From Streptomyces sp. NBC_01451 (GTDB lineage Bacteria; Actinomycetota; Actinomycetes; Streptomycetales; Streptomycetaceae): a stretch of 64,000 nucleotides of DNA. The notes under the pieces were generated by a model that saw only the letters and a program-made list of their open reading frames with translations, was not told the DNA's origin and ran no database searches. Both the position numbers and the translations under genes were made by a program. Below, one piece after another: positions 1 through 64,000 of the stretch. Where the stretch lies: assembly GCF_036227485.1 (NCBI RefSeq), contig NZ_CP109479.1, positions 1,860,001 to 1,924,000 of the forward strand, read 5' to 3'. Every line of letters starts with the position of its first letter. Position 1 is the stretch's first letter.

Positions 1-185
1 CGGTCCCGGCGTTCTCCGCCGCCCTGTCGTACTACGACACCCTGCGCGCCGAGCGCCTGCCGGCCGCCCTCACCCAGGGCCAGCGCGACTACTTCGGCGC
101 CCACACCTACCGGCGTACCGACCGCGAGGGCCGTTTCCACACGCTCTGGGAGCGGGCCGACCGGAGCGAGACCGAGGTGATCTGA
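1..185 (+). CDS. gnd: 6-phosphogluconate dehydrogenase, C-terminal fragment
   Basis: This is the last 60 codons of a gene that begins outside the window; the frame starts at base 3 and stops at TGA 183-185. The tail contains YFGAHTYRR and FHTLW, which are hallmarks of the C-terminal substrate-binding region of NADP-dependent 6-phosphogluconate dehydrogenase. That enzyme oxidatively decarboxylates 6-phosphogluconate to ribulose 5-phosphate in the cytosolic pentose phosphate pathway. A strong hairpin follows at 219-264, between this gene and the convergent CBM2 gene. The family is clear, but the copy (a genome may hold two) cannot be decided from the tail alone. Confidence 0.9.
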
Positions 186-218
186 CCTGGGGCCCCCGGG
201 CCGCCCGCAGCACGAAAC

Positions 219-264
219 GGGCCGGCCTGGTCCGTGGCGGTGTCGCCACGGACCAGGCCGGCCC
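219..264. terminator. Bidirectional hairpin terminator
   Basis: There are perfect 21-bp inverted arms (219-239 and 244-264) around a 4-nt loop. The hairpin lies between the convergent stops of gnd and the CBM2 membrane protein, so it can end transcripts from both sides. There is no U-tract, as is usual in Streptomyces. Confidence 0.85.
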
Positions 265-278
265 AGGTGCGGGGGGGC

Positions 279-1778
279 TCAGCCGGTGCAGCTGCTGCCG
301 TTCAGCGTGAAGTCGAACGGGGCCTGGTTCTTGCCCTGCCAGCTGGCGAGGAACCCGAAGGAGACCGTGCCGTCGGCCGCGACCGACCTGTTGTAGTCGG
401 CGGCCGTGGCCGTGACGCGGGCGCCGTCCTGGGAGAAGCTCGCGTCCCACATCTGGCCGACCTGCTGGCCGTCGCGGAAGCTCCAGGCGATGTTCCAGCC
501 GTCGATGGCCTTCGCGGAGGTGACGCTGATGGTGGCCTGGAAGCCGTCGGGCCACTCGTTGACGAGGTCGTAGTCGACCTCGCAGGACGCCGGTGCGCTC
601 TCGTCGGGGCTCGGCTTCGGCGTCTCGCCGCGCGCGGTGGCGACAGAGGTGCCCTGGGGCTCCGGGTCGGGCTTGCCGGCGGGTGTCGTGGACGACTTCG
701 GGTCCGGGTCGTCCGACTGCCGGGGGGCCGGGGACGGGGTGGAGCCCGCGGGGACGGTCAGCCCGGACGGCAGGACGGGCGACGGGTCCATCACGGGCTT
801 CCCGTCGGTGACGCCGCCCTTCGCGGAGGGGGCGTTCGTGGAACCGTCGAAGGGCATCAGCGAGACCGTGAGCGCCAGCCCGGAGACGATGACGGCGGCG
901 ACCAGGATCGCCGTACGGCCGATGCGCGGGCGGTACTCCCCGATGGTGAGACCGGTGTTGATGCCCGCTTCGGAGCGCCCGCCGAGCAGACCGGCCTCGG
1001 CCGCGCGGCGGCGTCGTTCCAGGTAGGCGAGCCCGCCCCAGCCGATGACACCGCCGGCGAGCGCGGCGGACAGCCCGCTGATCCCGCCGTACAGCCGCAG
1101 ACAGGCGGCGGCCTCGGCGCACTCCACGCAGGTCGCGAGGTGCCGGGAGAGGTCCTCGGGCACCTCGGCGCCCTGTGAGCGGGTGACCGCGTCGAGCAGC
1201 CGGGCGAAGCGGCGGCAGTCGGGGCTCAGCGGGGTGTCGAGCAGGTTGCGCTGGCAGCGGTCCCTGAACAGGACGCGTACCTGGGCGAGTTCCTCGGCGG
1301 CGCTGGCCGGATCGAGGCCGAGCCGACGGGCCACCTGGGGCAGCGGCAGCGCCTCCACCTCCGCCAGCCAGAGCAGGGCGGCGTCCGGTTCCTGCATGTC
1401 GCGCAGGGCGCGCAGGGCGAGCGGGCGGCGCAGCGGCGGCCCCACGTACCGGGCGGCCTTGTCGGAGTTGAGCCACAGCCGCAGGTCGGGGTCGAGATGG
1501 TTGCCGTGCCCGGTCTCCTCCCAGGACGCGGCAGTACTGCGAACTGCCGCCAGCAGCAGGGGTATCCAGGGCAGGCGGGGTATGCGGCGCCCGGTGTTGC
1601 GGGCCCCGAAGTCGGCGGCCCGGGCGGCGTGGATACCGTGGGTGAACGCTTCGGCGGCCAGTTCGGTGCCGGCGGACGCGCCGGACGTGCACAGGTCGGC
1701 GTACGAGAGGACCGCGTCCCAGCACTCGGAGAACAGCGCTGCTTCGGCGGCGTCCTGAGGGGTCGGCAGATCTGGCAT
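279..1778 (-). CDS. Sigma-like/anti-sigma-like membrane protein with extracellular CBM2
   Basis: 499 aa from the ATG at 1776-1778; an in-frame extension to 1901 is possible, but its sequence looks non-coding. Residues about 1-180 are helical, and 143-175 (PLPQVARRLGLDPAS) resemble the helix-turn-helix of sigma region 4. HLATCVEC gives H213-x3-C217-x2-C220, the zinc motif of ZAS/zf-HC2 anti-sigma factors. A transmembrane helix lies near 289-308, and a weaker hydrophobic stretch at 232-252. A Pro/Ser/Thr-rich linker (310-395) leads to a C-terminal CBM2 (399-499) bounded by C399 and C497 with conserved Trp residues. Inference: a membrane sensor that links polysaccharide binding outside to sigma-type control inside. 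No partner sigma gene is adjacent. Confidence 0.75.
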   Translation of the reverse strand: MPDLPTPQDAAEAALFSECWDAVLSYADLCTSGASAGTELAAEAFTHGIHAARAADFGARNTGRRIPRLPWIPLLLAAVRSTAASWEETGHGNHLDPDLRLWLNSDKAARYVGPPLRRPLALRALRDMQEPDAALLWLAEVEALPLPQVARRLGLDPASAAEELAQVRVLFRDRCQRNLLDTPLSPDCRRFARLLDAVTRSQGAEVPEDLSRHLATCVECAEAAACLRLYGGISGLSAALAGGVIGWGGLAYLERRRRAAEAGLLGGRSEAGINTGLTIGEYRPRIGRTAILVAAVIVSGLALTVSLMPFDGSTNAPSAKGGVTDGKPVMDPSPVLPSGLTVPAGSTPSPAPRQSDDPDPKSSTTPAGKPDPEPQGTSVATARGETPKPSPDESAPASCEVDYDLVNEWPDGFQATISVTSAKAIDGWNIAWSFRDGQQVGQMWDASFSQDGARVTATAADYNRSVAADGTVSFGFLASWQGKNQAPFDFTLNGSSCTG

Positions 1779-2111
1779 ATGGGGGGACTCCAGCATCAAC
1801 GGCTTGCACACGCCAACGTCAAGGTCAACTGACCCCCAGAACAGGGGAGTTGGGAACCGTTTTGCAAAACGGAGCCCGAGCTTTTCACGTTTCCCGCACA
1901 ACTGACAAGCGACGTATCCACATGTCGCAACATGTCAACGCGGGCTCGCCGTACGGTGGTCCGAGGTGAGAAAAACGACCGGATTCGTTCCCCGGAGGGA
2001 TGTCCACCGTCCCCCCATACGGATCGCGGCGGCGTTCCGTTCAGACCTTGGGCCCCTTTCTTCCCCTCCTTCCCCTCCTTCGCTTCAGACCCTCCCGTCC
2101 CTCCGGTCCTT
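1779..2111. other. Non-coding region upstream of the CBM2 sensor
   Basis: 333 bp between two minus-strand genes. It holds a perfect 16-bp palindrome (1857-1872), two ACATGTC copies 10 bp apart (1920 and 1930) and, nearer the radical SAM stop, a pyrimidine-rich stretch with three TTCAGAC copies (about 2039-2115). I see no convincing gene here. It probably carries the sensor gene promoter and the 3' end of the radical SAM transcript. Confidence 0.6.
1857..1872. promoter_or_regulatory. Palindromic operator candidate CCGTTTTGCAAAACGG
   Basis: A perfect 16-bp palindrome with an AT-rich core in 72% GC DNA, 79 bp upstream of the chosen start of the CBM2 sensor gene. The regulator is unknown. Confidence 0.5.
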
Positions 2112-4837
<2,726 letters not shown>

Positions 4838-4891
4838 CCCCGGGCCGGATACGGCGCCACGTGCGCGGAGACTTTCTTCAGCCCCTTTCCT

Positions 4892-4905
4892 AACCCCTTG
4901 TCGAA
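4892..4905. promoter_or_regulatory. Shared ROK-locus motif, copy 1
   Basis: AACCCCTTGTCGAA lies 92 bp before the ROK regulator. It differs by one base from the motif at 6347-6360 in front of the sugar importer. Inference: an operator for the ROK protein (autoregulation). Confidence 0.5.
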
Positions 4906-4997
4906 CCTCCCCCACTGCCCATAGCCTTGCGCCGCGCCGGTGCCGTCGCGCTCCGGCCTGTCTGCACTGAGGTCTGCACGGCGAGGGGGCAAGCCCG

Positions 4998-6236
4998 GTG
5001 GTGAAGCGCACATCACGTGACATCCGCACCGCGAACCGCTACGAGGTGCTGCGCCAGATCATCGCCGAGTCGCCGACGTCCCGGCAGGAGCTGGCCGCCG
5101 CCACCGGGCTCAGTCTCGCCACGGTCGCCACCCTCGTCGGGGAGCTCATCGACCTGCGGATGCTGACCGAGGTCGGCTTCGAGGACTCGGCGGGCGGGCG
5201 CCCGAGGGGACTGGTGGCCGTCAACACGGCGGGCGGCGCGCTGATCGGCGTCGACATCGCGGAGACGTACGTCCGGGTCGAGCTGTTCGACCTGGGGCTG
5301 AACGTCCTGGCCCGCGCCGCCGAGCACATGCGCCCCGGCGAGAGCCGCCCCGAGCAGGTGGTCGGGCATGTCATCACGGCCGTCGGTTCGGTGGTCGCGC
5401 AGGCCGGGATCGAGGGCGCCCGCGTCCTCGGCGTCGGCGTGAGCGTGCCGGGGCAGGTGGACCGGGTCACCGGTGTCGCCGAGTACGCGCCGAACTGGGA
5501 CTGGCACGACGTGCCCCTCCTCGACCTGCTCACCGAGCACATCGCCTATCCGCTGCACCTCGACAACCCGCTGCGCGCCTGCGCCGTGGCGGAGCTGTGG
5601 TTCGGGGCCGTACGCGGCCACGCCAACGCGGTCGTGGTGAACCTCGGGACGGGCGTCGGCGCCGGCCTCGTGATCGGCGGCGCGGTGCACCGCGGGGTGA
5701 GCAACAGCGCCGGGGAGTGGGGGCACACGACCCTCGTCCTGGACGGGCGGCCCTGCCACTGCGGCAACCACGGATGCGTCGAGACGTATGTCGGCGCGCC
5801 CGGGATCATGCTGAACCTGGCGGAGCTGGACCCGGGCGGCACACTGCTGCATCCCGACGACCAGACGGCGACCGTCGACGCGCTGGCCCGTGGGGTCGCC
5901 GCCGGTGATCCGGTGGCCGTCAGGGTGATCCGGGACATGGCCCGGTATCTGGGCGCGAGCATCTCCGACCTGGTGAACCTGCTCAATCCCGAGATCGTCG
6001 TGCTGAGCAGCTGGGTCGCGGCCACACTGGGCGAGCCGCTGGTCGCCGAGGTGCGTGAGGCCGTGGCCCGGCACGCGCTGAAACGGCCCCTGGCGGCCAC
6101 CGAGATCGTCCTCTCCCCCATCCCGGGGGACCCGGTGTGCCTGGGCGCGGCGACCTTCGCCCTCGAAGGCGCCCTGTCGGCGGTGACCCAGCGGTCGTCG
6201 GCAGCCCGGCGGGGCGGTCCGGTGCCACTGAAATAG
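4998..6236 (+). CDS. ROK-family transcriptional regulator
   Basis: 412 aa from GTG 4998 (a second GTG follows directly), with GCGAGGGGG as ribosome-binding site. The N-terminal winged helix-turn-helix (about residues 12-70, TSRQELAAATGLSLATVATLV) is fused to a ROK sugar-binding/kinase-like domain with LVAVNTAGGALIGVDIAE, GTGVGAGLVIGG, EWGHTTL and the zinc motif C253-H-C255-GNHG-C260. Such proteins repress or activate sugar operons in response to a sugar or sugar phosphate. The gene stands immediately upstream of, and parallel to, the ABC importer and beta-galactosidase genes, which are its likely targets. A nearly identical 14-mer occurs before both transcription units. Confidence 0.9.
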   Translation: MVKRTSRDIRTANRYEVLRQIIAESPTSRQELAAATGLSLATVATLVGELIDLRMLTEVGFEDSAGGRPRGLVAVNTAGGALIGVDIAETYVRVELFDLGLNVLARAAEHMRPGESRPEQVVGHVITAVGSVVAQAGIEGARVLGVGVSVPGQVDRVTGVAEYAPNWDWHDVPLLDLLTEHIAYPLHLDNPLRACAVAELWFGAVRGHANAVVVNLGTGVGAGLVIGGAVHRGVSNSAGEWGHTTLVLDGRPCHCGNHGCVETYVGAPGIMLNLAELDPGGTLLHPDDQTATVDALARGVAAGDPVAVRVIRDMARYLGASISDLVNLLNPEIVVLSSWVAATLGEPLVAEVREAVARHALKRPLAATEIVLSPIPGDPVCLGAATFALEGALSAVTQRSSAARRGGPVPLK

Positions 6237-6263
6237 GTCTGGGCCAACCCTCGATCCGCCTCA

Positions 6264-6290
6264 CGCGAACCGCCGTCGCAGCGGTCCGCG
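6264..6290 (+). terminator. Hairpin terminator after ROK gene
   Basis: 10-bp arms (CGCGAACCGC and GCGGTCCGCG) with one mismatch around a 7-nt loop, 28 bp after the ROK stop. It probably separates the regulator transcript from the importer operon. Confidence 0.5.
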
Positions 6291-6346
6291 ACCCCGCCGC
6301 GTCCGACATGCCGAACACTCGGCAACGTTTCGAACGGGCTTCGTCC

Positions 6347-6360
6347 AACCCCTTGCCGAA
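6347..6360. promoter_or_regulatory. Shared ROK-locus motif, copy 2
   Basis: AACCCCTTGCCGAA is followed by a partial second copy (TTAGCCGAAGG, 12 bp on), so GCCGAAG occurs at 6355 and 6367. It lies about 100 bp before the binding-protein start and is a candidate ROK operator. Confidence 0.5.
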
Positions 6361-6458
6361 GCCTTAGCCGAAGGTTAACGTCCCGCTCCGCAACCTCATT
6401 TGAGCCATCTGGCGCTGAAGCGACAGAGCCGCGGCCGTACTCGAGACAAGGACGTCAC

Positions 6459-7721
6459 ATGTCGGCATTGAGCAACAGCAACTGGGACCGCCGGAACGTT
6501 CTGCGGGCCGCCATGGGTCTGGCAGCCGCCGGCGGACTGACCGCGTGCGGCGGGAACACCGGCCGCAGCAGCGGCGGGTCGGGCGACGCGCTCGTCCAGT
6601 ACTTCCACGCGTACGGCGAGGCGGGCACCGAGCAGGCCATCAAGAAGTACGCGAAGGCCTACAAGGGCGCCAACGTGACCACGCAGTGGATCACCGGCTC
6701 CAACTTCGAACAGAAGCTGTTCGCCGCGCTGCTCACCAAGAACGCACCCGACGTCTTCGAGTTCCACCCGCAGATCCAGCTCATCAAGAGCGGCCAGGTC
6801 GCGGACCTGTCCGACATCATCAACCCGGTCAAGGACGACTTCAACCAGGCGGACATCACGTCGCACACGGTCGACGGCAAGATCTACGGCGTCCGGATGA
6901 TCGACGACCCGCAGTTCTTCTTCTACCGCCCCTCGCTCTTCGCGAAGGCCAAGGTCGAGGTGCCGACCACGCTGGAGGAGCTGATCGAGGCCGCCGCCAA
7001 GCTCAAGACCGGCAAGATCAAGGGCGCCTACCTCGGCAACGACCTCACCCCGATCCAGAACAACCTGATCTGGTCGGCCGGCGCCGACACGCTCACCGCC
7101 GACAACAAGCCCGCCTTCAACACGGACGAGGTCGCGGCGGGACTGAAGCAGCTGCGGACCCTGTTCACCAGCGGCAACCTGCTGCTCGGCGCCCCCACCG
7201 ACTGGTGGGACCCCTCGGCCTTCACCCAGGGCCTGACGGCGATCCAGTGGTGCGGCATGTGGGCCATGCCCGCCATGATCGAGGCGCTCGGCGACGACAT
7301 CGGCATCTTCCCCTTCCCGAAGGTCGGATCGGCCGGCAGGCAGTCGGTCACCAACGGCGGCTGGTCGATGTTCGTCAACGCCAAGGGCAAGAACGTCGAG
7401 GCGGCCAAGGAATACGTGAAGTGGCTGTGGATCGACCAGAAGCAGTACCAGGAGGACTGGGCCACCTCCTACGGCTTCCACATCCCGCCGCGCACGTCGA
7501 TCGCCCAGAGCGCCACCAAGCTCAAGACCGGTCTGCCGGCCGAGGGTGTCAAGCTGTTCAACGAGTTCGGCCACTTCGACAACATCGGCTGGACCCAGGC
7601 CATGATCGCCTCGGTCAACGACGTGATGGCCAACTCCGTGCGCAAGGACGACGACCCGAAGGCCCAGCTCGACGCCTGCGAGAAGAAGGTCGACACCGAG
7701 CTCAAGAAGCTCTTCGGATAG
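6459..7721 (+). CDS. Sugar ABC transporter substrate-binding lipoprotein
   Basis: 420 aa; ATG 6459 with AAGGA 10 nt upstream. The signal peptide combines a twin-arginine pair (R11-R12) with a lipobox LTAC whose C30 would be lipidated, so it is a Tat-exported lipoprotein. The mature part is a family 1 extracellular solute-binding protein (cluster B: DVFEFHPQIQLIKSGQVADL, WCGMWAMPAMIE, NGGWSMFVNAKG). It delivers a sugar to the two permeases that follow. Together with the downstream beta-galactosidase, this suggests a galactoside or galacto-oligosaccharide; the exact substrate cannot be read from sequence. Confidence 0.9.
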   Translation: MSALSNSNWDRRNVLRAAMGLAAAGGLTACGGNTGRSSGGSGDALVQYFHAYGEAGTEQAIKKYAKAYKGANVTTQWITGSNFEQKLFAALLTKNAPDVFEFHPQIQLIKSGQVADLSDIINPVKDDFNQADITSHTVDGKIYGVRMIDDPQFFFYRPSLFAKAKVEVPTTLEELIEAAAKLKTGKIKGAYLGNDLTPIQNNLIWSAGADTLTADNKPAFNTDEVAAGLKQLRTLFTSGNLLLGAPTDWWDPSAFTQGLTAIQWCGMWAMPAMIEALGDDIGIFPFPKVGSAGRQSVTNGGWSMFVNAKGKNVEAAKEYVKWLWIDQKQYQEDWATSYGFHIPPRTSIAQSATKLKTGLPAEGVKLFNEFGHFDNIGWTQAMIASVNDVMANSVRKDDDPKAQLDACEKKVDTELKKLFG

Positions 7722-7741
7722 CCCACCGGACGGACTGCGAC

Positions 7742-8703
7742 ATGTCGACCACCACCACGCGCGGGGTCGCCCAGCCCGCCCCGGCCAAGGTCTCCAACGA
7801 CCGGCCGAGGCGGGCCCTGCGGGCGAGCAGCACCTTCAACTTCTGGCTCTTCACCGGGCCGTTCCTCATCGGCCTGATCGTCTTCGTCTTCGTGCCCATC
7901 GGCTGGAGCATCTATCTCAGCTTCTTCGAGGCACGCTTCACCGTCACACCCAGCGACTTCGTCGGCTTCGAGAACTACAAGCAGGTCCTGACCGACGTCG
8001 ACTTCCTGAACTCGCTCGTCACGTTCACCGTGTTCGCGGCGTTCATCGTCCCCGCCACCTGGGCCCTCTCGCTGGGCCTGGCGCTGCTGGTGAACCGGCT
8101 GCGGTTCATGCGCGCCTTCTTCCGGTCGGTCTTCTTCCTGCCCACGGCGGTCAGTTACGTCGCCGCCTCGCTGATCTGGAAGATGTCCATCTTCAACGGG
8201 GTGCGGTTCGGCCTCGCCAACACCGTCATCGGCTGGTTCGGCGTCGACAACATCGCCTGGCTCGCGTCCCCGGATCCGCCCTGGTACTGGCTGGTCATCG
8301 TGACCGTGCGACTGTGGCTCCAGTCGGGCTTCTACATGATCCTGTTCATCGCGGCGCTGCAGAACATCCCGCGCGAGCTGTACGAGGCCGCCTCCATCGA
8401 CGGCGCCAAGCCGGGCTGGCAGACCTTCCGCTACATCACGCTGCCCCAGCTGCGGGCGACGTCGACCGCGGTGATCCTGCTCCTGCTGGTCGCGGCCTAC
8501 CAGGCCTTCGACGAGTTCTTCAACCTGCTCTCCAAGGCCACCTGGGGACAGCCACCGCTGGTCGAGCTCTACAAGATGGCCCTCGGTGAGAACCAGAACT
8601 ACGGCGCGGGCAGCGCGGGCGCTGTCGTGCTGACGATGCTGATCTGCGTCGTCACCCTGTTGCAGGGCAAGATCATGGGCTTCGGAAGGGGTGAGGAGGG
8701 CAA

Positions 8704-8707
<4 letters not shown>
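7742..8707 (+). CDS. Sugar ABC transporter permease (MalF type)
   Basis: 321 aa from ATG 7742, 20 bp after the binding-protein stop. Six membrane spans are expected, and the EAA loop is readable as YEAASIDGAKPGWQTFRYITLPQL, where the permease contacts the ATPase. The stop overlaps the next permease (GTGA), which indicates translational coupling. No ATPase gene is present in the operon. In Streptomyces such importers generally share one ATPase (MsiK) encoded elsewhere, and I infer the same here. Confidence 0.92.
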
Positions 8708-12505
<3,798 letters not shown>

Positions 12506-12519
12506 GGATGTTACCGGTC

Positions 12520-12555
12520 ACACGGCCGTCCGGCTCCCCAGCCGGACGGCCGTGT
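12520..12555 (+). terminator. Hairpin terminator after beta-galactosidase
   Basis: 16-bp perfect arms (12520-12535 and 12540-12555) around a CCCC loop, 15 bp after the lacZ-type stop. It marks the end of the sugar operon. The exporter operon begins 35 bp later. Confidence 0.85.
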
Positions 12556-12589
12556 TCGTGCGTCGCAAGAGCTCTCGGAGGTTCCCTGA

Positions 12590-13612
12590 GTGAGTGGTTC
12601 CATAGAGGTCCGCGGGCTCTCCCGGACCTTCCACACCACCGTGCGGCGACCCGGTTTCACCGGGGCGCTGCGCTCCCTCGTCCAGCCGGAACGGGTCGCG
12701 AAGGACGCCGTCTCCGACATCACCTTCGACGTGGCGCCGGGTGAACTCCTGGCCCTGCTCGGGCCGAACGGCGCCGGCAAGTCGACGACCATCAAGATGC
12801 TCACCGGCATCCTGACTCCCACGTCCGGCGAGGCACGCGTCGCCGGTGTGGTGCCGTACCAGGAGCGTGAGCGCAACGCCCGCAACATCGGGGCGGTGTT
12901 CGGCCAGCGCACCCAGCTCTGGTGGGACCTGCCGGTGCGCGAGTCGTTCTCGATCCTCCGGGACATCTACGAGATACCGAAGCCCGAACACGCCGTACGC
13001 CTCCAGGAGTTCGACGACCTGCTGGAACTGTCCACGTTCTGGGACACCCGCGTACGGCATCTGTCGCTGGGCCAGCGGGTGCGCTGCGACCTGGCGGCGG
13101 CGCTGCTGCACGACCCGCCGGTGGTGTTCCTCGACGAACCCACCATCGGGATGGACGTGGTGGTCAAGGAGCAGGTGCGCGAGTTCCTGCGCCACCAGGT
13201 CGAGGAGCGCGGCCGGACCGTGCTGCTCACCACCCACGACATGACGGAGGTCGAGCGGCTCGCCGAGCGGGTCGTCCTCGTCAACCACGGCCGCCTCGTG
13301 CTGGACGGCACGCTGGACGAGATCAGGAAGCGGTTCGGCTCGACCTGGCAGGTCAGGGCGACACTGGCCGACCCGCACGCCGAGGTCGAGGCGCTCCCGG
13401 GCATCGCGCTGCTCCGCCGCGAGGGCCCGCAGGTCGTCTTCGGCCCGGACGCTCAGGACGGTCCGGACACCCCGACGGTCCACCAGGCGCTCAAGCGGGT
13501 CATCGAGCGGTACGAGGTGACGGACATCGCCCTCGACGAGGCCGACCTGGAGGACGTGATGCGCGCCGCGTACGTCCAGGCCGAGGCACCCGAACCGCGC
13601 GGAGGCGGCTGA
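12590..13612 (+). CDS. ABC-2 transporter ATP-binding protein
   Basis: 340 aa from GTG 12590 (CGGAG 9 nt upstream). Nucleotide-binding domain with Walker A GPNGAGKST, Q-loop FGQRTQLWWDLPV, signature LSLGQR, Walker B VVFLDEPT and switch histidine in LLTTHDM. The N-terminal extension and C-terminal tail (to residue 340) resemble exporters of the drug-resistance/DUF990 group. It powers the two integral membrane proteins encoded next; the stop-to-start gap to the first is 1 nt. The substrate is unknown and nothing adjacent suggests one. Confidence 0.9.
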   Translation: MSGSIEVRGLSRTFHTTVRRPGFTGALRSLVQPERVAKDAVSDITFDVAPGELLALLGPNGAGKSTTIKMLTGILTPTSGEARVAGVVPYQERERNARNIGAVFGQRTQLWWDLPVRESFSILRDIYEIPKPEHAVRLQEFDDLLELSTFWDTRVRHLSLGQRVRCDLAAALLHDPPVVFLDEPTIGMDVVVKEQVREFLRHQVEERGRTVLLTTHDMTEVERLAERVVLVNHGRLVLDGTLDEIRKRFGSTWQVRATLADPHAEVEALPGIALLRREGPQVVFGPDAQDGPDTPTVHQALKRVIERYEVTDIALDEADLEDVMRAAYVQAEAPEPRGGG

Positions 13613-13613
13613 C

Positions 13614-14417
13614 ATGGCCGTCCTGCACGCCTGGCGGGCCGCCAGGGTCACCCCTCTCGGTGAGCTGTACGCCCCGCCCCGGATGACCGCCGCCCTGATC
13701 CGGCTGACCGTCCAGGTGGTCCTGGTCGCGTCCCTGTGGAACGGCCTCTACCAACAGACCGGCACGACGGCCGGGATCGACCGCGAGCAGGCGGTGACGT
13801 ACGCCGTCATGGCCGTACTCGCCTCCCGGCTGCGGGAGTTGGACCAGTACGCGGGCCGTGACACCGTGCTCCAGCACATGCACTTCGGCACGATCGTGTA
13901 CTGGTACCTGCGCCCGCTGGCACCCCAGCGCTACTACGCGCTGCGGGCGCTCGGCGAGCAGTTGTACGGGTTCGCGTGGGCACTGGCCGGCTTCGCCCTC
14001 TGCCTGGCCGCCGGGGTGGTCCAACCGCCCGAATCAGCCGCTGTGGCCGGGGTGTTCGCGCTCAGTCTGCTGCTCGGGCAGCTGGTCCTCTACTACGTCA
14101 TGCTCGTCATCGACCAGTTCTGCTTCTGGACGCTGCGCAACGGCGCCGCGATGCTCATCCTGATCTTCGCGCAGAACCTGCTGTCCGGGGTGTACGCACC
14201 GCTGTGGTTCTTCCCTGACTGGTTCATCACCCTCAGCTCCTTCCTGCCCTTCCAGGCCACGCTGAGCGTGCCGCTGTCGCTGTACGTGGGGCGCATCCCG
14301 CTCTCGGACGCAGCCTTCCAGCTCTCCGTGCAGGCCGGCTGGATTCTCCTGCTGGCCCTGTTCACCCGGTTCCTGTGGCGGCGGGCCGCCCTCCGAGTCG
14401 TCTCCCAGGGAGGCTGA
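13614..14417 (+). CDS. ABC-2 family transporter permease, subunit 1
   Basis: 267 aa from ATG 13614, one base after the ATPase stop. About six hydrophobic segments. Features of the ABC2_membrane_6 (DUF990-type) group: a cytosolic N-terminus, a long loop before AVTYAVMAVLASRLRELD, and FFPDWFITLSSFLPFQATLSVPLSLYVGRI near the C-terminus. It forms a heterodimeric pore with the next product. Export is inferred from the family. Confidence 0.85.
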   Translation: MAVLHAWRAARVTPLGELYAPPRMTAALIRLTVQVVLVASLWNGLYQQTGTTAGIDREQAVTYAVMAVLASRLRELDQYAGRDTVLQHMHFGTIVYWYLRPLAPQRYYALRALGEQLYGFAWALAGFALCLAAGVVQPPESAAVAGVFALSLLLGQLVLYYVMLVIDQFCFWTLRNGAAMLILIFAQNLLSGVYAPLWFFPDWFITLSSFLPFQATLSVPLSLYVGRIPLSDAAFQLSVQAGWILLLALFTRFLWRRAALRVVSQGG

Positions 14418-14422
14418 GACCC

Positions 14423-15223
14423 GTGAACGCCGTACGTATCGCGTGGCGCATCACGCGCCTCAACTTCCGTGCCCAGCTGGAGTACCGCTCCGAGTTCCTG
14501 CTGATGATCGGGATCGGCGCCATCTGGCAGGTGTCGGTGATCGTGTTCGCCACGGTGCTGCTGACCCGGTTCACCGGGATGGGCGGCTGGGACAGCTCGG
14601 AGGTACTGCTGATCCCGGCGACCCGGATGCTGGCACACGGCATCTTCGTGCTGTTCCTCGGGCGGATGCACGGCATCGGCAGGATCATCCAGGAGGGGAT
14701 GATCGACACCTATCTGGTCCGCCCCATGCCGGTCTTCCGACAGGTCCAGCTGTCCGTGTTCCCCACCAACGCCATCGGCGACCTGACGGTGGCCGTGGGC
14801 CTGATGGTGGGCGCGCTCTCCCGCAGCGACCTGGACTGGACGGCCGGCCGCATCACGTACCTCGTGGTCTGTGTCCTCGGCGGGATGCTCCTGGAGGCGG
14901 CCCTGTTCACGGCGGTGGCCTGCGCGTCGCTGCGCTTCCCGGCCGCCGACTACTGGGGGCGCTGGCTGGAGGAGCTGCTCGGCACGTTCGGCAGCTATCC
15001 GCTCAACGTGCTGCCGAGGGCGGTGAGCGGCTTCCTCACCTTCGGGCTGCCGCTCGCGTTCGTCGCGTACTTCCCGGCGGCGGTACTGACCGGCCACGGC
15101 CACGACACGGGCGTGCCGTACTGGCTGGCGGCGGCATCCCCGCTGCTGGGCCTGGCGGCGTTCCTGGGGGCGCGGCTGCTGTGGCGGTGGAGCCTCGGGC
15201 ACTACACGGGGGTCAACGGGTGA
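14423..15223 (+). CDS. ABC-2 family transporter permease, subunit 2
   Basis: 266 aa from GTG 14423, chosen because GGGAGG ends about 9 nt upstream and the previous stop lies only 5 nt back; an in-frame ATG at 14375 would overlap that gene. It starts VNAVRIAWRITRLNFRAQLEYRSEFLL, typical of the partner subunit in DUF990-type exporters, and has six predicted spans. It is the last gene of the exporter operon; no clear terminator hairpin follows. Confidence 0.85.
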   Translation: MNAVRIAWRITRLNFRAQLEYRSEFLLMIGIGAIWQVSVIVFATVLLTRFTGMGGWDSSEVLLIPATRMLAHGIFVLFLGRMHGIGRIIQEGMIDTYLVRPMPVFRQVQLSVFPTNAIGDLTVAVGLMVGALSRSDLDWTAGRITYLVVCVLGGMLLEAALFTAVACASLRFPAADYWGRWLEELLGTFGSYPLNVLPRAVSGFLTFGLPLAFVAYFPAAVLTGHGHDTGVPYWLAAASPLLGLAAFLGARLLWRWSLGHYTGVNG

Positions 15224-15507
15224 CGCCCGTGCGGTGATCCCTCCGCCGTCCGGTTCGGTGATCCGCGCGGCACGGTGTCGGGTCGGGCACCTCGAACCGA
15301 ACCAGGGTGACCCCGATGCCGGGCATGGCGGCGAGGACGGGTTCGCCGCCATGCCGATGCGGACGCGCATGATCATGATCACGCGTCGCCGTCGGTCGTC
15401 CCGGGGACGGTCGACCCGGAGCTCCGGGCACCGTCACCCGGTCGATCGCGCTCCGGGCCGGCAGCTCCCCACGGGGTCTGCGTCGGGGACCGCGGCGTCA
15501 CCTCGTA

Positions 15508-15550
15508 CCCATGGACCCGCACCCATGGGCTCGCGCCTCGTGCCCATGGG
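15508..15550. repeat. Three spaced CCCATGG palindromes
   Basis: CCCATGG at 15508-15514, CCCATGGG at 15522-15529 and CCCATGGG at 15543-15550, each followed by similar GC-rich bases. Function unknown. Confidence 0.4.
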
Positions 15551-15889
15551 CTCGGAGCCGCTCCTCGGCGGTGCGCAGGAGCGACTCCGACGCCAGGGTG
15601 AACGACAGGGCCGCCCTGCGCCGTCGCCGCGCGGACAGTGGGTGCGGCGGCGGAGGACGAGGTGATCGGCCTCGCGGAGGGCACGGCACCGTGCGCGTGC
15701 CCGGCCCCGTGCCCCGTGGCCGTGTCTCCCCCGTCGCGCGGCACCCGTGGCAGTTCGCCGCCCGAGGAGAATCGACGGGAGACATGAACCTTGCCCAACC
15801 AGCGGGTGATCGCCGAACGACCCGGACGCGGCGGATCGACACTCCACTCACTGTTCCCCCAACAGCCCTTGTCCAGCACACTGTTGGCC

Positions 15890-15915
15890 GTGAACCTGAG
15901 CAGAGTTCACCTACC
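15890..15915 (+). promoter_or_regulatory. GTGAAC/GTTCAC inverted repeat, GTTCACC-containing
   Basis: GTGAAC (15890-15895) and GTTCAC (15905-15910) form 6-bp arms around 9 nt, ending 26 bp before the phosphodiesterase start. GTTCACCTACC resembles one half of a Streptomyces PHO box, but the required 11-bp direct repeat is not clear. Hence only a candidate site. Confidence 0.35.
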
Positions 15916-15936
15916 CCCCACGGAGACACCCCCACC

Positions 15937-17259
15937 ATGAGAAGACTCATCGGCACCCTCGTCGCCGGCGCCCTGGCGCTGGCCGGGCTCGCCACGGCCG
16001 GCTCGGCCCCGGCCGCCGCCGCTGCCGCCTCGGGCTCCTTCAACGTCCTCACGTACAACGTCGCGGGCCTCCCGGACCTCCTGAGCTCGGGCAACCCCGA
16101 GGTGAACACCCCGCTGATATCGCCGCGGCTGGGCGCGTACGACATCGTCAACGTGCAGGAGGACTTCAACTACCACGCGGCGCTGTACGCGAACGACAAC
16201 CACGCGTACCGCACGGCGACGAGTGGCGGAGTGCCCTTCGGTGACGGGCTCAACACCCTCTCGGACTACGCGTTCCAGGACTTCGAGCGGGTGAAGTGGA
16301 ACAACTGCACCGGCACCAACTGCCTCACCCCGAAGGGCTTCTCGCTGGCCCGGGTGCGGATCTCCGAGGGCGTCTACGTGGACCTGTACAACGTCCACAC
16401 CAACGCCGACGACACCGACGAGGCGCACGCCGCCCGCCGGGCCAACGTCTCGCAGCTCTCCGCGTTCATCCGGGCCAACTCCGCGGGCAACGCGGTGATC
16501 GTCATGGGTGACACCAACACGCGGTACACGCGCTCGGGCGACAACATCCGCACGCTCGCGTCCGAGAACGGCCTGACGGACGCGTGGGTCCAGCTGGTCA
16601 AGGGCGGTACGCCGCCGGTGCAGGGCAGTGACGCGCTGGTCTGCCCGACGACCGCGCCGACGAACAGCTGCGAGGTCGTCGACAAGGTCCTCTACCGCGG
16701 CAGCAGGCTCGTGAACCTCTCCGCGACCCGCTACCACAACGAGTGGGCTTCCTTCCTGGACTCCAAGGGCGGCAACCTCTCCGACCACTTCCCGCACACG
16801 GTCGACTTCTCCTGGACGCTGCCCTCGAAGCTGCGCGCGAGCGACTTCCTCGGCGGCGCGCACGGCACGGCGTTCACCGACGCCGACGACCTCCCGGCGA
16901 CGCCCTCGCCCCGCACGCTCACCCTGCGCGGCAGCTCCCGCCTGGACGCGGTGTCCCTGACACTCGACGGCGGCACGGCCCTGACCCACGGCGGCACGGG
17001 CGGCACCGCTTCCTCCCTCACCCTGGCGTCCGGCGAGCACCTCACCTCGGTGAAGCTGACACAGGGTCAGAAGGACGGCCGGACAAGGGTCTTCTCGGCG
17101 GCGTTCACGACGGACAGAGCCCGCACATTGACCTCCGGCACGGCCACCACGGACGCGGCGACGTTCACGGCACCGTCGGGGTGGCAGATCGTGGGCTTCA
17201 CGGGCCGCTCGGGCACCGAGATCGACAAGCTGGGCGTGGTGTACGCACCGATCGTCTGA
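15937..17259 (+). CDS. Secreted endonuclease/exonuclease/phosphatase-family phosphodiesterase with C-terminal beta domain
   Basis: 440 aa from ATG 15937 (ACGGAGA upstream). A Sec signal peptide ends around APAAAAAA (about residue 30). The DNase I-like domain (about 32-295) shows FNVLTYNVAGLPD, VNVQEDF, VDLYNVHTNAD, VIVMGDTNTRYT and the terminal LSDHFPHTVDF, which carry the usual catalytic Asn, Glu, Asp and His. Such secreted enzymes cleave phosphodiesters, for example in sphingomyelin or other phospholipids or in nucleic acids. The C-terminal 120 residues, with repeated LTLRGSSRLDAVSLTLDGG and IDKLGVVY, look like a jacalin-type lectin fold. The substrate class is inferred. It is monocistronic. 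Confidence 0.85.
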   Translation: MRRLIGTLVAGALALAGLATAGSAPAAAAAASGSFNVLTYNVAGLPDLLSSGNPEVNTPLISPRLGAYDIVNVQEDFNYHAALYANDNHAYRTATSGGVPFGDGLNTLSDYAFQDFERVKWNNCTGTNCLTPKGFSLARVRISEGVYVDLYNVHTNADDTDEAHAARRANVSQLSAFIRANSAGNAVIVMGDTNTRYTRSGDNIRTLASENGLTDAWVQLVKGGTPPVQGSDALVCPTTAPTNSCEVVDKVLYRGSRLVNLSATRYHNEWASFLDSKGGNLSDHFPHTVDFSWTLPSKLRASDFLGGAHGTAFTDADDLPATPSPRTLTLRGSSRLDAVSLTLDGGTALTHGGTGGTASSLTLASGEHLTSVKLTQGQKDGRTRVFSAAFTTDRARTLTSGTATTDAATFTAPSGWQIVGFTGRSGTEIDKLGVVYAPIV

Positions 17260-17388
17260 CCAGCCCAACCCTCTTTGAGAGGACTGCTGTTGGATGGGCG
17301 GACACCTTTCCCGTGTCCGCCCGTCCGCGCACCTGCCCGGAGGTCCGAAGGCCGGGAAAATCATTCCGCGCCGGACCCTCTCAGCCGG

Positions 17389-17394
17389 TAGCTT
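17389..17394 (+). promoter_or_regulatory. -10 box of a possible leaderless promoter
   Basis: TAGCTT ends 7 nt before the ATG at 17402, so transcription would start at the start codon. GGGAGG lies only 1 nt from the ATG, too close to serve as a ribosome-binding site. No clear -35 was seen. Confidence 0.4.
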
Positions 17395-17401
17395 CGGGAG
17401 G

Positions 17402-18211
17402 ATGTGTGATCACTACGACGTGCGCGGTTCCGGCCCCGTCCTCCTCATCGTCCCCGGCGGCGCCGGACACCCCATGGGCCTGGAGAACCCCACCACCCTT
17501 CTCTCCGAACACTTCACGGTCGTGACCTACGACCCCCTCGGCCTCGCCCACGGCCGGCTCGGCGAGCCCGTCGAGGAACAGCGCGTCGAGTGGTGGAGCG
17601 ACGGCGCCGCCCGCGTGCTGGACGCGGTGCTCCCCGAGGACGAGTCCGCGTACGTCTTCGGCACCAGCGCGGGGGCCGTCGCCGCCCTCGACCTGGCGTC
17701 CCGGCACCCGGGCCGGCTGCGGCACGTGGTCGCGCACGAACCGCCGGTCGTCACCGTCCTGCCGGACGCCGAGCGGCAGCGGGCGATGTTCACCGAGGTG
17801 CGCGACACCTACCGCGCCCGGGGCGTGGAGGCCGCGTCGGCTCGGATGACGGCCGGGCTGGAGGAACGGGCCCTCCCCCAGCGGGACCTCGACAAGGAGT
17901 CGGGCGCGACAGACCAACCCCCCTCCCCCAGCGACGAGTCGGCGACTCCCATGGCCATCTCCCTCACCCGCGTGCTGGTCCCGTTCACCTCCTACACCCC
18001 GGACCTCACCGCCCTCTCCGCCTCCTCTCCCCGGCTCACCGTCGCCATGGGCATCGACTCCGCCGGGCAGCTCCTGCACCGCACCGCCACGGTCCTCGCC
18101 CGACGGACAGGAAGCGCCGCGCGCCAGTTCCCGGGAGGGCATCTCGGTCTGCTCACGCACCCGGTGGAGTTCGCGGCCCGGCTCCGGGAGACGTTGGTTC
18201 CGGTCGGCTGA
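17402..18211 (+). CDS. Alpha/beta hydrolase
   Basis: 269 aa from ATG 17402; longer starts lack support. Typical alpha/beta fold: YDVRGSGPVLLIVPGGAGHPMG provides the oxyanion-hole loop, VVTYDPLGLAHG the following strand-turn, and the nucleophile elbow is FGTSAGAVAALDLA (Ser in G-T-S-A-G). The C-terminal FPGGHLGLLTHPVEFA supplies the catalytic His. No signal peptide. The substrate is unknown. Its 3' end overlaps the convergent PEP mutase-family gene by 59 bp, an unusual amount that could allow antisense interference. Confidence 0.85.
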   Translation: MCDHYDVRGSGPVLLIVPGGAGHPMGLENPTTLLSEHFTVVTYDPLGLAHGRLGEPVEEQRVEWWSDGAARVLDAVLPEDESAYVFGTSAGAVAALDLASRHPGRLRHVVAHEPPVVTVLPDAERQRAMFTEVRDTYRARGVEAASARMTAGLEERALPQRDLDKESGATDQPPSPSDESATPMAISLTRVLVPFTSYTPDLTALSASSPRLTVAMGIDSAGQLLHRTATVLARRTGSAARQFPGGHLGLLTHPVEFAARLRETLVPVG

Positions 18212-19064
18212 TTCCGGTCGGGGCCGGGGTCGCGGTCGGGACCGGAGCCGGGGTCGGGTTCGGGGTGGTGATCCTGGCGCCGTGGTGCTGGTGACCGAGT
18301 GCCACCACTTCGTCGTACGAGGGTGCCCCGCCCCGGGGTGCCCGCCCCGCCCGGATGTCGCCGAGCGCCTCCACGGCCGCGCCGAGTGCCCGCCGGTAGA
18401 GGAGCGAGCCGAGGCTGACACGGCGTACACCGAGGTCGCCGAGTCGGGCGACCGTGGGGCCGGTGGGTGAGTAGAGGATGTTGAGCGGGACGTCGAGGCT
18501 CTTCACCAGGGCGGCGATCCGGTCCGGGTCGGTCAGGCCGGGCACGAACACCCCGTCGGCGCCCGCCTGTTGGTAGGCGTCGAGGCGGGCCATGGTGTCC
18601 CGGGCCAGGGTGGGGGACCGGCGGTCGCCGAGCCAGTGCGTGTCCGTCCGGGCGTTGACGAAGAGTCCGGGGGCGGCGGCCTTGACGGCGGCGATCTTCT
18701 CGGCGTGCGGGGCTGCCGGTCCGAGGCCGTCCTCAAGGTTGATGCCGACGGCGCCGACGACGGACAGTTCCCGCGCGAACTCCCCCACCTGGACGGGGTC
18801 TTCGCTGAATCCGCCCTCGGCGTCGACGGACAGCAGGAAGTCCTCCGTACCGAGGTTCAGGGCGAGTTGGAGAGTGTGGTCGCGGGTGGCCCCCGTACCG
18901 TCGGGCAGTCCGACGGCCGCTGCGACGCCGAGGCTCGTGGTGCCGATCGCCGCGAAGCCCTGCTCGGCGAGGAGCACGGCCGAGGCGTGGTCCCAGGCGT
19001 TGGGGAGCAGAAGGGGCTCGTCGCGGTGGTGGAGGGCGGCGAAGGCGGACATGGGCTCGGTCAT
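18153..19064 (-). CDS. Isocitrate lyase/PEP mutase-family protein
   Basis: 303 aa from ATG 19062-19064. PEP mutase/ICL-type TIM barrel: LLLPNAWDHASAVLLAEQGF, AIGTTSLGVAAAVGLPDG, LLLSVDAEGGFSEDP (metal-binding Asp/Glu), GINLEDG, VNARTDTHWLG, GADGVFVPGLTD. The group includes 2-methylisocitrate lyase, oxaloacetate decarboxylase and carboxyphosphonoenolpyruvate mutase relatives; the KKCGH motif of true isocitrate lyase is absent. The last about 45 residues (TPNPTPAPVPTATPAP...) are a Pro/Thr/Ala-rich tail that reads through the 3' end of the convergent hydrolase gene. Probably leaderless. Confidence 0.85.
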   Translation of the reverse strand: MTEPMSAFAALHHRDEPLLLPNAWDHASAVLLAEQGFAAIGTTSLGVAAAVGLPDGTGATRDHTLQLALNLGTEDFLLSVDAEGGFSEDPVQVGEFARELSVVGAVGINLEDGLGPAAPHAEKIAAVKAAAPGLFVNARTDTHWLGDRRSPTLARDTMARLDAYQQAGADGVFVPGLTDPDRIAALVKSLDVPLNILYSPTGPTVARLGDLGVRRVSLGSLLYRRALGAAVEALGDIRAGRAPRGGAPSYDEVVALGHQHHGARITTPNPTPAPVPTATPAPTGISRPEPTSPGAGPRTPPGA

Positions 19065-19070
19065 ACGGCC

Positions 19071-19076
19071 ACGGTA
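19071..19076 (-). promoter_or_regulatory. -10 box of leaderless promoter (PEP mutase-family gene)
   Basis: On the minus strand TACCGT is followed by 6 nt and then the ATG at 19064, the geometry of a leaderless mRNA. Confidence 0.5.
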
Positions 19077-19185
19077 GGGGACCAGTCGTTCGGCGCCCGC
19101 CGAACCGTCCCGGCCCGCCCGGCGTTCCGGCCGGCACCGGTGCGATCGGCGGCAACCTTTCCCCGCACCACGGCAACAGCCAGGT

Positions 19186-20583
19186 ATGACATCAGCACCA
19201 CTCCCCCGCACCTCTGCCCACCGTCGCACCCACGCGGCCCGCAAGCCCCTGATCGGTGGCCTCGCGGCGGCCGGTCTGCTCGCCGGTGCCTGGTACGCGA
19301 CGGCCGGGGCGGCGACGACGCCCGCCACACCCACTCTCGCCGTGACGAACACCTCCGTGACGCTGCCGGCCAAGTTCCCCTACCTGTCCGCCGGTTACAA
19401 CAACACGAGGGAGTGGACGCGCACGGCGACAGCGGTCGCGCCCAACGGCACGCTGCGGGTCGCCTGGCCGGCGGCCGACGGTGTGCACGTGACCCCGCTG
19501 ACCTCGGCCGGAAAGCGCGCGGGCGGCGACGCGATCGTCAAGGGCGCCAAGGAGGTCGGCGGACTGGTCGCGCACAACGACGGCTTCGCGCTGCTCACCA
19601 GGGTCGCGGACACCAACAAGTGGAAGGAGACGGCGGCGGCCCTCGTCCGCTTCTCGCAGGGCAAGGAGGCCTGGCGCACCAAGCTCACCGGCACCGCGTC
19701 CCACGACACGTCCCCGACCCTCGACGGTCAACTCACCTGGAACGGCACCAAGTACGGCGCCTACTTCGTGGTGCACGGCGCGGGCGGCTTCGCCGACGGC
19801 CACTTCGGCGACAAGCTCTCCTACCTCAGCGCCAAGGGCGCGAAGCTGGGCGGCGGTTGGGGCTGGGGCTGCTCCCACAACGAGGGCATCGCCCTGCACG
19901 CCGAGACCACCGGCGACTTCACCTCCCTCTGCTTCGACGACTGGCGTTCCGGCCTGTTCGTGTCCACGGGCATCGGCGCCCCGGACAACGCGCCGGCCGT
20001 GCAGCGCGAGCAGTGCTGGGCGGGCTACTGCGGTGGGACGTACGCCGGCCGCACCGGTGACCTGGTGAAGTCGTCCACGGGCCGCTACGCCACCGCATAC
20101 GGCTCGCGCGGTTCGGCCTCCGCCGCGAAGAACCCGGACGACTCCAGCGGCCGGGGCTGGACGGTGAAGCCGAGGTGGAGCACGCACCAGGTGGCGGTGT
20201 CGTTCCTCAAGAACCGCAACTCGCCTGCGGGCAAGGCCATTTACCTGACGAACTCGCCGGGCACCGAACACGTCGACGTGCGCGTCGCCCCGTACGGCAA
20301 GGACCGGCTGCTGGTGTCCTGGGAGTCCCTGAAGAACGCCAAGTGTGCGAGCGGCACCTGCACCGGCACGTTCACCGGCACCCACCTGCGGCTGATCGAC
20401 TGGAACGGCGCGTTCAGGACGCCGGACAAGGTCGTGCAGGCGCGTATCACCGGTGACATAGCGGCCCTGAAGGACGGCTCCCTGACCTGGGCTTACGCAC
20501 CGGTGACCCCGTCGTACGCGACCCCGCTGACGGGCGCGTCCCCGACCACGGCGACGCTGCGGATCGCCCGCCTGGCGCTCTGA
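19186..20583 (+). CDS. Secreted protein of unknown function
   Basis: 465 aa from ATG 19186. A signal peptide (KPLIGGLAAAGLLAGAWYATAGA) ends near residue 43. The mature protein is rich in Gly, Trp, Asp and Thr with repeated short blocks (GTLRVAWPAADGVHVTPLT, WKETAAALVRFSQG, DRLLVSWESLK, GDIAALKDGSLTWAYAP) suggestive of a beta-propeller. Six cysteines (GWGCSHNEG, LCFDDW, QCWAGYCGG, KCASGTC) could form disulfides. I do not recognise a family with a known activity. It is separated by 121 bp from the divergent PEP mutase-family gene, and the LysE gene follows 84 bp later. Confidence 0.75.
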   Translation: MTSAPLPRTSAHRRTHAARKPLIGGLAAAGLLAGAWYATAGAATTPATPTLAVTNTSVTLPAKFPYLSAGYNNTREWTRTATAVAPNGTLRVAWPAADGVHVTPLTSAGKRAGGDAIVKGAKEVGGLVAHNDGFALLTRVADTNKWKETAAALVRFSQGKEAWRTKLTGTASHDTSPTLDGQLTWNGTKYGAYFVVHGAGGFADGHFGDKLSYLSAKGAKLGGGWGWGCSHNEGIALHAETTGDFTSLCFDDWRSGLFVSTGIGAPDNAPAVQREQCWAGYCGGTYAGRTGDLVKSSTGRYATAYGSRGSASAAKNPDDSSGRGWTVKPRWSTHQVAVSFLKNRNSPAGKAIYLTNSPGTEHVDVRVAPYGKDRLLVSWESLKNAKCASGTCTGTFTGTHLRLIDWNGAFRTPDKVVQARITGDIAALKDGSLTWAYAPVTPSYATPLTGASPTTATLRIARLAL

Positions 20584-20667
20584 ACCGGCAGCACCGGCCG
20601 CACCGGCAGGACCTCGTGCGTCTCGGCCCGCGAAATTCGATCGACGGTTCGCCGCGTACCGCAGAGC

Positions 20668-21327
20668 ATGACCGCCATGGTGGACACCTCTCTGTACGCG
20701 GCCTTCCTGGCCGCCGCCTTCGCCCTGTGCGTCGCTCCCGGGCCCGACATGATGTTCATCGTGGCCATGGGCGGACGTGGCGGCCCGATCACCGGCGTGC
20801 TGGCCGCGCTGGGGGTGGCGGCCGGTGCCCTGGTGCACGCGGTGTCGGCGGCGCTCGGCCTGTCGGCGCTCTTCACGACCCTGCCGGTGCTGTACCACGT
20901 ACTGCGCTGGCTGGGCGCGGCCTATCTCCTGTACCTCGCGGTGAAGGCGTTCCGCGACCGCTCGCCGCTGACGGCCGAGGAGGACGTGACAGCGGCATCG
21001 GCATCGGGACCGTCCGGTCCGGGGCGGCGGCGCGCCTTCTGGCAGGGTGCCGTCACCAATCTCCTCAACCCCAAGATGATCCTGTTCAACGTGGCGTTCC
21101 TGCCGCAGTTCGTGAACCCGGCGCTGGGGCACGTGAGTTGGCAGCTACTGCTGCTGGGGCTGACGCTCGTCCTGATGGGCCTCAGCGTCGATACCACCAT
21201 CGGCCTGCTCTCCGGCCGCCTCTCGTCGGCGCTGCGCGGCAGCCGCCGGGTCGCCCGCGGCCTCGACATCTTCAGCGGCACGGTCTTCACGGGCCTCGCC
21301 GTACGGCTGGTCGCGGCGCCGAAGTAG
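20668..21327 (+). CDS. LysE/RhtB-family amino-acid exporter
   Basis: 219 aa from ATG 20668 (a second ATG at 20677 is possible). The N-terminus carries the family signature CVAPGPDMMFIVAMG, followed by five to six membrane spans and LLNPKMILFNVAFLPQFV. It exports small amino acids or derivatives by proton exchange; the substrate is unknown. Single gene, followed by a hairpin terminator before the convergent acetylesterase. Confidence 0.9.
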   Translation: MTAMVDTSLYAAFLAAAFALCVAPGPDMMFIVAMGGRGGPITGVLAALGVAAGALVHAVSAALGLSALFTTLPVLYHVLRWLGAAYLLYLAVKAFRDRSPLTAEEDVTAASASGPSGPGRRRAFWQGAVTNLLNPKMILFNVAFLPQFVNPALGHVSWQLLLLGLTLVLMGLSVDTTIGLLSGRLSSALRGSRRVARGLDIFSGTVFTGLAVRLVAAPK

Positions 21328-21373
21328 GCGGGTCCGAAGTAGTCCGGGCCGGCCGAGGCGGGCCGCTGTCGAG

Positions 21374-21409
21374 CCTGGAGCGCCCCGGTTCCGGTCGGGA
21401 CGCTCCAGG
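21374..21409. terminator. Hairpin terminator between convergent genes
   Basis: CCTGGAGCG and CGCTCCAGG arms, extendable with G-U pairs to about 14 bp, between the LysE stop and the acetylesterase stop. It could serve both strands. Confidence 0.7.
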
Positions 21410-21425
21410 GGTTCTTGTCGTGGCC

Positions 21426-22484
21426 CTATCGGACCCCGCCCCGCGGAACCAGCCGCTGCGCGACCAGTTCGTCGCGCACCAGCCCGGCGTACGCCGTGGC
21501 CCCGCGGACGGACGTGTGCGTGTTGTCGCGCTTCTCGTTGTAGAGGTACAGCGCCTTGGAGCCCTCGACGCCGAGGGACTCCACCAGCGCCTTCGTCTTC
21601 GCCGTCAGGTCGATCAGCGGTACGTCCTGTGCCGCCGCGACCGCGCGGATCACCGCCGGGTGGTCGACGCCGAGGCCGTTGACCAGCAGGGCGGTGCCGT
21701 TGTTCAGGGTGCCGTCGGAGTTGAACCAGCGGCGCACGATCGGAGTCACCAGTACCGGTTTCCCCCCTCGCTCGCGGATACCCGCGACGAGCGTCTCCAG
21801 GTTCACGCGGTACGTGGGCTCGTCCGTCTGCTTGTCGTTGTGCGCGAGCTGGACGAGGACCAGGTCGCCGGGGCGGATCAGCGGCTGGACGGTCGGGAAG
21901 AGCGCGGAGTTGGCGAGGTAGGTGACCGTACTCTCTCCGGAATCCGCGTAGTTGGCGACGGACAGACCCTTGCGCAGGTACTGCGGGAGTTCCTGGCCCC
22001 AGCCGGTGTACGGGTCGCCCGGCTGGTCGCAGACGGTCGAGTCGCCGATCAGGAAGATCTGCCGGGTGTGGCGGCCGGCGGGGGTGACCCGGATGTCCGC
22101 CAGGGCCGGCGCCGAGCCGCCGAGCACCAGGTCGAGGCCTGGGGTGCCCTCGGCGCCGGTCGGTTCGCCCTCGGGTGTGCGGACGTTGACGGTGAAGCTG
22201 CGGGCCACGTGTTCGCCGGCCGCCGTGGCGGTCTCGGGGAGGAGCGCGCGCCGGGTCTCGCCGGTGACGGCGGTACTGGCGGCGGCGTCACCGCCCAGCA
22301 CCACCCGTACGTCGTACGTGCCCGGCGCGACGTCGAAGTGGCAGCCGGTGGCGGCGCAGTTCTCGATGCCCAGGGCACGCGGGCCGTGCGAGGGCCGTTC
22401 GTGAGCGGCGGCGGGTACGGCGGCCAGGGTGGTCGCGGTGCTCAGGGTCACGGCCGCCAGCACGGCTCGGTTGAAACGTCTCAT
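21426..22484 (-). CDS. Secreted rhamnogalacturonan acetylesterase (SGNH/GDSL hydrolase)
   Basis: 352 aa from ATG 22482-22484 (a GTG at 22494 is the alternative). The Sec signal peptide ends at AAVPAAAHE. An N-terminal beta domain (about 30-135, GTYDVRVVLGG) precedes the SGNH domain: block I FLIGDSTVCDQ (nucleophile Ser), block II YADSGES, block III VLVQLAHND, and catalytic Asp/His in DNTHTS. It removes acetyl esters from rhamnogalacturonan I so that lyases can act. It is divergent from a PL4 rhamnogalacturonan lyase, which supports the substrate assignment. Confidence 0.88.
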   Translation of the reverse strand: MRRFNRAVLAAVTLSTATTLAAVPAAAHERPSHGPRALGIENCAATGCHFDVAPGTYDVRVVLGGDAAASTAVTGETRRALLPETATAAGEHVARSFTVNVRTPEGEPTGAEGTPGLDLVLGGSAPALADIRVTPAGRHTRQIFLIGDSTVCDQPGDPYTGWGQELPQYLRKGLSVANYADSGESTVTYLANSALFPTVQPLIRPGDLVLVQLAHNDKQTDEPTYRVNLETLVAGIRERGGKPVLVTPIVRRWFNSDGTLNNGTALLVNGLGVDHPAVIRAVAAAQDVPLIDLTAKTKALVESLGVEGSKALYLYNEKRDNTHTSVRGATAYAGLVRDELVAQRLVPRGGVR

Positions 22485-22550
22485 CGCGGTTCCCACAACA
22501 GTCCTCCGACGCTCGACAAGGCCCAGCGGCAGGACCGTACATCGTCTGGC

Positions 22551-22558
22551 AAGCGCTT
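22551..22558. promoter_or_regulatory. AAGCGCTT operator-like palindrome
   Basis: The motif sits in TGGCAAGCGCTTTCTA, in the divergent promoter region of the acetylesterase and the PL4 lyase, 67 bp from one start and 143 bp from the other. A CG-centred palindrome of this kind is typical of LacI-family sugar repressors. Confidence 0.5.
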
Positions 22559-22603
22559 TCTAGAGTGCTGCACGATTTCACACAACTGCCAACTTCCTTA
22601 CAA

Positions 22604-22622
22604 CGAAAGCCCTTTCGCGAAA
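22604..22622 (+). promoter_or_regulatory. CGAAA/TTTCG repeat cluster
   Basis: CGAAAGCCCTTTCGCGAAA holds alternating CGAAA, TTTCG and CGAAA. Similar CGAAA-N-TTTCG elements are known before hemicellulase genes of Streptomyces. It ends 78 bp before the PL4 lyase start and is a candidate operator. Confidence 0.5.
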
Positions 22623-22700
22623 TCGATTCAACTGTCAGTCTTCCGAACACCGCACACCCCCCACACCCCCACACCCGACCTCCGAAGGAGGCACCCCCAC

Positions 22701-24398
22701 ATGTCCGCAGCCAACGACACAACCCCCGGGATCCCCGGGCGCTCCGGGCTCCACCTCGGCCGCCGCGCGCTCGTCCTCGGCGCCACGGCGACCGCGGCCG
22801 GACTCGCCCTTCCCGGTACCGCGCAGGCGGCGACCTTCGGCTACACCGACGACGGCACGAACTACGTCATCGACACCGGCGCCAACCTCGTCTTCAAGGT
22901 CCGCAAGTCCAACGGCGACCTGTCCTCGCTGGTCTACCGGGGCACCGAGTACCAGGGCTACGGCGGCAACAACTCGCACATCGAGTCCGGTCTCGGCTCG
23001 TCCACGGTGACGATCCAGCAGTCCGGTTCGACGATCCTGGTCAGCGTCACCTACGGCACGCTGAAGCACTACTACGCGGCCCGCAGCGGCGAGAACAACG
23101 TCTACGTGTGGACCAACAAGGCCGACACGTCGGTCTCGGCGACCCGCTTCATCCTGCGCGTCAAGGCGGGCCTGTTCCTCAACGACGAGCCCGACTCGTA
23201 CACCTACACGAACAGCACGATCGAGGCCTCGGACGTCTTCGCGAAGTCCGACGGCCAGACCCGCTCGAAGCACTACTCGAAGCTGCGGGTCATGGACTAC
23301 AGCTACGTCGGCTGGAGCACCGGCAGCGTCGGCCTGTACGTGGTGCGCAGCAACCACGAGAAGGCCTCCGGCGGCCCCTTCTACCGCTCCCTCCTGCGCC
23401 ACCAGAGCGCGGACGGCGGCGGCCTGTACGAGATCCTGTACTACGGCCAGAACCAGACCGAGGAGCAGCGCTTCGGCCTCCAGGGCCCGTACGTCATCGC
23501 CCTCACGGACGGCGGCGCGCCCTCCTCGTCTCTGTACGCGGGAACGCTCACCACCCCCTGGGCGGACTCGCTCGGCATCTCCGGTTACGTCGCCGCGAGC
23601 GGCCGGGGCCGGGTCGCGGGCGTCGGGATCACCGGGCGCAACACGGCGTACGCGTACACGGTCGGGATCGCCAACTCGGCCGCGCAGTACTGGGGTTCGG
23701 CCCGCGCGTCCGACGGCTACTTCTCCATCGCGGGCGTCCTTCCGGGTACGTACACGCTCACGGTGTTCAAGGGTGAACTCGCCGTCTACACAACTTCGGT
23801 GACGGTCACCGCCGGTGGCACGACCACGCTCAACTCGATCGCGATCCCCGCCACGAACGACCCGAGCAACGCGAGCGCGATCTGGCGGATCAACGACTGG
23901 AACGGCACCCCGAGCGGCTTCAAGAACGCCGACCTGATGACGTACGCGCATCCGTCGGACGTCCGGGCCGCCGCCTGGACCGGCAACGTGGTGGTCGGCA
24001 GCGGCACCGAGACGTCGGGCTTCCCCTGCTACATCTGGAAGGACGTCAACAGCGGCCTGCTGGTCTACTTCAAGCTGACCGCGGCGCAGGCCGCCGCCGC
24101 GCACACCCTGCGCATCGGCGTGACGACGGCCTTCGCCAACGGCCGGCCGCAGGTCGTCGTCAACGACACCTGGACGTCGGCCATCCCCTCCCCGCCCACC
24201 CAGCCGACCAGCCGGTCGCTGACCAACGGGTCCTACCGGGGGAACAACAACACGTTCACCTACAGCGTGCCGGCGAGCGCCTGGCTCACGGACACCAGTC
24301 AGTACAACGTGCTGAAGATCAACGTGGTGAGCGGGTCGGGGACGACCTCCTACCTCAGTGCGGGGACGGCGATCGACGCGCTCGACCTGCTGGCCTAG
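22701..24398 (+). CDS. Secreted rhamnogalacturonan lyase, PL4 type
   Basis: 565 aa from ATG 22701 with GAAGGAGG 9 nt upstream. A Tat signal (GRRALVLGATATAAGLALPGTAQA) ends near residue 47. The catalytic PL4 beta-sandwich spans about 48-300 (DTGANLVFKVRKSNGDLSSL, RSKHYSKLRVMDY, VRSNHEKASGGPFYRSL), then an FnIII-like domain (about 305-390, SDGYFSIAGVLPGTYTLTVF) and a C-terminal CBM-like domain (about 393-565, IWRINDWNGTPSGFKNADL). PL4 enzymes cleave the rhamnose-galacturonate bond of rhamnogalacturonan I by beta-elimination. Only 15 bp separate its stop from that of the convergent GH43 gene. Confidence 0.9.
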   Translation: MSAANDTTPGIPGRSGLHLGRRALVLGATATAAGLALPGTAQAATFGYTDDGTNYVIDTGANLVFKVRKSNGDLSSLVYRGTEYQGYGGNNSHIESGLGSSTVTIQQSGSTILVSVTYGTLKHYYAARSGENNVYVWTNKADTSVSATRFILRVKAGLFLNDEPDSYTYTNSTIEASDVFAKSDGQTRSKHYSKLRVMDYSYVGWSTGSVGLYVVRSNHEKASGGPFYRSLLRHQSADGGGLYEILYYGQNQTEEQRFGLQGPYVIALTDGGAPSSSLYAGTLTTPWADSLGISGYVAASGRGRVAGVGITGRNTAYAYTVGIANSAAQYWGSARASDGYFSIAGVLPGTYTLTVFKGELAVYTTSVTVTAGGTTTLNSIAIPATNDPSNASAIWRINDWNGTPSGFKNADLMTYAHPSDVRAAAWTGNVVVGSGTETSGFPCYIWKDVNSGLLVYFKLTAAQAAAAHTLRIGVTTAFANGRPQVVVNDTWTSAIPSPPTQPTSRSLTNGSYRGNNNTFTYSVPASAWLTDTSQYNVLKINVVSGSGTTSYLSAGTAIDALDLLA

Positions 24399-24413
24399 CA
24401 GCCCGGCTGTTCG

Positions 24414-25826
24414 TCATGTCCCGCGTGTCCACTGCTGGTTCGTTCCGCTGCCGCACGTGTACGTGATGATGGCGGCCGAGTCGGCGGTGGACGCGCCGCT
24501 CACGTCGAGGCACTCGCCACTCGCGCGGGAGACGACCTTGACGTAGGAACCGGTGGTGGTGAGCGACCACTGCTGGTTGGTCGCCGAGGAGCTGCAGTTC
24601 TCCTGCGTGACCGTGCTGGCGTTCTCCTGGACGCACAACGAGCTGTTGCGGACCATCAGTTGGTAGTAGCCGCTCGCGACGGACTTGAACCAGTACTTCT
24701 GGTTGTTGCCGCTGTTGCAGGTGTACTGCTTGATCTGGGCACCCGCCCACAGCGACTGGCTGGTGACATCGGCGCACTTGGACGAGTGCCGGGCGATCAG
24801 CGTGTTGTACGTGGCGCTGTTCCCCGTCACCGTCCCGGTGGCGGTGTCGAGGGTGACCTCCGGCGACCAGGACATGGACATCGTGGTCGAGGACGGGAAG
24901 CTCAACGGCAGCCAGACGTAACGGGAGTCGTTGACGGTCCCGCCGAAGGCGTTGCCCCAGCGGTCGCCCATGTAGAGGTACGAGGTGCCCGAAGTCCCCT
25001 GCACGGGCAGGACGTACGCGGTCTGCGAGCCGTACGTCGTGGAGTCGCCGACGTTCGCCATGGCGGTCCACGGGCCGGTGATGCTGGTCGCGGTGGCGTA
25101 CTGCTGCTGGTTGGGGCTCCAGCCGGTGGCGCCCGAAGTCAGCATGAAGTAGACGCCGTTGCGCTTGAACAGGGCCGGCGCCTCGCGGTGGCCGCCGTGC
25201 CAGGGGTCGGCGACCAGGCTGTCGATGCCGGTGTAGTCGGCCGTCAGTCTGTAGATCTGGAGGTCGTAGTTCTCGCGGGCCGCCGAGATCATGTAGCCGG
25301 TGCCGTCGGTGTCGACGAAGACCGTGATGTCACGGGACATGTGGGTGTCCAGCGGGCGGAAGCTGCCCTGCCAGGTGTAGTCGCCGTCGACGGTGTCGGA
25401 GACGGCGACGGCGGCCCGGGCCTCGCTGTAGTCGGCGCCGTTCTCCTTGTGCATCCACATCACGTACTTGCCGGTGGCCGCGTTGTACATGACCTTCGGC
25501 CGCTCGATGTTGGCGGTGGCGAGTTCGGAGGCGCTGGACTGGGTGAGGACGTGGTTGCGGAACTCCCAGTTCTTCAGGTCGGTGGAGCGGTAGGCGTCCA
25601 CGTACTGGAAGGTGTTGTCGGCGTTGCGGTGCTCGCCGAACCAGTAGTAGTAGGACCCGACCTTGACGACCCCGCCGCCGTGCGCGTGCACGGGGTCACC
25701 GTTGGTGGCGGTGAACTGGGTGCCGTTGGTGATCGTCACGGCCGCGGCCTGGGCGGGCCCGGCGGTGGCGAGGGCGCCGGCCAGCGCCAGACAAAGGGCG
25801 AGGAGAACCGCGTACACACGTCTCAT
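24414..25826 (-). CDS. Secreted GH43 galactanase-like enzyme with ricin-type CBM13
   Basis: 470 aa from ATG 25824-25826; the start overlaps the upstream GH43 stop (ATGA), which couples their translation. The Sec signal peptide ends at AGPAQAA. The five-bladed propeller begins TITNGTQFTATNGDPVHAHGGGVVKVGSYYYWFGEHRN, which closely resembles GH43 subfamily 24 exo-beta-1,3-galactanases; that subfamily lacks the usual catalytic-base Asp. The C-terminal 130 residues form a ricin B/CBM13 domain with repeated QW motifs (NNQKYW, TNQQWS, TNQQWT). Likely attack on the beta-1,3-galactan backbone of arabinogalactan. The subfamily call is from memory of motifs. Confidence 0.85.
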   Translation of the reverse strand: MRRVYAVLLALCLALAGALATAGPAQAAAVTITNGTQFTATNGDPVHAHGGGVVKVGSYYYWFGEHRNADNTFQYVDAYRSTDLKNWEFRNHVLTQSSASELATANIERPKVMYNAATGKYVMWMHKENGADYSEARAAVAVSDTVDGDYTWQGSFRPLDTHMSRDITVFVDTDGTGYMISAARENYDLQIYRLTADYTGIDSLVADPWHGGHREAPALFKRNGVYFMLTSGATGWSPNQQQYATATSITGPWTAMANVGDSTTYGSQTAYVLPVQGTSGTSYLYMGDRWGNAFGGTVNDSRYVWLPLSFPSSTTMSMSWSPEVTLDTATGTVTGNSATYNTLIARHSSKCADVTSQSLWAGAQIKQYTCNSGNNQKYWFKSVASGYYQLMVRNSSLCVQENASTVTQENCSSSATNQQWSLTTTGSYVKVVSRASGECLDVSGASTADSAAIITYTCGSGTNQQWTRGT

Positions 25827-27007
25827 GAGCCACTCTCCAAAAGTGAGCCGACCTGCGTGCCTGTCTGCGTACCTGTCTCCGTGTCGGCGACGGGGACGCC
25901 GAAGTCCGGGGTGCCGTCGGTGTTCCAGCCGAGCGTCTGCACCCGGGTGTGCCGGTTGGGATCGTCGAGCGGGTCGCCGACGATCTCCTTGTACTGCCGT
26001 GCGTGGTAGACGAGGACGTCGGTACGGCCGTCCTCGGCGACGGTGAAGCAGTTGTGGCCGGGGCCGTACTGCCTGGTCGTGTCGTTGCTGGTGAAGACGG
26101 GGGTCGGGGACTTGGTCCAGTTGGCCGGGTCCATCAGGTCGGCGCGGGCGTCGATCGTCAACAGGCCCATGCAGTAGTGGTAGTCGGTGGCGCTCGCCGA
26201 GTACGACATGAAGATCCGGCCGTTGCGCTTGATGAACGACGGCCCCTCGTTGACCCGGTAGCCGATGCGTTCCCAGTCGAACTCCGGTGTGGTGAGCCGG
26301 ATCTGAGGTCCTGTCAGGGTCAGTGGGTCGGCCATCTTCGACAGCCAGACGGCGGTGTTGTTGTCCATGCCGGGCTCGTGCTGCGCCCAGGCGAGATAGC
26401 GGGAGCCGCGGTGGGTGAAGGTGGTGGCGTCCAGGGAGAAGGTCTCCCAGGCGGTCTTCAGCTGCCCGCGCTCCACCCAGGTGCCGGTGAACGGATCGCG
26501 GTCGGCGTTCTCCAGGACCCAGATCCGGATGTCCCAGACGGCCTCGGCGGGCGCGGAGGCGAAGTAGACGTACCACTTGCCGTCGATGTGGTGGATCTCC
26601 GGCGCCCAGATGTGCGCGCCCATGGCCCCGGTGTCGTGCTTGCGCCAGATGACGGACTCGTCGGCGGTGGCGATCCCGCGGATGGTGCGGGAGCGGCGCA
26701 GGATGATGCGGTCGTACTCGGGGGCGGTGGCCGTGAAGTAGTAACGGCCGTCGATGTGGCGGTGGATGTGGGGGTCGGCACGGTTGCGCACGAGGGGGTT
26801 GACGTACGGGGTGGTGGCGCAGCGGGTACCCGCCGGGGCGGTGGCGGCGTGCGCGGTGCCGGAGACACCGGGGATGGCGGAGCCGGCTGCCAGGACTCCG
26901 CCGGCCAGGGCACCCTTCAGGAGGGTTCTCCGGGCGGAGAGGGCGGAGGCGGCGGAGTCTTCGGGCGGACCCGGCGGGTCTTCGGACAGGTCGTCGGCGC
27001 GGCTCAT
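25823..27007 (-). CDS. Secreted GH43 arabinofuranosidase-like enzyme
   Basis: 394 aa from ATG 27005-27007 (GAGAGG about 9 nt upstream). Tat signal: SARRTLLKGALAGGVLAAGSA. GH43 propeller with NRADPHIHRHIDGRYYF (general base Asp), GAHIWAPEIHHIDGKWYVYF, FSLDATTFTHRGSRYLAW and NEGPSFIKRNGRIF (general acid Glu), followed by GPGHNCFTV with the His typical of the group. It most resembles exo-acting arabinofuranosidases of subfamily 26, which release arabinose from arabinan or arabinogalactan side chains. It forms a two-gene operon with the GH43 galactanase-like gene. Confidence 0.85.
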   Translation of the reverse strand: MSRADDLSEDPPGPPEDSAASALSARRTLLKGALAGGVLAAGSAIPGVSGTAHAATAPAGTRCATTPYVNPLVRNRADPHIHRHIDGRYYFTATAPEYDRIILRRSRTIRGIATADESVIWRKHDTGAMGAHIWAPEIHHIDGKWYVYFASAPAEAVWDIRIWVLENADRDPFTGTWVERGQLKTAWETFSLDATTFTHRGSRYLAWAQHEPGMDNNTAVWLSKMADPLTLTGPQIRLTTPEFDWERIGYRVNEGPSFIKRNGRIFMSYSASATDYHYCMGLLTIDARADLMDPANWTKSPTPVFTSNDTTRQYGPGHNCFTVAEDGRTDVLVYHARQYKEIVGDPLDDPNRHTRVQTLGWNTDGTPDFGVPVADTETGTQTGTQVGSLLESGS

Positions 27008-27108
27008 GCGGACTGCCTCTCGGGGGTGGGGCACGAGGTGTCGGTGGCGGTGGGTGCGGGCCTCGGAGTGTGCATTTGTGTGCGTGTGTGGGGGATGACA
27101 CGAGAAAC

Positions 27109-27124
27109 GTTCGTAATTGCGAAC
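27109..27124. promoter_or_regulatory. Operator candidate GTTCGTAATTGCGAAC
   Basis: A 16-bp near-perfect palindrome with an AT-rich core in the divergent promoter region of the GH43 operon (102 bp from its start) and the beta-helix surface protein (126 bp). A transcription-factor site is likely; the factor is unknown. Confidence 0.5.
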
Positions 27125-27249
27125 AAGATCTGCCATTCCGAGTGCCGAAAAGGTAAGCGCGTGTTACGGGAAGGTCAACTGGTCGGAGGGGATGAATCCG
27201 CTGAGCAACTTTCTGTTATCGCGCGGAGGTCGGGCCCGTCTCCTGTCAC

Positions 27250-29445
27250 GTGCACAGCCACTCCCCCAACACCAGCCCCGCTCCCAGGACAGCTCACCGG
27301 ACCTCTCGACGGACCGTCACGTCCGCCTCGGCACTCACGATGACCGTCCTCCTGCTCGGTGCCCCGCCCGCGTCGGCGGCCGGTTCCCGGGACGCCACCG
27401 CCGACGTGCTCGCCGGCCGGGACGTCACGCTCACCGGCGACACGGTGGTGACCGTGCCCGCCGGGACGACGACGTACGACGGTGTCTTCCGGGGCGAGGG
27501 CACCCTCACCGTGCGCGGCACCGGCACCCTGATCCTGACCAGGGACAGCGACTTCACGCTGCCCAGGTCCCGGCAGGGGCAGCAGGTGAGCGTCCCGGGC
27601 GGCAACCACCCGTACGTCACGGTGACGAACCCCGACCCACCGGGCGTGACCGTCGAGCGGGGAGCCACCCTCCAGTACGGCGACGGCGGTACGACGGGCC
27701 TGATCGGCCACTTCCCTTACAACACACCGGCGTTCCGGCTGAACCAGGACAACATCCGGGTGGACGGCACCCTGCGTCTCTCGCTGAAGAGCGCGTACAA
27801 CCTGGGCACGATCAGTGGCGCCGGACTGGTGACGCAGCCCCGCTTCCTCTGGGGCACCTGGGACCTCTCGGGCGTCCACGCCTTCTCCGGGGTGATCGAC
27901 AACGGCACCCAGGTGAACGCGGGCCGACCGGAGTTCGCGACGTCGCTCCCCCGCGTGCGCAAGGTCCTCAACCAGGGCACCTGGACGGTCGACACGCCGC
28001 TCGGCCAGACGGTCACCATGGGGATGGACTTCTACCAGCGCGAGTACGGCAGCGACATCAACATCCAGTCCCGCCCGGGGTCGAAGGTGGTGTTGACCGG
28101 TCAGTACAGCTGGTCGGACCGGGGCGGCGACACCGACCCGTCGCTCAGCGATCCCGCCCTCAACTGGACGCCCGCCCGCAGACACGTCAACAAGCGCGGC
28201 ACCAACATCAAGGGCGCGAACGTCCAGTGGGGCGACGGGACGACGAACAGGATCTTCATGCCGGGGACGGCGGAGACGGTGTACATCAACCTCCTCGCGG
28301 CGAGATCCCGTTCGCTCCTGACGTTCGACTACGACGGCCCGGTGACACTGGGGGCCCCCATCGGCGGCGGCCGGTTCCACGACACCCTGTCCGCGCCCGG
28401 CGCCGGTGACATCGTCATCAAGGGGACGCGCGGCAACGATGTCACGTTCGCCGCGGTCCAGTACTACGACGGGTCGACGACGGTCGAGAAGGGCGCGGTA
28501 CTGCGCCTGGGCAGCGGAAGGGCGGGCGGCGACGGTGGCCTGTACACGAAGGGTTCCCTCTACAAGGTCGTGAACGACGGCTCGTTGGTGGTGCGGAACA
28601 CGAGCCGGGCGCTGGTGCTGTCGCGGATCAGCGGCGGTGGCTCGTTCACCCAGTCGGGCTCGGCGACGACGACACTGACGGGCAGCGGAGTCACGTACGG
28701 CGGGAGCACGACGGTCACGAAGGGCACGCTGGCACTCAGGGGCGGCGCAACTCTCGCCCACAGCAAGGCGATTCGGCTGACCTCGGCGGGCGCGAGGCTG
28801 GACGTGGGCTCGGCGGGGCTGCGCGTGGGGACCACGCTCACCGGCTCGGGAACGGTCAAGGGCTCGGTGACGAACGAGGGTGTGGTGGCCGGCGAGTTGA
28901 CGGTGACCGGAAGCTACACGCAGGGCCCGAAGGGCGAACTCGTGCTGCGGGGGCGGCCGTTGAAGGTCTCCGGCGCGGTGCGGCTGGCGGGGGCGCTGGA
29001 CCTGTCGGCGGCGGGTTCGGCCTCCGCCGCTGCCTCCGCCCGCACGATCACGGTGCTGAACCACGCGGGGCGCGCGAGGACGGCCGGTGCGTTCAGCGGG
29101 CTGAAGGAGGGTGCCGCGCTGAAGCTCGGCGACACGACGTACCGGATCAGCTACCGGGGCGGTGACGGCAACGACGTGGTCCTGGCGGCGGTCGCGAAGA
29201 GTGCGTCGCCGGCCGCGGGTCCGGGGGCACGCTCGGGGTCAGCGGCGGGGGCAGGAGCGGGCTCGGTGGCGGCGGCCGGCGCGAACACCGACTCCGCTTC
29301 CGCGGCGACCGGGACAGGGCTCGGCTTCTGGCCCTACGCGATGGCGGTCGGGCTGTTGGCGGGGCTGATGATCCCGGCCGCCCGGAAGGTCCGGGGGCCC
29401 GGGAACGGGCGACGGCGGGGCGGACGGCACGCGGCGCAGGGCTGA
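27250..29445 (+). CDS. Surface-anchored beta-helix (autotransporter-repeat-like) protein
   Basis: 731 aa from GTG 27250, the first start after an in-frame stop; GGAGG lies about 20 nt away, so the start is uncertain (the next candidate is ATG at about 27340). Signal peptide with twin arginine SRRTVTSASALTMTVLLLG, cleaved near ASAAG. The body is Gly/Thr/Val-rich with repeated TLTVRGTGTLIL-, ERGATLQYGDGG-, TVEKGAVLRLGSG- and TTVTKGTLALRGGATL-type strands, as in passenger-associated autotransporter repeats that form beta-helices. A Ser/Ala/Gly linker (about 640-690) leads to a TM helix (WPYAMAVGLLAGLMIP) and an Arg-rich tail. Role inferred: cell-surface binding or processing of plant polysaccharide. 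Confidence 0.75.
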   Translation: MHSHSPNTSPAPRTAHRTSRRTVTSASALTMTVLLLGAPPASAAGSRDATADVLAGRDVTLTGDTVVTVPAGTTTYDGVFRGEGTLTVRGTGTLILTRDSDFTLPRSRQGQQVSVPGGNHPYVTVTNPDPPGVTVERGATLQYGDGGTTGLIGHFPYNTPAFRLNQDNIRVDGTLRLSLKSAYNLGTISGAGLVTQPRFLWGTWDLSGVHAFSGVIDNGTQVNAGRPEFATSLPRVRKVLNQGTWTVDTPLGQTVTMGMDFYQREYGSDINIQSRPGSKVVLTGQYSWSDRGGDTDPSLSDPALNWTPARRHVNKRGTNIKGANVQWGDGTTNRIFMPGTAETVYINLLAARSRSLLTFDYDGPVTLGAPIGGGRFHDTLSAPGAGDIVIKGTRGNDVTFAAVQYYDGSTTVEKGAVLRLGSGRAGGDGGLYTKGSLYKVVNDGSLVVRNTSRALVLSRISGGGSFTQSGSATTTLTGSGVTYGGSTTVTKGTLALRGGATLAHSKAIRLTSAGARLDVGSAGLRVGTTLTGSGTVKGSVTNEGVVAGELTVTGSYTQGPKGELVLRGRPLKVSGAVRLAGALDLSAAGSASAAASARTITVLNHAGRARTAGAFSGLKEGAALKLGDTTYRISYRGGDGNDVVLAAVAKSASPAAGPGARSGSAAGAGAGSVAAAGANTDSASAATGTGLGFWPYAMAVGLLAGLMIPAARKVRGPGNGRRRGGRHAAQG

Positions 29446-29710
29446 GCGGAACGGAGCGGGACCGATGGGGACCGGTCCGAGGCGGGCGGGACCTGGCGGC
29501 GTCGCCGCTCCCCCGAGGTGAAGTCGAGACCGGCGGGAAGGTCCGGAGCGCGCTTCGGCGTCGGTCGAACACGGTGGCCGCGATCGCGCCGGGGGCCACG
29601 GCCCCGCGACGCCGCTCAAGGTCGGTGCGCGACACGCCCTTGGCGCCGGGTGGCTCGGAACGTACCCGCCCGGAGGCTCCGTCGACGGAGGTTCTGAGAT
29701 CCTTCTCCGT

Positions 29711-29902
29711 ATGAGTACGCCACCGGATGGTCTGCCCGTCTATCGAGTCCTGACCGGCCCGGACGACGTCACGTTCTGTCAGCGTGTGAGCGAGGCGATC
29801 GGCCTCGGCTACGAACTGCACGAAGGCCCGGCCGTCACCTTCGACGGTGAGAACGTCATCATCGCCCAGGCACTGGTGTGGCCGGTGCCGGTTCGGCGGT
29901 GA
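29711..29902 (+). CDS. DUF1737-domain small protein
   Basis: 63 aa from ATG 29711. YRVLTGPDDVTFCQRVSEAIGLGYELHEGPAVTFDGENVIIAQALVW matches the DUF1737 family of short cytosolic proteins of unknown function. No close Shine-Dalgarno sequence (GGAGG about 20 nt upstream). Monocistronic, followed 9 bp later by a large hairpin. Confidence 0.85.
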   Translation: MSTPPDGLPVYRVLTGPDDVTFCQRVSEAIGLGYELHEGPAVTFDGENVIIAQALVWPVPVRR

Positions 29903-29910
29903 GCTGCACC

Positions 29911-29942
29911 GTTGTGGGCCCCTCGGCCGAGGGGCCCACAAC
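29911..29942. terminator. 32-bp perfect palindrome terminator
   Basis: Two perfect 16-nt arms (GTTGTGGGCCCCTCGG and its complement) with no spacer, between the stop of the DUF1737 gene and the end of the convergent permease. Bidirectional terminator. Confidence 0.85.
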
Positions 29943-30038
29943 GCGTTTCCGGCCAGGACCCGCCCGGCGGCGGACGCCCCGCACACCTCACCGCGCCTCG
30001 CGCTCCGGGTACGGCGTCTCCGACGGCAGGCTCCCGGA

Positions 30039-31451
30039 TCAGGCGGCCACCGTCTCGCTCGCATCAGGCGCCTGCGGGTCCCCCGTCGACTGCCGCCCCC
30101 GCATCCACACGTACACCGGGATCCCCGCGAACAGGAACAGCACCCCCTGGTACACCGCCGCATAGCCCGCGCCCGCGATCAGCCAGAAGGAGAAGGCGAA
30201 GGAGAGGCCCGCGACGATCAGGTCGCGGACCAGGCCGGCCGGGCGGACCTGGTCGCGTGATCCCCTGGCCAGCCAGTACAGCTGGGCCGCCGCCGAGAGG
30301 AGGTACGGGACGCAGCCCGTGAACGTCGTGATCAGGACCAGGACGCGGAAGGTGGTGTCCGGGCCCGCCGTGTAGTTGAAGGCGATGAGGATCGTGCCGA
30401 GGACCGCGCACGCCCAGACGCCGAAGCCGGGCACCCCGCCCTTGCCGACCTTCGCGAACGGTGCCGGGAAGAGACCGTCGCGAGCCGCCGCGTACGGCAT
30501 CTGCGCGGCGAGCAGGATCCAGCCGTTGAGGCAGCCGACGATCGACGCGACCGCCACCAGCGCGATGGCCGTACCGCCCCAGCTGCCGCCGGTGATCGCG
30601 TTCACCGCGTCGGCGAAGGGGGCACCGGAGCCGACCAGCTTGTCGTGCGGGACCAGGCCGAAGACCGCGACCGTGCCCAGGATGTAGACGAGGGCCGAGC
30701 CGAGCGTGCCCAGGACGCTCGCGCGGCCGACGTTGCGCTCGGGGTTCTCCACCTCGCCCGCGCTGATCGCCGCCGACTCGACGCCCAGGAAGCTGTACAG
30801 GAGCAGCGCGGCGGAGGCGGCGAGGGCGCCGGGCACGCTGTCGCCGGACGCGTTGAACGCGCCGAAGTTGTCGGTGTCGATGAAGAACAGGCCGACCGTG
30901 GCCACCACCAGCAGCGGCACGAACTTGAGGATCGTCGACACGATCTGTACGCCGCCGACCCACCGGGTGCCCGCGAAGTTCGCGGCGGCCGGCAGCCAGA
31001 GGGCCAGGATCGCGACCAGCGCGCCCAGGGCGTGACTGTCGTGCAGAGGGATCAGTACGTCGACGTAGCCCACCGCCGCGACCGCCAGGGCGGCGATGCT
31101 GACCCAGGTCATCGTCCAGTACGACCACGCCGACAGGAAGCCCGCGAAGGGGCCGAAGGCGTCGCGCGGGTACACGTACAGGCCGCCGGTGACCGGGCTG
31201 CGGCGGGCCAGCTTGCCGAAGAGCAGGGCGAGCAGTACCGCGCCGATCGACAGGACCAGGAAGGCGAGCAGGCTCACCGAGCCGTACGGGGCGACCGTGG
31301 CGGGCAGGACGAAGATGCCGCCGCCGATGATGTTGCCCATCACGAGCGCGGTGGCGGCGGCCAGGCCGAAGGTGCGGCGGGGAGTGGCCTCGGTCGGCGC
31401 GGTCGGAGTCAGCTCCGGCTCGTCTGCCTCGGTGGTGCTGGGAGCAGTCAT
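30039..31451 (-). CDS. APC-family amino-acid permease
   Basis: 470 aa from ATG 31449-31451. About 12 membrane spans; the first carries ALVMGNIIGGGIFVLPATVAPYG, the substrate-backbone-binding motif of amino acid-polyamine-organocation transporters, and ESAAISAGEVENPERNVGRA is the conserved loop. It resembles the AdiC/basic-amino-acid antiporter branch. Its divergent neighbour is homocysteine S-methyltransferase, so S-methylmethionine or methionine is a possible substrate; this rests on context only. The 153-bp intergenic region holds an operator-like inverted repeat. Confidence 0.85.
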   Translation of the reverse strand: MTAPSTTEADEPELTPTAPTEATPRRTFGLAAATALVMGNIIGGGIFVLPATVAPYGSVSLLAFLVLSIGAVLLALLFGKLARRSPVTGGLYVYPRDAFGPFAGFLSAWSYWTMTWVSIAALAVAAVGYVDVLIPLHDSHALGALVAILALWLPAAANFAGTRWVGGVQIVSTILKFVPLLVVATVGLFFIDTDNFGAFNASGDSVPGALAASAALLLYSFLGVESAAISAGEVENPERNVGRASVLGTLGSALVYILGTVAVFGLVPHDKLVGSGAPFADAVNAITGGSWGGTAIALVAVASIVGCLNGWILLAAQMPYAAARDGLFPAPFAKVGKGGVPGFGVWACAVLGTILIAFNYTAGPDTTFRVLVLITTFTGCVPYLLSAAAQLYWLARGSRDQVRPAGLVRDLIVAGLSFAFSFWLIAGAGYAAVYQGVLFLFAGIPVYVWMRGRQSTGDPQAPDASETVAA

Positions 31452-31537
31452 GACACTTCCGGTGGGCGGGGAGGGACGGGGAGAGGCGGGGAGTAGCGGG
31501 TGCGGGGAGGGCGTGATCGTAACTCGCCATCCCACAT

Positions 31538-31567
31538 TGTGGTCCATCTGTTCATGTACTGGACACA
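31538..31567. promoter_or_regulatory. Inverted repeat in mmuM/permease divergent promoter
   Basis: TGTGGTCCA (from 31538) and TGGACACA (ending 31567) form arms of 8 bp with a one-base bulge, between the divergent starts. Candidate operator for shared control. Confidence 0.4.
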
Positions 31568-31592
31568 TGCGGCCGTCGGGTCGGCCGTCGGC

Positions 31593-31598
31593 TAGCGT
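31593..31598 (+). promoter_or_regulatory. -10 box of leaderless promoter (mmuM)
   Basis: TAGCGT followed by 6 nt and ATG 31605, placing the transcription start at the start codon. No Shine-Dalgarno sequence is present. Confidence 0.55.
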
Positions 31599-31604
31599 CG
31601 AGGC

Positions 31605-32543
31605 ATGACCAGCGAGACCAGTGAAGCCGCCAGTTCCTCCGCCGCCGCCTCCTTCTCCGCCGCCCTGTCCTCGGGTGCGCCCCTCGTCCTCGACGGTGGC
31701 ATGTCCAACCAGCTGGGGTCCGCCGGGCACGATCTGAGCGACGAGCTGTGGTCGGCGCGGCTGCTGGTCGAGCAGCCCGAGGCGATCGTCGACGCGCACC
31801 TCGCCTACTACGAGGCGGGCGCGGACGTCGCGATCACCTCCAGTTACCAGGCCACCTTCGAGGGCTTCGCCAAGCGGGGCATCGGCCGCGAACGCGCCGC
31901 AGAGCTGCTCGCGCTGAGCGTGGAACTGGCCCGCGAGGCCGCCCGCCGGGCGAAGACGGAGCGGCCGTTGTGGGTGGCGGCGTCCGTCGGACCGTACGGG
32001 GCGATGCTCGCGGACGGGTCCGAGTACCGGGGGCGGTACGGGCTGAGCGTGGCGGAGCTGGAGCGTTTCCACCGGCCTCGGGTGGAGGTGCTGGCCGCCG
32101 CCGGACCCGACGTCCTGGCTCTGGAGACGGTCCCCGACCTCGACGAGGCCGACGCCCTGCTGCGCGCGGTGCGCGGGCTCGGGGTGCCGGTCTGGCTGTC
32201 GTACAGCGTGGCCGGGGAGCGGACGCGGGCCGGGCAGCCGCTGACGGAGGCGTTCGCGCTGGCCGCCGAGGCGGACGAGGTCGTCGCGGTCGGCGTCAAC
32301 TGCTGTGTACCCGAGGACGTGGACGGCGCCGTGGAGCTGGCGGCCCGGGTGTCCGGCAAGCCGGTCGTGGTCTATCCGAACAGCGGCGAGGTCTGGGACG
32401 CCGACGCCCGTGCCTGGACCGGCAGTTCGACCTTCGCCGCCGGCCAGGTGACGGGCTGGCGGGACTCGGGGGCGCGGTTGGTCGGCGGATGCTGCCGGGT
32501 GGGGCCGCAGGCGATCACGTCGATCGCCGACACGTTGCGCTGA
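31605..32543 (+). CDS. mmuM: Homocysteine S-methyltransferase
   Basis: 312 aa from ATG 31605. It transfers a methyl group, usually from S-methylmethionine, to homocysteine to give methionine. The barrel starts PLVLDGGMSNQLG and the zinc ligands are visible: C233 in GVNCC, and C296/C297 in GGCCRVGP. No cobalamin or folate domain is present, which separates it from MetH. Divergent from an amino-acid permease that may import its methyl donor. Length is normal for the family. Confidence 0.92.
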   Translation: MTSETSEAASSSAAASFSAALSSGAPLVLDGGMSNQLGSAGHDLSDELWSARLLVEQPEAIVDAHLAYYEAGADVAITSSYQATFEGFAKRGIGRERAAELLALSVELAREAARRAKTERPLWVAASVGPYGAMLADGSEYRGRYGLSVAELERFHRPRVEVLAAAGPDVLALETVPDLDEADALLRAVRGLGVPVWLSYSVAGERTRAGQPLTEAFALAAEADEVVAVGVNCCVPEDVDGAVELAARVSGKPVVVYPNSGEVWDADARAWTGSSTFAAGQVTGWRDSGARLVGGCCRVGPQAITSIADTLR

Positions 32544-32709
32544 CGGGGTACGCGACGCACCTCCCGTAGAAATCATTTTGTATCCGGCACGCGATGCGCG
32601 ATGTGGCGTCGCGGCGGTGACGCGGAAGGGCGCACCGCCGCCATGGCACTGATACAGCCGGTCACAGGCCCGGACGTCCGCGTCCGCGACCCCCGCCCGG
32701 TGGCGGCGA

Positions 32710-34383
32710 TCAGCGTCGGGGAACACCGCCGGGGCGGCGCAGCCGTCGTACGACGGACAGCGGTTCGGCACCCCGGAGGGGCGACCGGGGCCGAGTGGCC
32801 GCCCCGGGTCCGGGCTCCGGAGCCGCCAGGGGGGTGGCGGCCCGGTCGGCGGCCCACAGGGCCAGTTCGCGGTCGCGCGGGCCTTCCACGGTGTGCGGGT
32901 CGCCGTCGCCGAAGACGCGCACCGGGTGCGAGGCGTCCCAGGGCCGCCAGCCCGGGTCACCGTCGACGGCGAAGCGCACCCACGCGGTGTGCATGGCCTC
33001 GGCGAGTTCCTCCGGGGCGCCCTGGCCCGCCAGCTTGGCCGACTCGGGGGCCTGGTGGGTGTCGAACACGAATCCCAGTTCGAGGGCGTGGCAGGCGCCC
33101 AGACCTGGCCGGCCGGACGGCCACGCGAACTCGTACACATACGCCCTGCCGCCCGCTCCCCGGGCGTCCGCGAGGCGGTGCAGCGGTACCCGGAGCAGGT
33201 GGTCGGTGACCAGCTGGCCGACGAGGTCGGCCGTGCCGGCGTCGGGGTGCAGGGTGCGGTAGCCGCGCGGGACCTCGGGGCCGCAGTGGCAGCGGGCCAT
33301 CGCGCCGGCCAGGGCGACCGCGCCGAGCCGGTCGACACGTTCCAGGAGCCCGCCGGGCACCAGCCACAGCCGGTACTCGTCCCGGGTCCAGCCCAGGAGC
33401 AGGTCCACGTCGGCGGCGGCTCCGTCGGTCAGGGCGTCCAGGGGGTCGCGGGGTACGAGGTCCCCGTCGACGACGATGCCGAAGGCGGGCCCGCCCAGCA
33501 CCGGGCTGCTCAGCCGCCCCACCTCGCCCTGGACGCGCAGCAGCAGTTCCCGGTCGACGGCGGCGAAGGCCGCGGCGGTCGCGGGGATCTTCAGCCGGGT
33601 CGCCATCCGGCGCACCATCCGCCGTACCTTGTCGCGGTCGCTCACCTCGGGCGGCCCGCTCTGCAGCACCGCCCGCCGGAAGAGCCCCCGGGCCCGTGGG
33701 GAGGCGAGCAGGGCGCCGACGCTGATCGCGCCGGCCGACTGACCGAAGACGGTGACGCGGTCGGGGTCGCCGCCGAAGGCCGCGATCGACGCCTGTACCC
33801 ACTCCAGCGCGGCGAGCTGGTCGCGCAGGCCGGGGTTCGGGGGTGCGTCCGGGAAGAGGCCGTAACCCTCCACGCCCAGGCGGTAGTTGACCGAGACGAG
33901 AACCACGCCGTCACGGGCGAAGGCCCGGCCGTCGTAGACGGGCACGGCCGAGGAGCCCCGGGTCAGGGCACCGCCGTGGATCCACACCATGACCGGGAGC
34001 CGGGCACCGTGGCCGGGCTCGGGTGTCCAGACGTTGAGGTTGAGGCAGTCGTCGCCGGGCACCACCGGGTCCGAGAGCAGCCTGGCGAAGGCCTCGGAGT
34101 ACGGCGGTTTCGGCGCGGTGGGGCCGAACCCGCCCGCGTCGCGCACCCCGTCCCAGGGGGTGGGGGGCTCGGGCGGCCGGAACCGGCGGGGGCCGAAGGG
34201 CGGTGCGGCGTACGGGATGCCGCGGAACACGGCGATCCTGTGGCCGTCGTGTCCTGCGCGTCCGTCGTGCGCGTCACGCCCGTCGCGTCCTGCGCGTCCC
34301 CTGTGCCCTTCGCAGCCCTCGTACCGGCCACGGACATCCCCGTAGGGCGTCCGCACGACGGGCCGCGTCGACTCGTCCGTCAT
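32710..34383 (-). CDS. Type B carboxylesterase
   Basis: 557 aa from ATG 34381-34383. Carboxylesterase/lipase family: FRGIPYAAPPFGPRRFRPP, EDCLN-like DDCLNLNVWTP, oxyanion IHGGAL, VSVNYRLG, nucleophile elbow VFGQSAGAISVG, acidic residue around LLGWTRDEYRL, and catalytic His in GACHALELGFVFD. No signal peptide. An unusual Gly/Arg/Asp/His-rich insert (about residues 22-48, GHRGRAGRDGRDAHDGRAGH) is encoded by short degenerate repeats near 34240-34320. Substrate unknown. No operon partner. Confidence 0.88.
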   Translation of the reverse strand: MTDESTRPVVRTPYGDVRGRYEGCEGHRGRAGRDGRDAHDGRAGHDGHRIAVFRGIPYAAPPFGPRRFRPPEPPTPWDGVRDAGGFGPTAPKPPYSEAFARLLSDPVVPGDDCLNLNVWTPEPGHGARLPVMVWIHGGALTRGSSAVPVYDGRAFARDGVVLVSVNYRLGVEGYGLFPDAPPNPGLRDQLAALEWVQASIAAFGGDPDRVTVFGQSAGAISVGALLASPRARGLFRRAVLQSGPPEVSDRDKVRRMVRRMATRLKIPATAAAFAAVDRELLLRVQGEVGRLSSPVLGGPAFGIVVDGDLVPRDPLDALTDGAAADVDLLLGWTRDEYRLWLVPGGLLERVDRLGAVALAGAMARCHCGPEVPRGYRTLHPDAGTADLVGQLVTDHLLRVPLHRLADARGAGGRAYVYEFAWPSGRPGLGACHALELGFVFDTHQAPESAKLAGQGAPEELAEAMHTAWVRFAVDGDPGWRPWDASHPVRVFGDGDPHTVEGPRDRELALWAADRAATPLAAPEPGPGAATRPRSPLRGAEPLSVVRRLRRPGGVPRR

Positions 34384-34667
34384 CTGCCCACCAGCTCCCT
34401 CGCCGCCGCTCGTGAACCGTTCAGATCAGAGCACCACATGACCTGCCGGTATTCCCGCGGGGGGAGCCATTCGGTGGGTGTGCCGGTGACAGCCCGCCTG
34501 GTCCAGGGTCACGGTGCGGGAGCGGTCCCTGTCGCAGCCGAACCGCACCGGACCGACGTTGTTCGCTCGGCGCCCTCCGCCGGGCGCGCAACCGGGGGGG
34601 GAGCGGGCGCCACAGCGGGGACTCCGACGTGTCCGATTCCTTCAAGACCGGCCATGGACGCCCCGCC

Positions 34668-34673
34668 TAACCT
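34668..34673 (+). promoter_or_regulatory. -10 box of leaderless promoter (VOC gene)
   Basis: TAACCT, 6 nt, then ATG 34680. No ribosome-binding site. Confidence 0.5.
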
Positions 34674-34679
34674 GGCCGT

Positions 34680-35129
34680 ATGACTTCACAACCCACCTCA
34701 CAGCCGACCCCCCGCCCCACGCCCCGGTTCGACGCCATCGGTGTCGTCGCCGCCGACCTCGCCGCCTCCGTCGCGTTCTACCGCCGGCTGGGTCTCGACT
34801 TCCCCGAGGGGGCCGAGCAGCAGCCGCACGTCGAGGCGGAACTGCCTGGCGGGATGCGGCTGTTGATCGACACCGAGGAGACCGTCCGGTCCTTCCACCC
34901 CGGGTGGCGGCCCCCCAGCGGCGGCGGCCGGATCGGACTGGCCGTGCTGTGCGGCTCGGCCGCCGAAGTCGACTCCCTCTACGAGGAGTTGGTGGACGCG
35001 GGGTATCGGAGCGAGCTGAAGCCGTGGGACGCCGTGTGGGGGCAGCGGTACGCGTCCGTGCTCGACCCTGACGGCAACGGGGTCGACCTGTTCGCACCGC
35101 TGGGCTCAGCCTCCTCCTCCCCCGAGTAG
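34680..35129 (+). CDS. VOC (glyoxalase/bleomycin-resistance) family protein
   Basis: 149 aa from ATG 34680. A beta-alpha-beta-beta-beta VOC fold: FDAIGVVAADLAASVAFYRRLGLDFPEG, AELPGGMRLLIDTEETVRSF, and the C-terminal half YEELVDAGYRSELKPWDAVWGQRYASVLDPDGNGVDLF. Members bind metals and act as dioxygenases, isomerases or drug-binding proteins; the function here is unknown. It converges on the AraC-type gene with a 24-bp overlap of the 3' ends, a pairing that suggests linked control. Confidence 0.88.
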   Translation: MTSQPTSQPTPRPTPRFDAIGVVAADLAASVAFYRRLGLDFPEGAEQQPHVEAELPGGMRLLIDTEETVRSFHPGWRPPSGGGRIGLAVLCGSAAEVDSLYEELVDAGYRSELKPWDAVWGQRYASVLDPDGNGVDLFAPLGSASSSPE

Positions 35130-35801
35130 TCTCCCGAGCGGCATCCCCGCCAACTCCCTTACATCACGGGCGAAGTGGGCCTGGTCGGCGTACCCCGCGC
35201 GGGTGGCCGTCTCCGCGGAGGGCATCCCCTTCCGGGCCAGGGCGAGGGCGCGCTGGAGGCGGAGGATACGGGCCAGCGTCTTGGGGCCGTAGCCGAAGGC
35301 GGTCAGGGAGCGGCGGTGCAACTGGCGGACGCTCAGGCCCAGTTCGTCGGCCGTGCGGGCGACCGGGCGGCCCGCCTGAAGGGCCGTGACCAGGCCGCCA
35401 AGCAGAGGATCCGGCGGGTCCGCGCGCGCCGCCCGTTCCAGTGCCACCTCTTCGAGCGCCGCCGCCGGATCGGCCGCCGCGTCGAAGCGTGCCCCGAGGC
35501 GTCGCACCTCGGCCGCTCCCCACAGGTCGGCCAAGTCGACGCGCCGGTCCCGGAGTTCGTACGCGGGCACGCCCAGCAGGGCCGGCGCCGTGCCCGGGTG
35601 GAAGCGGACGCCCGCCCAGTGCGCGGGGGCTCCCTCCGGGACGTACGAGCGGGTGTCGGGTCCCGCGACCAGCAGCCGGCCCTCGCTCCACAGCAGGTCC
35701 ATGCAGCCGTCGGGCAGGACGGGGCGCGCGTCGCCGAACCCGGCCGGGGTGTTCGTCCACACCGTCGCGCCCGTCAGCCGGGAGACCCGTTCCTCGTACA
35801 C
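35106..35801 (-). CDS. AraC-family transcriptional regulator (DUF6597-type N-domain)
   Basis: 231 aa from GTG 35799-35801 (MYEERVSRLTGATVW), chosen because a TAGCGT box lies 7 nt upstream. A GTG at 35837 would add 12 residues. The N-terminal domain (VLPDGCMDLLWSEGRLLVAGPDT, GVRFHPGTAPALLGVP) is the ligand-binding part common to many Streptomyces AraC proteins. The C-terminal two-helix-turn-helix domain reads DELGLSVRQLHRRSLTAFGYGPKTLARILRLQRAL and YADQAHFARDVRELAGMPLG. The likely target is the overlapping VOC gene or itself; the ligand is unknown. Confidence 0.88.
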   Translation of the reverse strand: MYEERVSRLTGATVWTNTPAGFGDARPVLPDGCMDLLWSEGRLLVAGPDTRSYVPEGAPAHWAGVRFHPGTAPALLGVPAYELRDRRVDLADLWGAAEVRRLGARFDAAADPAAALEEVALERAARADPPDPLLGGLVTALQAGRPVARTADELGLSVRQLHRRSLTAFGYGPKTLARILRLQRALALARKGMPSAETATRAGYADQAHFARDVRELAGMPLGRLLGGGGG

Positions 35802-35808
35802 GTACGAC

Positions 35809-35814
35809 ACGCTA
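35809..35814 (-). promoter_or_regulatory. -10 box of leaderless promoter (AraC gene)
   Basis: Minus-strand TAGCGT, 7 nt, then GTG 35801. It decides the start chosen for the gene. Confidence 0.45.
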
Positions 35815-36057
35815 CGCCGCCCGGCGCCGACGTCCACCGGATCCGTACCCGGGTCCCGGTGCGCCCGGTGCGCCCGCGGTCTGGTCCCCCACGCCCGTTC
35901 GAAGTCGCTGGACAGGGCGAACGCGCCGCCGTGTCGGACCCGGCGGCCGATCGCGGCGAGGGTGGGGTCCGTGGCGTATCCCGTACGGGAGAGCGCGGCG
36001 GCCGGGGTGCGGAAGGCGTGCGGCCGGAGCAGGCAGCGGGCGGCAGCCCGCTACCCG

Positions 36058-37209
36058 TCACTTCTCGGGGGGTGGGCCCTCTCCCGTCTTGGGTGTGCTC
36101 TTCACGTGGGCCCGCAGCCGGGACGTCACGTCCTCCGGGGGCAGGAAGCGCGACCAGCGTTCCGGGAACTCGGAGGGCATGTCGCAGTCGTCGGGGTCGT
36201 CGGGCTCGTAGGCCTGGACGACGGTCATCCGGGCGACGTACTCGGCGGCCTCCTCCTTGCGAATCCGTTCGTTGGCGGCTCGTGCCGCCGCGGTGGCGGC
36301 GGCCGGCCAGACGCGGTCGATCGCCGCGTTGACGGCGGCCCCGACGAGCACCGCGAACGCGGACACCCCGACCCACAGGAGGACGGCGACGGCCGCGGCG
36401 AGCGATCCGTAGATCGTGGCGCCCTCGATCGTCTTGGTCAGGTAGATCCGCAGCAGGAAGCTGCCGAGCACCCACATCGCGAGGGCCATCAGCGCGCCCG
36501 GGACGTCCTCGATCCACGGCGAGCGCACCGGGACCGACACATGGAACAGCGTCGTCAGGAAGGCGATGGACAACAGGATCACGACGGGCCAGTACAGAAC
36601 CTGTACGAGGGTCTCCGACCACGGCAGGACGTTGAGCACGGCGTCCGGTCCGGCCACCATCAGCGGCAGCGCGACCGAGCCGATCAGCAGCGCCACGACG
36701 AACAGCACGAAGGCGACGAGCCTGGTCTTGACGATGCCGCGGACGCCGTCGAGGCCGTACATCACGGTGATGGTGTCGATGAAGACGTTCACCGCGCGCG
36801 AGCCGGACCAGAGGGCGAACAGGAACCCTATGGAGATGACGTCGGGCCGGCCGCCCTTCATCACGTCGTTCAGGATCGGCCGGGCGATCTCGGCGACACC
36901 CTTGTCGGACAGGACCGTGCGGGACGCCTCCAGGAGGTTGGTCTCCAGGCTGGTGATGGTGTCGGTGCCGGTCCAGTCGTCGACGTAGCCGAGCAGCCCG
37001 ATCAGGCTCAGCAGCAGCGGCGGCACGGAGAGCAGCGTGAAGAAGGCCGCCTCCGCCGCCAGACCCAGGATCCGGTACTCGATGCACGAGTTGACGGTGT
37101 CCTTGAGCAACAGCCATGCGGTCCTGCGCTTGGAGACGTTCCGGTAGAGGACGCGCGCGCGGTGGAGTCGGCCGCTGGGGCTCTCGGGAGGTTCACTTGC
37201 TGCCTGCAC
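36058..37209 (-). CDS. YihY/BrkB-family membrane protein
   Basis: 383 aa from GTG 37207-37209. Six membrane spans in the arrangement of the YihY/virulence factor BrkB family: CIEYRILGLAAEAAFFTLLSVPPLLLSLIG (with the AxAFF core), VISIGFLFALWSGSRAVNVFIDTI, LLWVGVSAFAVLVGAAVNAAID. The last 90 residues are cytosolic, charged and variable. Once annotated as RNase BN, the family has no proven enzymatic role; transport or envelope functions are proposed. Probably leaderless. Confidence 0.88.
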   Translation of the reverse strand: MQAASEPPESPSGRLHRARVLYRNVSKRRTAWLLLKDTVNSCIEYRILGLAAEAAFFTLLSVPPLLLSLIGLLGYVDDWTGTDTITSLETNLLEASRTVLSDKGVAEIARPILNDVMKGGRPDVISIGFLFALWSGSRAVNVFIDTITVMYGLDGVRGIVKTRLVAFVLFVVALLIGSVALPLMVAGPDAVLNVLPWSETLVQVLYWPVVILLSIAFLTTLFHVSVPVRSPWIEDVPGALMALAMWVLGSFLLRIYLTKTIEGATIYGSLAAAVAVLLWVGVSAFAVLVGAAVNAAIDRVWPAAATAAARAANERIRKEEAAEYVARMTVVQAYEPDDPDDCDMPSEFPERWSRFLPPEDVTSRLRAHVKSTPKTGEGPPPEK

Positions 37210-37215
37210 GCCCTA

Positions 37216-37221
37216 ACGGTA
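37216..37221 (-). promoter_or_regulatory. -10 box of leaderless promoter (YihY gene)
   Basis: Minus-strand TACCGT, 6 nt, then GTG 37209. No ribosome-binding site is seen. Confidence 0.5.
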
Positions 37222-37363
37222 TCGGGCGGGCGCCACCCCTCTCACCCTCCGGTGCCCCGGTCACGGCGCAGCGCCCGTACGCCGCTCCTTTCCCTCCGTT
37301 CCCGTGACGCGGCAGAAAACGAAGAGAAACCCAGTGGAAACCAGGCGGAACGATACGGCAGAT

Positions 37364-37379
37364 AAATCGAATACGATTT
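37364..37379. promoter_or_regulatory. Inverted repeat AAATCGAATACGATTT
   Basis: Perfect 6-bp arms around AATA, in the long AT-richer gap before the diaminopropionate cluster and 155 bp upstream of the YihY gene. Possible regulator site. Confidence 0.35.
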
Positions 37380-37872
37380 CTGTCATGCACTTGGCGGCCA
37401 TATTCGAGCGCCCTCAACCGGAATACCGCCGGGCAATTACACCTGTCCCGCGGAAAGCTTCCTGGTGAGACGGGCGAACAGGCGGTCGCCAACTGTACGA
37501 AAAGTCGTGACTCTGTAACAGGAAAGCGACATTACGCCGGGCCACCTTGACCCGTTCATAACCGGGTCGAAACAATTCGGATTGCATTCGCCGAGACACG
37601 CCCGACCAAGGACGCGCGAATCGAGGCGACACGGGGGCATCCGGGCTCCGACCAAGCCCGATCGAGCCGCGTTGTCTGCGATCCGCACGAAAACGTGCTG
37701 GTCCACGCCGTGCCGCACGCCGCGCTCATCGACAATTTCCGCTCTTACGTCTCATACCTCATTTCGTCCCGTACGCCATTCCCATATCGCGTCAACTGTC
37801 ACTTCCGTCCACAGCTGCACCGCGGACGCACAGCGGACGCGAAATCCATCGTGCCAATTTACGGAGCGACCC

Positions 37873-39171
37873 ATGCCTTTAACGACACCGCGCATCGCCG
37901 GTGTGGACGTGGTCCGTGGACTCGCGCTGCTCGGTATGTTCTCCGTGCATGTATTCGGAGCGTTCGAGCCTGACAATTCACCGACGGTGGCCTGGCAGTT
38001 GGCGGGCGGCCGGTCCTCGGCGACCTTCGCGCTGGTGGCCGGAGTCGGCCTCGCCTTCACCACCGGGGGCCGCACTCCCCGGGTCGGCCGCGGCTCGCTC
38101 GCCGCGGTCACCGCCCGGGCGCTCTCCGTCGGTCTCATCGGGCTGCTGCTGGGCTACGCCGCCAACGCGGGCGGCCTCGAAGTCGACGTCATCCTCGCCT
38201 TCTACGCCCTGCTGTTCCTGCTCGCCCTGCCCCTGCTGACCCTGCGGGCACGGACGTTGGCCTGCGTCGCCCTCGCTCTGGGCGTGGTCGCGCCGTTCCT
38301 CGTCCACCTGCTCAGGGGGGTGCTGCCCGAACCCGCCTTCGAGGGTGATCCGACGCTCCAGGACGTCGTCACCGACCCGGCCGGTCTCCTCTGCGCCCTT
38401 CTCGTCCACGGCTCCTATCCGGTCCTGGCGTGGATGGCGTACCTCTGCGCGGGGCTCGCCATCGGGCGCCTCGACCTCTTCGACCGGCGCACCGCGACCC
38501 GGCTGCTGACCGGCGGGCTGACGCTCGCCGCCGCCTCCTGGCTGGCCTGCTCGTGGTGGCTCTTCCGCTGGGGCGGTCTGGAGCGGCTGCGGCAGGCCGA
38601 GTTCCCCGACGCAACCGGGCCGCACGCCCGCGACGAGGTCCTGTGGGACAGCCCGGACGGCGCGACCTGGTGGTCGATGATCTCCCGCGCCCCGCACTCC
38701 ACCTCGCCGTTCGACCTGCTGCACACCCTCGGCGCGTCCATCGCCCTGCTCGCCGCGGTCCTGCTGCTGAGCCGGCTCACCGCGGTGCGGCGTGCGCTGC
38801 TCCCGCTGGCGGCTGCCGGAAGCATGCCGCTGACGCTCTACACCGCCCATGTCCTGTTCCTCGCCACCGGAGCGCTGAACGGCTCCCCCGACCTCCAGTA
38901 CGCCGTACTGGTCGCGGGCTCGCTGCTCTTCGCGGTCGGCTGGCGACTCGCCAGGGGCCGGGGCCCCCTGGAGTCCCTGGTCGCGGAGGCGGCCCGGCTC
39001 GCCAGGGAGTGGGAACGGGGACTGGGTCGGGGACGGGCGCAGGGGAGCCCGCCCGGGGCACCGGTCCGCGGACCCGAACCGACCGAACCGACCGAACCGA
39101 CCGAACCGACCGAACCAGCCGAACCAGCCGAACCGACCGAACTGATCGAAAGCCAGGACCAGCACCGCTGA
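37873..39171 (+). CDS. Membrane acyltransferase (HGSNAT/DUF418-like)
   Basis: 432 aa from ATG 37873 (CGGAG 7 nt upstream). It starts PRIAGVDVVRGLALLGMFSVHVFG, the signature of heparan-glucosaminide N-acetyltransferase-like/DUF418 membrane proteins, with about ten spans to residue 365. HTLGASIALLAAVLLL and GSMPLTLYTAHVLFLATG are conserved late helices. Such proteins carry acetyl groups across the membrane to amines or sugars. The C-terminus is a tandem (TEP)n/(AEP)n tail. Codon 3 is TTA (37879-37881), the rare leucine codon read by the bldA tRNA. The next gene starts 10 bp after its stop, so it probably heads the NRPS-like operon. Acylation of the product is my inference. Confidence 0.8.
   Translation: MPLTTPRIAGVDVVRGLALLGMFSVHVFGAFEPDNSPTVAWQLAGGRSSATFALVAGVGLAFTTGGRTPRVGRGSLAAVTARALSVGLIGLLLGYAANAGGLEVDVILAFYALLFLLALPLLTLRARTLACVALALGVVAPFLVHLLRGVLPEPAFEGDPTLQDVVTDPAGLLCALLVHGSYPVLAWMAYLCAGLAIGRLDLFDRRTATRLLTGGLTLAAASWLACSWWLFRWGGLERLRQAEFPDATGPHARDEVLWDSPDGATWWSMISRAPHSTSPFDLLHTLGASIALLAAVLLLSRLTAVRRALLPLAAAGSMPLTLYTAHVLFLATGALNGSPDLQYAVLVAGSLLFAVGWRLARGRGPLESLVAEAARLAREWERGLGRGRAQGSPPGAPVRGPEPTEPTEPTEPTEPAEPAEPTELIESQDQHR
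39076..39147 (+). repeat. Tandem 9-bp repeat, GAACCGACC unit
   Basis: Eight consecutive 9-bp units (four exact, then two GAACCAGCC, one exact and one degenerate). They encode the repetitive C-terminus of the acyltransferase. Confidence 0.9.
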
Positions 39172-39181
39172 GGAGCTCATC

Positions 39182-41827
39182 GTGGGGGGAAAAGTGGGGG
39201 GAAAACCGATCGAGTTGGCACCCATGCCGCCGACCGATCCGACCGAGCACACGACCAAGCACACGACCGAACACCCGGCCGGGCTCACGGCCGGCGCCGG
39301 GGGCGGCACCGAGCGGATCCTCGCCGAGGTGCTCGCGGGCGTCGTGAAGCGGGACCAGGTCCCGCTGGACAGCCACTTCTTCGACGATCTCGGCGCCAAC
39401 TCCCTGGTCATGGCGCACTTCTGCGCCCGGGTCAGGAAGCGGGACGACCTGCCGTCGGTGTCGATGAAGGACGTGTACGGCAATCCGACGATCCGGAGTC
39501 TGGCGGCGGCGCTCACCGACACCCCGGCCGAGGCACCCGCCGCACCGCCGGCCGAGGCCCCGGTGCCCGGCAGTACCTCGCGGTATGTCCTGTGCGGGGC
39601 GGCGCAGTTGCTGATCTTCGCCGCGTACTGCTTCCTCACCGGGCTCGTCACGGTCGAGGGCTACCAGTGGATCAACGCCGGTTCGGGGGCCGTCGACGTC
39701 TATCTGCGGTCGGTCGTGTTCGGCGGCGCCGCCTTCGCGGGGATGTGTGTGCTGCCGGTGGCCGCCAAGTGGGTGCTCGTCGGCCGGTGGCAGCGAGCCG
39801 AGTTCCCCGTCTGGGGGCTCGCCTATCTGCGCTTCTGGACGGTCAGGGCACTGCTCAACGCCAACCCGATGCGCCTGTTCACCGGGAACCCGCTGTACGT
39901 GCTCTACCTGCGGGCACTCGGCGCGCGGATCGGCAAGGGCGTCACCATCCTCTCGCCCGCCGTCCCGGTCTGCACCGACCTCCTCACGGTCGGCGCGGGC
40001 ACGATCATCCGCAAGGACTCCTACTTCCTCTGCTACCGGGTCGTCGCCGGACGCGTCCGGACCGGCCCGGTCACCCTCGGCAGGAACGTCCACGTCGGCG
40101 AGAAGACCGTCCTCGACATCGGTACGTCGATGGGTGACGGTTCCCAACTCGGCCACGCCTCGGCGCTGTTCGAGGGCCAGGCGGTGCCGGCGGGCCTGCG
40201 CTGGCACGGCTCACCCGCCCAGCCCACGGACGTGGACCACGTGCGGATCCCCGGGGCCCACTGCTCCACCGCACGCCGGGCCGCCTACGGACTCGCGAGT
40301 CTTCTCCAACTCCTGCTGATGTACGTGCCGTTGGCGGTCGGTGGCAGCTTTCTGCTGCTCGACCTGGCACCCCGGCTCGAAGTACTGATCGATCCGGACG
40401 TGGCCGACATGATCTCGGTCCGCTTCTACGCCGAGGCCGTGGGCATCTCCCTCGCGCTCTTCGCCGCCGCGATCGTCGCCGGAGCCGTGACCGTGACCCT
40501 GGTCCCCCGGCTGCTGAACCTGGTGATCAGGCCCGGCCAGGTCTATCCGCTGTACGGCCCGCACTACTCGGCGCAGCGGGCCGTCGCCCGTCTGACCAAC
40601 CTCAAGTTCTTCAAGTGGCTGTGCGGCGACAGCTCGTACATCGTCCACTATCTGCGGGCCATCGGATACGACCTCTCGCACGTCGAGCAGACCGGCTCCA
40701 ACTTCGGTACCGAGATGCAGCACGAGAACCCGTACCTGGTCTCCGTCGGCCGCGGCACGATGGTCGCCGACGGGCTGTCGGTCCTGAACACCGACTACTC
40801 CGGTACGTCCTTCCGCGTCTCGCGGACGTCGATCGGGGCGCACAGCTTCCTCGGCAACCACATCGCCTACCCCGCCGGGGGCCGCACCGGCGAGAACGTC
40901 CTGCTCGCGACCAAGGTCATGGTGCCGCTCGACGGTGAACTCCGGGAGAACGTCGGCCTGTTGGGATCACCTTCGTTCGAGATCCCACGGTCGGTGGAGC
41001 GCGACAGCAGCTTCGACCATCTGCGTGAGGGCGACGAGTTCCGGCGGCGTCTCGCCGCGAAGAACCGCTACAACCTGCGCACGATCGGCCTGTTCCTGTT
41101 CGTCCGCTGGCTGCACTCCTTCCTCCTGACGGTGCTCGGCTTCGCCGCCTTCGCCGTGTACGGCACGCACGGCATCGCCGCCGGCGCGCTGGTCGGCGCG
41201 TCCCTGGTCCTCGGGCTCGTGCTCACCGCCGGGTACTACGTGCTGGTCGAACGGCTCATCACCCGGTTCCGGCGCCTGGTACCGCGGCTGGTCTCCATCT
41301 ACGACCCGCACTTCTGGTGGCAGGAACGGCTGTGGAAGGTGCCGGTCGACTTTCTCGTCGTGTTCAACGGGACGCCGTTCAAGAACCTGCTGTGGCGGCT
41401 GCTGGGCGTCCGTGTCGGGCGCCGGGTCTTCGACGACGGCGCCGCCATCACCGAGCGCACGCTCACCACGATCGGCGACGACTGCACGCTCGGCGCGCAC
41501 AGCAAGATCCAGGCCCACTCGCAGGAGGACGGCACCTACAAGTCCGACCACATCGTCCTCGGCCGGGGCGTCACGCTCGGCACCGGCGCGCTCGTCCACT
41601 ACGGCGTGTCGATGGGCGACGGTTCCCAACTCGCCCCGGACTCCTTCCTGCTGAAGGGCGAGGAGGTGCCGTGCCTGGCCCGCTGGGGCGGCAACCCGGC
41701 GGTGGCCCTGCGCAGCGACCAGGTCCCACCGGCCGGACAGGTCGACCGGAACAGCCGGAGCGACCGGATCGCACACACCACAGACACCACAGACACCGCA
41801 CAGATCTCGACGGGGGCAGTCCGATGA
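39182..41827 (+). CDS. Carrier protein fused to Pls/PosA-type membrane synthetase domain
   Basis: 881 aa from GTG 39182 with AGGAG 6 nt upstream. Residues about 40-112 form a peptidyl carrier protein with the phosphopantetheine site S74 in DDLGANSLVM. The rest is a Pls/PosA-type C-terminal region: membrane pairs near 138-155, 180-200, 375-395, 415-440 and 640-690, alternating with three soluble domains carrying hexapeptide-repeat, acyltransferase-like sequence (GVTILSPAVPVCTDLLTVGAGTII, NVHVGEKTVLDIGTSMGDGSQLGHAS, IGDDCTLGAHSKIQAHSQEDG). This matches the part of epsilon-poly-lysine synthetase after its A-T module, which joins amino acids into isopeptide chains at the membrane. It overlaps the A-PCP gene by 4 bp. 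Confidence 0.85.
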   Translation: MGGKVGGKPIELAPMPPTDPTEHTTKHTTEHPAGLTAGAGGGTERILAEVLAGVVKRDQVPLDSHFFDDLGANSLVMAHFCARVRKRDDLPSVSMKDVYGNPTIRSLAAALTDTPAEAPAAPPAEAPVPGSTSRYVLCGAAQLLIFAAYCFLTGLVTVEGYQWINAGSGAVDVYLRSVVFGGAAFAGMCVLPVAAKWVLVGRWQRAEFPVWGLAYLRFWTVRALLNANPMRLFTGNPLYVLYLRALGARIGKGVTILSPAVPVCTDLLTVGAGTIIRKDSYFLCYRVVAGRVRTGPVTLGRNVHVGEKTVLDIGTSMGDGSQLGHASALFEGQAVPAGLRWHGSPAQPTDVDHVRIPGAHCSTARRAAYGLASLLQLLLMYVPLAVGGSFLLLDLAPRLEVLIDPDVADMISVRFYAEAVGISLALFAAAIVAGAVTVTLVPRLLNLVIRPGQVYPLYGPHYSAQRAVARLTNLKFFKWLCGDSSYIVHYLRAIGYDLSHVEQTGSNFGTEMQHENPYLVSVGRGTMVADGLSVLNTDYSGTSFRVSRTSIGAHSFLGNHIAYPAGGRTGENVLLATKVMVPLDGELRENVGLLGSPSFEIPRSVERDSSFDHLREGDEFRRRLAAKNRYNLRTIGLFLFVRWLHSFLLTVLGFAAFAVYGTHGIAAGALVGASLVLGLVLTAGYYVLVERLITRFRRLVPRLVSIYDPHFWWQERLWKVPVDFLVVFNGTPFKNLLWRLLGVRVGRRVFDDGAAITERTLTTIGDDCTLGAHSKIQAHSQEDGTYKSDHIVLGRGVTLGTGALVHYGVSMGDGSQLAPDSFLLKGEEVPCLARWGGNPAVALRSDQVPPAGQVDRNSRSDRIAHTTDTTDTAQISTGAVR
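39241..39276 (+). repeat. Tandem 12-bp repeat in synthetase N-terminus
   Basis: Three degenerate GACCRARCACAC units encode TEHTTKHTTEHP ahead of the carrier domain. A separate exact 12-bp duplication (GTGGGGGGAAAA twice) covers the start codon at 39182-39205. Confidence 0.75.
41775..41801 (+). repeat. Tandem 9-bp repeat, ACACCACAG unit
   Basis: Two exact units and one degenerate, encoding the HTTDTTDTA stretch near the end of the Pls-like protein. Confidence 0.75.
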
Positions 41828-44178
41828 ACACGATCCCACGCTGGATACCCGGCCCGGTGCCGGGCGAGAACCCGCGGCGCCCGCGCCACTCGGTGTACGC
41901 CGAGTACGAAGTCCCCTTGGACGCCAGTCTGTTGAGGTCGGCCTCGTTCGAGTCCGCGCTGCTCGCCGCGCACGCCAAGGTCCTTGCCGTGCTCTCCGGT
42001 GAACGGGAGGTCACCACCGGGTACGTGGCGGTGAAGGGCGGACGGCCCGTGCCCCGCCGGATGCTGGTCGGCCCCGGTTCCTGGCGGGAACTGCTGGCGA
42101 TGACGGACCTCGCCGACGAGGTGGGCGAGGCCGACGAGCCGCCGTACGAGACCGTGCTCGACCCGCACGGCGGCGAGCCGGCCGACGACGGCGCCGACAG
42201 CATCGTGCTGCACCTGAGCGTCGGCGGGCGCACCCTGCGCCTGCGCCACCGCACCGACGTCCTCGACACCGGCGCGGCTGCCCGGATCGCCGGCTACCAC
42301 CTGACCGCGCTCTCCCTGATGGCCGCCGACCCGGACGCCGACCACGAATCGCAGAGCCTGCTGTCGGGAGACGAACTCGCCTTCCAACTGGACGGGTTGG
42401 CGGGCCCGCACCGTGAACTCCCGGACCGCCGGGTGCACGAGCTGTTCGAGGAGCGGGTACGGCAGCACCCGGACGCGGTCGCGGCCGTGCAGGGCGGCAC
42501 GGAGTGGACCTACCGGGAGCTCAACTCCCGGGCGAACCAGCTCGGTCGGGCGCTGCTGGCCCGCGGCCTGGCCCCTGAGGGTGTCGTCGCCGTGGTCACC
42601 GAGCGCAACCTCGACTGGATGGCCGCCGTGCTCGGGGTGCTCAAGGCGGGCGGTGTCTATCTGCCGGTCGAGCCGCACTTCCCGGCCGGGCGCATCGCCG
42701 CCACCCTCAGCCGCGCCGAGTGCGCGTTCGTCGTCACGGAACACGGCAGCACCACCACGCTGGACGGGACGGGGACCGACGTACCACGGCTGTATGTCGA
42801 CGAGATCGGGGCGGAGGGGCACGCGGACCACGACCTGGGGGTGAGTGTCGGCGCGGACCGACTGGCCTACATCTACTTCACGTCCGGGTCGACCGGCGAG
42901 CCCAAGGGCGCGATGTGCGAGCACGCGGGCTTCGTCAACCACGTCCTCGCCAAGCTGGAGGATCTGGGCGTCGGCGAGGGCCAGGTGGTCGCGCAGACCG
43001 CTCCCCAGTGCTTCGACATCTCCCTGTGGCAGCTGGTGTCGGCGCTGCTCGTCGGCGGCCGGACCCTGCTGGTCGCGCAGGACGTGATCCTGGACGTGCC
43101 CCGGTTCGTGGACACGGTCGTGGACGGCGGGGTCAATGTGCTCCAGATCGTGCCGTCGTACCTCGAAGCCGTGCTGGCCGAGCTGGAGCAGCGGCCACGC
43201 GAACTCCCGGACCTGCACTGTGTGTCGGTCACCGGGGAGGCGGTGAAGCGGGAGCTGGTGCAGCGCTGGTTCGCCGCGCAGCCCGGCATCAAGGTCGCCA
43301 ACGCCTATGGCCTGACCGAGACTTCGGACGACACCAACCACGAGGTGATGGACCGGGTGCCGGACGGGCCCCGGGTGCCGCTCGGCCGGCCCGTGCGCAA
43401 CGTACGCGTGTACGTCGTCGACGAGCACCTCGCGCCCGTGCCGCTCGGGGCGCCCGGCGAGATCGTGTTCTCCGGGGTGTGTGTCGGGCGCGGGTACGTC
43501 AACGATCCCGAGCGCACGGCGGCGGCCTTCACGCTGGACCCGTACCGGCCCGGTGAGCGTCTCTACCGCAGTGGTGACCACGGGCGCTGGCTGCCCGACG
43601 GCAGGCTGGAGTTCCTCGGCCGCCGGGACACCCAGGTGAAGCTGCGCGGGTTCCGGATCGAGATCGGCGAGATCGAGAACGCGCTGCTGCGGGTGCCCGG
43701 GGTCCGGGACGGCGCCGTGGTGGTCGTGCGGGGCGCGCGGCTGGCGGCGTTCTGCACCGGCGCCGAACTCGTCGGCGTACAGGAGCGGTTGGCGCAGGCG
43801 CTGCCCGCGTACATGGTTCCGGCGGCCGTGCACTGGCGGGAGCGGCTGCCGCTCACCGCCAACGGCAAGACCGACCGCAGGACGCTCACCGCGCTCGCGG
43901 AGGAACTCGAATCCGCCGAGGACCGTGCCGTGGAGGGCGTCCGGGGGCCGGAGACCGCCGGTGAGCGGCGGCTGGCCGCCGCCTGGGCGGAGGTGCTCGG
44001 CGTCCCGGCGGACCGGATCGGCCGTCTGGACCACTTCTTCGACCGTGGCGGCACCTCGCTGTCCGCGGTCCGGCTCGCGATCGCCCTCAACCGGGCGATC
44101 ACCCTCAAGGACGTCATCCGCCACCCGGTCCTCGCGGACCTGGCCGAGCTGCTCGACGCACCGGCCGCCACCGCCTGA
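41824..44178 (+). CDS. NRPS adenylation-carrier protein with truncated condensation-like N-domain
   Basis: 784 aa from ATG 41824 (ATGA overlap). Residues 1-185 look like half of a condensation domain without HHxxxDG. The adenylation domain (about 200-665) has core motifs YIYFTSGSTGEPKG, FDISLWQL, NAYGLTET, YRSGDHGRW, GRRDTQVKLRGFRIE and the lysine of LPLTANGKTDRR. Aligned by eye with GrsA, the specificity residues are D398, I399, W402, Q, S, T, A494, D502, D503 plus Lys; two aspartates suit a substrate with a side-chain amine. A C-terminal carrier domain has S745 in DRGGTSLSAV. It presumably activates L-2,3-diaminopropionate made by the SbnA/SbnB pair. No thioesterase. Confidence 0.88.
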   Translation: MNTIPRWIPGPVPGENPRRPRHSVYAEYEVPLDASLLRSASFESALLAAHAKVLAVLSGEREVTTGYVAVKGGRPVPRRMLVGPGSWRELLAMTDLADEVGEADEPPYETVLDPHGGEPADDGADSIVLHLSVGGRTLRLRHRTDVLDTGAAARIAGYHLTALSLMAADPDADHESQSLLSGDELAFQLDGLAGPHRELPDRRVHELFEERVRQHPDAVAAVQGGTEWTYRELNSRANQLGRALLARGLAPEGVVAVVTERNLDWMAAVLGVLKAGGVYLPVEPHFPAGRIAATLSRAECAFVVTEHGSTTTLDGTGTDVPRLYVDEIGAEGHADHDLGVSVGADRLAYIYFTSGSTGEPKGAMCEHAGFVNHVLAKLEDLGVGEGQVVAQTAPQCFDISLWQLVSALLVGGRTLLVAQDVILDVPRFVDTVVDGGVNVLQIVPSYLEAVLAELEQRPRELPDLHCVSVTGEAVKRELVQRWFAAQPGIKVANAYGLTETSDDTNHEVMDRVPDGPRVPLGRPVRNVRVYVVDEHLAPVPLGAPGEIVFSGVCVGRGYVNDPERTAAAFTLDPYRPGERLYRSGDHGRWLPDGRLEFLGRRDTQVKLRGFRIEIGEIENALLRVPGVRDGAVVVVRGARLAAFCTGAELVGVQERLAQALPAYMVPAAVHWRERLPLTANGKTDRRTLTALAEELESAEDRAVEGVRGPETAGERRLAAAWAEVLGVPADRIGRLDHFFDRGGTSLSAVRLAIALNRAITLKDVIRHPVLADLAELLDAPAATA

Positions 44179-44212
44179 CGACGGCCGTCGCCGCACCGAA
44201 AGGAACGACACC

Positions 44213-45280
44213 ATGACACTCTCGTCCGCCTCATCGACGTCAACCCCACTGTCCCGGGCCGCACTTCCCGGCATCGAGCTGGTACCCGGCCGACCGCCGA
44301 CCCTGCGCACCCCGCCCGTCACCGACCCCGCGGAGTGGGCGGGCGCCCACCGGGACGCGCTGCGGGCGGCCGTCGCGGAGCACGGCTCGCTGCTGGTGCG
44401 CGGCCTCGGCCTGCACGAGCCGGTCGGCACCGGCGCCGTCCTGCGGCGGCTGGCCGACGGCCTGATGGGCGACCAGGAGGCCTTCGCGCCCCGGCGGCGG
44501 TACGCCGACGGCGTGTACTCGTCCTCCAAGTGGCCGCCGAACCAGCCGATGTGCATGCACCACGAGCTGAGCTACGCGCTGGACTTCCCCGGCCTGCTGA
44601 TGTTCGCGTGTCTGGAGGCGCCCGCCGAGGGCGGCGCCACCGGGGTGGCCGACTCGGCGGCCGTGCTCGACGCGCTGCCCACCGAACTCGTCCAGCGCTT
44701 CGAGCGGGAGGGCTGGTTGCTCACCCGGACGTTCAACGACGAGATAGGCGCGACGGTCGCCGAGGCCTTCGGCACCTCCGACCGGGCCTCGGTCGAGCGG
44801 TACTGCCGGGCCCACGCCATCGAGTTCGTCTGGGAGCTGGACGGCTCCCTGCGCACCCGCCAGCGCCGCGGTGCCGTGCTGCGCCACCCGGTCACCGGCC
44901 ACCGCTGCTGGTTCAACCAGATCGCGTTCCTCAACGAGTGGACGATGGACCCGGAGGTCCACGAGTACCTGGTCGACGTGTACGGCGCCGACGGTCTCCC
45001 CTTCAACACCCGCTACGGCAACGGCGATCCGATCGGCGAGGACGTCGTCCAGACCCTCAACGAGGTGTACGCGGCGCACACGGTGCGCGAGCCGTGGCGC
45101 GGCGGCGATCTGCTGCTCGTCGACAACATCCGTACGGCGCACAGCCGGGAGCCCTTCGAGGGGCCGCGCGAGGTCCTCGCCGCCCTCGCCGACCCGGTCC
45201 GCCGCACCGACTCCGCCGACTCCACCGGCTCCACCGGCTCCACCGGCTCCACCGGCTCCACCGAAGGGACAGCCTCATGA
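44213..45280 (+). CDS. Fe(II)/2-oxoglutarate dioxygenase (TauD/SyrP/clavaminate synthase-like)
   Basis: 355 aa from ATG 44213 (AAAGGAA upstream), 34 bp after the A-PCP gene. Jelly-roll dioxygenase with the facial triad H116-x-E118 (CMHHELSYALDFPG) and H310 (VDNIRTAHSREPF), then R near 320 (GPREVL) for 2-oxoglutarate. The His-x-Glu form is typical of clavaminate synthase-like enzymes; SyrP-type members beta-hydroxylate amino acids bound to carrier proteins. Inference: hydroxylation of diaminopropionate or of the growing chain. The C-terminal STGSTGSTG tail comes from a 9-bp tandem repeat. It overlaps the SbnB-like gene by 4 bp. Confidence 0.87.
   Translation: MTLSSASSTSTPLSRAALPGIELVPGRPPTLRTPPVTDPAEWAGAHRDALRAAVAEHGSLLVRGLGLHEPVGTGAVLRRLADGLMGDQEAFAPRRRYADGVYSSSKWPPNQPMCMHHELSYALDFPGLLMFACLEAPAEGGATGVADSAAVLDALPTELVQRFEREGWLLTRTFNDEIGATVAEAFGTSDRASVERYCRAHAIEFVWELDGSLRTRQRRGAVLRHPVTGHRCWFNQIAFLNEWTMDPEVHEYLVDVYGADGLPFNTRYGNGDPIGEDVVQTLNEVYAAHTVREPWRGGDLLLVDNIRTAHSREPFEGPREVLAALADPVRRTDSADSTGSTGSTGSTGSTEGTAS
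45211..45264 (+). repeat. Tandem 9-bp repeat, CTCCACCGG unit
   Basis: Six units (four exact, first and last degenerate) at the 3' end of the dioxygenase gene, encoding the Ser-Thr-Gly tail. Confidence 0.9.
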
Positions 45281-46314
45281 CCACGAACCCTGTCACCGTC
45301 CCGCCGTTCTCGGTCGTCTCCGGCGAGCAGGTCCAACAGGCCCTCCAGGGCCGGGAGCCGGACGTCGTCGGCCTGGTCGAGGCGGTGTACCGGCTGCACG
45401 GGGCCGGGGACTCGGTGAACCCGCCCTCGTACTTCCTGCGGTTCCCGGACCGGCCGTCGTCCCGGATCATCGCGCTGCCCGCGTCGATCGGCGGGGACGT
45501 GCGCGTGGACGGGCTGAAGTGGGTCTCCAGCTTCCCGGAGAACGTGGCGGCCGGGATTCCGCGGGCGTCGGCCGTGCTGATCCTCAACGACCACGACACG
45601 GGCTATCCGTTCGCCTGCCTGGAGAGCTCCATCATCAGCGCCTCCCGTACGGCCGCCTCGGCCGCGCTGGCCGCCGACCGGCTGAGCCGGGGACGCGCCA
45701 GGCCCACGCGGGTCGGCTTCGTCGGCACCGGGCTCATCGCCCGCTACATCCACACCTATCTGGCCGCCACCGGCTGGGAGTTCGACGAGACAGGCGTGTT
45801 CGACCTGTCCCCCGACAGCGCGGCCGGCTTCCGGGGCTACCTGGAGCGGTCCGACGGCGTCGGCAAGGTCACCATCCACCACAGCGCCGAACAGCTCGTG
45901 CGGGCGAGCGACTTGCTGGTGTTCGCCACCGTGGCGGCGAAGCCGCACATCCACGACGTGTCGTGGTTCGACCACCATCCGCTCGTCCTGCACGTCTCGT
46001 TGCGCGACCTCGCGCCCGAGATCCTGCTCGCCTCGGCGAACTTCGTCGACGACGTCGAGCACTGCCTGAAGGCGGAGACCTCCCCGCACCTGGCCGAACA
46101 GCTCACCGGCGGCCGGGAGTTCATCGACGGCACGCTGGACGACGTGCTCACCGGGCGCACGAGGGTGCCGGTGGACCGGACGGTGGTGTTCTCGCCCTTC
46201 GGCCTCGGAGTGCTCGACCTCGCCGTCGGCAGGTTCGTCCACGACGAGGTGGCCCGCCGAGGCGAACTGCGTGTCGTCGACGGCTTCTTCCACGAACTGC
46301 GCCGGCACGGCTGA
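45277..46314 (+). CDS. sbnB: SbnB-like N-(2-amino-2-carboxyethyl)-L-glutamate dehydrogenase
   Basis: 345 aa from ATG 45277. Ornithine cyclodeaminase-fold dehydrogenase: NPPSYFLRFPDRPSSRIIALPASIGGD, GLKWVSSFPENVAAGIPRASAVLILND, NAD-binding VGFVGTGLIARYIHTYL, and VFSPFGLGVLDLAVG. In staphyloferrin B biosynthesis SbnB oxidatively hydrolyses the SbnA product to L-2,3-diaminopropionate plus 2-oxoglutarate. The adjacent SbnA-like gene supports the same step here; 2-oxoglutarate is also the co-substrate of the neighbouring dioxygenase. Confidence 0.88.
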   Translation: MTTNPVTVPPFSVVSGEQVQQALQGREPDVVGLVEAVYRLHGAGDSVNPPSYFLRFPDRPSSRIIALPASIGGDVRVDGLKWVSSFPENVAAGIPRASAVLILNDHDTGYPFACLESSIISASRTAASAALAADRLSRGRARPTRVGFVGTGLIARYIHTYLAATGWEFDETGVFDLSPDSAAGFRGYLERSDGVGKVTIHHSAEQLVRASDLLVFATVAAKPHIHDVSWFDHHPLVLHVSLRDLAPEILLASANFVDDVEHCLKAETSPHLAEQLTGGREFIDGTLDDVLTGRTRVPVDRTVVFSPFGLGVLDLAVGRFVHDEVARRGELRVVDGFFHELRRHG

Positions 46315-46413
46315 CCCCCGTTCAGGGGGGTCGGTCGCAGCGCCCGGCCACCCGGGTGCCGTGCCACAGATCAGGCGGGCCGAGCACAGGCGCGCCACAC
46401 ACAGGGGGACAAC

Positions 46414-47421
46414 ATGCCAGTCATTTCGCAGCCGTCGGACTTCAACGAGGATGAGCTCTACGTCGACCTCCGGGCCACCGTGGGCCTCCCCCTCTTCCTG
46501 AAGTGCGAGGGCTTCAACTTCGCCGGTTCGATCAAGATGAAGGCCGCCTACGAGATGGTGACGGCCGCCGAACGGGACGGCAGGCTACGGCCGGGATCCG
46601 TGCTCGTGGAGTCCTCGTCGGGCAACCTGGGCGTCGCGCTCAGTGTGCTCGCGGCGGGCCGGGGCTACCGGTTCCTGTGCGTGACCGACTCGCGCTGCAA
46701 CGCGCAGGCGATCCGCACGATGGAGGCGCTGGGCAGCCGGGTGCACGTCATCGACCGGCCCGACCTGCACGGCGGTTTCCTGGGCGCCCGGATCGGGTAC
46801 GTCCGCGCGCTGTGCGCCTCCGACGAGCGGTATGTCTGGCTCAACCAGTACACCAACCAGGGGAATTGGCGGGCGCACTACCGTACGACGGCACCTGCCA
46901 TCGCCCGCCGGTTCCCGGGCCTCGACGTCCTGTTCGTCGGCGCCGGCACCACCGGCACGCTGATGGGCTGCGCGCGCTGGTTCTGGCAGTGGAACCGGCG
47001 GGTGCGGATCGTCGCCGTGGACGCCGTCGGCTCGGTCACCTTCGGCGGTCCGCCCGGACCCCGGATGATCCCGGGCCTGGGCACGAGCGTACGGCCGCCG
47101 CTGCTCGACGAGTCGTACCTCGACGAGGTGATCCACGTCGAGGAACCGGACGCGGTGCGCGTCTGCCGCCGGCTGGCCTCCCGGGGCTTCCTGTTCGGCG
47201 GGTCCACGGGCACGGTGATCAGCGGGGCGACCCAGTGGCTGGCGCGGCACGACGGCCGCGACCTCACGGCGGTGGCGATCGCGCCGGATCTCGGCGAGCG
47301 CTACCTCGACACCGTGTACCACCCCGGCTGGCTGGAGGCCCTCCAGGGCGAGCAGGCCGCCGGCCAGAACCTGGCGTCCCTGGCCTCCGACGAACTGGCG
47401 GCACTCTCCCGGCCGGCCTGA
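46414..47421 (+). CDS. sbnA: SbnA-like PLP enzyme for 2,3-diaminopropionate synthesis
   Basis: 335 aa from ATG 46414. Cysteine synthase-fold (PLP type II): GFNFAGSIKMKAAYEM with the probable Schiff-base lysine K41, phosphate-binding ESSSGNLGVALS, GAGTTGTLMGCARW, and LFGGSTGTVISG. SbnA joins O-phospho-L-serine and L-glutamate to N-(2-amino-2-carboxyethyl)-L-glutamate. The FAGSIKMKAA variant of the usual GSxKDR site is typical of SbnA-like enzymes rather than of CysK. Last gene of the cluster. Confidence 0.88.
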   Translation: MPVISQPSDFNEDELYVDLRATVGLPLFLKCEGFNFAGSIKMKAAYEMVTAAERDGRLRPGSVLVESSSGNLGVALSVLAAGRGYRFLCVTDSRCNAQAIRTMEALGSRVHVIDRPDLHGGFLGARIGYVRALCASDERYVWLNQYTNQGNWRAHYRTTAPAIARRFPGLDVLFVGAGTTGTLMGCARWFWQWNRRVRIVAVDAVGSVTFGGPPGPRMIPGLGTSVRPPLLDESYLDEVIHVEEPDAVRVCRRLASRGFLFGGSTGTVISGATQWLARHDGRDLTAVAIAPDLGERYLDTVYHPGWLEALQGEQAAGQNLASLASDELAALSRPA

Positions 47422-47509
47422 CCGGCGGCCACGTCACGGGGTGCCGCGCGGCGGCGGCCGTGTTCGTCCGCGGCTTCCGGCAGCAGGGGTGACCGGCGCC
47501 TGCAGGCGG

Positions 47510-47515
47510 TAGGTT
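47510..47515 (+). promoter_or_regulatory. -10 box of leaderless promoter (acyl-CoA dehydrogenase)
   Basis: TAGGTT, 6 nt, then ATG 47522. It shows that the gene has its own promoter and is not part of the NRPS-like operon. Confidence 0.55.
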
Positions 47516-47521
47516 CCCTCT

Positions 47522-49156
47522 ATGGCAGCCAGCACCCACAGCGTGACCAACCAGGTGCCGCCCCTGGTCGGATATGACGTGTTCACCGCCGACAAGGCGC
47601 TGGTCGCGGCCGTCGAGCGGCATCTGGACCCCGGGCTTCTGGACGAAGCCCGGGACGACCTCTCCGGGCTGGGCCGGTCCGCCGGTTCCGCGCAGGTGCA
47701 GGAGTGGGGAGCACTCGCCAACGAGAACCCCCCGAAGCTGCGGACGCACGACCGGTACGGCAACCGGATCGACGAGGTGGAGTTCCATCCGGCCTGGCAC
47801 CGGCTCCTCGGCAAGGGTGTCTCGGCCGGGCTGACGGCGGCCTGGACCCGGCCGGGCGGGCATGTGCGGCGGGCCGCGGGGTTCGTGGTGTGGTCGCAGG
47901 CCGAGGCGGGCCACGGCTGCCCGCTGTCGATGACCCACGCGGCGGTGCCCGCGCTGCGCACCGACCCGGCGCTGGCCGCCGAGTGGGAGCCCCGGCTGAC
48001 GTCCACCGTCTACGAGGAGGGGCTCGGGCCGGCGGACCGCAAGGCCGGCGTGCTCTTCGGGATGGGCATGACGGAGAAACAGGGCGGCAGCGACGTACGG
48101 GCCAACACGACCGTCGCGAGGCCGCTCGCGGAGGACGGGACGTACGAGCTGACGGGCCACAAGTGGTTCTGCTCGGCGCCCATGTCGGACGGCTTCCTGG
48201 TGCTGGCGCAGGCCCCCGGCGGGGTGACCTGCTTCCTGCTGCCGCGCGTGCTGGCGGACGGCACGCGCAACGAGTTCCGGATCCAGCGGCTCAAGGACAA
48301 GCTGGGCAACCGGTCCAACGCCTCCGCCGAGGTCGAGTTCGACGGGACGTGGGTGCGCCGGGTCGGGGACGAGGGGCGCGGGGTGCGCACCATCATCGAG
48401 ATGGTCTCGGCGACCCGGCTCGACTGTGTGCTCGGTGCCGCCGCGCTGATGCGGCAGGCGGTCGCCCAGGCGGTACACCACTGCACGTACCGCGAGGCCT
48501 TCGGCGGGAAGCTCGTCGACAAGCCGCTGATGCGCAACGTGCTGGCCGATCTGGCCCTGGAGTCGGAGGCGGCGACGACGCTCGCGCTGCGGCTCGCCGC
48601 CGCCCATGACGACGGCGGCGAGCAGGAACGGGCGTTCCTGCGGCTCGCGTTGCCGGCCGCCAAGTACTGGGTGACCAAGCGCTGCACCCCGCTGGTGACG
48701 GAGGCGTCCGAGTGCCTGGGCGGCAACGGCTATGTCGAGGAGTCGGGCATGCCCCGGCTGCTGCGCGAGTCGCCGCTCAACTCGATCTGGGAGGGCGCCG
48801 GGAACGTGCAGACGCTGGATGTGCTGCGGGCGATCCAGCGGGAGCCCGCCGCGCTCAACGCGTTCCTCCAGGAGGTCGGGAAGGCGCGCGGAGCGGACCA
48901 CCGGCTGGACGGCGCCATCAAGGACCTGCTGACCGAACTCGCCGACCTGGACGGCATCGAGGGCCGGGCGCGGCGGCTGGTCGAGCGGATCGCGCTGGTG
49001 CTCCAGGGCTCGCTGCTGGTCCGGTTCGCGCCCCCGGAGACCGCCGACGCGTTCTGCGCCTCACGTCTGGGCGGCGACTGGGGCAACGCCTTCGGCACCC
49101 TCCCGCACACCCTGGATCTGGCGTCGGTCGTGGAGCGGGCCCGGCCGGTCGCCTAG
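47522..49156 (+). CDS. AidB-like acyl-CoA dehydrogenase
   Basis: 544 aa from ATG 47522. Long acyl-CoA dehydrogenase of the AidB/isovaleryl-like group: N-terminal VTNQVPPLVGYDVFTADKALV, then GMGMTEKQGGSDVRANTT and GHKWFCSAPMSDGFLVLAQ (flavin-binding middle domain), RLKDKLGNRSNASAEVEF, and ECLGGNGYVEESGMPRLLRESPLNSIWEGAGN (C-terminal helical domain), plus an about 100-residue tail typical of AidB. AidB protects against alkylating DNA damage in E. coli; the physiological substrate is unclear. A strong hairpin follows. Confidence 0.9.
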   Translation: MAASTHSVTNQVPPLVGYDVFTADKALVAAVERHLDPGLLDEARDDLSGLGRSAGSAQVQEWGALANENPPKLRTHDRYGNRIDEVEFHPAWHRLLGKGVSAGLTAAWTRPGGHVRRAAGFVVWSQAEAGHGCPLSMTHAAVPALRTDPALAAEWEPRLTSTVYEEGLGPADRKAGVLFGMGMTEKQGGSDVRANTTVARPLAEDGTYELTGHKWFCSAPMSDGFLVLAQAPGGVTCFLLPRVLADGTRNEFRIQRLKDKLGNRSNASAEVEFDGTWVRRVGDEGRGVRTIIEMVSATRLDCVLGAAALMRQAVAQAVHHCTYREAFGGKLVDKPLMRNVLADLALESEAATTLALRLAAAHDDGGEQERAFLRLALPAAKYWVTKRCTPLVTEASECLGGNGYVEESGMPRLLRESPLNSIWEGAGNVQTLDVLRAIQREPAALNAFLQEVGKARGADHRLDGAIKDLLTELADLDGIEGRARRLVERIALVLQGSLLVRFAPPETADAFCASRLGGDWGNAFGTLPHTLDLASVVERARPVA

Positions 49157-49174
49157 CCGCTCGGCCGCTCATGT

Positions 49175-49214
49175 GGCGGGGGTGGTGCTGCGCCGACACG
49201 GCACCACCCCCGCC
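49175..49214 (+). terminator. Hairpin terminator after acyl-CoA dehydrogenase
   Basis: Perfect 14-bp arms (49175-49188 and 49201-49214) around a 12-nt loop, 18 bp after the stop. Confidence 0.8.
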
Positions 49215-49404
49215 CACTTGCCCCGCATCGATCGGGAGCACGGACACCGCACTGGCGGCGTCGCCCAAGTTTCAAACACCGCAGGGCGGTTCACCAGGGT
49301 TGCAGGGGGTTGCAACTTGTTGGCGTCTGTGTACGGACTGTGGCCCTCCGCTCCCCCGGGGCGGCACCATGAGACATCGAGTCAATACGGGCCGGGAGGA
49401 CACA

Positions 49405-50715
49405 GTGGCGAATGCGCCGATGGACGTCACACGACTCGCCGCCCGGGACGCGGCGCAGGCGGCGCGGGTGCTCAGTGACGTACGCGCGGCCCGCCTCACC
49501 GGGCAGCGACCGCTCCAGGCGCCCCGCGCGGTGATCGGCCAGTCCTGGGACCGCATGCTGCGCAGCGGCGTCGACCCCGACCACGGCGTCCGGACGGGGC
49601 TGCTGACCCACGAGGATCTGGAGCGGAGGCGCGAGACCTCCCGGCTGCGGCATGTCCTCCCGGTGCTGCGGCAGGGGCTGTTGTCGGTGGCGGACGCCGC
49701 CCAGCACATCATGCTCGTCGCGGACGAGGACGGCCGGGTGCTGTGGCGCGAGGGCAGTACGCCCGTGCTGCGCAGGGCCGACCGGTTCGGGATCGAGCCC
49801 GGCGCCGACTGGGCCGAGGAGGTCGTCGGCACCAACGGCGTGGGCACCCCGGTGGTCGCCCGGCGCCCCGTGCAGGTCTTCGCCTCCGAGCACTTCGTCC
49901 GGTCGCTCGCCACCTGGACGTGCACCGGCGCCCCCATCCTGGACCCCCGTGACGGCAGGCTGATCGGCGTGGTGGATGTCAGCGGACCGCTGGAGACCGT
50001 GCACCCCGCCACGCTCGCCTGGGTCGACTCGGTCGCCAAGCTCGCCGAGGCGCGGCTGCGGGAGCGGCACCACCAGTCGCTGGAGCGGCTGCGCGCGGTG
50101 GCGGCGCCGGTGCTGGCGCGGCTCGGCGGGCGGGCCCTGGTGGTGGACCGGGACGGCTGGACGGCCGCGGTCACCGGCCTGCCGTACACGAATCGTGTGG
50201 CCCTGCCCAAGTCGTTGTCGCCGGGCAGCAGTTGGCTGCCGGTGCTGGGACTGTGCGCGGTGGAGCCGCTGGCCGGCGGCTGGCTGATCCGCGTCGCCGC
50301 CGAGCCGGAGCCGCGCGGCGCCTCGCGGATCGTCCTGGACCTGCGCGGACCGCGCCGCTGTTCGGTGGCGGTGTCGGGCCCCGCGGGATCCTGGACCCAC
50401 GAACTGAGTCCCCGGCACGCCGAGTTGCTCTACCTCCTGGCCCTGCACCCCACCGGCCGCAGCGCGGCGGCCCTGGCCGACGACTTGTTCGGGGACCCGG
50501 TCCGCACGGTGACCGTGCGCGCGGAGATGTCGCGGATACGGCGGTATCTCGGGGCGTTCCTCGACCACCGCCCGTACCGCTTCAGCGAGGACGCGGAGGT
50601 GACCGTCCTCCTCCCGGACGACCTCCGCGATCTGCTGCCCCACTCGACGGCGGCGTCCGTGGCGCAGGCGCGGGGCGCGGTGCCCGCGGGACGGCCGGCG
50701 GGAGACGCACGGTGA
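49405..50715 (+). CDS. GAF-domain transcriptional regulator
   Basis: 436 aa from GTG 49405, preferred because GGGAGGA lies 4 nt upstream; an ATG at 49369 lacks one. GAF sensor domain at about 100-225 (HIMLVADEDGRVLWREG, FGIEPGADWAEEVVGTNGVGTPVV, VFASEHFVRSLATWTCTGAPILDP), close to the AcoR-type GAF that senses small metabolites. No AAA+ or Fis domain follows. Instead the C-terminus (ELSPRHAELLYLLALHPTGRSAAALADDLF, VRAEMSRIRRYLGAFLDHRPYRF) is a winged-helix DNA-binding domain. The target is unknown. Upstream there is GTTGCA-N4-GTTGCAAC (49299-49316). Confidence 0.85.
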   Translation: MANAPMDVTRLAARDAAQAARVLSDVRAARLTGQRPLQAPRAVIGQSWDRMLRSGVDPDHGVRTGLLTHEDLERRRETSRLRHVLPVLRQGLLSVADAAQHIMLVADEDGRVLWREGSTPVLRRADRFGIEPGADWAEEVVGTNGVGTPVVARRPVQVFASEHFVRSLATWTCTGAPILDPRDGRLIGVVDVSGPLETVHPATLAWVDSVAKLAEARLRERHHQSLERLRAVAAPVLARLGGRALVVDRDGWTAAVTGLPYTNRVALPKSLSPGSSWLPVLGLCAVEPLAGGWLIRVAAEPEPRGASRIVLDLRGPRRCSVAVSGPAGSWTHELSPRHAELLYLLALHPTGRSAAALADDLFGDPVRTVTVRAEMSRIRRYLGAFLDHRPYRFSEDAEVTVLLPDDLRDLLPHSTAASVAQARGAVPAGRPAGDAR

Positions 50716-50904
50716 CCGGACGTGACAGCGGGGTGAGAAGACGTGCTCGAACGATCCCCGGATGCAACACAGGGGTAAGGATTCCGGCGTATTCGACCAG
50801 GCCTGGCGCCCCCTGACGTACCATCCATCCCACGGCCCCCCACACTGCGACTCCGGTTCAACCTACGGAACGCGAGCCGCAGTTGGCCTGCCTCGGGAGG
50901 ATGA

Positions 50905-52311
50905 ATGACGTATCGCGGCAGACACCGCAGGCAGAGAAGGGGCAGAGCGCTGCGCGGCGTTCTCGCCGGAACCGCCCTCGCTCTGACCGCCGCGGCCACC
51001 ATCGTCAGCGCCTCCCAGGCCGTGAGCAGCGACAACCCGGGACCCCTGAGGTCGATCACGTCCGCCGCCGAACTGACGGACTTCCAGCTCAAGGAGCACC
51101 TGGCTTCGAAGAGTTCGCTCGACCGGCTGGCCACCTCCATGGGCGGCACGGTGGGTGTGAGCACGGTGCTGGAGCACACCAACCGCACGCTGCGCGGCGC
51201 GGCCGAGTGTGCCCCCACCGAGACCGGGGCACTGCCCGTCGCCCCGACGGCCACCCACGCGTACTGCTGGGACGAGGCCGACTCGGCCAGTCAGCGCTGG
51301 CTGCCGCAGTCCGTGACCACCTCCGGCGACGCGGACGAGGACGGCCGCTGGGGTGCCAACCGGGTGATCCTCTCCGGCTGGACGCACAACGACGCCAAGC
51401 CGGACGAGCCCGAGGTCTCCCGGGGTCTCGCGCGGATCGCCGTCATCGACGCGAACGACCTGTCCGCCATGACGTACCGCTGGGTGCTCCTGGTCGTCCC
51501 GACGGAGGACGGCTCGGACTACCGCAAGCTGGAGTCCTCGATCTCCGGCATGGTCTGGTACCAGGACAAACTGCTGGTCACCGCCTCCGCCGAGGACACC
51601 GACCGCAAGTCCCTGTACGTCTACGACATGAACCGCATCCAGCGCGCCTCGGTCGACAGCCCGGCGGTCGGCCGGGTGCCCGGCGGCTGGTCGGCGCACG
51701 GGTACGGCTACGTCATGCCGGCGGTCGCCTCGTACAGCCTGACCGGTGGCGCGTGCGACCCGGCGGCCGACGACCGCACCCCCTGTTTCGGTTCCCTCTC
51801 GCTGGACCGCAGTTCCACGCCCGACAGCCTGGTCGCGAGCGAGTCGTTCGCGGCCGGCGCCGACCAGCGCAGCCGCCTGTGGCGCTACCCGTTCAGCCGC
51901 GCGGGCGACCGCTCCGGCCTCCTGGCCGCCAACGCCCTGGGCCGGGTGAACGCGGTGGAGGCCTACTCGACGAAGGCCACCGGCATCCAGGGCGTGCTGT
52001 CCTACCGGTCGGCGGGCGACGAGAAGGCGGACTGGTACGTCGGTCTCGCCCCCGCCGTCAAGGACCGGCACGGCACCCTGTGGCGGCTCGACGCGGAGGG
52101 CGCGAAGGCCGCCCGCTGCGGCGCCGACGGCGAGTCCCGCCGCTGTTGGGGCGAACAGGCCGAGTCCCTCTCCTACTGGGAGGGCACCGGGGAGGTCTGG
52201 TCACTGACCGAGTCGGCGGCGGACGAACGGTCCGGATGGCTCGGGGCACCGGTCCCGGAGCGGGTCCTGTACGCCGTACCGCTGTCGTCGATCACGGGGT
52301 CCCTGAAATAG
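50905..52311 (+). CDS. Secreted protein of unknown function
   Basis: 468 aa from ATG 50905 with GGGAGG 4 nt upstream. A basic N-terminus (RGRHRRQRRGRALRG) precedes a signal segment VLAGTALALTAAATIVSASQA. The mature protein has repeated blocks with Trp/Tyr/Gly (MVWYQDKLLVTASAEDTDRKSLYVYDMNRI, GVLSYRSAGDEKADWYVGLA, ESLSYWEGTGEVWSLTE) suggesting a beta-propeller, and paired cysteines (ECAPTE/YCWDEA, GACDPAADDRTPCFG, RCGADGESRRCWG). No known family recognised. Similar in general style, though not in sequence, to the secreted protein at 19186-20583. Confidence 0.75.
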   Translation: MTYRGRHRRQRRGRALRGVLAGTALALTAAATIVSASQAVSSDNPGPLRSITSAAELTDFQLKEHLASKSSLDRLATSMGGTVGVSTVLEHTNRTLRGAAECAPTETGALPVAPTATHAYCWDEADSASQRWLPQSVTTSGDADEDGRWGANRVILSGWTHNDAKPDEPEVSRGLARIAVIDANDLSAMTYRWVLLVVPTEDGSDYRKLESSISGMVWYQDKLLVTASAEDTDRKSLYVYDMNRIQRASVDSPAVGRVPGGWSAHGYGYVMPAVASYSLTGGACDPAADDRTPCFGSLSLDRSSTPDSLVASESFAAGADQRSRLWRYPFSRAGDRSGLLAANALGRVNAVEAYSTKATGIQGVLSYRSAGDEKADWYVGLAPAVKDRHGTLWRLDAEGAKAARCGADGESRRCWGEQAESLSYWEGTGEVWSLTESAADERSGWLGAPVPERVLYAVPLSSITGSLK

Positions 52312-52341
52312 CGCCCACAGATTCCGGAAACCGCCGGGAAA

Positions 52342-52363
52342 CCGGGGCGTGCGAGCGCCCCGG
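52342..52363 (+). terminator. Hairpin terminator
   Basis: CCGGGGCG and CGCCCCGG arms (8 bp) around a 6-nt loop, 30 bp after the secreted-protein stop. Confidence 0.65.
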
Positions 52364-52435
52364 CAGGGCGGCGGGGAACCGTGGGACGAGCCCCCGACGG
52401 ATCCGCGGCGGGCGGACCGTGTTTCCCTGGCTGTC

Positions 52436-53008
52436 ATGAGCAACATCGCCGTGACCACCTGGTCCCTGGAACAGACCGCGCCGACCGACCTGCTGCCCGC
52501 AGCCGGGCCCGACGGGGACGTCGTCGTCGTCCGCGCCGAAGTACCCTCCCCCGAGTTCAGCCGCTTCCTGTACGCCTCCGTCGGCGGCGACATCCGCTGG
52601 ACCGACCGGCTGGCCTGGACATACGCCCGCTGGCAGGAGTATCTGGAGCGCCCGGGCGTGGAAACCTGGGTCGCCTACGACCGGGGCACCCCGGCCGGGT
52701 ACGTGGAGTTCGAGCCCCAGGACGACGGGGCCGTGGAGATCGTCTACTTCGGGCTGATCCCCGCCTTCCGGGGCCGCCGGATCGGCGGGCACCTGCTGTC
52801 GTACGGGGCCGCCCGGGCCTGGGACCTCGGAGAACGGTGGCCGGGGCTGACGCCGACGAAGCGGGTCTGGCTGCATACATGCAGCAAGGACGGGGAGCAC
52901 GCGATGGACAACTATCTGCGTCGCGGCTTCGCCCTCTTCGACACCAGGGTCGAGGAGGAGGCGGAGGTCTCCGCACCCGGCCCCTGGCCGGGGGCGCACC
53001 GTATCTGA
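52436..53008 (+). CDS. GNAT-family N-acetyltransferase
   Basis: 190 aa from ATG 52436 (no ribosome-binding site seen; probably leaderless). GNAT fold with YARWQEYLERPGVETWVAYDRGTPAGYVEF, then the acetyl-CoA-binding IVYFGLIPAFRGRRIGGHLLSYGAARAWD (R-x-x-R-I-G) and VWLHTCSKDGEHAMDNYLRRGFALF. It acetylates an unidentified amine. A hairpin follows at 53071-53105. Confidence 0.88.
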   Translation: MSNIAVTTWSLEQTAPTDLLPAAGPDGDVVVVRAEVPSPEFSRFLYASVGGDIRWTDRLAWTYARWQEYLERPGVETWVAYDRGTPAGYVEFEPQDDGAVEIVYFGLIPAFRGRRIGGHLLSYGAARAWDLGERWPGLTPTKRVWLHTCSKDGEHAMDNYLRRGFALFDTRVEEEAEVSAPGPWPGAHRI

Positions 53009-53070
53009 CCTGCTCAGGAGCGGTCTGCCGGCAGGCGTTCGACCTGTCGTGAGCGTGCCATGTGATCGAT

Positions 53071-53105
53071 GACACCCTCGTCTCGCTGTACGAGACAAGG
53101 GTGTC
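53071..53105 (+). terminator. Hairpin terminator after GNAT gene
   Basis: 15-bp arms with a single mismatch around a 5-nt loop (GACACCCT... and AGGGTGTC), 62 bp after the GNAT stop and 54 bp before the leader peptide. It separates the gene from the sulfur operon. Confidence 0.75.
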
Positions 53106-53158
53106 CGAATGACGGACAATGCTGGACTGTGTCCAGATCGCCGTGACACGCTTCCGTC

Positions 53159-53242
53159 ATGTCTGGAACTGGGATTGCCTTGGTGAGTCGGCGGCACGTC
53201 GACCTCGGCCGCATGTCCAGCGCCATCTGTCCGGCGAGCTGA
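53159..53242 (+). CDS. Putative leader peptide of the sulfur-assimilation operon
   Basis: 27 aa, ATG 53159 to TGA 53242. The core VSRRHVDLGRMSSAIC followed by PAS and stop matches the short LVSRRHVDL-type leader peptides that precede sulfur and cysteine genes in Streptomyces. A cysteine codon lies 4 codons from the stop, and the downstream gene is sulfite reductase 179 bp on. Such leaders are thought to couple cysteine supply, through ribosome stalling or speed, to expression of the following operon. The mechanism here is inferred; the peptide and its position are seen. Confidence 0.8.
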   Translation: MSGTGIALVSRRHVDLGRMSSAICPAS

Positions 53243-53421
53243 AGAGCCCTCAGCACCGCCGATCCTCTCCCCTTTGCCTCAGCCCGCGCAGAGCCGCGCG
53301 GGTCTGACCATGCGCCCGTAAGCGCAGGTAAGAGCCGCCCACCCGCCACCCGACCGCCGCCCCTCATCGACGGCGCTTCGCACCGGCCCCTTCCCGCTGC
53401 TGTCCCGGAGGACGTAGAACC

Positions 53422-55116
53422 ATGGCCGCCACCCCGCAGAACCCTGCCGCCGCGCCCCGCCGCAAGGTGAGCCGTCACCGTGGTGAGGGTCAGTGGGCCG
53501 CCGGACACTTCACCCCCCTCAACGGGAACGAGCAGTTCAAGAAGGACGACGACGGTCTCAATGTGCGGACACGCATTGAGACGATCTACTCCAAGCGGGG
53601 CTTCGACTCGATCGACCCCAACGATCTGCGCGGCCGGATGCGCTGGTGGGGCCTGTACACCCAGCGCAAGCCCGGGATCGACGGCGGCAAGACCGCGATC
53701 CTGGAGCCGGAGGAGCTGGACGACAAGTACTTCATGCTGCGCGTCCGGATCGACGGCGGCCGGCTCACCACCGCCCAGCTGCGGGTCATCGGCGAGATCT
53801 CGCAGGAGTTCGCGCGCGGCACGGCCGACCTCACGGACCGGCAGAACGTCCAGTACCACTGGATCCGCATCGAGGACGTCCCCGAGATCTGGAACCGCCT
53901 CGAAGCCGTCGGCCTGTCCACCACCGAGGCCTGCGGTGACACACCGCGCGTCATCCTCGGTTCGCCGGTCGCCGGGATCGCCGAGGACGAGATCATCGAC
54001 GGCACGCCCGCCATCGAGGTGATCCAGCGCCGGATCATCGGCAACAAGGACTTCTCGAACCTGCCCCGCAAGTTCAAGTCGGCGATCTCCGGCTCGCCGC
54101 TGCTCGACGTGGCGCACGAGATCAACGACATCGCGTTCGTCGGTGTGGAGCACCCCGAGCACGGCCCCGGTTTCGACGTGTGGGTCGGCGGCGGCCTGTC
54201 CACCAACCCGAAGATCGGCCAGCGCCTGGGTGCCTGGGTCCCGCTGGACGAGGTCCCGGACGTCTACGAGGGCGTCATCTCGATCTTCCGCGACCACGGC
54301 TACCGGCGGCTGCGCACCCGCGCCCGCCTGAAGTTCCTGCTCGCCGACTGGGGCGTGGAGAAGTTCCGCCAGGTCCTGGAGGACGACTACCTGAAGCGCA
54401 AGCTGACCGACGGCCCGGCCCCGGCCCAGCCCGTCGAGCGCTGGCGCGACCACGTCGGTGTGCACCGCCAGAAGGACGGCCGCTTCTACGTCGGTTTCGC
54501 CCCGCGTGTGGGCCGCGTGGACGGCACGATCCTCACGAAGATCGCCGAACTGGCCGAGGCCCACGGCTCGGGCCGCCTCAGCACCACCGTCGAGCAGAAG
54601 ATGATCGTGCTCGATGTCGAGGAGTCACGGATCGACTCGCTCGTCGAGGGCCTGGAGGCGCTCGACCTGACCGTCAGGCCGTCCCCGTTCCGGCGCGGCA
54701 CGATGGCCTGCACCGGCATCGAGTACTGCAAGCTCGCGATCGTCGAGACGAAGGCGCGCGGCGCCTCCCTGATCGACGAACTGGAGCGCCGTATCCCGGA
54801 GTTCGACGAGCCGATCACCATCAACATCAACGGCTGCCCGAACGCCTGCGCCCGTATCCAGGTCGCGGACATCGGCCTCAAGGGCCAGTTGGTCCTGAAC
54901 GACGCGGGCGAGCAGGTCGAGGGCTTCCAGGTCCACCTGGGCGGCGCCCTCGGTCTGGAGGCCGGTTTCGGCCGCAAGGTCCGTGGTCTGAAGGTGACTT
55001 CGGACGAGCTGCCGGACTACGTCGAGCGTGTGCTGAAGAACTTCCAGGCGGAGCGCGAGGACGGCGAGCGGTTCGCCACATGGGCGGCCCGCGCCTCCGA
55101 GGAGGCACTGTCGTGA
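53422..55116 (+). CDS. sirA: Ferredoxin-dependent assimilatory sulfite reductase (NirA/SirA type)
   Basis: 564 aa from ATG 53422 with CCGGAGGA 8 nt upstream. It reduces sulfite to sulfide with six electrons from ferredoxin, using coupled siroheme and a [4Fe-4S] cluster. Cluster ligands: C430-x5-C436 (ACTGIEYCKLA) and C472-x3-C476 (INGCPNACAR). Y79 (GLYTQRK) and C171 (TEACGD) are spaced exactly as the cross-linked Tyr69-Cys161 pair of the M. tuberculosis enzyme, which supports sulfite over nitrite as substrate. First enzyme gene of the operon; its stop overlaps the next GTG. Confidence 0.95.
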   Translation: MAATPQNPAAAPRRKVSRHRGEGQWAAGHFTPLNGNEQFKKDDDGLNVRTRIETIYSKRGFDSIDPNDLRGRMRWWGLYTQRKPGIDGGKTAILEPEELDDKYFMLRVRIDGGRLTTAQLRVIGEISQEFARGTADLTDRQNVQYHWIRIEDVPEIWNRLEAVGLSTTEACGDTPRVILGSPVAGIAEDEIIDGTPAIEVIQRRIIGNKDFSNLPRKFKSAISGSPLLDVAHEINDIAFVGVEHPEHGPGFDVWVGGGLSTNPKIGQRLGAWVPLDEVPDVYEGVISIFRDHGYRRLRTRARLKFLLADWGVEKFRQVLEDDYLKRKLTDGPAPAQPVERWRDHVGVHRQKDGRFYVGFAPRVGRVDGTILTKIAELAEAHGSGRLSTTVEQKMIVLDVEESRIDSLVEGLEALDLTVRPSPFRRGTMACTGIEYCKLAIVETKARGASLIDELERRIPEFDEPITININGCPNACARIQVADIGLKGQLVLNDAGEQVEGFQVHLGGALGLEAGFGRKVRGLKVTSDELPDYVERVLKNFQAEREDGERFATWAARASEEALS

Positions 55117-55292
55117 GCGAGCGCGCCGCCCCCTTCTACTGCCCCTACTGCGGCGACGAGGACCTGCGCCCGAACGACCAGGGCCACGGCGCCTGGGAAT
55201 GCGGAGCCTGCAACCGAGCCTTCCAGTTGAAGTTCCTTGGGCTCCTCGCCCGCGGACTTCAGCACCGGGAAACCGGAGGGGACGACAAATGA
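55113..55292 (+). CDS. Small zinc-ribbon protein in the sulfur operon
   Basis: 59 aa from GTG 55113, overlapping the stop of sirA and the start of cysH by 4 bp on each side, so it is translationally locked into the operon. Two CxxC pairs (FYCPYCGDED and WECGACNRAFQLKFLGL) form a rubredoxin-like zinc ribbon. Function unknown. A conserved position between sulfite reductase and APS reductase suggests an accessory role in electron or sulfide handling. Confidence 0.85.
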   Translation: MSERAAPFYCPYCGDEDLRPNDQGHGAWECGACNRAFQLKFLGLLARGLQHRETGGDDK

Positions 55293-55999
55293 CGACGGTT
55301 CAGCAAGACCGTACGACGGACGACCTGAAGGCACTCGCCGAGCAGGCGGGACGTGACCTGGAGGACGCCTCCGCGCTGGAGATCCTCAGGTGGGCCACAG
55401 CCACCTTTGGTAAAAAATTCTGCGTGACCTCCTCCATGGAGGACGCGGTGGTCGCCCACCTCGCGTCCCGTGCCATGCCCGGCGTCGACGTGGTGTTCCT
55501 CGACACCGGCTACCACTTCCCCGAGACCATCGGCACCCGCGACGCGGTCGAGGCCGTGATGGACGTCCGCGTCCTGACCCTCACCCCGGTCCAGACGGTC
55601 GCCGAGCAGGACGCCGAGTACGGGCCGAAGCTGCACGACCGCGACCCGGACCTGTGCTGCAAGCTGCGCAAGGTCGAGCCCCTGGAACGCGGCCTCAAGG
55701 GGTACGCGGCCTGGGCGACCGGCCTGCGCCGCGACGAGTCCCCGACCCGGGCGAACACCCCGGTCGTCGGCTGGGACGAGAAGCGGCAGAAGGTCAAGGT
55801 CTCCCCGATCGCCCGCTGGACGCAGGACGACGTGGACGCGTACGTCGCCGAACACGGCGTACTGACCAACCCGCTGCTGATGGACGGCTACGCGTCCGTC
55901 GGCTGCGCGCCCTGCACCCGCCGGGTGCTGGAGGGCGAGGACGCGCGCGCCGGCCGCTGGGCGGGCCGCGGCAAGACCGAGTGCGGGCTGCACGGCTGA
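55289..55999 (+). CDS. cysH: Adenylylsulfate (APS) reductase
   Basis: 236 aa from ATG 55289. It reduces APS to sulfite and AMP with thioredoxin. PP-loop-like VTSSMEDAVVAHL, VVFLDTGYHFPET, the paired C123-C124 (LCCKLRKVEPL) and C206-x2-C209 (GCAPCTR) that bind a [4Fe-4S] cluster, and the catalytic C232 in the terminal ECGLHG. The cluster cysteines mark it as APS- rather than PAPS-specific. Codons 40-44 read TTT GGT AAA AAA TTC, extremely unusual for this genome. Confidence 0.95.
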   Translation: MTTVQQDRTTDDLKALAEQAGRDLEDASALEILRWATATFGKKFCVTSSMEDAVVAHLASRAMPGVDVVFLDTGYHFPETIGTRDAVEAVMDVRVLTLTPVQTVAEQDAEYGPKLHDRDPDLCCKLRKVEPLERGLKGYAAWATGLRRDESPTRANTPVVGWDEKRQKVKVSPIARWTQDDVDAYVAEHGVLTNPLLMDGYASVGCAPCTRRVLEGEDARAGRWAGRGKTECGLHG

Positions 56000-56043
56000 T
56001 GCCCCAGACCGAGACCGCGACCCCCGAGGACCAGGAGATACCA

Positions 56044-56580
56044 GTGACGACCGGAGCCACCGTATGGCTCACGGGTCTGCCGAGCGCCGGCAAGACCACC
56101 ATCGCGTACGAACTGGCCGGCCGGCTGCGCGAGGAGGGCCACCTCGTCGAGGTGCTGGACGGCGACGAGATCCGTGAGTTCATCTCGGCGGGCCTCGGCT
56201 TCAGCCGCGAGGACCGGCACACGAACGTGCAGCGCATCGGCTTCCTCGCCGAACTGCTCGCCCGTAACGGCGTGAAGACGCTGGTCCCGGTGATCGCGCC
56301 GTACGCGGACAGCCGCGAGGCCGTGCGCAAGCGGCACCAGGAGAGCGGCACGGCGTACGTCGAGGTGCATGTGGCGACCCCGGTCGAGGTGTGCTCCGTA
56401 CGCGATGTGAAGGGTCTGTACGCCAAGCAGGCGGCGGGCGAGCTGACCGGGCTCACCGGGGTCGACGACCCCTACGAGGAGCCCGAGACGCCGGATCTGC
56501 GGATCGAGTCGCAGGACCAGACCGTCCAGGAGTCCGCGGCGGCCGTCCACGCGCTGCTCACCGAGAGGGGACTGGCATGA
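56044..56580 (+). CDS. cysC: Adenylylsulfate kinase
   Basis: 178 aa from GTG 56044, chosen because AGGAGA lies 5 nt upstream and the length is normal for the family. The ATG at 55999 (TGATG overlap with cysH) would add 15 residues of unlikely sequence. It phosphorylates APS to PAPS. P-loop GLPSAGKTT, DGDEIRE, SREDRHTNVQRIGFLAELLARNG, and DVKGLYAKQAAGEL. Its coexistence with an APS-specific CysH suggests that PAPS is used for sulfation or that flux is divided. Overlaps cysD by 4 bp. Confidence 0.92.
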   Translation: MTTGATVWLTGLPSAGKTTIAYELAGRLREEGHLVEVLDGDEIREFISAGLGFSREDRHTNVQRIGFLAELLARNGVKTLVPVIAPYADSREAVRKRHQESGTAYVEVHVATPVEVCSVRDVKGLYAKQAAGELTGLTGVDDPYEEPETPDLRIESQDQTVQESAAAVHALLTERGLA

Positions 56581-57518
56581 CGACGCCCGTTGTCAAGGTG
56601 CACGGGGGCCCGACCGACGCCCCGTACACCCTCTCCCACCTGGACGCCCTTGAGTCCGAGGCGGTGCACATCTTCCGTGAGGTGGCGGGTGAGTTCGAGC
56701 GGCCGGTGATCCTGTTCTCCGGTGGCAAGGACTCCATCGTCATGCTGCACCTGGCCCTGAAGGCGTTCGCGCCGGCGGCGATCCCCTTCTCGCTGCTGCA
56801 CGTCGACACCGGGCACAACTTCCCCGAGGTCCTGGAGTACCGCGACCGGGCGGTGGCGGCTCATGGGCTGCGGCTGCACGTCGCCTCCGTGCAGGAGTAC
56901 ATCGACCGCGGAGTGCTGAAGGAGCGTCCGGACGGGACCCGCAACCCGCTCCAGACGCTGCCGCTGACCGAGAAGATCCAGGCGGAGAAGTTCGACGCCG
57001 TCTTCGGCGGCGGCCGACGCGACGAGGAGAAGGCCCGGGCGAAGGAACGCGTGTTCTCGCTGCGGGACGAGTTCTCCCAGTGGGACCCCCGCCGCCAGCG
57101 CCCCGAGCTGTGGAATCTGTACAACGGGCGGCACGCGCCCGGCGAGCACGTCCGGGTGTTCCCCTTGAGCAACTGGACCGAGCTGGATGTCTGGCAGTAC
57201 ATCGCCCGCGAGGGCATCGAGCTGCCGGACATCTACTTCGCGCACGAGCGTGAGGTGTTCCAGCGGGCCGGGATGTGGCTGACCGCCGGTGAGTGGGGCG
57301 GGCCCAGGGCGGACGAGACCGTCGAGAAGCGGCAGGTCCGCTACCGCACGGTCGGCGACATGTCCTGCACCGGAGCCGTCGACTCGGACGCGAGCACGCT
57401 GGCCGACGTGATCGCGGAGATCGCCGCCTCCCGGCTGACCGAGCGGGGCGCCACCCGCGCCGACGACAAGATGTCCGAGGCCGCGATGGAAGACCGCAAG
57501 CGCGAGGGGTACTTCTAG
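56577..57518 (+). CDS. cysD: Sulfate adenylyltransferase subunit 2
   Basis: 313 aa from ATG 56577. Together with CysN it forms APS from sulfate and ATP. PP-loop FSGGKDSIVMLHLA, HVDTGHNFPEV, AVFGGGRRDEEKARAKERVFS, PLSNWTELDVWQYI and terminal KREGYF are all characteristic. Three bases separate it from cysN. Confidence 0.96.
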   Translation: MTTPVVKVHGGPTDAPYTLSHLDALESEAVHIFREVAGEFERPVILFSGGKDSIVMLHLALKAFAPAAIPFSLLHVDTGHNFPEVLEYRDRAVAAHGLRLHVASVQEYIDRGVLKERPDGTRNPLQTLPLTEKIQAEKFDAVFGGGRRDEEKARAKERVFSLRDEFSQWDPRRQRPELWNLYNGRHAPGEHVRVFPLSNWTELDVWQYIAREGIELPDIYFAHEREVFQRAGMWLTAGEWGGPRADETVEKRQVRYRTVGDMSCTGAVDSDASTLADVIAEIAASRLTERGATRADDKMSEAAMEDRKREGYF

Positions 57519-57520
57519 CC

Positions 57521-58849
57521 ATGAGCACGACCACGGAACTCTCCGAGACCACGCTCCTGCGGTTCGCCACCGCCGGTTCCGTCGACGACGGCAAGTCCAC
57601 CCTCGTGGGGCGGCTGCTGCACGACTCCAAGTCGATCCTCACCGATCAGTTGGAGGCCGTCGAGCGCGCCTCGGCGAGCCGCGGCCAGGAGGCCCCCGAC
57701 CTCGCCCTGCTCACCGACGGCCTGCGCGCCGAGCGCGAGCAGGGCATCACGATCGACGTGGCGTACCGCTACTTCGCCACCCCGAAGCGCCGGTTCATCC
57801 TCGCCGACACGCCCGGCCACGTGCAGTACACCCGCAACATGGTGACGGGTGCCTCCACGGCCGAGCTGACGGTGATCCTGATCGACGCCCGCAACGGCGT
57901 CGTCGAGCAGACCCGGCGGCACGCCGCCCTCGCGGCGCTGCTGCGTGTCCCGCACGTGGTCCTCGCGGTCAACAAGATGGACCTGGTCGGCTACCAGGAG
58001 TCCGTGTTCGCCGCCATCGCCGAGGAGTTCACGGCGTACGCGCTGGAGCTGGGCGTCCCGGAGATCACCACGATCCCGATCTCGGCGCTGGCCGGCGACA
58101 ACGTGGTGGACCCGTCCGCGAACATGGACTGGTACGGCGGGCCGACCTTCCTGGAGCACCTGGAGACGGTCCCGGTCGCCCACGACCTGAGCCACTGCCA
58201 CGCCCGCCTCCCCGTGCAGTACGTGATCCGGCCGCAGACCGCCGAACACCCCGACTACCGGGGTTACGCGGGCCAGATCGCCGCCGGTTCCTTCCGCGTC
58301 GGCGAGTCCGTGACGGTCCTGCCGTCCGGCCACGCGTCGAAGATCGCCGGTATCGACCTGCTCGGCGTGCCGGTCGACATCGCGTACACCACGCAGTCGG
58401 TGACCGTCCTGCTGGAGGACGACATCGACATCTCGCGCGGCGACCTGATCGTGCCCAGCAAGGACGCGCCGCCGACCACGCAGGACGTCGAGGCGACCGT
58501 GTGCCATGTCGCCGACGCACCGCTGACGGTCGGCCACCGGGTGCTCCTCAAGCACGGCACCCGCACGGTCAAGGCGATCGTCAAGGACATCCCGTCCCGT
58601 CTCACGCTCGACGACCTGTCCCTGCACCCGCACCCGGGACAGCTCGTCGCCAACGACATCGGCCGCGTGAAGATCCGCACCGCGGAGCCGCTGCCCGTCG
58701 ACTCGTACGCCGACTCCCGGCGCACCGGTTCGTTCATCCTGATCGACCCGAACGACGGCACCACGCTCACCGCGGGCATGGTCGGCGAGTCGTTCGCGTC
58801 CCCGGAGCCCGTCAAGGACACCACCGAGGACGACGGGTGGGACTTCTGA
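57521..58849 (+). CDS. cysN: Sulfate adenylyltransferase subunit 1 (GTPase)
   Basis: 442 aa from ATG 57521. EF-Tu-like GTPase that drives APS formation: G1 GSVDDGKST, G2 REQGITIDVAYRYF, G3 DTPGHVQY, G4 NKMD, G5 ISAL, followed by two beta-barrel domains. No fused CysC kinase domain, consistent with the separate cysC upstream. Last biosynthetic gene of the operon; a short open frame and the transporter genes follow. Confidence 0.96.
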   Translation: MSTTTELSETTLLRFATAGSVDDGKSTLVGRLLHDSKSILTDQLEAVERASASRGQEAPDLALLTDGLRAEREQGITIDVAYRYFATPKRRFILADTPGHVQYTRNMVTGASTAELTVILIDARNGVVEQTRRHAALAALLRVPHVVLAVNKMDLVGYQESVFAAIAEEFTAYALELGVPEITTIPISALAGDNVVDPSANMDWYGGPTFLEHLETVPVAHDLSHCHARLPVQYVIRPQTAEHPDYRGYAGQIAAGSFRVGESVTVLPSGHASKIAGIDLLGVPVDIAYTTQSVTVLLEDDIDISRGDLIVPSKDAPPTTQDVEATVCHVADAPLTVGHRVLLKHGTRTVKAIVKDIPSRLTLDDLSLHPHPGQLVANDIGRVKIRTAEPLPVDSYADSRRTGSFILIDPNDGTTLTAGMVGESFASPEPVKDTTEDDGWDF

Positions 58850-58850
58850 C

Positions 58851-58955
58851 ATGAGATCCACCGATTTCTACTCCACGTTCGCGAAGGAGGGCGGCCGCGT
58901 CGGCAGCGGCGTCCTCGGCAGCGGGCAGGGCGGGGTGGCGCGATGTGCGTGCTGA
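58851..58955 (+). CDS. Possible 34-aa peptide between cysN and the importer
   Basis: ATG 58851 begins 1 nt after the cysN stop. The frame (MRSTDFYSTFAKEGG..., ending RCAC then TGA at 58953-58955) is followed 123 bp later by the binding-protein start. Two of its last three codons are Cys, which would suit a cysteine-sensing leader. There is no ribosome-binding site other than coupling to cysN, so it may be chance. Confidence 0.35.
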   Translation: MRSTDFYSTFAKEGGRVGSGVLGSGQGGVARCAC

Positions 58956-59078
58956 CGTACGCGCACCGCCTGCGCGCCCTGTCCCCCCACCGGACGTCCC
59001 GACATCGACGAAGACCTGCCGACCTCCCGGCCACGACCTGAGGGCGTGACCGCCGGGCCTCCGAGAGGAAACCCTCCC

Positions 59079-60227
59079 GTGCCTGCCAACCTCCCCCTTT
59101 CTCGACTTCGCTCGAATGGGGGCACCCCCATCGCCCTCCTCCGCCGCAGCCTCGCCGCAGTGGCCGTGCTCCCCCTTCTGACGCTCGCCGCCTGCGGTTA
59201 CGGGTCGGAATCGACGGACGACAGCTCCAAGGCGAAGGTCGCCGCCGGTGCCCAGAAGGTCGACGGGCTCGGCTCCGTCAAGATCGGTTACTTCGGCAAC
59301 CTGACGCACGGCACCGCGCTGGTCGCTGTGAACAAGGGCTACTTCCAGAAGGCGCTCGGCGCCACGGAAGCGAAGTACCAGGTCTTCAACGCCGGCCCCT
59401 CCGAGATCGAGGCCCTCAACTCGGGCTCCATCGACATCGGCTGGATCGGCCCCTCCCCGGCGATCAACGGCTACACCAAGTCCAAGGGCACCAACCTCCG
59501 CATCATCGGCGGTTCGGCGTCCGGTGGTGTGAAGCTCGTCGTCAACCCGAAGAAGATCAAGTCCGTCAAGGACGTCAAGGGCAAGAAGATCGCCACCCCG
59601 CAGCTGGGCAACACCCAGGACGTGGCGTTCCTCAACTGGATCGCCGACCAGGGCTGGAAGGTCGACGCGGAGAGCGGCAAGGGCGACGTGTCGGTCGTCC
59701 GCACCGACAACAAGGTCACCCCCGACGCCTACAAGTCCGGCTCCATCGACGGCGCCTGGGTGCCGGAGCCGACCGCGTCCAAGCTGGTCGCCGAGGGCGC
59801 CAAGGTGCTGCTCGACGAGGCGGACCTGTGGCCGGACAAGAAGTTCGTGATCACGAACATCATCGTGTCGCAGAAATTCCTCAAGGAGCACCCGAAGGCC
59901 GTCGAGGCGGTCCTGAAGGCCTCCGTCGACACCAACAAGTGGATCAACGCCAACTCCGACGCGGCGAAGGCCGCTGCCAACGCGCAGCTCGCGATCGACT
60001 CCGGCAAGGCGCTGAAGCCCGAGGTCATCGACCCGGCGTGGAAGTCCATCCAGTTCACCAACGACCCGCTGGCCTCCACCCTCAACTCCGAGGCGGAGCA
60101 CGCGGTCAAGGCCGGTCTGCTGGAGGACCCGCTGCTCAAGGGCATCTACGACCTCACGCCTCTCAACAACGTCCTGAAGGCCGCGGGCGAGAGCCCGGTC
60201 GACGACGCCGGTCTCGGCGTCCAGTAG
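59079..60227 (+). CDS. Sulfonate/sulfate-type ABC transporter substrate-binding lipoprotein
   Basis: 382 aa from GTG 59079 (GAGAGG upstream). Signal peptide with lipobox LAAC, lipidated C39. Family of SsuA/TauA-like periplasmic proteins: VKIGYFGNLTHGTALVAVNKGYFQKALG, FNAGPSEIEALNSGSIDIGWIGPSPAINGY, GGVKLVVNPKKIKSVKDVKGKKIATPQLGNTQDV. It feeds the ATPase and permease that follow, importing sulfonate, sulfate or a related sulfur source. Codons about 5-18 derive from a repeat that looks inserted into the signal-peptide N-region (59091-59131). Confidence 0.92.
   Translation: MPANLPLSRLRSNGGTPIALLRRSLAAVAVLPLLTLAACGYGSESTDDSSKAKVAAGAQKVDGLGSVKIGYFGNLTHGTALVAVNKGYFQKALGATEAKYQVFNAGPSEIEALNSGSIDIGWIGPSPAINGYTKSKGTNLRIIGGSASGGVKLVVNPKKIKSVKDVKGKKIATPQLGNTQDVAFLNWIADQGWKVDAESGKGDVSVVRTDNKVTPDAYKSGSIDGAWVPEPTASKLVAEGAKVLLDEADLWPDKKFVITNIIVSQKFLKEHPKAVEAVLKASVDTNKWINANSDAAKAAANAQLAIDSGKALKPEVIDPAWKSIQFTNDPLASTLNSEAEHAVKAGLLEDPLLKGIYDLTPLNNVLKAAGESPVDDAGLGVQ
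59091..59131. repeat. Palindromic repeat element inside the signal-peptide coding region
   Basis: It contains CTCGACTTCGCTCGA followed by ATGGGGGCACCCCCAT, two adjacent short hairpins. It resembles the short extragenic palindromes with TCGACTTCGCTCGA and GGGGG/CCCCC parts that are scattered through Streptomyces genomes, recognised from memory. Here it is in frame and translated. Confidence 0.55.
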
Positions 60228-60262
60228 TCCCGATCCCCGAGAGCTCCCAGGAGGTGACGACC

Positions 60263-61048
60263 ATGGCCACCGCGATCGCCAAGGCCGAACAGGCCGAGTC
60301 AGTCGAGTACGCCGCCCGAATCGAGCACGTATCGAAGTCCTTCGCCGGGCCCGCCGGGCAGCAACTCGTCCTCGACGACATCACGCTCGATGTCGCACCG
60401 GGTGAGTTCGTCACCCTCCTGGGGGCCTCGGGCTGCGGCAAGTCCACACTGCTCAACCTCGTCGCCGGTCTCGACGACCCGAGCGCCGGCAGCATCAGGA
60501 CCGACGGGCGTCCTGCCCTGATGTTCCAGGAGCACGCCCTCTTCCCGTGGCTGACCGCGGGCAGGAACATCGAACTCGCCTTGAAACTGGGGGGAGTTCC
60601 GAAGAACGAGCGGCGCGGGCGCGCCGACGAGCTGCTCGCCCTCGTCCGGTTGCAGGGCTCGTACGACAAGCGGGTGCACGAGCTGTCCGGCGGTATGCGC
60701 CAGCGGGTCGCACTGGCCCGGGCGCTGGCGCAGGAGAGCCGACTCCTGCTGATGGACGAGCCGTTCGCGGCGCTCGACGCGATCACGCGTGACGTCCTGC
60801 ACGACGAGCTGACCCGGATCTGGGCCGAGACGGGCGTCTCCGTCCTGTTCGTCACGCACAACGTGCGGGAGGCGGTACGGCTCGCGCAGCGCGTCGTCCT
60901 GCTGTCGTCCCGGCCGGGCCGGGTGGCGCACGAGTGGACGGTCGACATCCCGCAGCCGCGCCGCATCGAGGACGCCCCCGTGGCCGAACTGTCCATCGAG
61001 ATCACCGAACAACTGCGTGGGGAGATCCGCCGTCATGGCCAGCAGTGA
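60263..61048 (+). CDS. Sulfonate/sulfate-type ABC transporter ATPase
   Basis: 261 aa from ATG 60263 with CAGGAGGTG 7 nt upstream. SsuB/TauB-like: Walker A LGASGCGKST, Q-loop MFQEHALFPWLT, signature LSGGMRQRVALARAL, Walker B LLLMDEPFAALD, switch H in LFVTHNVREAV. It energises the importer. It overlaps the permease start by 14 bp. Confidence 0.93.
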   Translation: MATAIAKAEQAESVEYAARIEHVSKSFAGPAGQQLVLDDITLDVAPGEFVTLLGASGCGKSTLLNLVAGLDDPSAGSIRTDGRPALMFQEHALFPWLTAGRNIELALKLGGVPKNERRGRADELLALVRLQGSYDKRVHELSGGMRQRVALARALAQESRLLLMDEPFAALDAITRDVLHDELTRIWAETGVSVLFVTHNVREAVRLAQRVVLLSSRPGRVAHEWTVDIPQPRRIEDAPVAELSIEITEQLRGEIRRHGQQ

Positions 61049-61952
61049 CACGAAGTCGGGCCCGACGGACACCCAGGACCGGTCCGACAGCAACCAGCAG
61101 ACCGGCGGCCTGGAGGCCGGTCTGGACGCCCTGGAGAACGTGGCCACCACGCGCACGCCCTTCTCGGTGACCTTCCGCGCCAAGATCCTTCCGCCGCTCG
61201 TCGCAACCGGCGTGGTGCTGCTGGTCTGGCAGGCACTGATCACCTTCAACGTCGTCAGCGACCCGACCAAGCTGCCCTCGCCCGGGGACGTGGCGGCCGA
61301 GTTCAAGGACGCCTGGCTGGAGGGCAAGCTCCTCGGCTACATCTGGACCAGTGTCGAGCGCGGTCTGCTCGGCTTCCTGCTGGCGCTGGCGATCGGGACC
61401 CCGCTGGGTCTGGTCGTGGCCCGGGTGAAGTTCGTCCGGGCGGCGATCGGACCGGTCCTGTCGGGTCTCCAGTCGCTGCCGTCGGTGGCCTGGGTGCCGC
61501 CGGCGGTCCTGTGGCTGGGTCTGAACAACTCGATGATGTACGCGGTGATCCTGCTCGGCGCGGTCCCGTCCATCGCCAACGGCCTGGTCTCCGGCATCGA
61601 CCAGGTGCCGCCGCTGTTCCTGCGGGCGGGCCGCACGATGGGCGCGACCGGCTGGAAGGGCGCCTGGCACATCGTCCTGCCCGCCTCGCTGCCGGGCTAT
61701 CTGGCCGGTCTGAAGCAGGGCTGGGCGTTCTCCTGGCGCTCGCTGATGGCGGCGGAGATCATCGCCTCCTCGCCCGACCTGGGCATCGGTCTGGGCGCGC
61801 TGCTGGAGAACGGCCGCAACGCCAGCTCCATGCCGATGATCTTCGAGGCGATCTTCCTGATCCTCTTCGTCGGTATCGCCGTCGACCTGCTCATCTTCAG
61901 CCCGCTGGAACGACGGGTGCTGCGCAGCCGCGGTCTCCTGGTGGCGAGCTGA
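61035..61952 (+). CDS. Sulfonate/sulfate-type ABC transporter permease
   Basis: 305 aa from ATG 61035 (GGAGATCC upstream). About six spans after an about 55-residue hydrophilic N-terminus. The SsuC-type EAA region reads FLRAGRTMGATGWKGAWHIVLPASLPGYLAGLKQG. It works as a homodimer with the ATPase and binding lipoprotein. The chelatase gene starts 4 bp after its stop. Confidence 0.92.
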   Translation: MASSDTKSGPTDTQDRSDSNQQTGGLEAGLDALENVATTRTPFSVTFRAKILPPLVATGVVLLVWQALITFNVVSDPTKLPSPGDVAAEFKDAWLEGKLLGYIWTSVERGLLGFLLALAIGTPLGLVVARVKFVRAAIGPVLSGLQSLPSVAWVPPAVLWLGLNNSMMYAVILLGAVPSIANGLVSGIDQVPPLFLRAGRTMGATGWKGAWHIVLPASLPGYLAGLKQGWAFSWRSLMAAEIIASSPDLGIGLGALLENGRNASSMPMIFEAIFLILFVGIAVDLLIFSPLERRVLRSRGLLVAS

Positions 61953-61956
61953 GCCC

Positions 61957-62718
61957 ATGCACAAGCAGCCGGTCCGCCCCGTCCTCGTGGTCGTCGCCCA
62001 CGGCAGCCGCGACCCGCGGCACGCGGCGACCGTGCACGCCCTCGTGCGGCGCGTACGGTCGCTGCGGCCGGGGCTGCGCGTGGAGACCGGCTTCCTGGAC
62101 TTCAACATCCCTTCCGTACAAGGGGTGCTGGAGTCCCTGGCGGCGGAGGGCGTCCGTGACGTGGTCGCCCTCCCCCTCCTCCTGACCCGCGCCTTCCATG
62201 CCAAGGCGGACATCCCGGCGGTCCTGCGGGAGGCTCCGGGGCGGCTGAACATCCGTCAGGCGGATGTGCTGGGCCCGTCCCCGCTGCTCCTCTCGGCGCT
62301 CGAACGGCGCCTGTACGAGGCGGGGTTGACGCCCGCCGACAAGTCCTCGACCGGGGTCGTGCTGGCCTCGGCGGGGTCCACCGACCCGGAGGCGATCGCA
62401 GTGATCGCTGACATCGCGCGGGAGTGGCGGCACACCGGTTGGTGCGCCGTGCGGCCTGCGTTCGCCTCCGCGTCCCTTCCCCGGACCGAGGACGCCGTAC
62501 GGGAGTTGCGGGAGCTGGGCTGCGAGCGGGTCGCCGTCGCGCCCTACGTCCTCGCCCCCGGCTTCCTCCCCGACCGCATCGCGCGGGGCGCGGCCCGGGC
62601 GGACGTACTCGCGGACGTCCTTGGACCGGCACCCGAGGTGGCCCGGCTGCTGCTGCGGCGCTACGCGGAGGCGGCGGCGCGGGTGCCGTTGCCGGGGCGG
62701 GCCCCGGTGAGCGCGTAG
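61957..62718 (+). CDS. Sirohydrochlorin ferrochelatase-like protein (CbiX/SirB)
   Basis: 253 aa from ATG 61957. Two CbiX-type halves: VLVVVAHGSRDPRHAATVHAL with the metal-binding His, GFLDFNIPSVQGVLE, VVALPLLLTRAFHAKADIPAVL (second His), and in the second half ERVAVAPYVLAPGFLPDRI. It inserts iron or cobalt into sirohydrochlorin; in this operon the likely product is siroheme for the sulfite reductase. Last gene of the operon. Confidence 0.9.
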   Translation: MHKQPVRPVLVVVAHGSRDPRHAATVHALVRRVRSLRPGLRVETGFLDFNIPSVQGVLESLAAEGVRDVVALPLLLTRAFHAKADIPAVLREAPGRLNIRQADVLGPSPLLLSALERRLYEAGLTPADKSSTGVVLASAGSTDPEAIAVIADIAREWRHTGWCAVRPAFASASLPRTEDAVRELRELGCERVAVAPYVLAPGFLPDRIARGAARADVLADVLGPAPEVARLLLRRYAEAAARVPLPGRAPVSA

Positions 62719-62770
62719 GTGTTGTCCCGGCTCGCCCGAATCGCCGTGCGGGCAGCCTGAGTTCGGGTGG

Positions 62771-63817
62771 TCACTCCTCCGGGTCCCGCCCGTCGGCCGC
62801 CGACGGCCGGTCGGACAGTGCCTCGTCCGCGAGCCGTACGAGTTCCGCCGACGGCAGCGACCCCGCCGGCCGCCGTTCCCGTGCGAACGTGTCGGCCAGT
62901 CGTTGCAGCAGTTCGTTCAGGGGTGTCGGTACGCCGTGCAGGCGTCCCAGGAACGCGATCTCGCCGTTGAGGTAGTCGGTCTCGACCGTGCCGGTGCCCC
63001 GGCTCAGGGACTGCCAGGTGGAGCCGCCGCCGGGCTCGGTGCCGGGCAGCGGCAGCAGAGTGATCCTGTCGCCGCGCCTGGCCTTCGTCTCCGCGGCACT
63101 CGCGTACGGGATCCCGGCCGCCGCGAGCACCGACTCGCCCTCGGCGTACACCCGTTGGCGCAGCCGCTCGCTCTCCTCGCTGTCCGCCGCACCGCTGAGC
63201 GCCCGGATGGCGTTGCCCAGGTTGGTGAGCAGCTTGGCGTACTGCCAGCGTGCCACGTCCGGTACGACCGGGGCCTCGAACTCCGCCTTCTCCAGGTCGG
63301 CGCCGATCCGGCGGACCGTGTCGTCGGTGCCGTGCGGGTAGCGGCCGAGGAAGAGGATGCCGGTGAGGGGGGCGCCCGGGGCGGAGACGATGCCGGGTTC
63401 CTCGTAGGCCGCGGGGAGCCAGACGCAGACGCCGTACACCCGCCGGAAGCGGCGCAGCGCGAGTCGCGGGCTCTCCACGCCGTTCTGCGCGCACAGCAAC
63501 GGCAGCCGTTCGGCCGCCGTACCGCCACCCTCGACGGGCACCGGCCCCCAGGCCGCCAGAGCGGCCTCGCTGTCCTGCGTCTTGACCGCGAGGACGAGTA
63601 CGTCGTCGGCGCGCAGTTCTCCGAGTCCGGCGGGTCCGTCGACGGTCGGCAGGCGGTACGTGTGCGTCCCGTCCGGTGTGACCAGCCGCAGCCCGTGCGC
63701 GCGCAGCGCCTCGTACTGGGCGCCCCGGGCGACGAGCACGACCTCGTGCCCCGCCCCGGCCAGCCGCCCGCCGACGGCACCGCCGACCGCTCCTGCTCCG
63801 ATGATGACGTAGCGCAT
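62771..63817 (-). CDS. Ketopantoate reductase-family oxidoreductase
   Basis: 348 aa from ATG 63815-63817. Rossmann N-terminus MRYVIIGAGAVGGAVGGRLAGAGHEVVLVARG (NADP-binding GxGxxG), DDVLVLAVKTQDSEAAL, CAQNGVES, and a C-terminal helical domain with KLLTNLGNAIRALSG and PLPGTEPGGGSTWQSLSRGTGTVETDYLNGEIAFLGRLHGVPTPLN, which carries the family Lys, Asn and Ser residues. Whether it makes pantoate or reduces another 2-keto acid is uncertain. Divergent from an aldo/keto reductase, 49 bp away. Confidence 0.88.
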   Translation of the reverse strand: MRYVIIGAGAVGGAVGGRLAGAGHEVVLVARGAQYEALRAHGLRLVTPDGTHTYRLPTVDGPAGLGELRADDVLVLAVKTQDSEAALAAWGPVPVEGGGTAAERLPLLCAQNGVESPRLALRRFRRVYGVCVWLPAAYEEPGIVSAPGAPLTGILFLGRYPHGTDDTVRRIGADLEKAEFEAPVVPDVARWQYAKLLTNLGNAIRALSGAADSEESERLRQRVYAEGESVLAAAGIPYASAAETKARRGDRITLLPLPGTEPGGGSTWQSLSRGTGTVETDYLNGEIAFLGRLHGVPTPLNELLQRLADTFARERRPAGSLPSAELVRLADEALSDRPSAADGRDPEE

Positions 63818-63853
63818 GGCGGCCAGCCTGCCATGGTGCGTGCACCGCACAGG

Positions 63854-63859
63854 TAGCGT
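63854..63859 (+). promoter_or_regulatory. -10 box of leaderless promoter (aldo/keto reductase)
   Basis: TAGCGT, 7 nt, then ATG 63867. No ribosome-binding site. Confidence 0.45.
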
Positions 63860-63866
63860 CCGTCGC

Positions 63867-64000
63867 ATGGCTTCGGAAAGTTTCACCATCGGCGGCGAGT
63901 TCACGGTCCGTCGCCTCGGTTACGGCACGGCCCAGCTGACCGGCCCCGGCTACTGGGGCCCGCGCGGCGGCCCTGACGACGCGGTGGCCGTGCTGCGCCG
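63867..64000 (+). CDS. Aldo/keto reductase, N-terminal fragment
   Basis: 44 codons before the window ends. MASESFTIGGEFTVRRLGYGTAQLTGPGYWGPRGGPDDAVAVLR fits the first strand and helix of aldo/keto reductases (LGYGTAQLTG). Substrate not predictable from this part. Confidence 0.85.
   Translation, partial: MASESFTIGGEFTVRRLGYGTAQLTGPGYWGPRGGPDDAVAVLR

Follow-up and report, generated by a model that had tools for sequence, protein, structure and literature searches.

A putative trans-loaded diaminopropionate synthetase, divided over two carrier proteins and accompanied by a TauD-type oxygenase, in Streptomyces sp. NBC_01451

Genes at the locus

We analyzed a 64,000-nucleotide stretch of the Streptomyces sp. 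NBC_01451 genome (the window), in which an earlier note had described six consecutive co-directional genes. All six frames (g1 to g6) were open, intact, on the + strand, and placed as first described, and their coordinates and domain matches agreed with that account; the intergenic gaps from g1 to g6 were, in order, 52, −4, 34, −4, and 99 bp. Five of these genes form the core: a carrier-membrane protein (g2), an adenylation (A)-carrier protein (g3), a TauD-type oxygenase (g4), SbnB (g5), and SbnA (g6). As had been claimed, the synthetase is divided over two proteins, each with a carrier, and its membrane domain is of the Pls/PosA type by its TIGR02353 match. The remaining gene, g1 (37873-39171, +), encodes a 432-aa HGSNAT/acyltransferase-3-like membrane protein with a PF07786 (HGSNAT_cat) match above the cut-off (2.9e-7) and an Acyl_transf_3 match below it. 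Pfam domain matches included no thioesterase (TE) or exporter among the six genes, as noted earlier, though TE domains do occur in some relatives.

The g2 protein (39224-41827, +; 867 aa) combines a carrier (PP-binding, 4.5e-8) with a membrane polymerisation domain (residues 124-826; 39593-41701, +), which scored 781.6 bits against TIGR02353 (cut-off 423.1), covered profile positions 2-695 of 695, and is a feature of the Pls/PosA cationic homopolymer synthetases. Its carrier serine (39401-39403, +; motif LGANS) is Ser60 counted from the ATG at 39224; the serine claimed by the earlier note is thus present, but it becomes S74 only from an upstream GTG at 39182. A carrier serine motif was readable in 70 of the 72 related g2 frames longer than 700 aa; for the remaining two, the called start lies downstream of the motif. 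Neither g2 nor g3 unites A domain, carrier, and membrane domain in a single chain as the Pls/PosA family does; among the profile matches listed, there was no A domain in g2 and no TIGR02353 in g3. The AlphaFold model of g2 (mean pLDDT 66) contains, besides the helices of the carrier, three pairs of long helices and three strand-rich regions, with pLDDT < 50 in the last 60 residues and in parts of the third strand-rich region. Its top Foldseek matches were hexapeptide acetyltransferases, covering a small part of the model. Solved structures related to the Pls-type membrane domain yielded one partial match and none of whole length, and PMC10522769 states that there is no structural information on the membrane domain of these enzymes.

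The g3 protein (41824-44178, +; 784 aa) carries AMP-binding (4.3e-78), AMP-binding_C, and PP-binding domains, with the core motifs TSGSTGEPKG, NAYGLTE, YRSGD, KLRGFRIE, and NGKTD. Its carrier serine, Ser745 (44056-44058, +; motif GGTS), is exactly the residue named at the outset, and a carrier motif with serine was found in all 75 related g3 frames longer than 600 aa. About 200 residues, absent from the earlier note, precede the A domain; this stretch had no profile match, and HHxxxDG is absent from g3. Because a relative with a longer N-terminus (L048) matched PF00668 from position 188 (1.3e-5, with 24.5 bits falling short of the 30.6-bit cut-off), the stretch is probably a condensation-domain remnant; the N-terminus of a further relative (L062) matched the same profile weakly (0.0058). 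A TE motif was present in 8 of 38 g3 proteins (the window's g3 included) and in 29 of 75 from the named set, two sets that overlap, and Pfam confirmed a TE domain in L054 and L117.

The pocket code of g3 reads DIWQSTADDK, as it does in 71 of 75 g3 relatives, the other 4 having DIWQSTTDDK. For 2,4-diaminobutyrate the code would be DIWELTADDK, a pairing that searches of open-licence literature did not confirm, and no characterised A domain with the code DIWQSTADDK was found there. In cationic homopolymer synthetases the first and third pocket positions are reported to be conserved as Asp and Glu, respectively, and PDAP and PDAB synthetases have Phe at position 2 (PMC10522769); position 3 of g3 is Trp, so the case for diaminopropionate (Dap) as its substrate rests on gene context. 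A pocket that is not of the Dap-polymer type, equals no code found in our look-up, and can be set beside the diaminobutyrate code would suit a reading in which the substrate of g3 is an amino acid other than Dap, with Dap as the amine partner only, giving a hetero-amide or heteropolymer. We hold this to be the least probable of the readings considered: SbnA and SbnB are constant neighbors, no gene family besides g2-g6 occurs in more than 37 of 80 relative loci, so that further amino-acid genes do not accompany the set consistently, and the Asp pair at pocket positions 8 and 9 would be compatible with a diamino acid. Activation of Dap by g3 is accordingly proposed from the neighboring genes and not from the pocket.

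The g4 protein (44213-45280, +; 355 aa), a TauD-type Fe(II)/2-oxoglutarate oxygenase, matched PF02668 (TauD) at 1.4e-43 and has the HxE...H metal triad and Arg of the TauD fold. H116, E118, H310, and R319 were invariant across 12 aligned sequences, the window's included, and by analogy would be the metal and 2-oxoglutarate ligands. With a pattern allowing natural variants, the HxE and distal His motifs were found in 75 of 80 called TauD frames (5 were without a metal motif); a stricter pattern recovered 55 of 80. Relatives of this TauD were not found in viral contigs, and its plasmid matches were all below 60% identity. The expectation of a hydroxylated product with a ladder of 102-Da hydroxy-Dap units has to be relaxed on chemical grounds: in Dap, each carbon other than the carboxyl carbon is bonded to nitrogen and C-hydroxylation gives a carbinolamine, so a lasting 102-Da ladder is neither the sole nor the safest expectation.

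Finally, g5 (45277-46314, +), the SbnB-type dehydrogenase of Dap synthesis, scored 410.9 bits against TIGR03944 (cut-off 326.9) and is the only SbnB copy above the cut-off in the window's genome, and g6 (46414-47421, +), the SbnA-type PLP synthase, scored 384.4 bits against TIGR03945 (cut-off 349.95), with motifs SIKMK, SSGN, and GTTGT. Both scores exceed the curated NCBIfam equivalog cut-offs and the gene context is conserved, in line with the predicted Dap source; supply of L-Dap by SbnA and SbnB is well supported by these family scores and the context. PDAP synthetase likewise draws on enzymes of the SbnA/SbnB type, its Dap coming from cysteine synthase and ornithine cyclodeaminase homologs (PMC4668381). 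According to PMC4668381, the Dap genes of Streptomyces albulus PD-1 do not lie near pdaps, whereas here they are adjacent to the synthetase genes.

Single-chain relatives and the origin of the split

Pls, PosA, and PDAPS (CHPA or NAPAA enzymes) have, like g2, a carrier followed by a TIGR02353-type membrane domain. They are single A-carrier-membrane chains, whereas here the A domain lies on a second protein with a second carrier, the g3 pocket differs, and a TauD is added. The similarity network described in PMC10522769 retained lengths of 1100 to 1800, so the split type would drop out of it.

Among the enzymes compared, which did not include the PDAPS sequence itself, g2 was nearest to an intact single-chain enzyme, L127, with 51.8% identity over the membrane domain, against 24.9-26.9% for ten rows of other single-chain enzymes (two rows, L088 and L126, being one gene). 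The L127 pocket reads DFECLSVVTK by eye and DFWCLSVVTK by script, which by sequence is of the PDAP/PDAB type; there was no SbnA or SbnB match within its 19 kb. The other compared enzymes have the pocket DAESIGT..K, and close kinship of g2 to them was rejected at 25-27% identity. L219, likewise single-chain and with a D-F-E pocket, was just 27-34% identical to g2. In the tree, L127 plus the split group separated from the rest with UFBoot 58 (SH-like 0.88), the split group without L127 received 39 (0.27), and the split group without L127 and L067 received 65 (0.97), leaving the branching order of L127 and L067 unsettled; with tree support this weak, the grouping of L127 with the split type rests on identity.

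Two Pseudonocardiales g2 proteins (L177 and L182) have a decayed A domain ahead of the carrier. In these remnants TSGSTDHPEG or TSGSTDRPEG replaces the lysine-bearing A3 motif, and the alignment contains no C-terminal subdomain; the pocket of L177 still starts D-F-E, and in Pfam the AMP-binding match of L182 stopped at position 327 of 384, with no AMP-binding_C. Because these remnants persist, the g2 carrier appears formerly to have been served by its own loading domain. They also bear on the claim that chain growth needs transfer between carriers or in trans: such transfer is possible but not required, as a single A domain could suffice for loading the two carriers. The two-protein form may have come about by decay of the A domain in a single-chain A-carrier-membrane enzyme, with a DdaD-like A-carrier protein taking over, a history that the relatives support and whose order of events we infer.

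Distribution of the gene set

All five core genes were found together in 72 of the best 80 named relatives, and since the set recurs so often, chance assembly of neighbors was rejected. Split-type g2 was present in 18 of 61 same-genus genomes (the window's counted). The architecture, which had seemed unfamiliar, is therefore not a local curiosity and recurs in many actinomycetes; no published description of the gene set was found in open-licence literature, and one may exist elsewhere. A g1 homolog occurred in 15 of the 80 loci (a few of the 65 without it end early at contig ends), for instance after g5 in a Pseudonocardiales MAG (L182) and before g2 in L189. We thus rejected g1 as a core member, and the acyltransferase, first taken as part of the cluster, is accessory instead. 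Neighbors named YihY- and AidB-like by reading only were also rejected as pathway genes, as they belong to one shared arrangement (35 and 37 of the 80 loci) and were not seen in other loci.

TauD was present in all 18 genomes with split-type g2 and in 4 of the 43 others (p = 5.6e-12, relatedness ignored); apart from the window's own, the 18 genomes were not selected for TauD, and in two of them (G012 and G034) split-type g2 and TauD were not close together. Across the family, 70 of 297 genomes had TauD (E ≤ 1e-100), counted alone and not with its neighbors. In 4 of 38 g3 homologs a single open frame spanned TauD and A-carrier, and one locus (L067) had g2, g3, and g4 within one 2301-aa frame; the TauD motif was found in none of the 75 g3 homologs of the named set. 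The fusion frames have in-frame Met codons, and separate translation is possible. The constant company of TauD and its occasional placement in the A-carrier frame argue against an unmodified Dap polymer, perhaps a comb-like poly[beta-(Dap-Dap)], in which the carriers would serve backbone and branch and TauD would have a side role. A Streptomyces that produces poly-lysine has been described as the source of a comb-like Dap polymer (cited in PMC10522769), backbone and branch could each draw on one of the two carriers, and the window's genome also encodes a single-chain synthetase with the pocket DAESIGT..K; even so, we regard this outcome as quite unlikely.

Parts of the set also occur separately. 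Proteins like g2 were found without g3-g6 (L052, L061, and L070), g3-g6 were found without g2 in 19.5 kb of sequence from L117 and L118, and a Kitasatospora NRPS cluster has g3- and g4-like genes with no g2 annotated. On a Pseudonocardia plasmid, TauD lies beside a single-chain A*-carriers-membrane protein, with no g3-type gene annotated within 9 kb (the gene table is incomplete). The Dlt system consists of a separate A protein, a carrier, and a membrane acyltransferase, and the present layout resembles it. That resemblance, the occurrence of g3-g6 or g3-g4 without g2, the second membrane acyltransferase (g1) adjoining in some loci, and the lack of any exporter among families above the 37-locus mark would fit modification of the envelope or another acceptor: g3, TauD, and, in relatives, the TE would prepare oxidized Dap, and g2 would pass units one at a time to an acceptor, whether a lipid, a wall polymer, or a small molecule. 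We consider this unlikely, because the nearest to g2 among the compared enzymes is single-chain and has a pocket of the PDAP type and because the enzymes characterised with this membrane domain make polymers, as described in PMC4668381 and PMC10522769.

Proposed pathway and related systems

The dapdiamide genes ddaA-D of Pantoea are adjacent genes for SbnA, SbnB, TauD, and an A-carrier protein, a grouping also found at the present locus, with the gene order inverted here. On the Pantoea vagans plasmid pPag2, a TauD gene and an NRPS gene adjoin sbnA and sbnB, and g6, g5, g4, and g3 are 43, 43, 35, and 30% identical to their counterparts. The six genes here include no DdaG (fumarate-Dap ligase), ATP-grasp domain, or AsnB-like gene, and the DdaD-like pocket reads DSEDIGVINK, in contrast to that of g3. 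According to PMC12451424, DdaC works on substrate tethered to DdaD; the dapdiamide TauD acts on a carrier-bound Dap derivative, as we propose for g4. In sulfazecin biosynthesis (SulG/H, SulM, SulO), Dap is also made and carrier-loaded, with a nonheme iron oxygenase taking part at a later stage in adding the methoxy group to the Dap-derived product (PMC11298585). As described there, that system is a modular NRPS with condensation domains, and SulO acts once the beta-lactam has been released.

Our leading reading, to which we assign a probability of about 0.48, is that g2-g6 encode a trans-loaded PDAP-type synthetase in which a DdaD-like A-carrier protein does the loading and carrier-bound Dap is oxidized by TauD. 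By family scores and gene context, SbnA and SbnB would make L-Dap; the A domain of g3 would activate it and load the g3 carrier, on which TauD would oxidize it as DdaC does on DdaD. The g2 carrier would be charged by the g3 A domain or by the loaded g3 carrier, and the g2 membrane domain, by analogy with Pls, PosA, and PDAPS, would build a short isopeptide chain by linking Dap units via their beta-amino groups, with g1 as an optional acylating tailoring enzyme. We infer the polymer product, the oxidation, and the g3 substrate. Observations that run counter to this pathway include the g3 carrier and the TE domains of relatives, which would fit a release route without a polymerase, and the g3 pocket, which differs from those that PMC10522769 quotes for CHPA enzymes.

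More tentatively, and with the odds against it, the locus may represent a PDAP-kind polymerase without its own A domain, rescued by a dapdiamide-type A-carrier and TauD, and with it a widespread two-carrier class that polymerises carrier-oxidized Dap as dehydro-Dap or an N-acyl carbinolamine. If so, polymers of such units would be a so far undescribed kind of polyamino acid. The membrane enzyme, of a type that produces antimicrobial poly-amino-acids, seems to have lost its loading domain and to rely on a partner of the antibiotic-pathway type. As the A domain and membrane domain, usually fused, are on separate proteins here, trans-loading, the choice of carrier, and polymerisation can each be tested separately; and as the gene set is common in the genus, work on one cluster may open a large, so far unassigned class of actinomycete metabolites.

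Gene set and distribution

The window covers positions 1,860,001-1,924,000 of one 10.27-Mb contig, and at 37873-47421 it holds six co-directional open frames with intergenic gaps of 52, -4, 34, -4 and 99 bp. Domain scans bore out the earlier note; they identify an HGSNAT-like acyltransferase (g1), a carrier joined to a Pls/PosA-type membrane domain (g2; TIGR02353), an adenylation (A)-carrier protein (g3), a TauD-type Fe(II)/2-oxoglutarate oxygenase (g4), SbnB (g5) and SbnA (g6). The motifs of the A-domain core, of SbnA and of SbnB are present, as are the TauD metal motif and the two carrier serines. Approximately 200 residues precede the A domain of g3; we take these to be the probable end of a condensation domain because two relatives match weakly in Pfam; the window's own stretch gave no Pfam match and lacks HHxxxDG. 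At their C-termini, g1, g2 and g4 have low-complexity tails built from short repeats (TEPTEPTEP, TDTTDT, TGSTGSTGS); aligned relatives of g2 and g4 have a different tail or none.

We found no published description of this split gene set, in which the membrane protein has no A domain of its own, in the open-licence literature searched. The similarity network of PMC10522769 was built from proteins of 1100 to 1800 residues, a range that would leave out the split type of ~870 residues. The split set may work like a synthetase of the poly-diaminopropionate (PDAP) type. Set against the features that define cationic homopolymer synthetases (CHPAs), it lacks two: A-carrier-membrane on one chain, and Glu at pocket position 3.

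With two candidates scored per genome, g2 matches (E ≤ 1e-80) occurred in 142 of 392 genus genomes, the window's own counted. We hand-picked 40 matches to cover 92-55% identity and took 15-20 kb around each; 37 contained g3 and g4 and 36 the complete g2-g6, with L031 cut by a contig end. In three of the 40 (L052, L061 and L070), g3-g6 were not seen around the g2-like gene within these stretches, and the carrier-TIGR02353 protein stands without them. The g2-like gene adjoins a g1-like acyltransferase frame (35%) in L070 and, by reading, a transposase-like frame in L061.

A TauD-alignment scan of named genomes yielded 489 relatives; we retained 80. The g2-g6 set was complete in 72 of these 80 loci; contig ends cut six (L133, L134, L140, L152, L170 and L171), g6 was not found in L177 (a 10.5-kb contig) and g5 was not found in L196. 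The genera include Streptomyces, Actinacidiphila, Kutzneria, Kibdelosporangium, Actinomadura, Microtetraspora, Actinoplanes and Pseudonocardia. L116, a 7.7-kb contig, carries repeated g3, g4 and g2 pieces in a row, which may reflect tandem duplication or misassembly. Scoring the TauD gene alone, we found relatives in 70 of 297 family genomes (1e-100); across the phylum, 12 of 396 genomes had one (E ≤ 1e-50, window's own counted), five of them only 36-38% identical.

Single-chain relatives and the split type

The pocket DAESIGT..K is common to L128-L131 and to the 24 single-chain rows first read, among which L088 and L126 are one gene. This gene (G000:C1:7881373-7883412) gives the window's genome a single-chain synthetase as well, and fits the epsilon-poly-lysine type. 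The ten such rows compared share 24.9-26.9% identity with g2, versus 52% for the single-chain L127. The L127 pocket reads by eye as D-F-E-C-L-S-V-V-T-K; the scripted alignment gave W at position 3, where the printed FDFSVEE shows Glu. According to PMC10522769, PDAP and poly-diaminobutyrate (PDAB) synthetases carry Phe at pocket position 2, and Asp at position 1 and Glu at position 3 are conserved among CHPAs.

The g2 homologues of L177 and L182 each keep an A domain ahead of the carrier. This domain has decayed: the A3 lysine is lost, the alignment shows no C-terminal subdomain, and the pocket begins D-F-E in L177 and D-C-Q in L182. On a Pseudonocardia alni plasmid, the membrane domain of a single chain (L213:4418-8929) is preceded by a degenerate A domain and by three carriers, and TauD adjoins this gene. 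The simplest history is one in which a separate A-carrier protein became able to charge the carrier of the membrane protein and take over, after which the original A domain would have decayed. The tree supports the g2/L127 grouping and its order weakly (UFBoot 58, 39 and 65 and SH-like 0.88, 0.27 and 0.97 for three nested groups), so the case for this origin rests on identity and the remnant A domains.

The g2 structure model (mean pLDDT 66) has hexapeptide acetyltransferases as its nearest solved folds; its predicted helix pairs and strand-rich regions follow the same order as in the PosA model of PMC10522769. The TauD model (mean pLDDT 78) is nearest, among solved folds, to At3g21360.

Among 61 genus genomes, chosen independently of the gene set except for the window's own, TIGR02353 exceeded the cut-off in 34. 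Assigned by open-frame length (812-1002 aa versus 1172 aa or more), split-type proteins occurred in 18 genomes and single-chain proteins in 27, with both in 11. TauD was present in 18/18 split-type genomes versus 4/43 others (p = 5.6e-12) and showed no association with the single-chain type (12/27 versus 10/34, p = 0.29), p-values that are only a guide because the genomes are related. By coordinates, the split-type gene and TauD lie <4 kb apart in 16 of the 18, the others being G012 and G034.

Adenylation pocket and predicted chemistry

A pattern search found the g3 pocket DIWQSTADDK in 36 of 38 homologues, the remaining two being incomplete pattern matches. The named set had DIWQSTADDK in 71/75 and DIWQSTTDDK in 4/75, and a Kitasatospora g3-like protein has DIWQATCDDK. 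DIWQSTADDK had no equal among the pocket codes available for look-up. We infer that g3 would activate diaminopropionate (Dap), that g2 would be loaded in trans, that Dap would be oxidised on the carrier and that the end product would be a polymer. Dap has two carbons apart from the carboxyl, each bearing nitrogen, so hydroxylation would yield a carbinolamine. This would be durable only with an acylated nitrogen, passing otherwise to dehydro-Dap or an aldehyde; given these alternative outcomes, 84- and 102-Da steps are both plausible.

A similar gene run, sbnA-sbnB-TauD-NRPS-hydrolase, occurs on Pantoea vagans pPag2, with a ddaG-named gene further along. Window g6, g5, g4 and g3 are 43, 43, 35 and 30% identical to its sbnA, sbnB, TauD and NRPS genes, which we take to be ddaA-D (ddaG alone is named in the record). 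In dapdiamide biosynthesis, PMC12451424 describes oxidation of a DdaD-tethered substrate by DdaC, by analogy the best precedent for a TauD enzyme working on Dap that is bound to g3. Sulfazecin offers a second precedent: its Dap pathway also has an iron oxygenase, but one that acts after release, according to PMC11298585.

Forms of g3 and its use elsewhere

Homologues of g3 occur as A-carrier, the window's form, as A-carrier-thioesterase (TE) in 7/38, as A-carrier-TauD in one frame (L060 and L069) and as A-carrier-TE-TauD (L062). L067 contains a single 2301-aa frame of carrier-membrane, A-carrier and TauD. Some TauD fusions may be translated separately, given internal Met codons. In the named set, 29/75 g3 homologues carry the TE motif and 0/75 the TauD motif.

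In L117 the g3-g6 genes have an A-KR-carrier protein and an ABC transporter as neighbours, and in L118 a modular NRPS; g2 was not seen within either stretch examined. An NRPS cluster on a Kitasatospora plasmid (L215:12519-17216) combines g3-like (60% identity) and TauD-like (53%) genes with a lyase, a GHMP kinase and a PLP/ATP-grasp fusion; neither g2 nor SbnB is annotated in it, and it possibly represents another route to Dap. Since g3-g6 or g3-g4 occur apart from g2, g3 and g4 look like a unit that could furnish other pathways with a modified amino acid.
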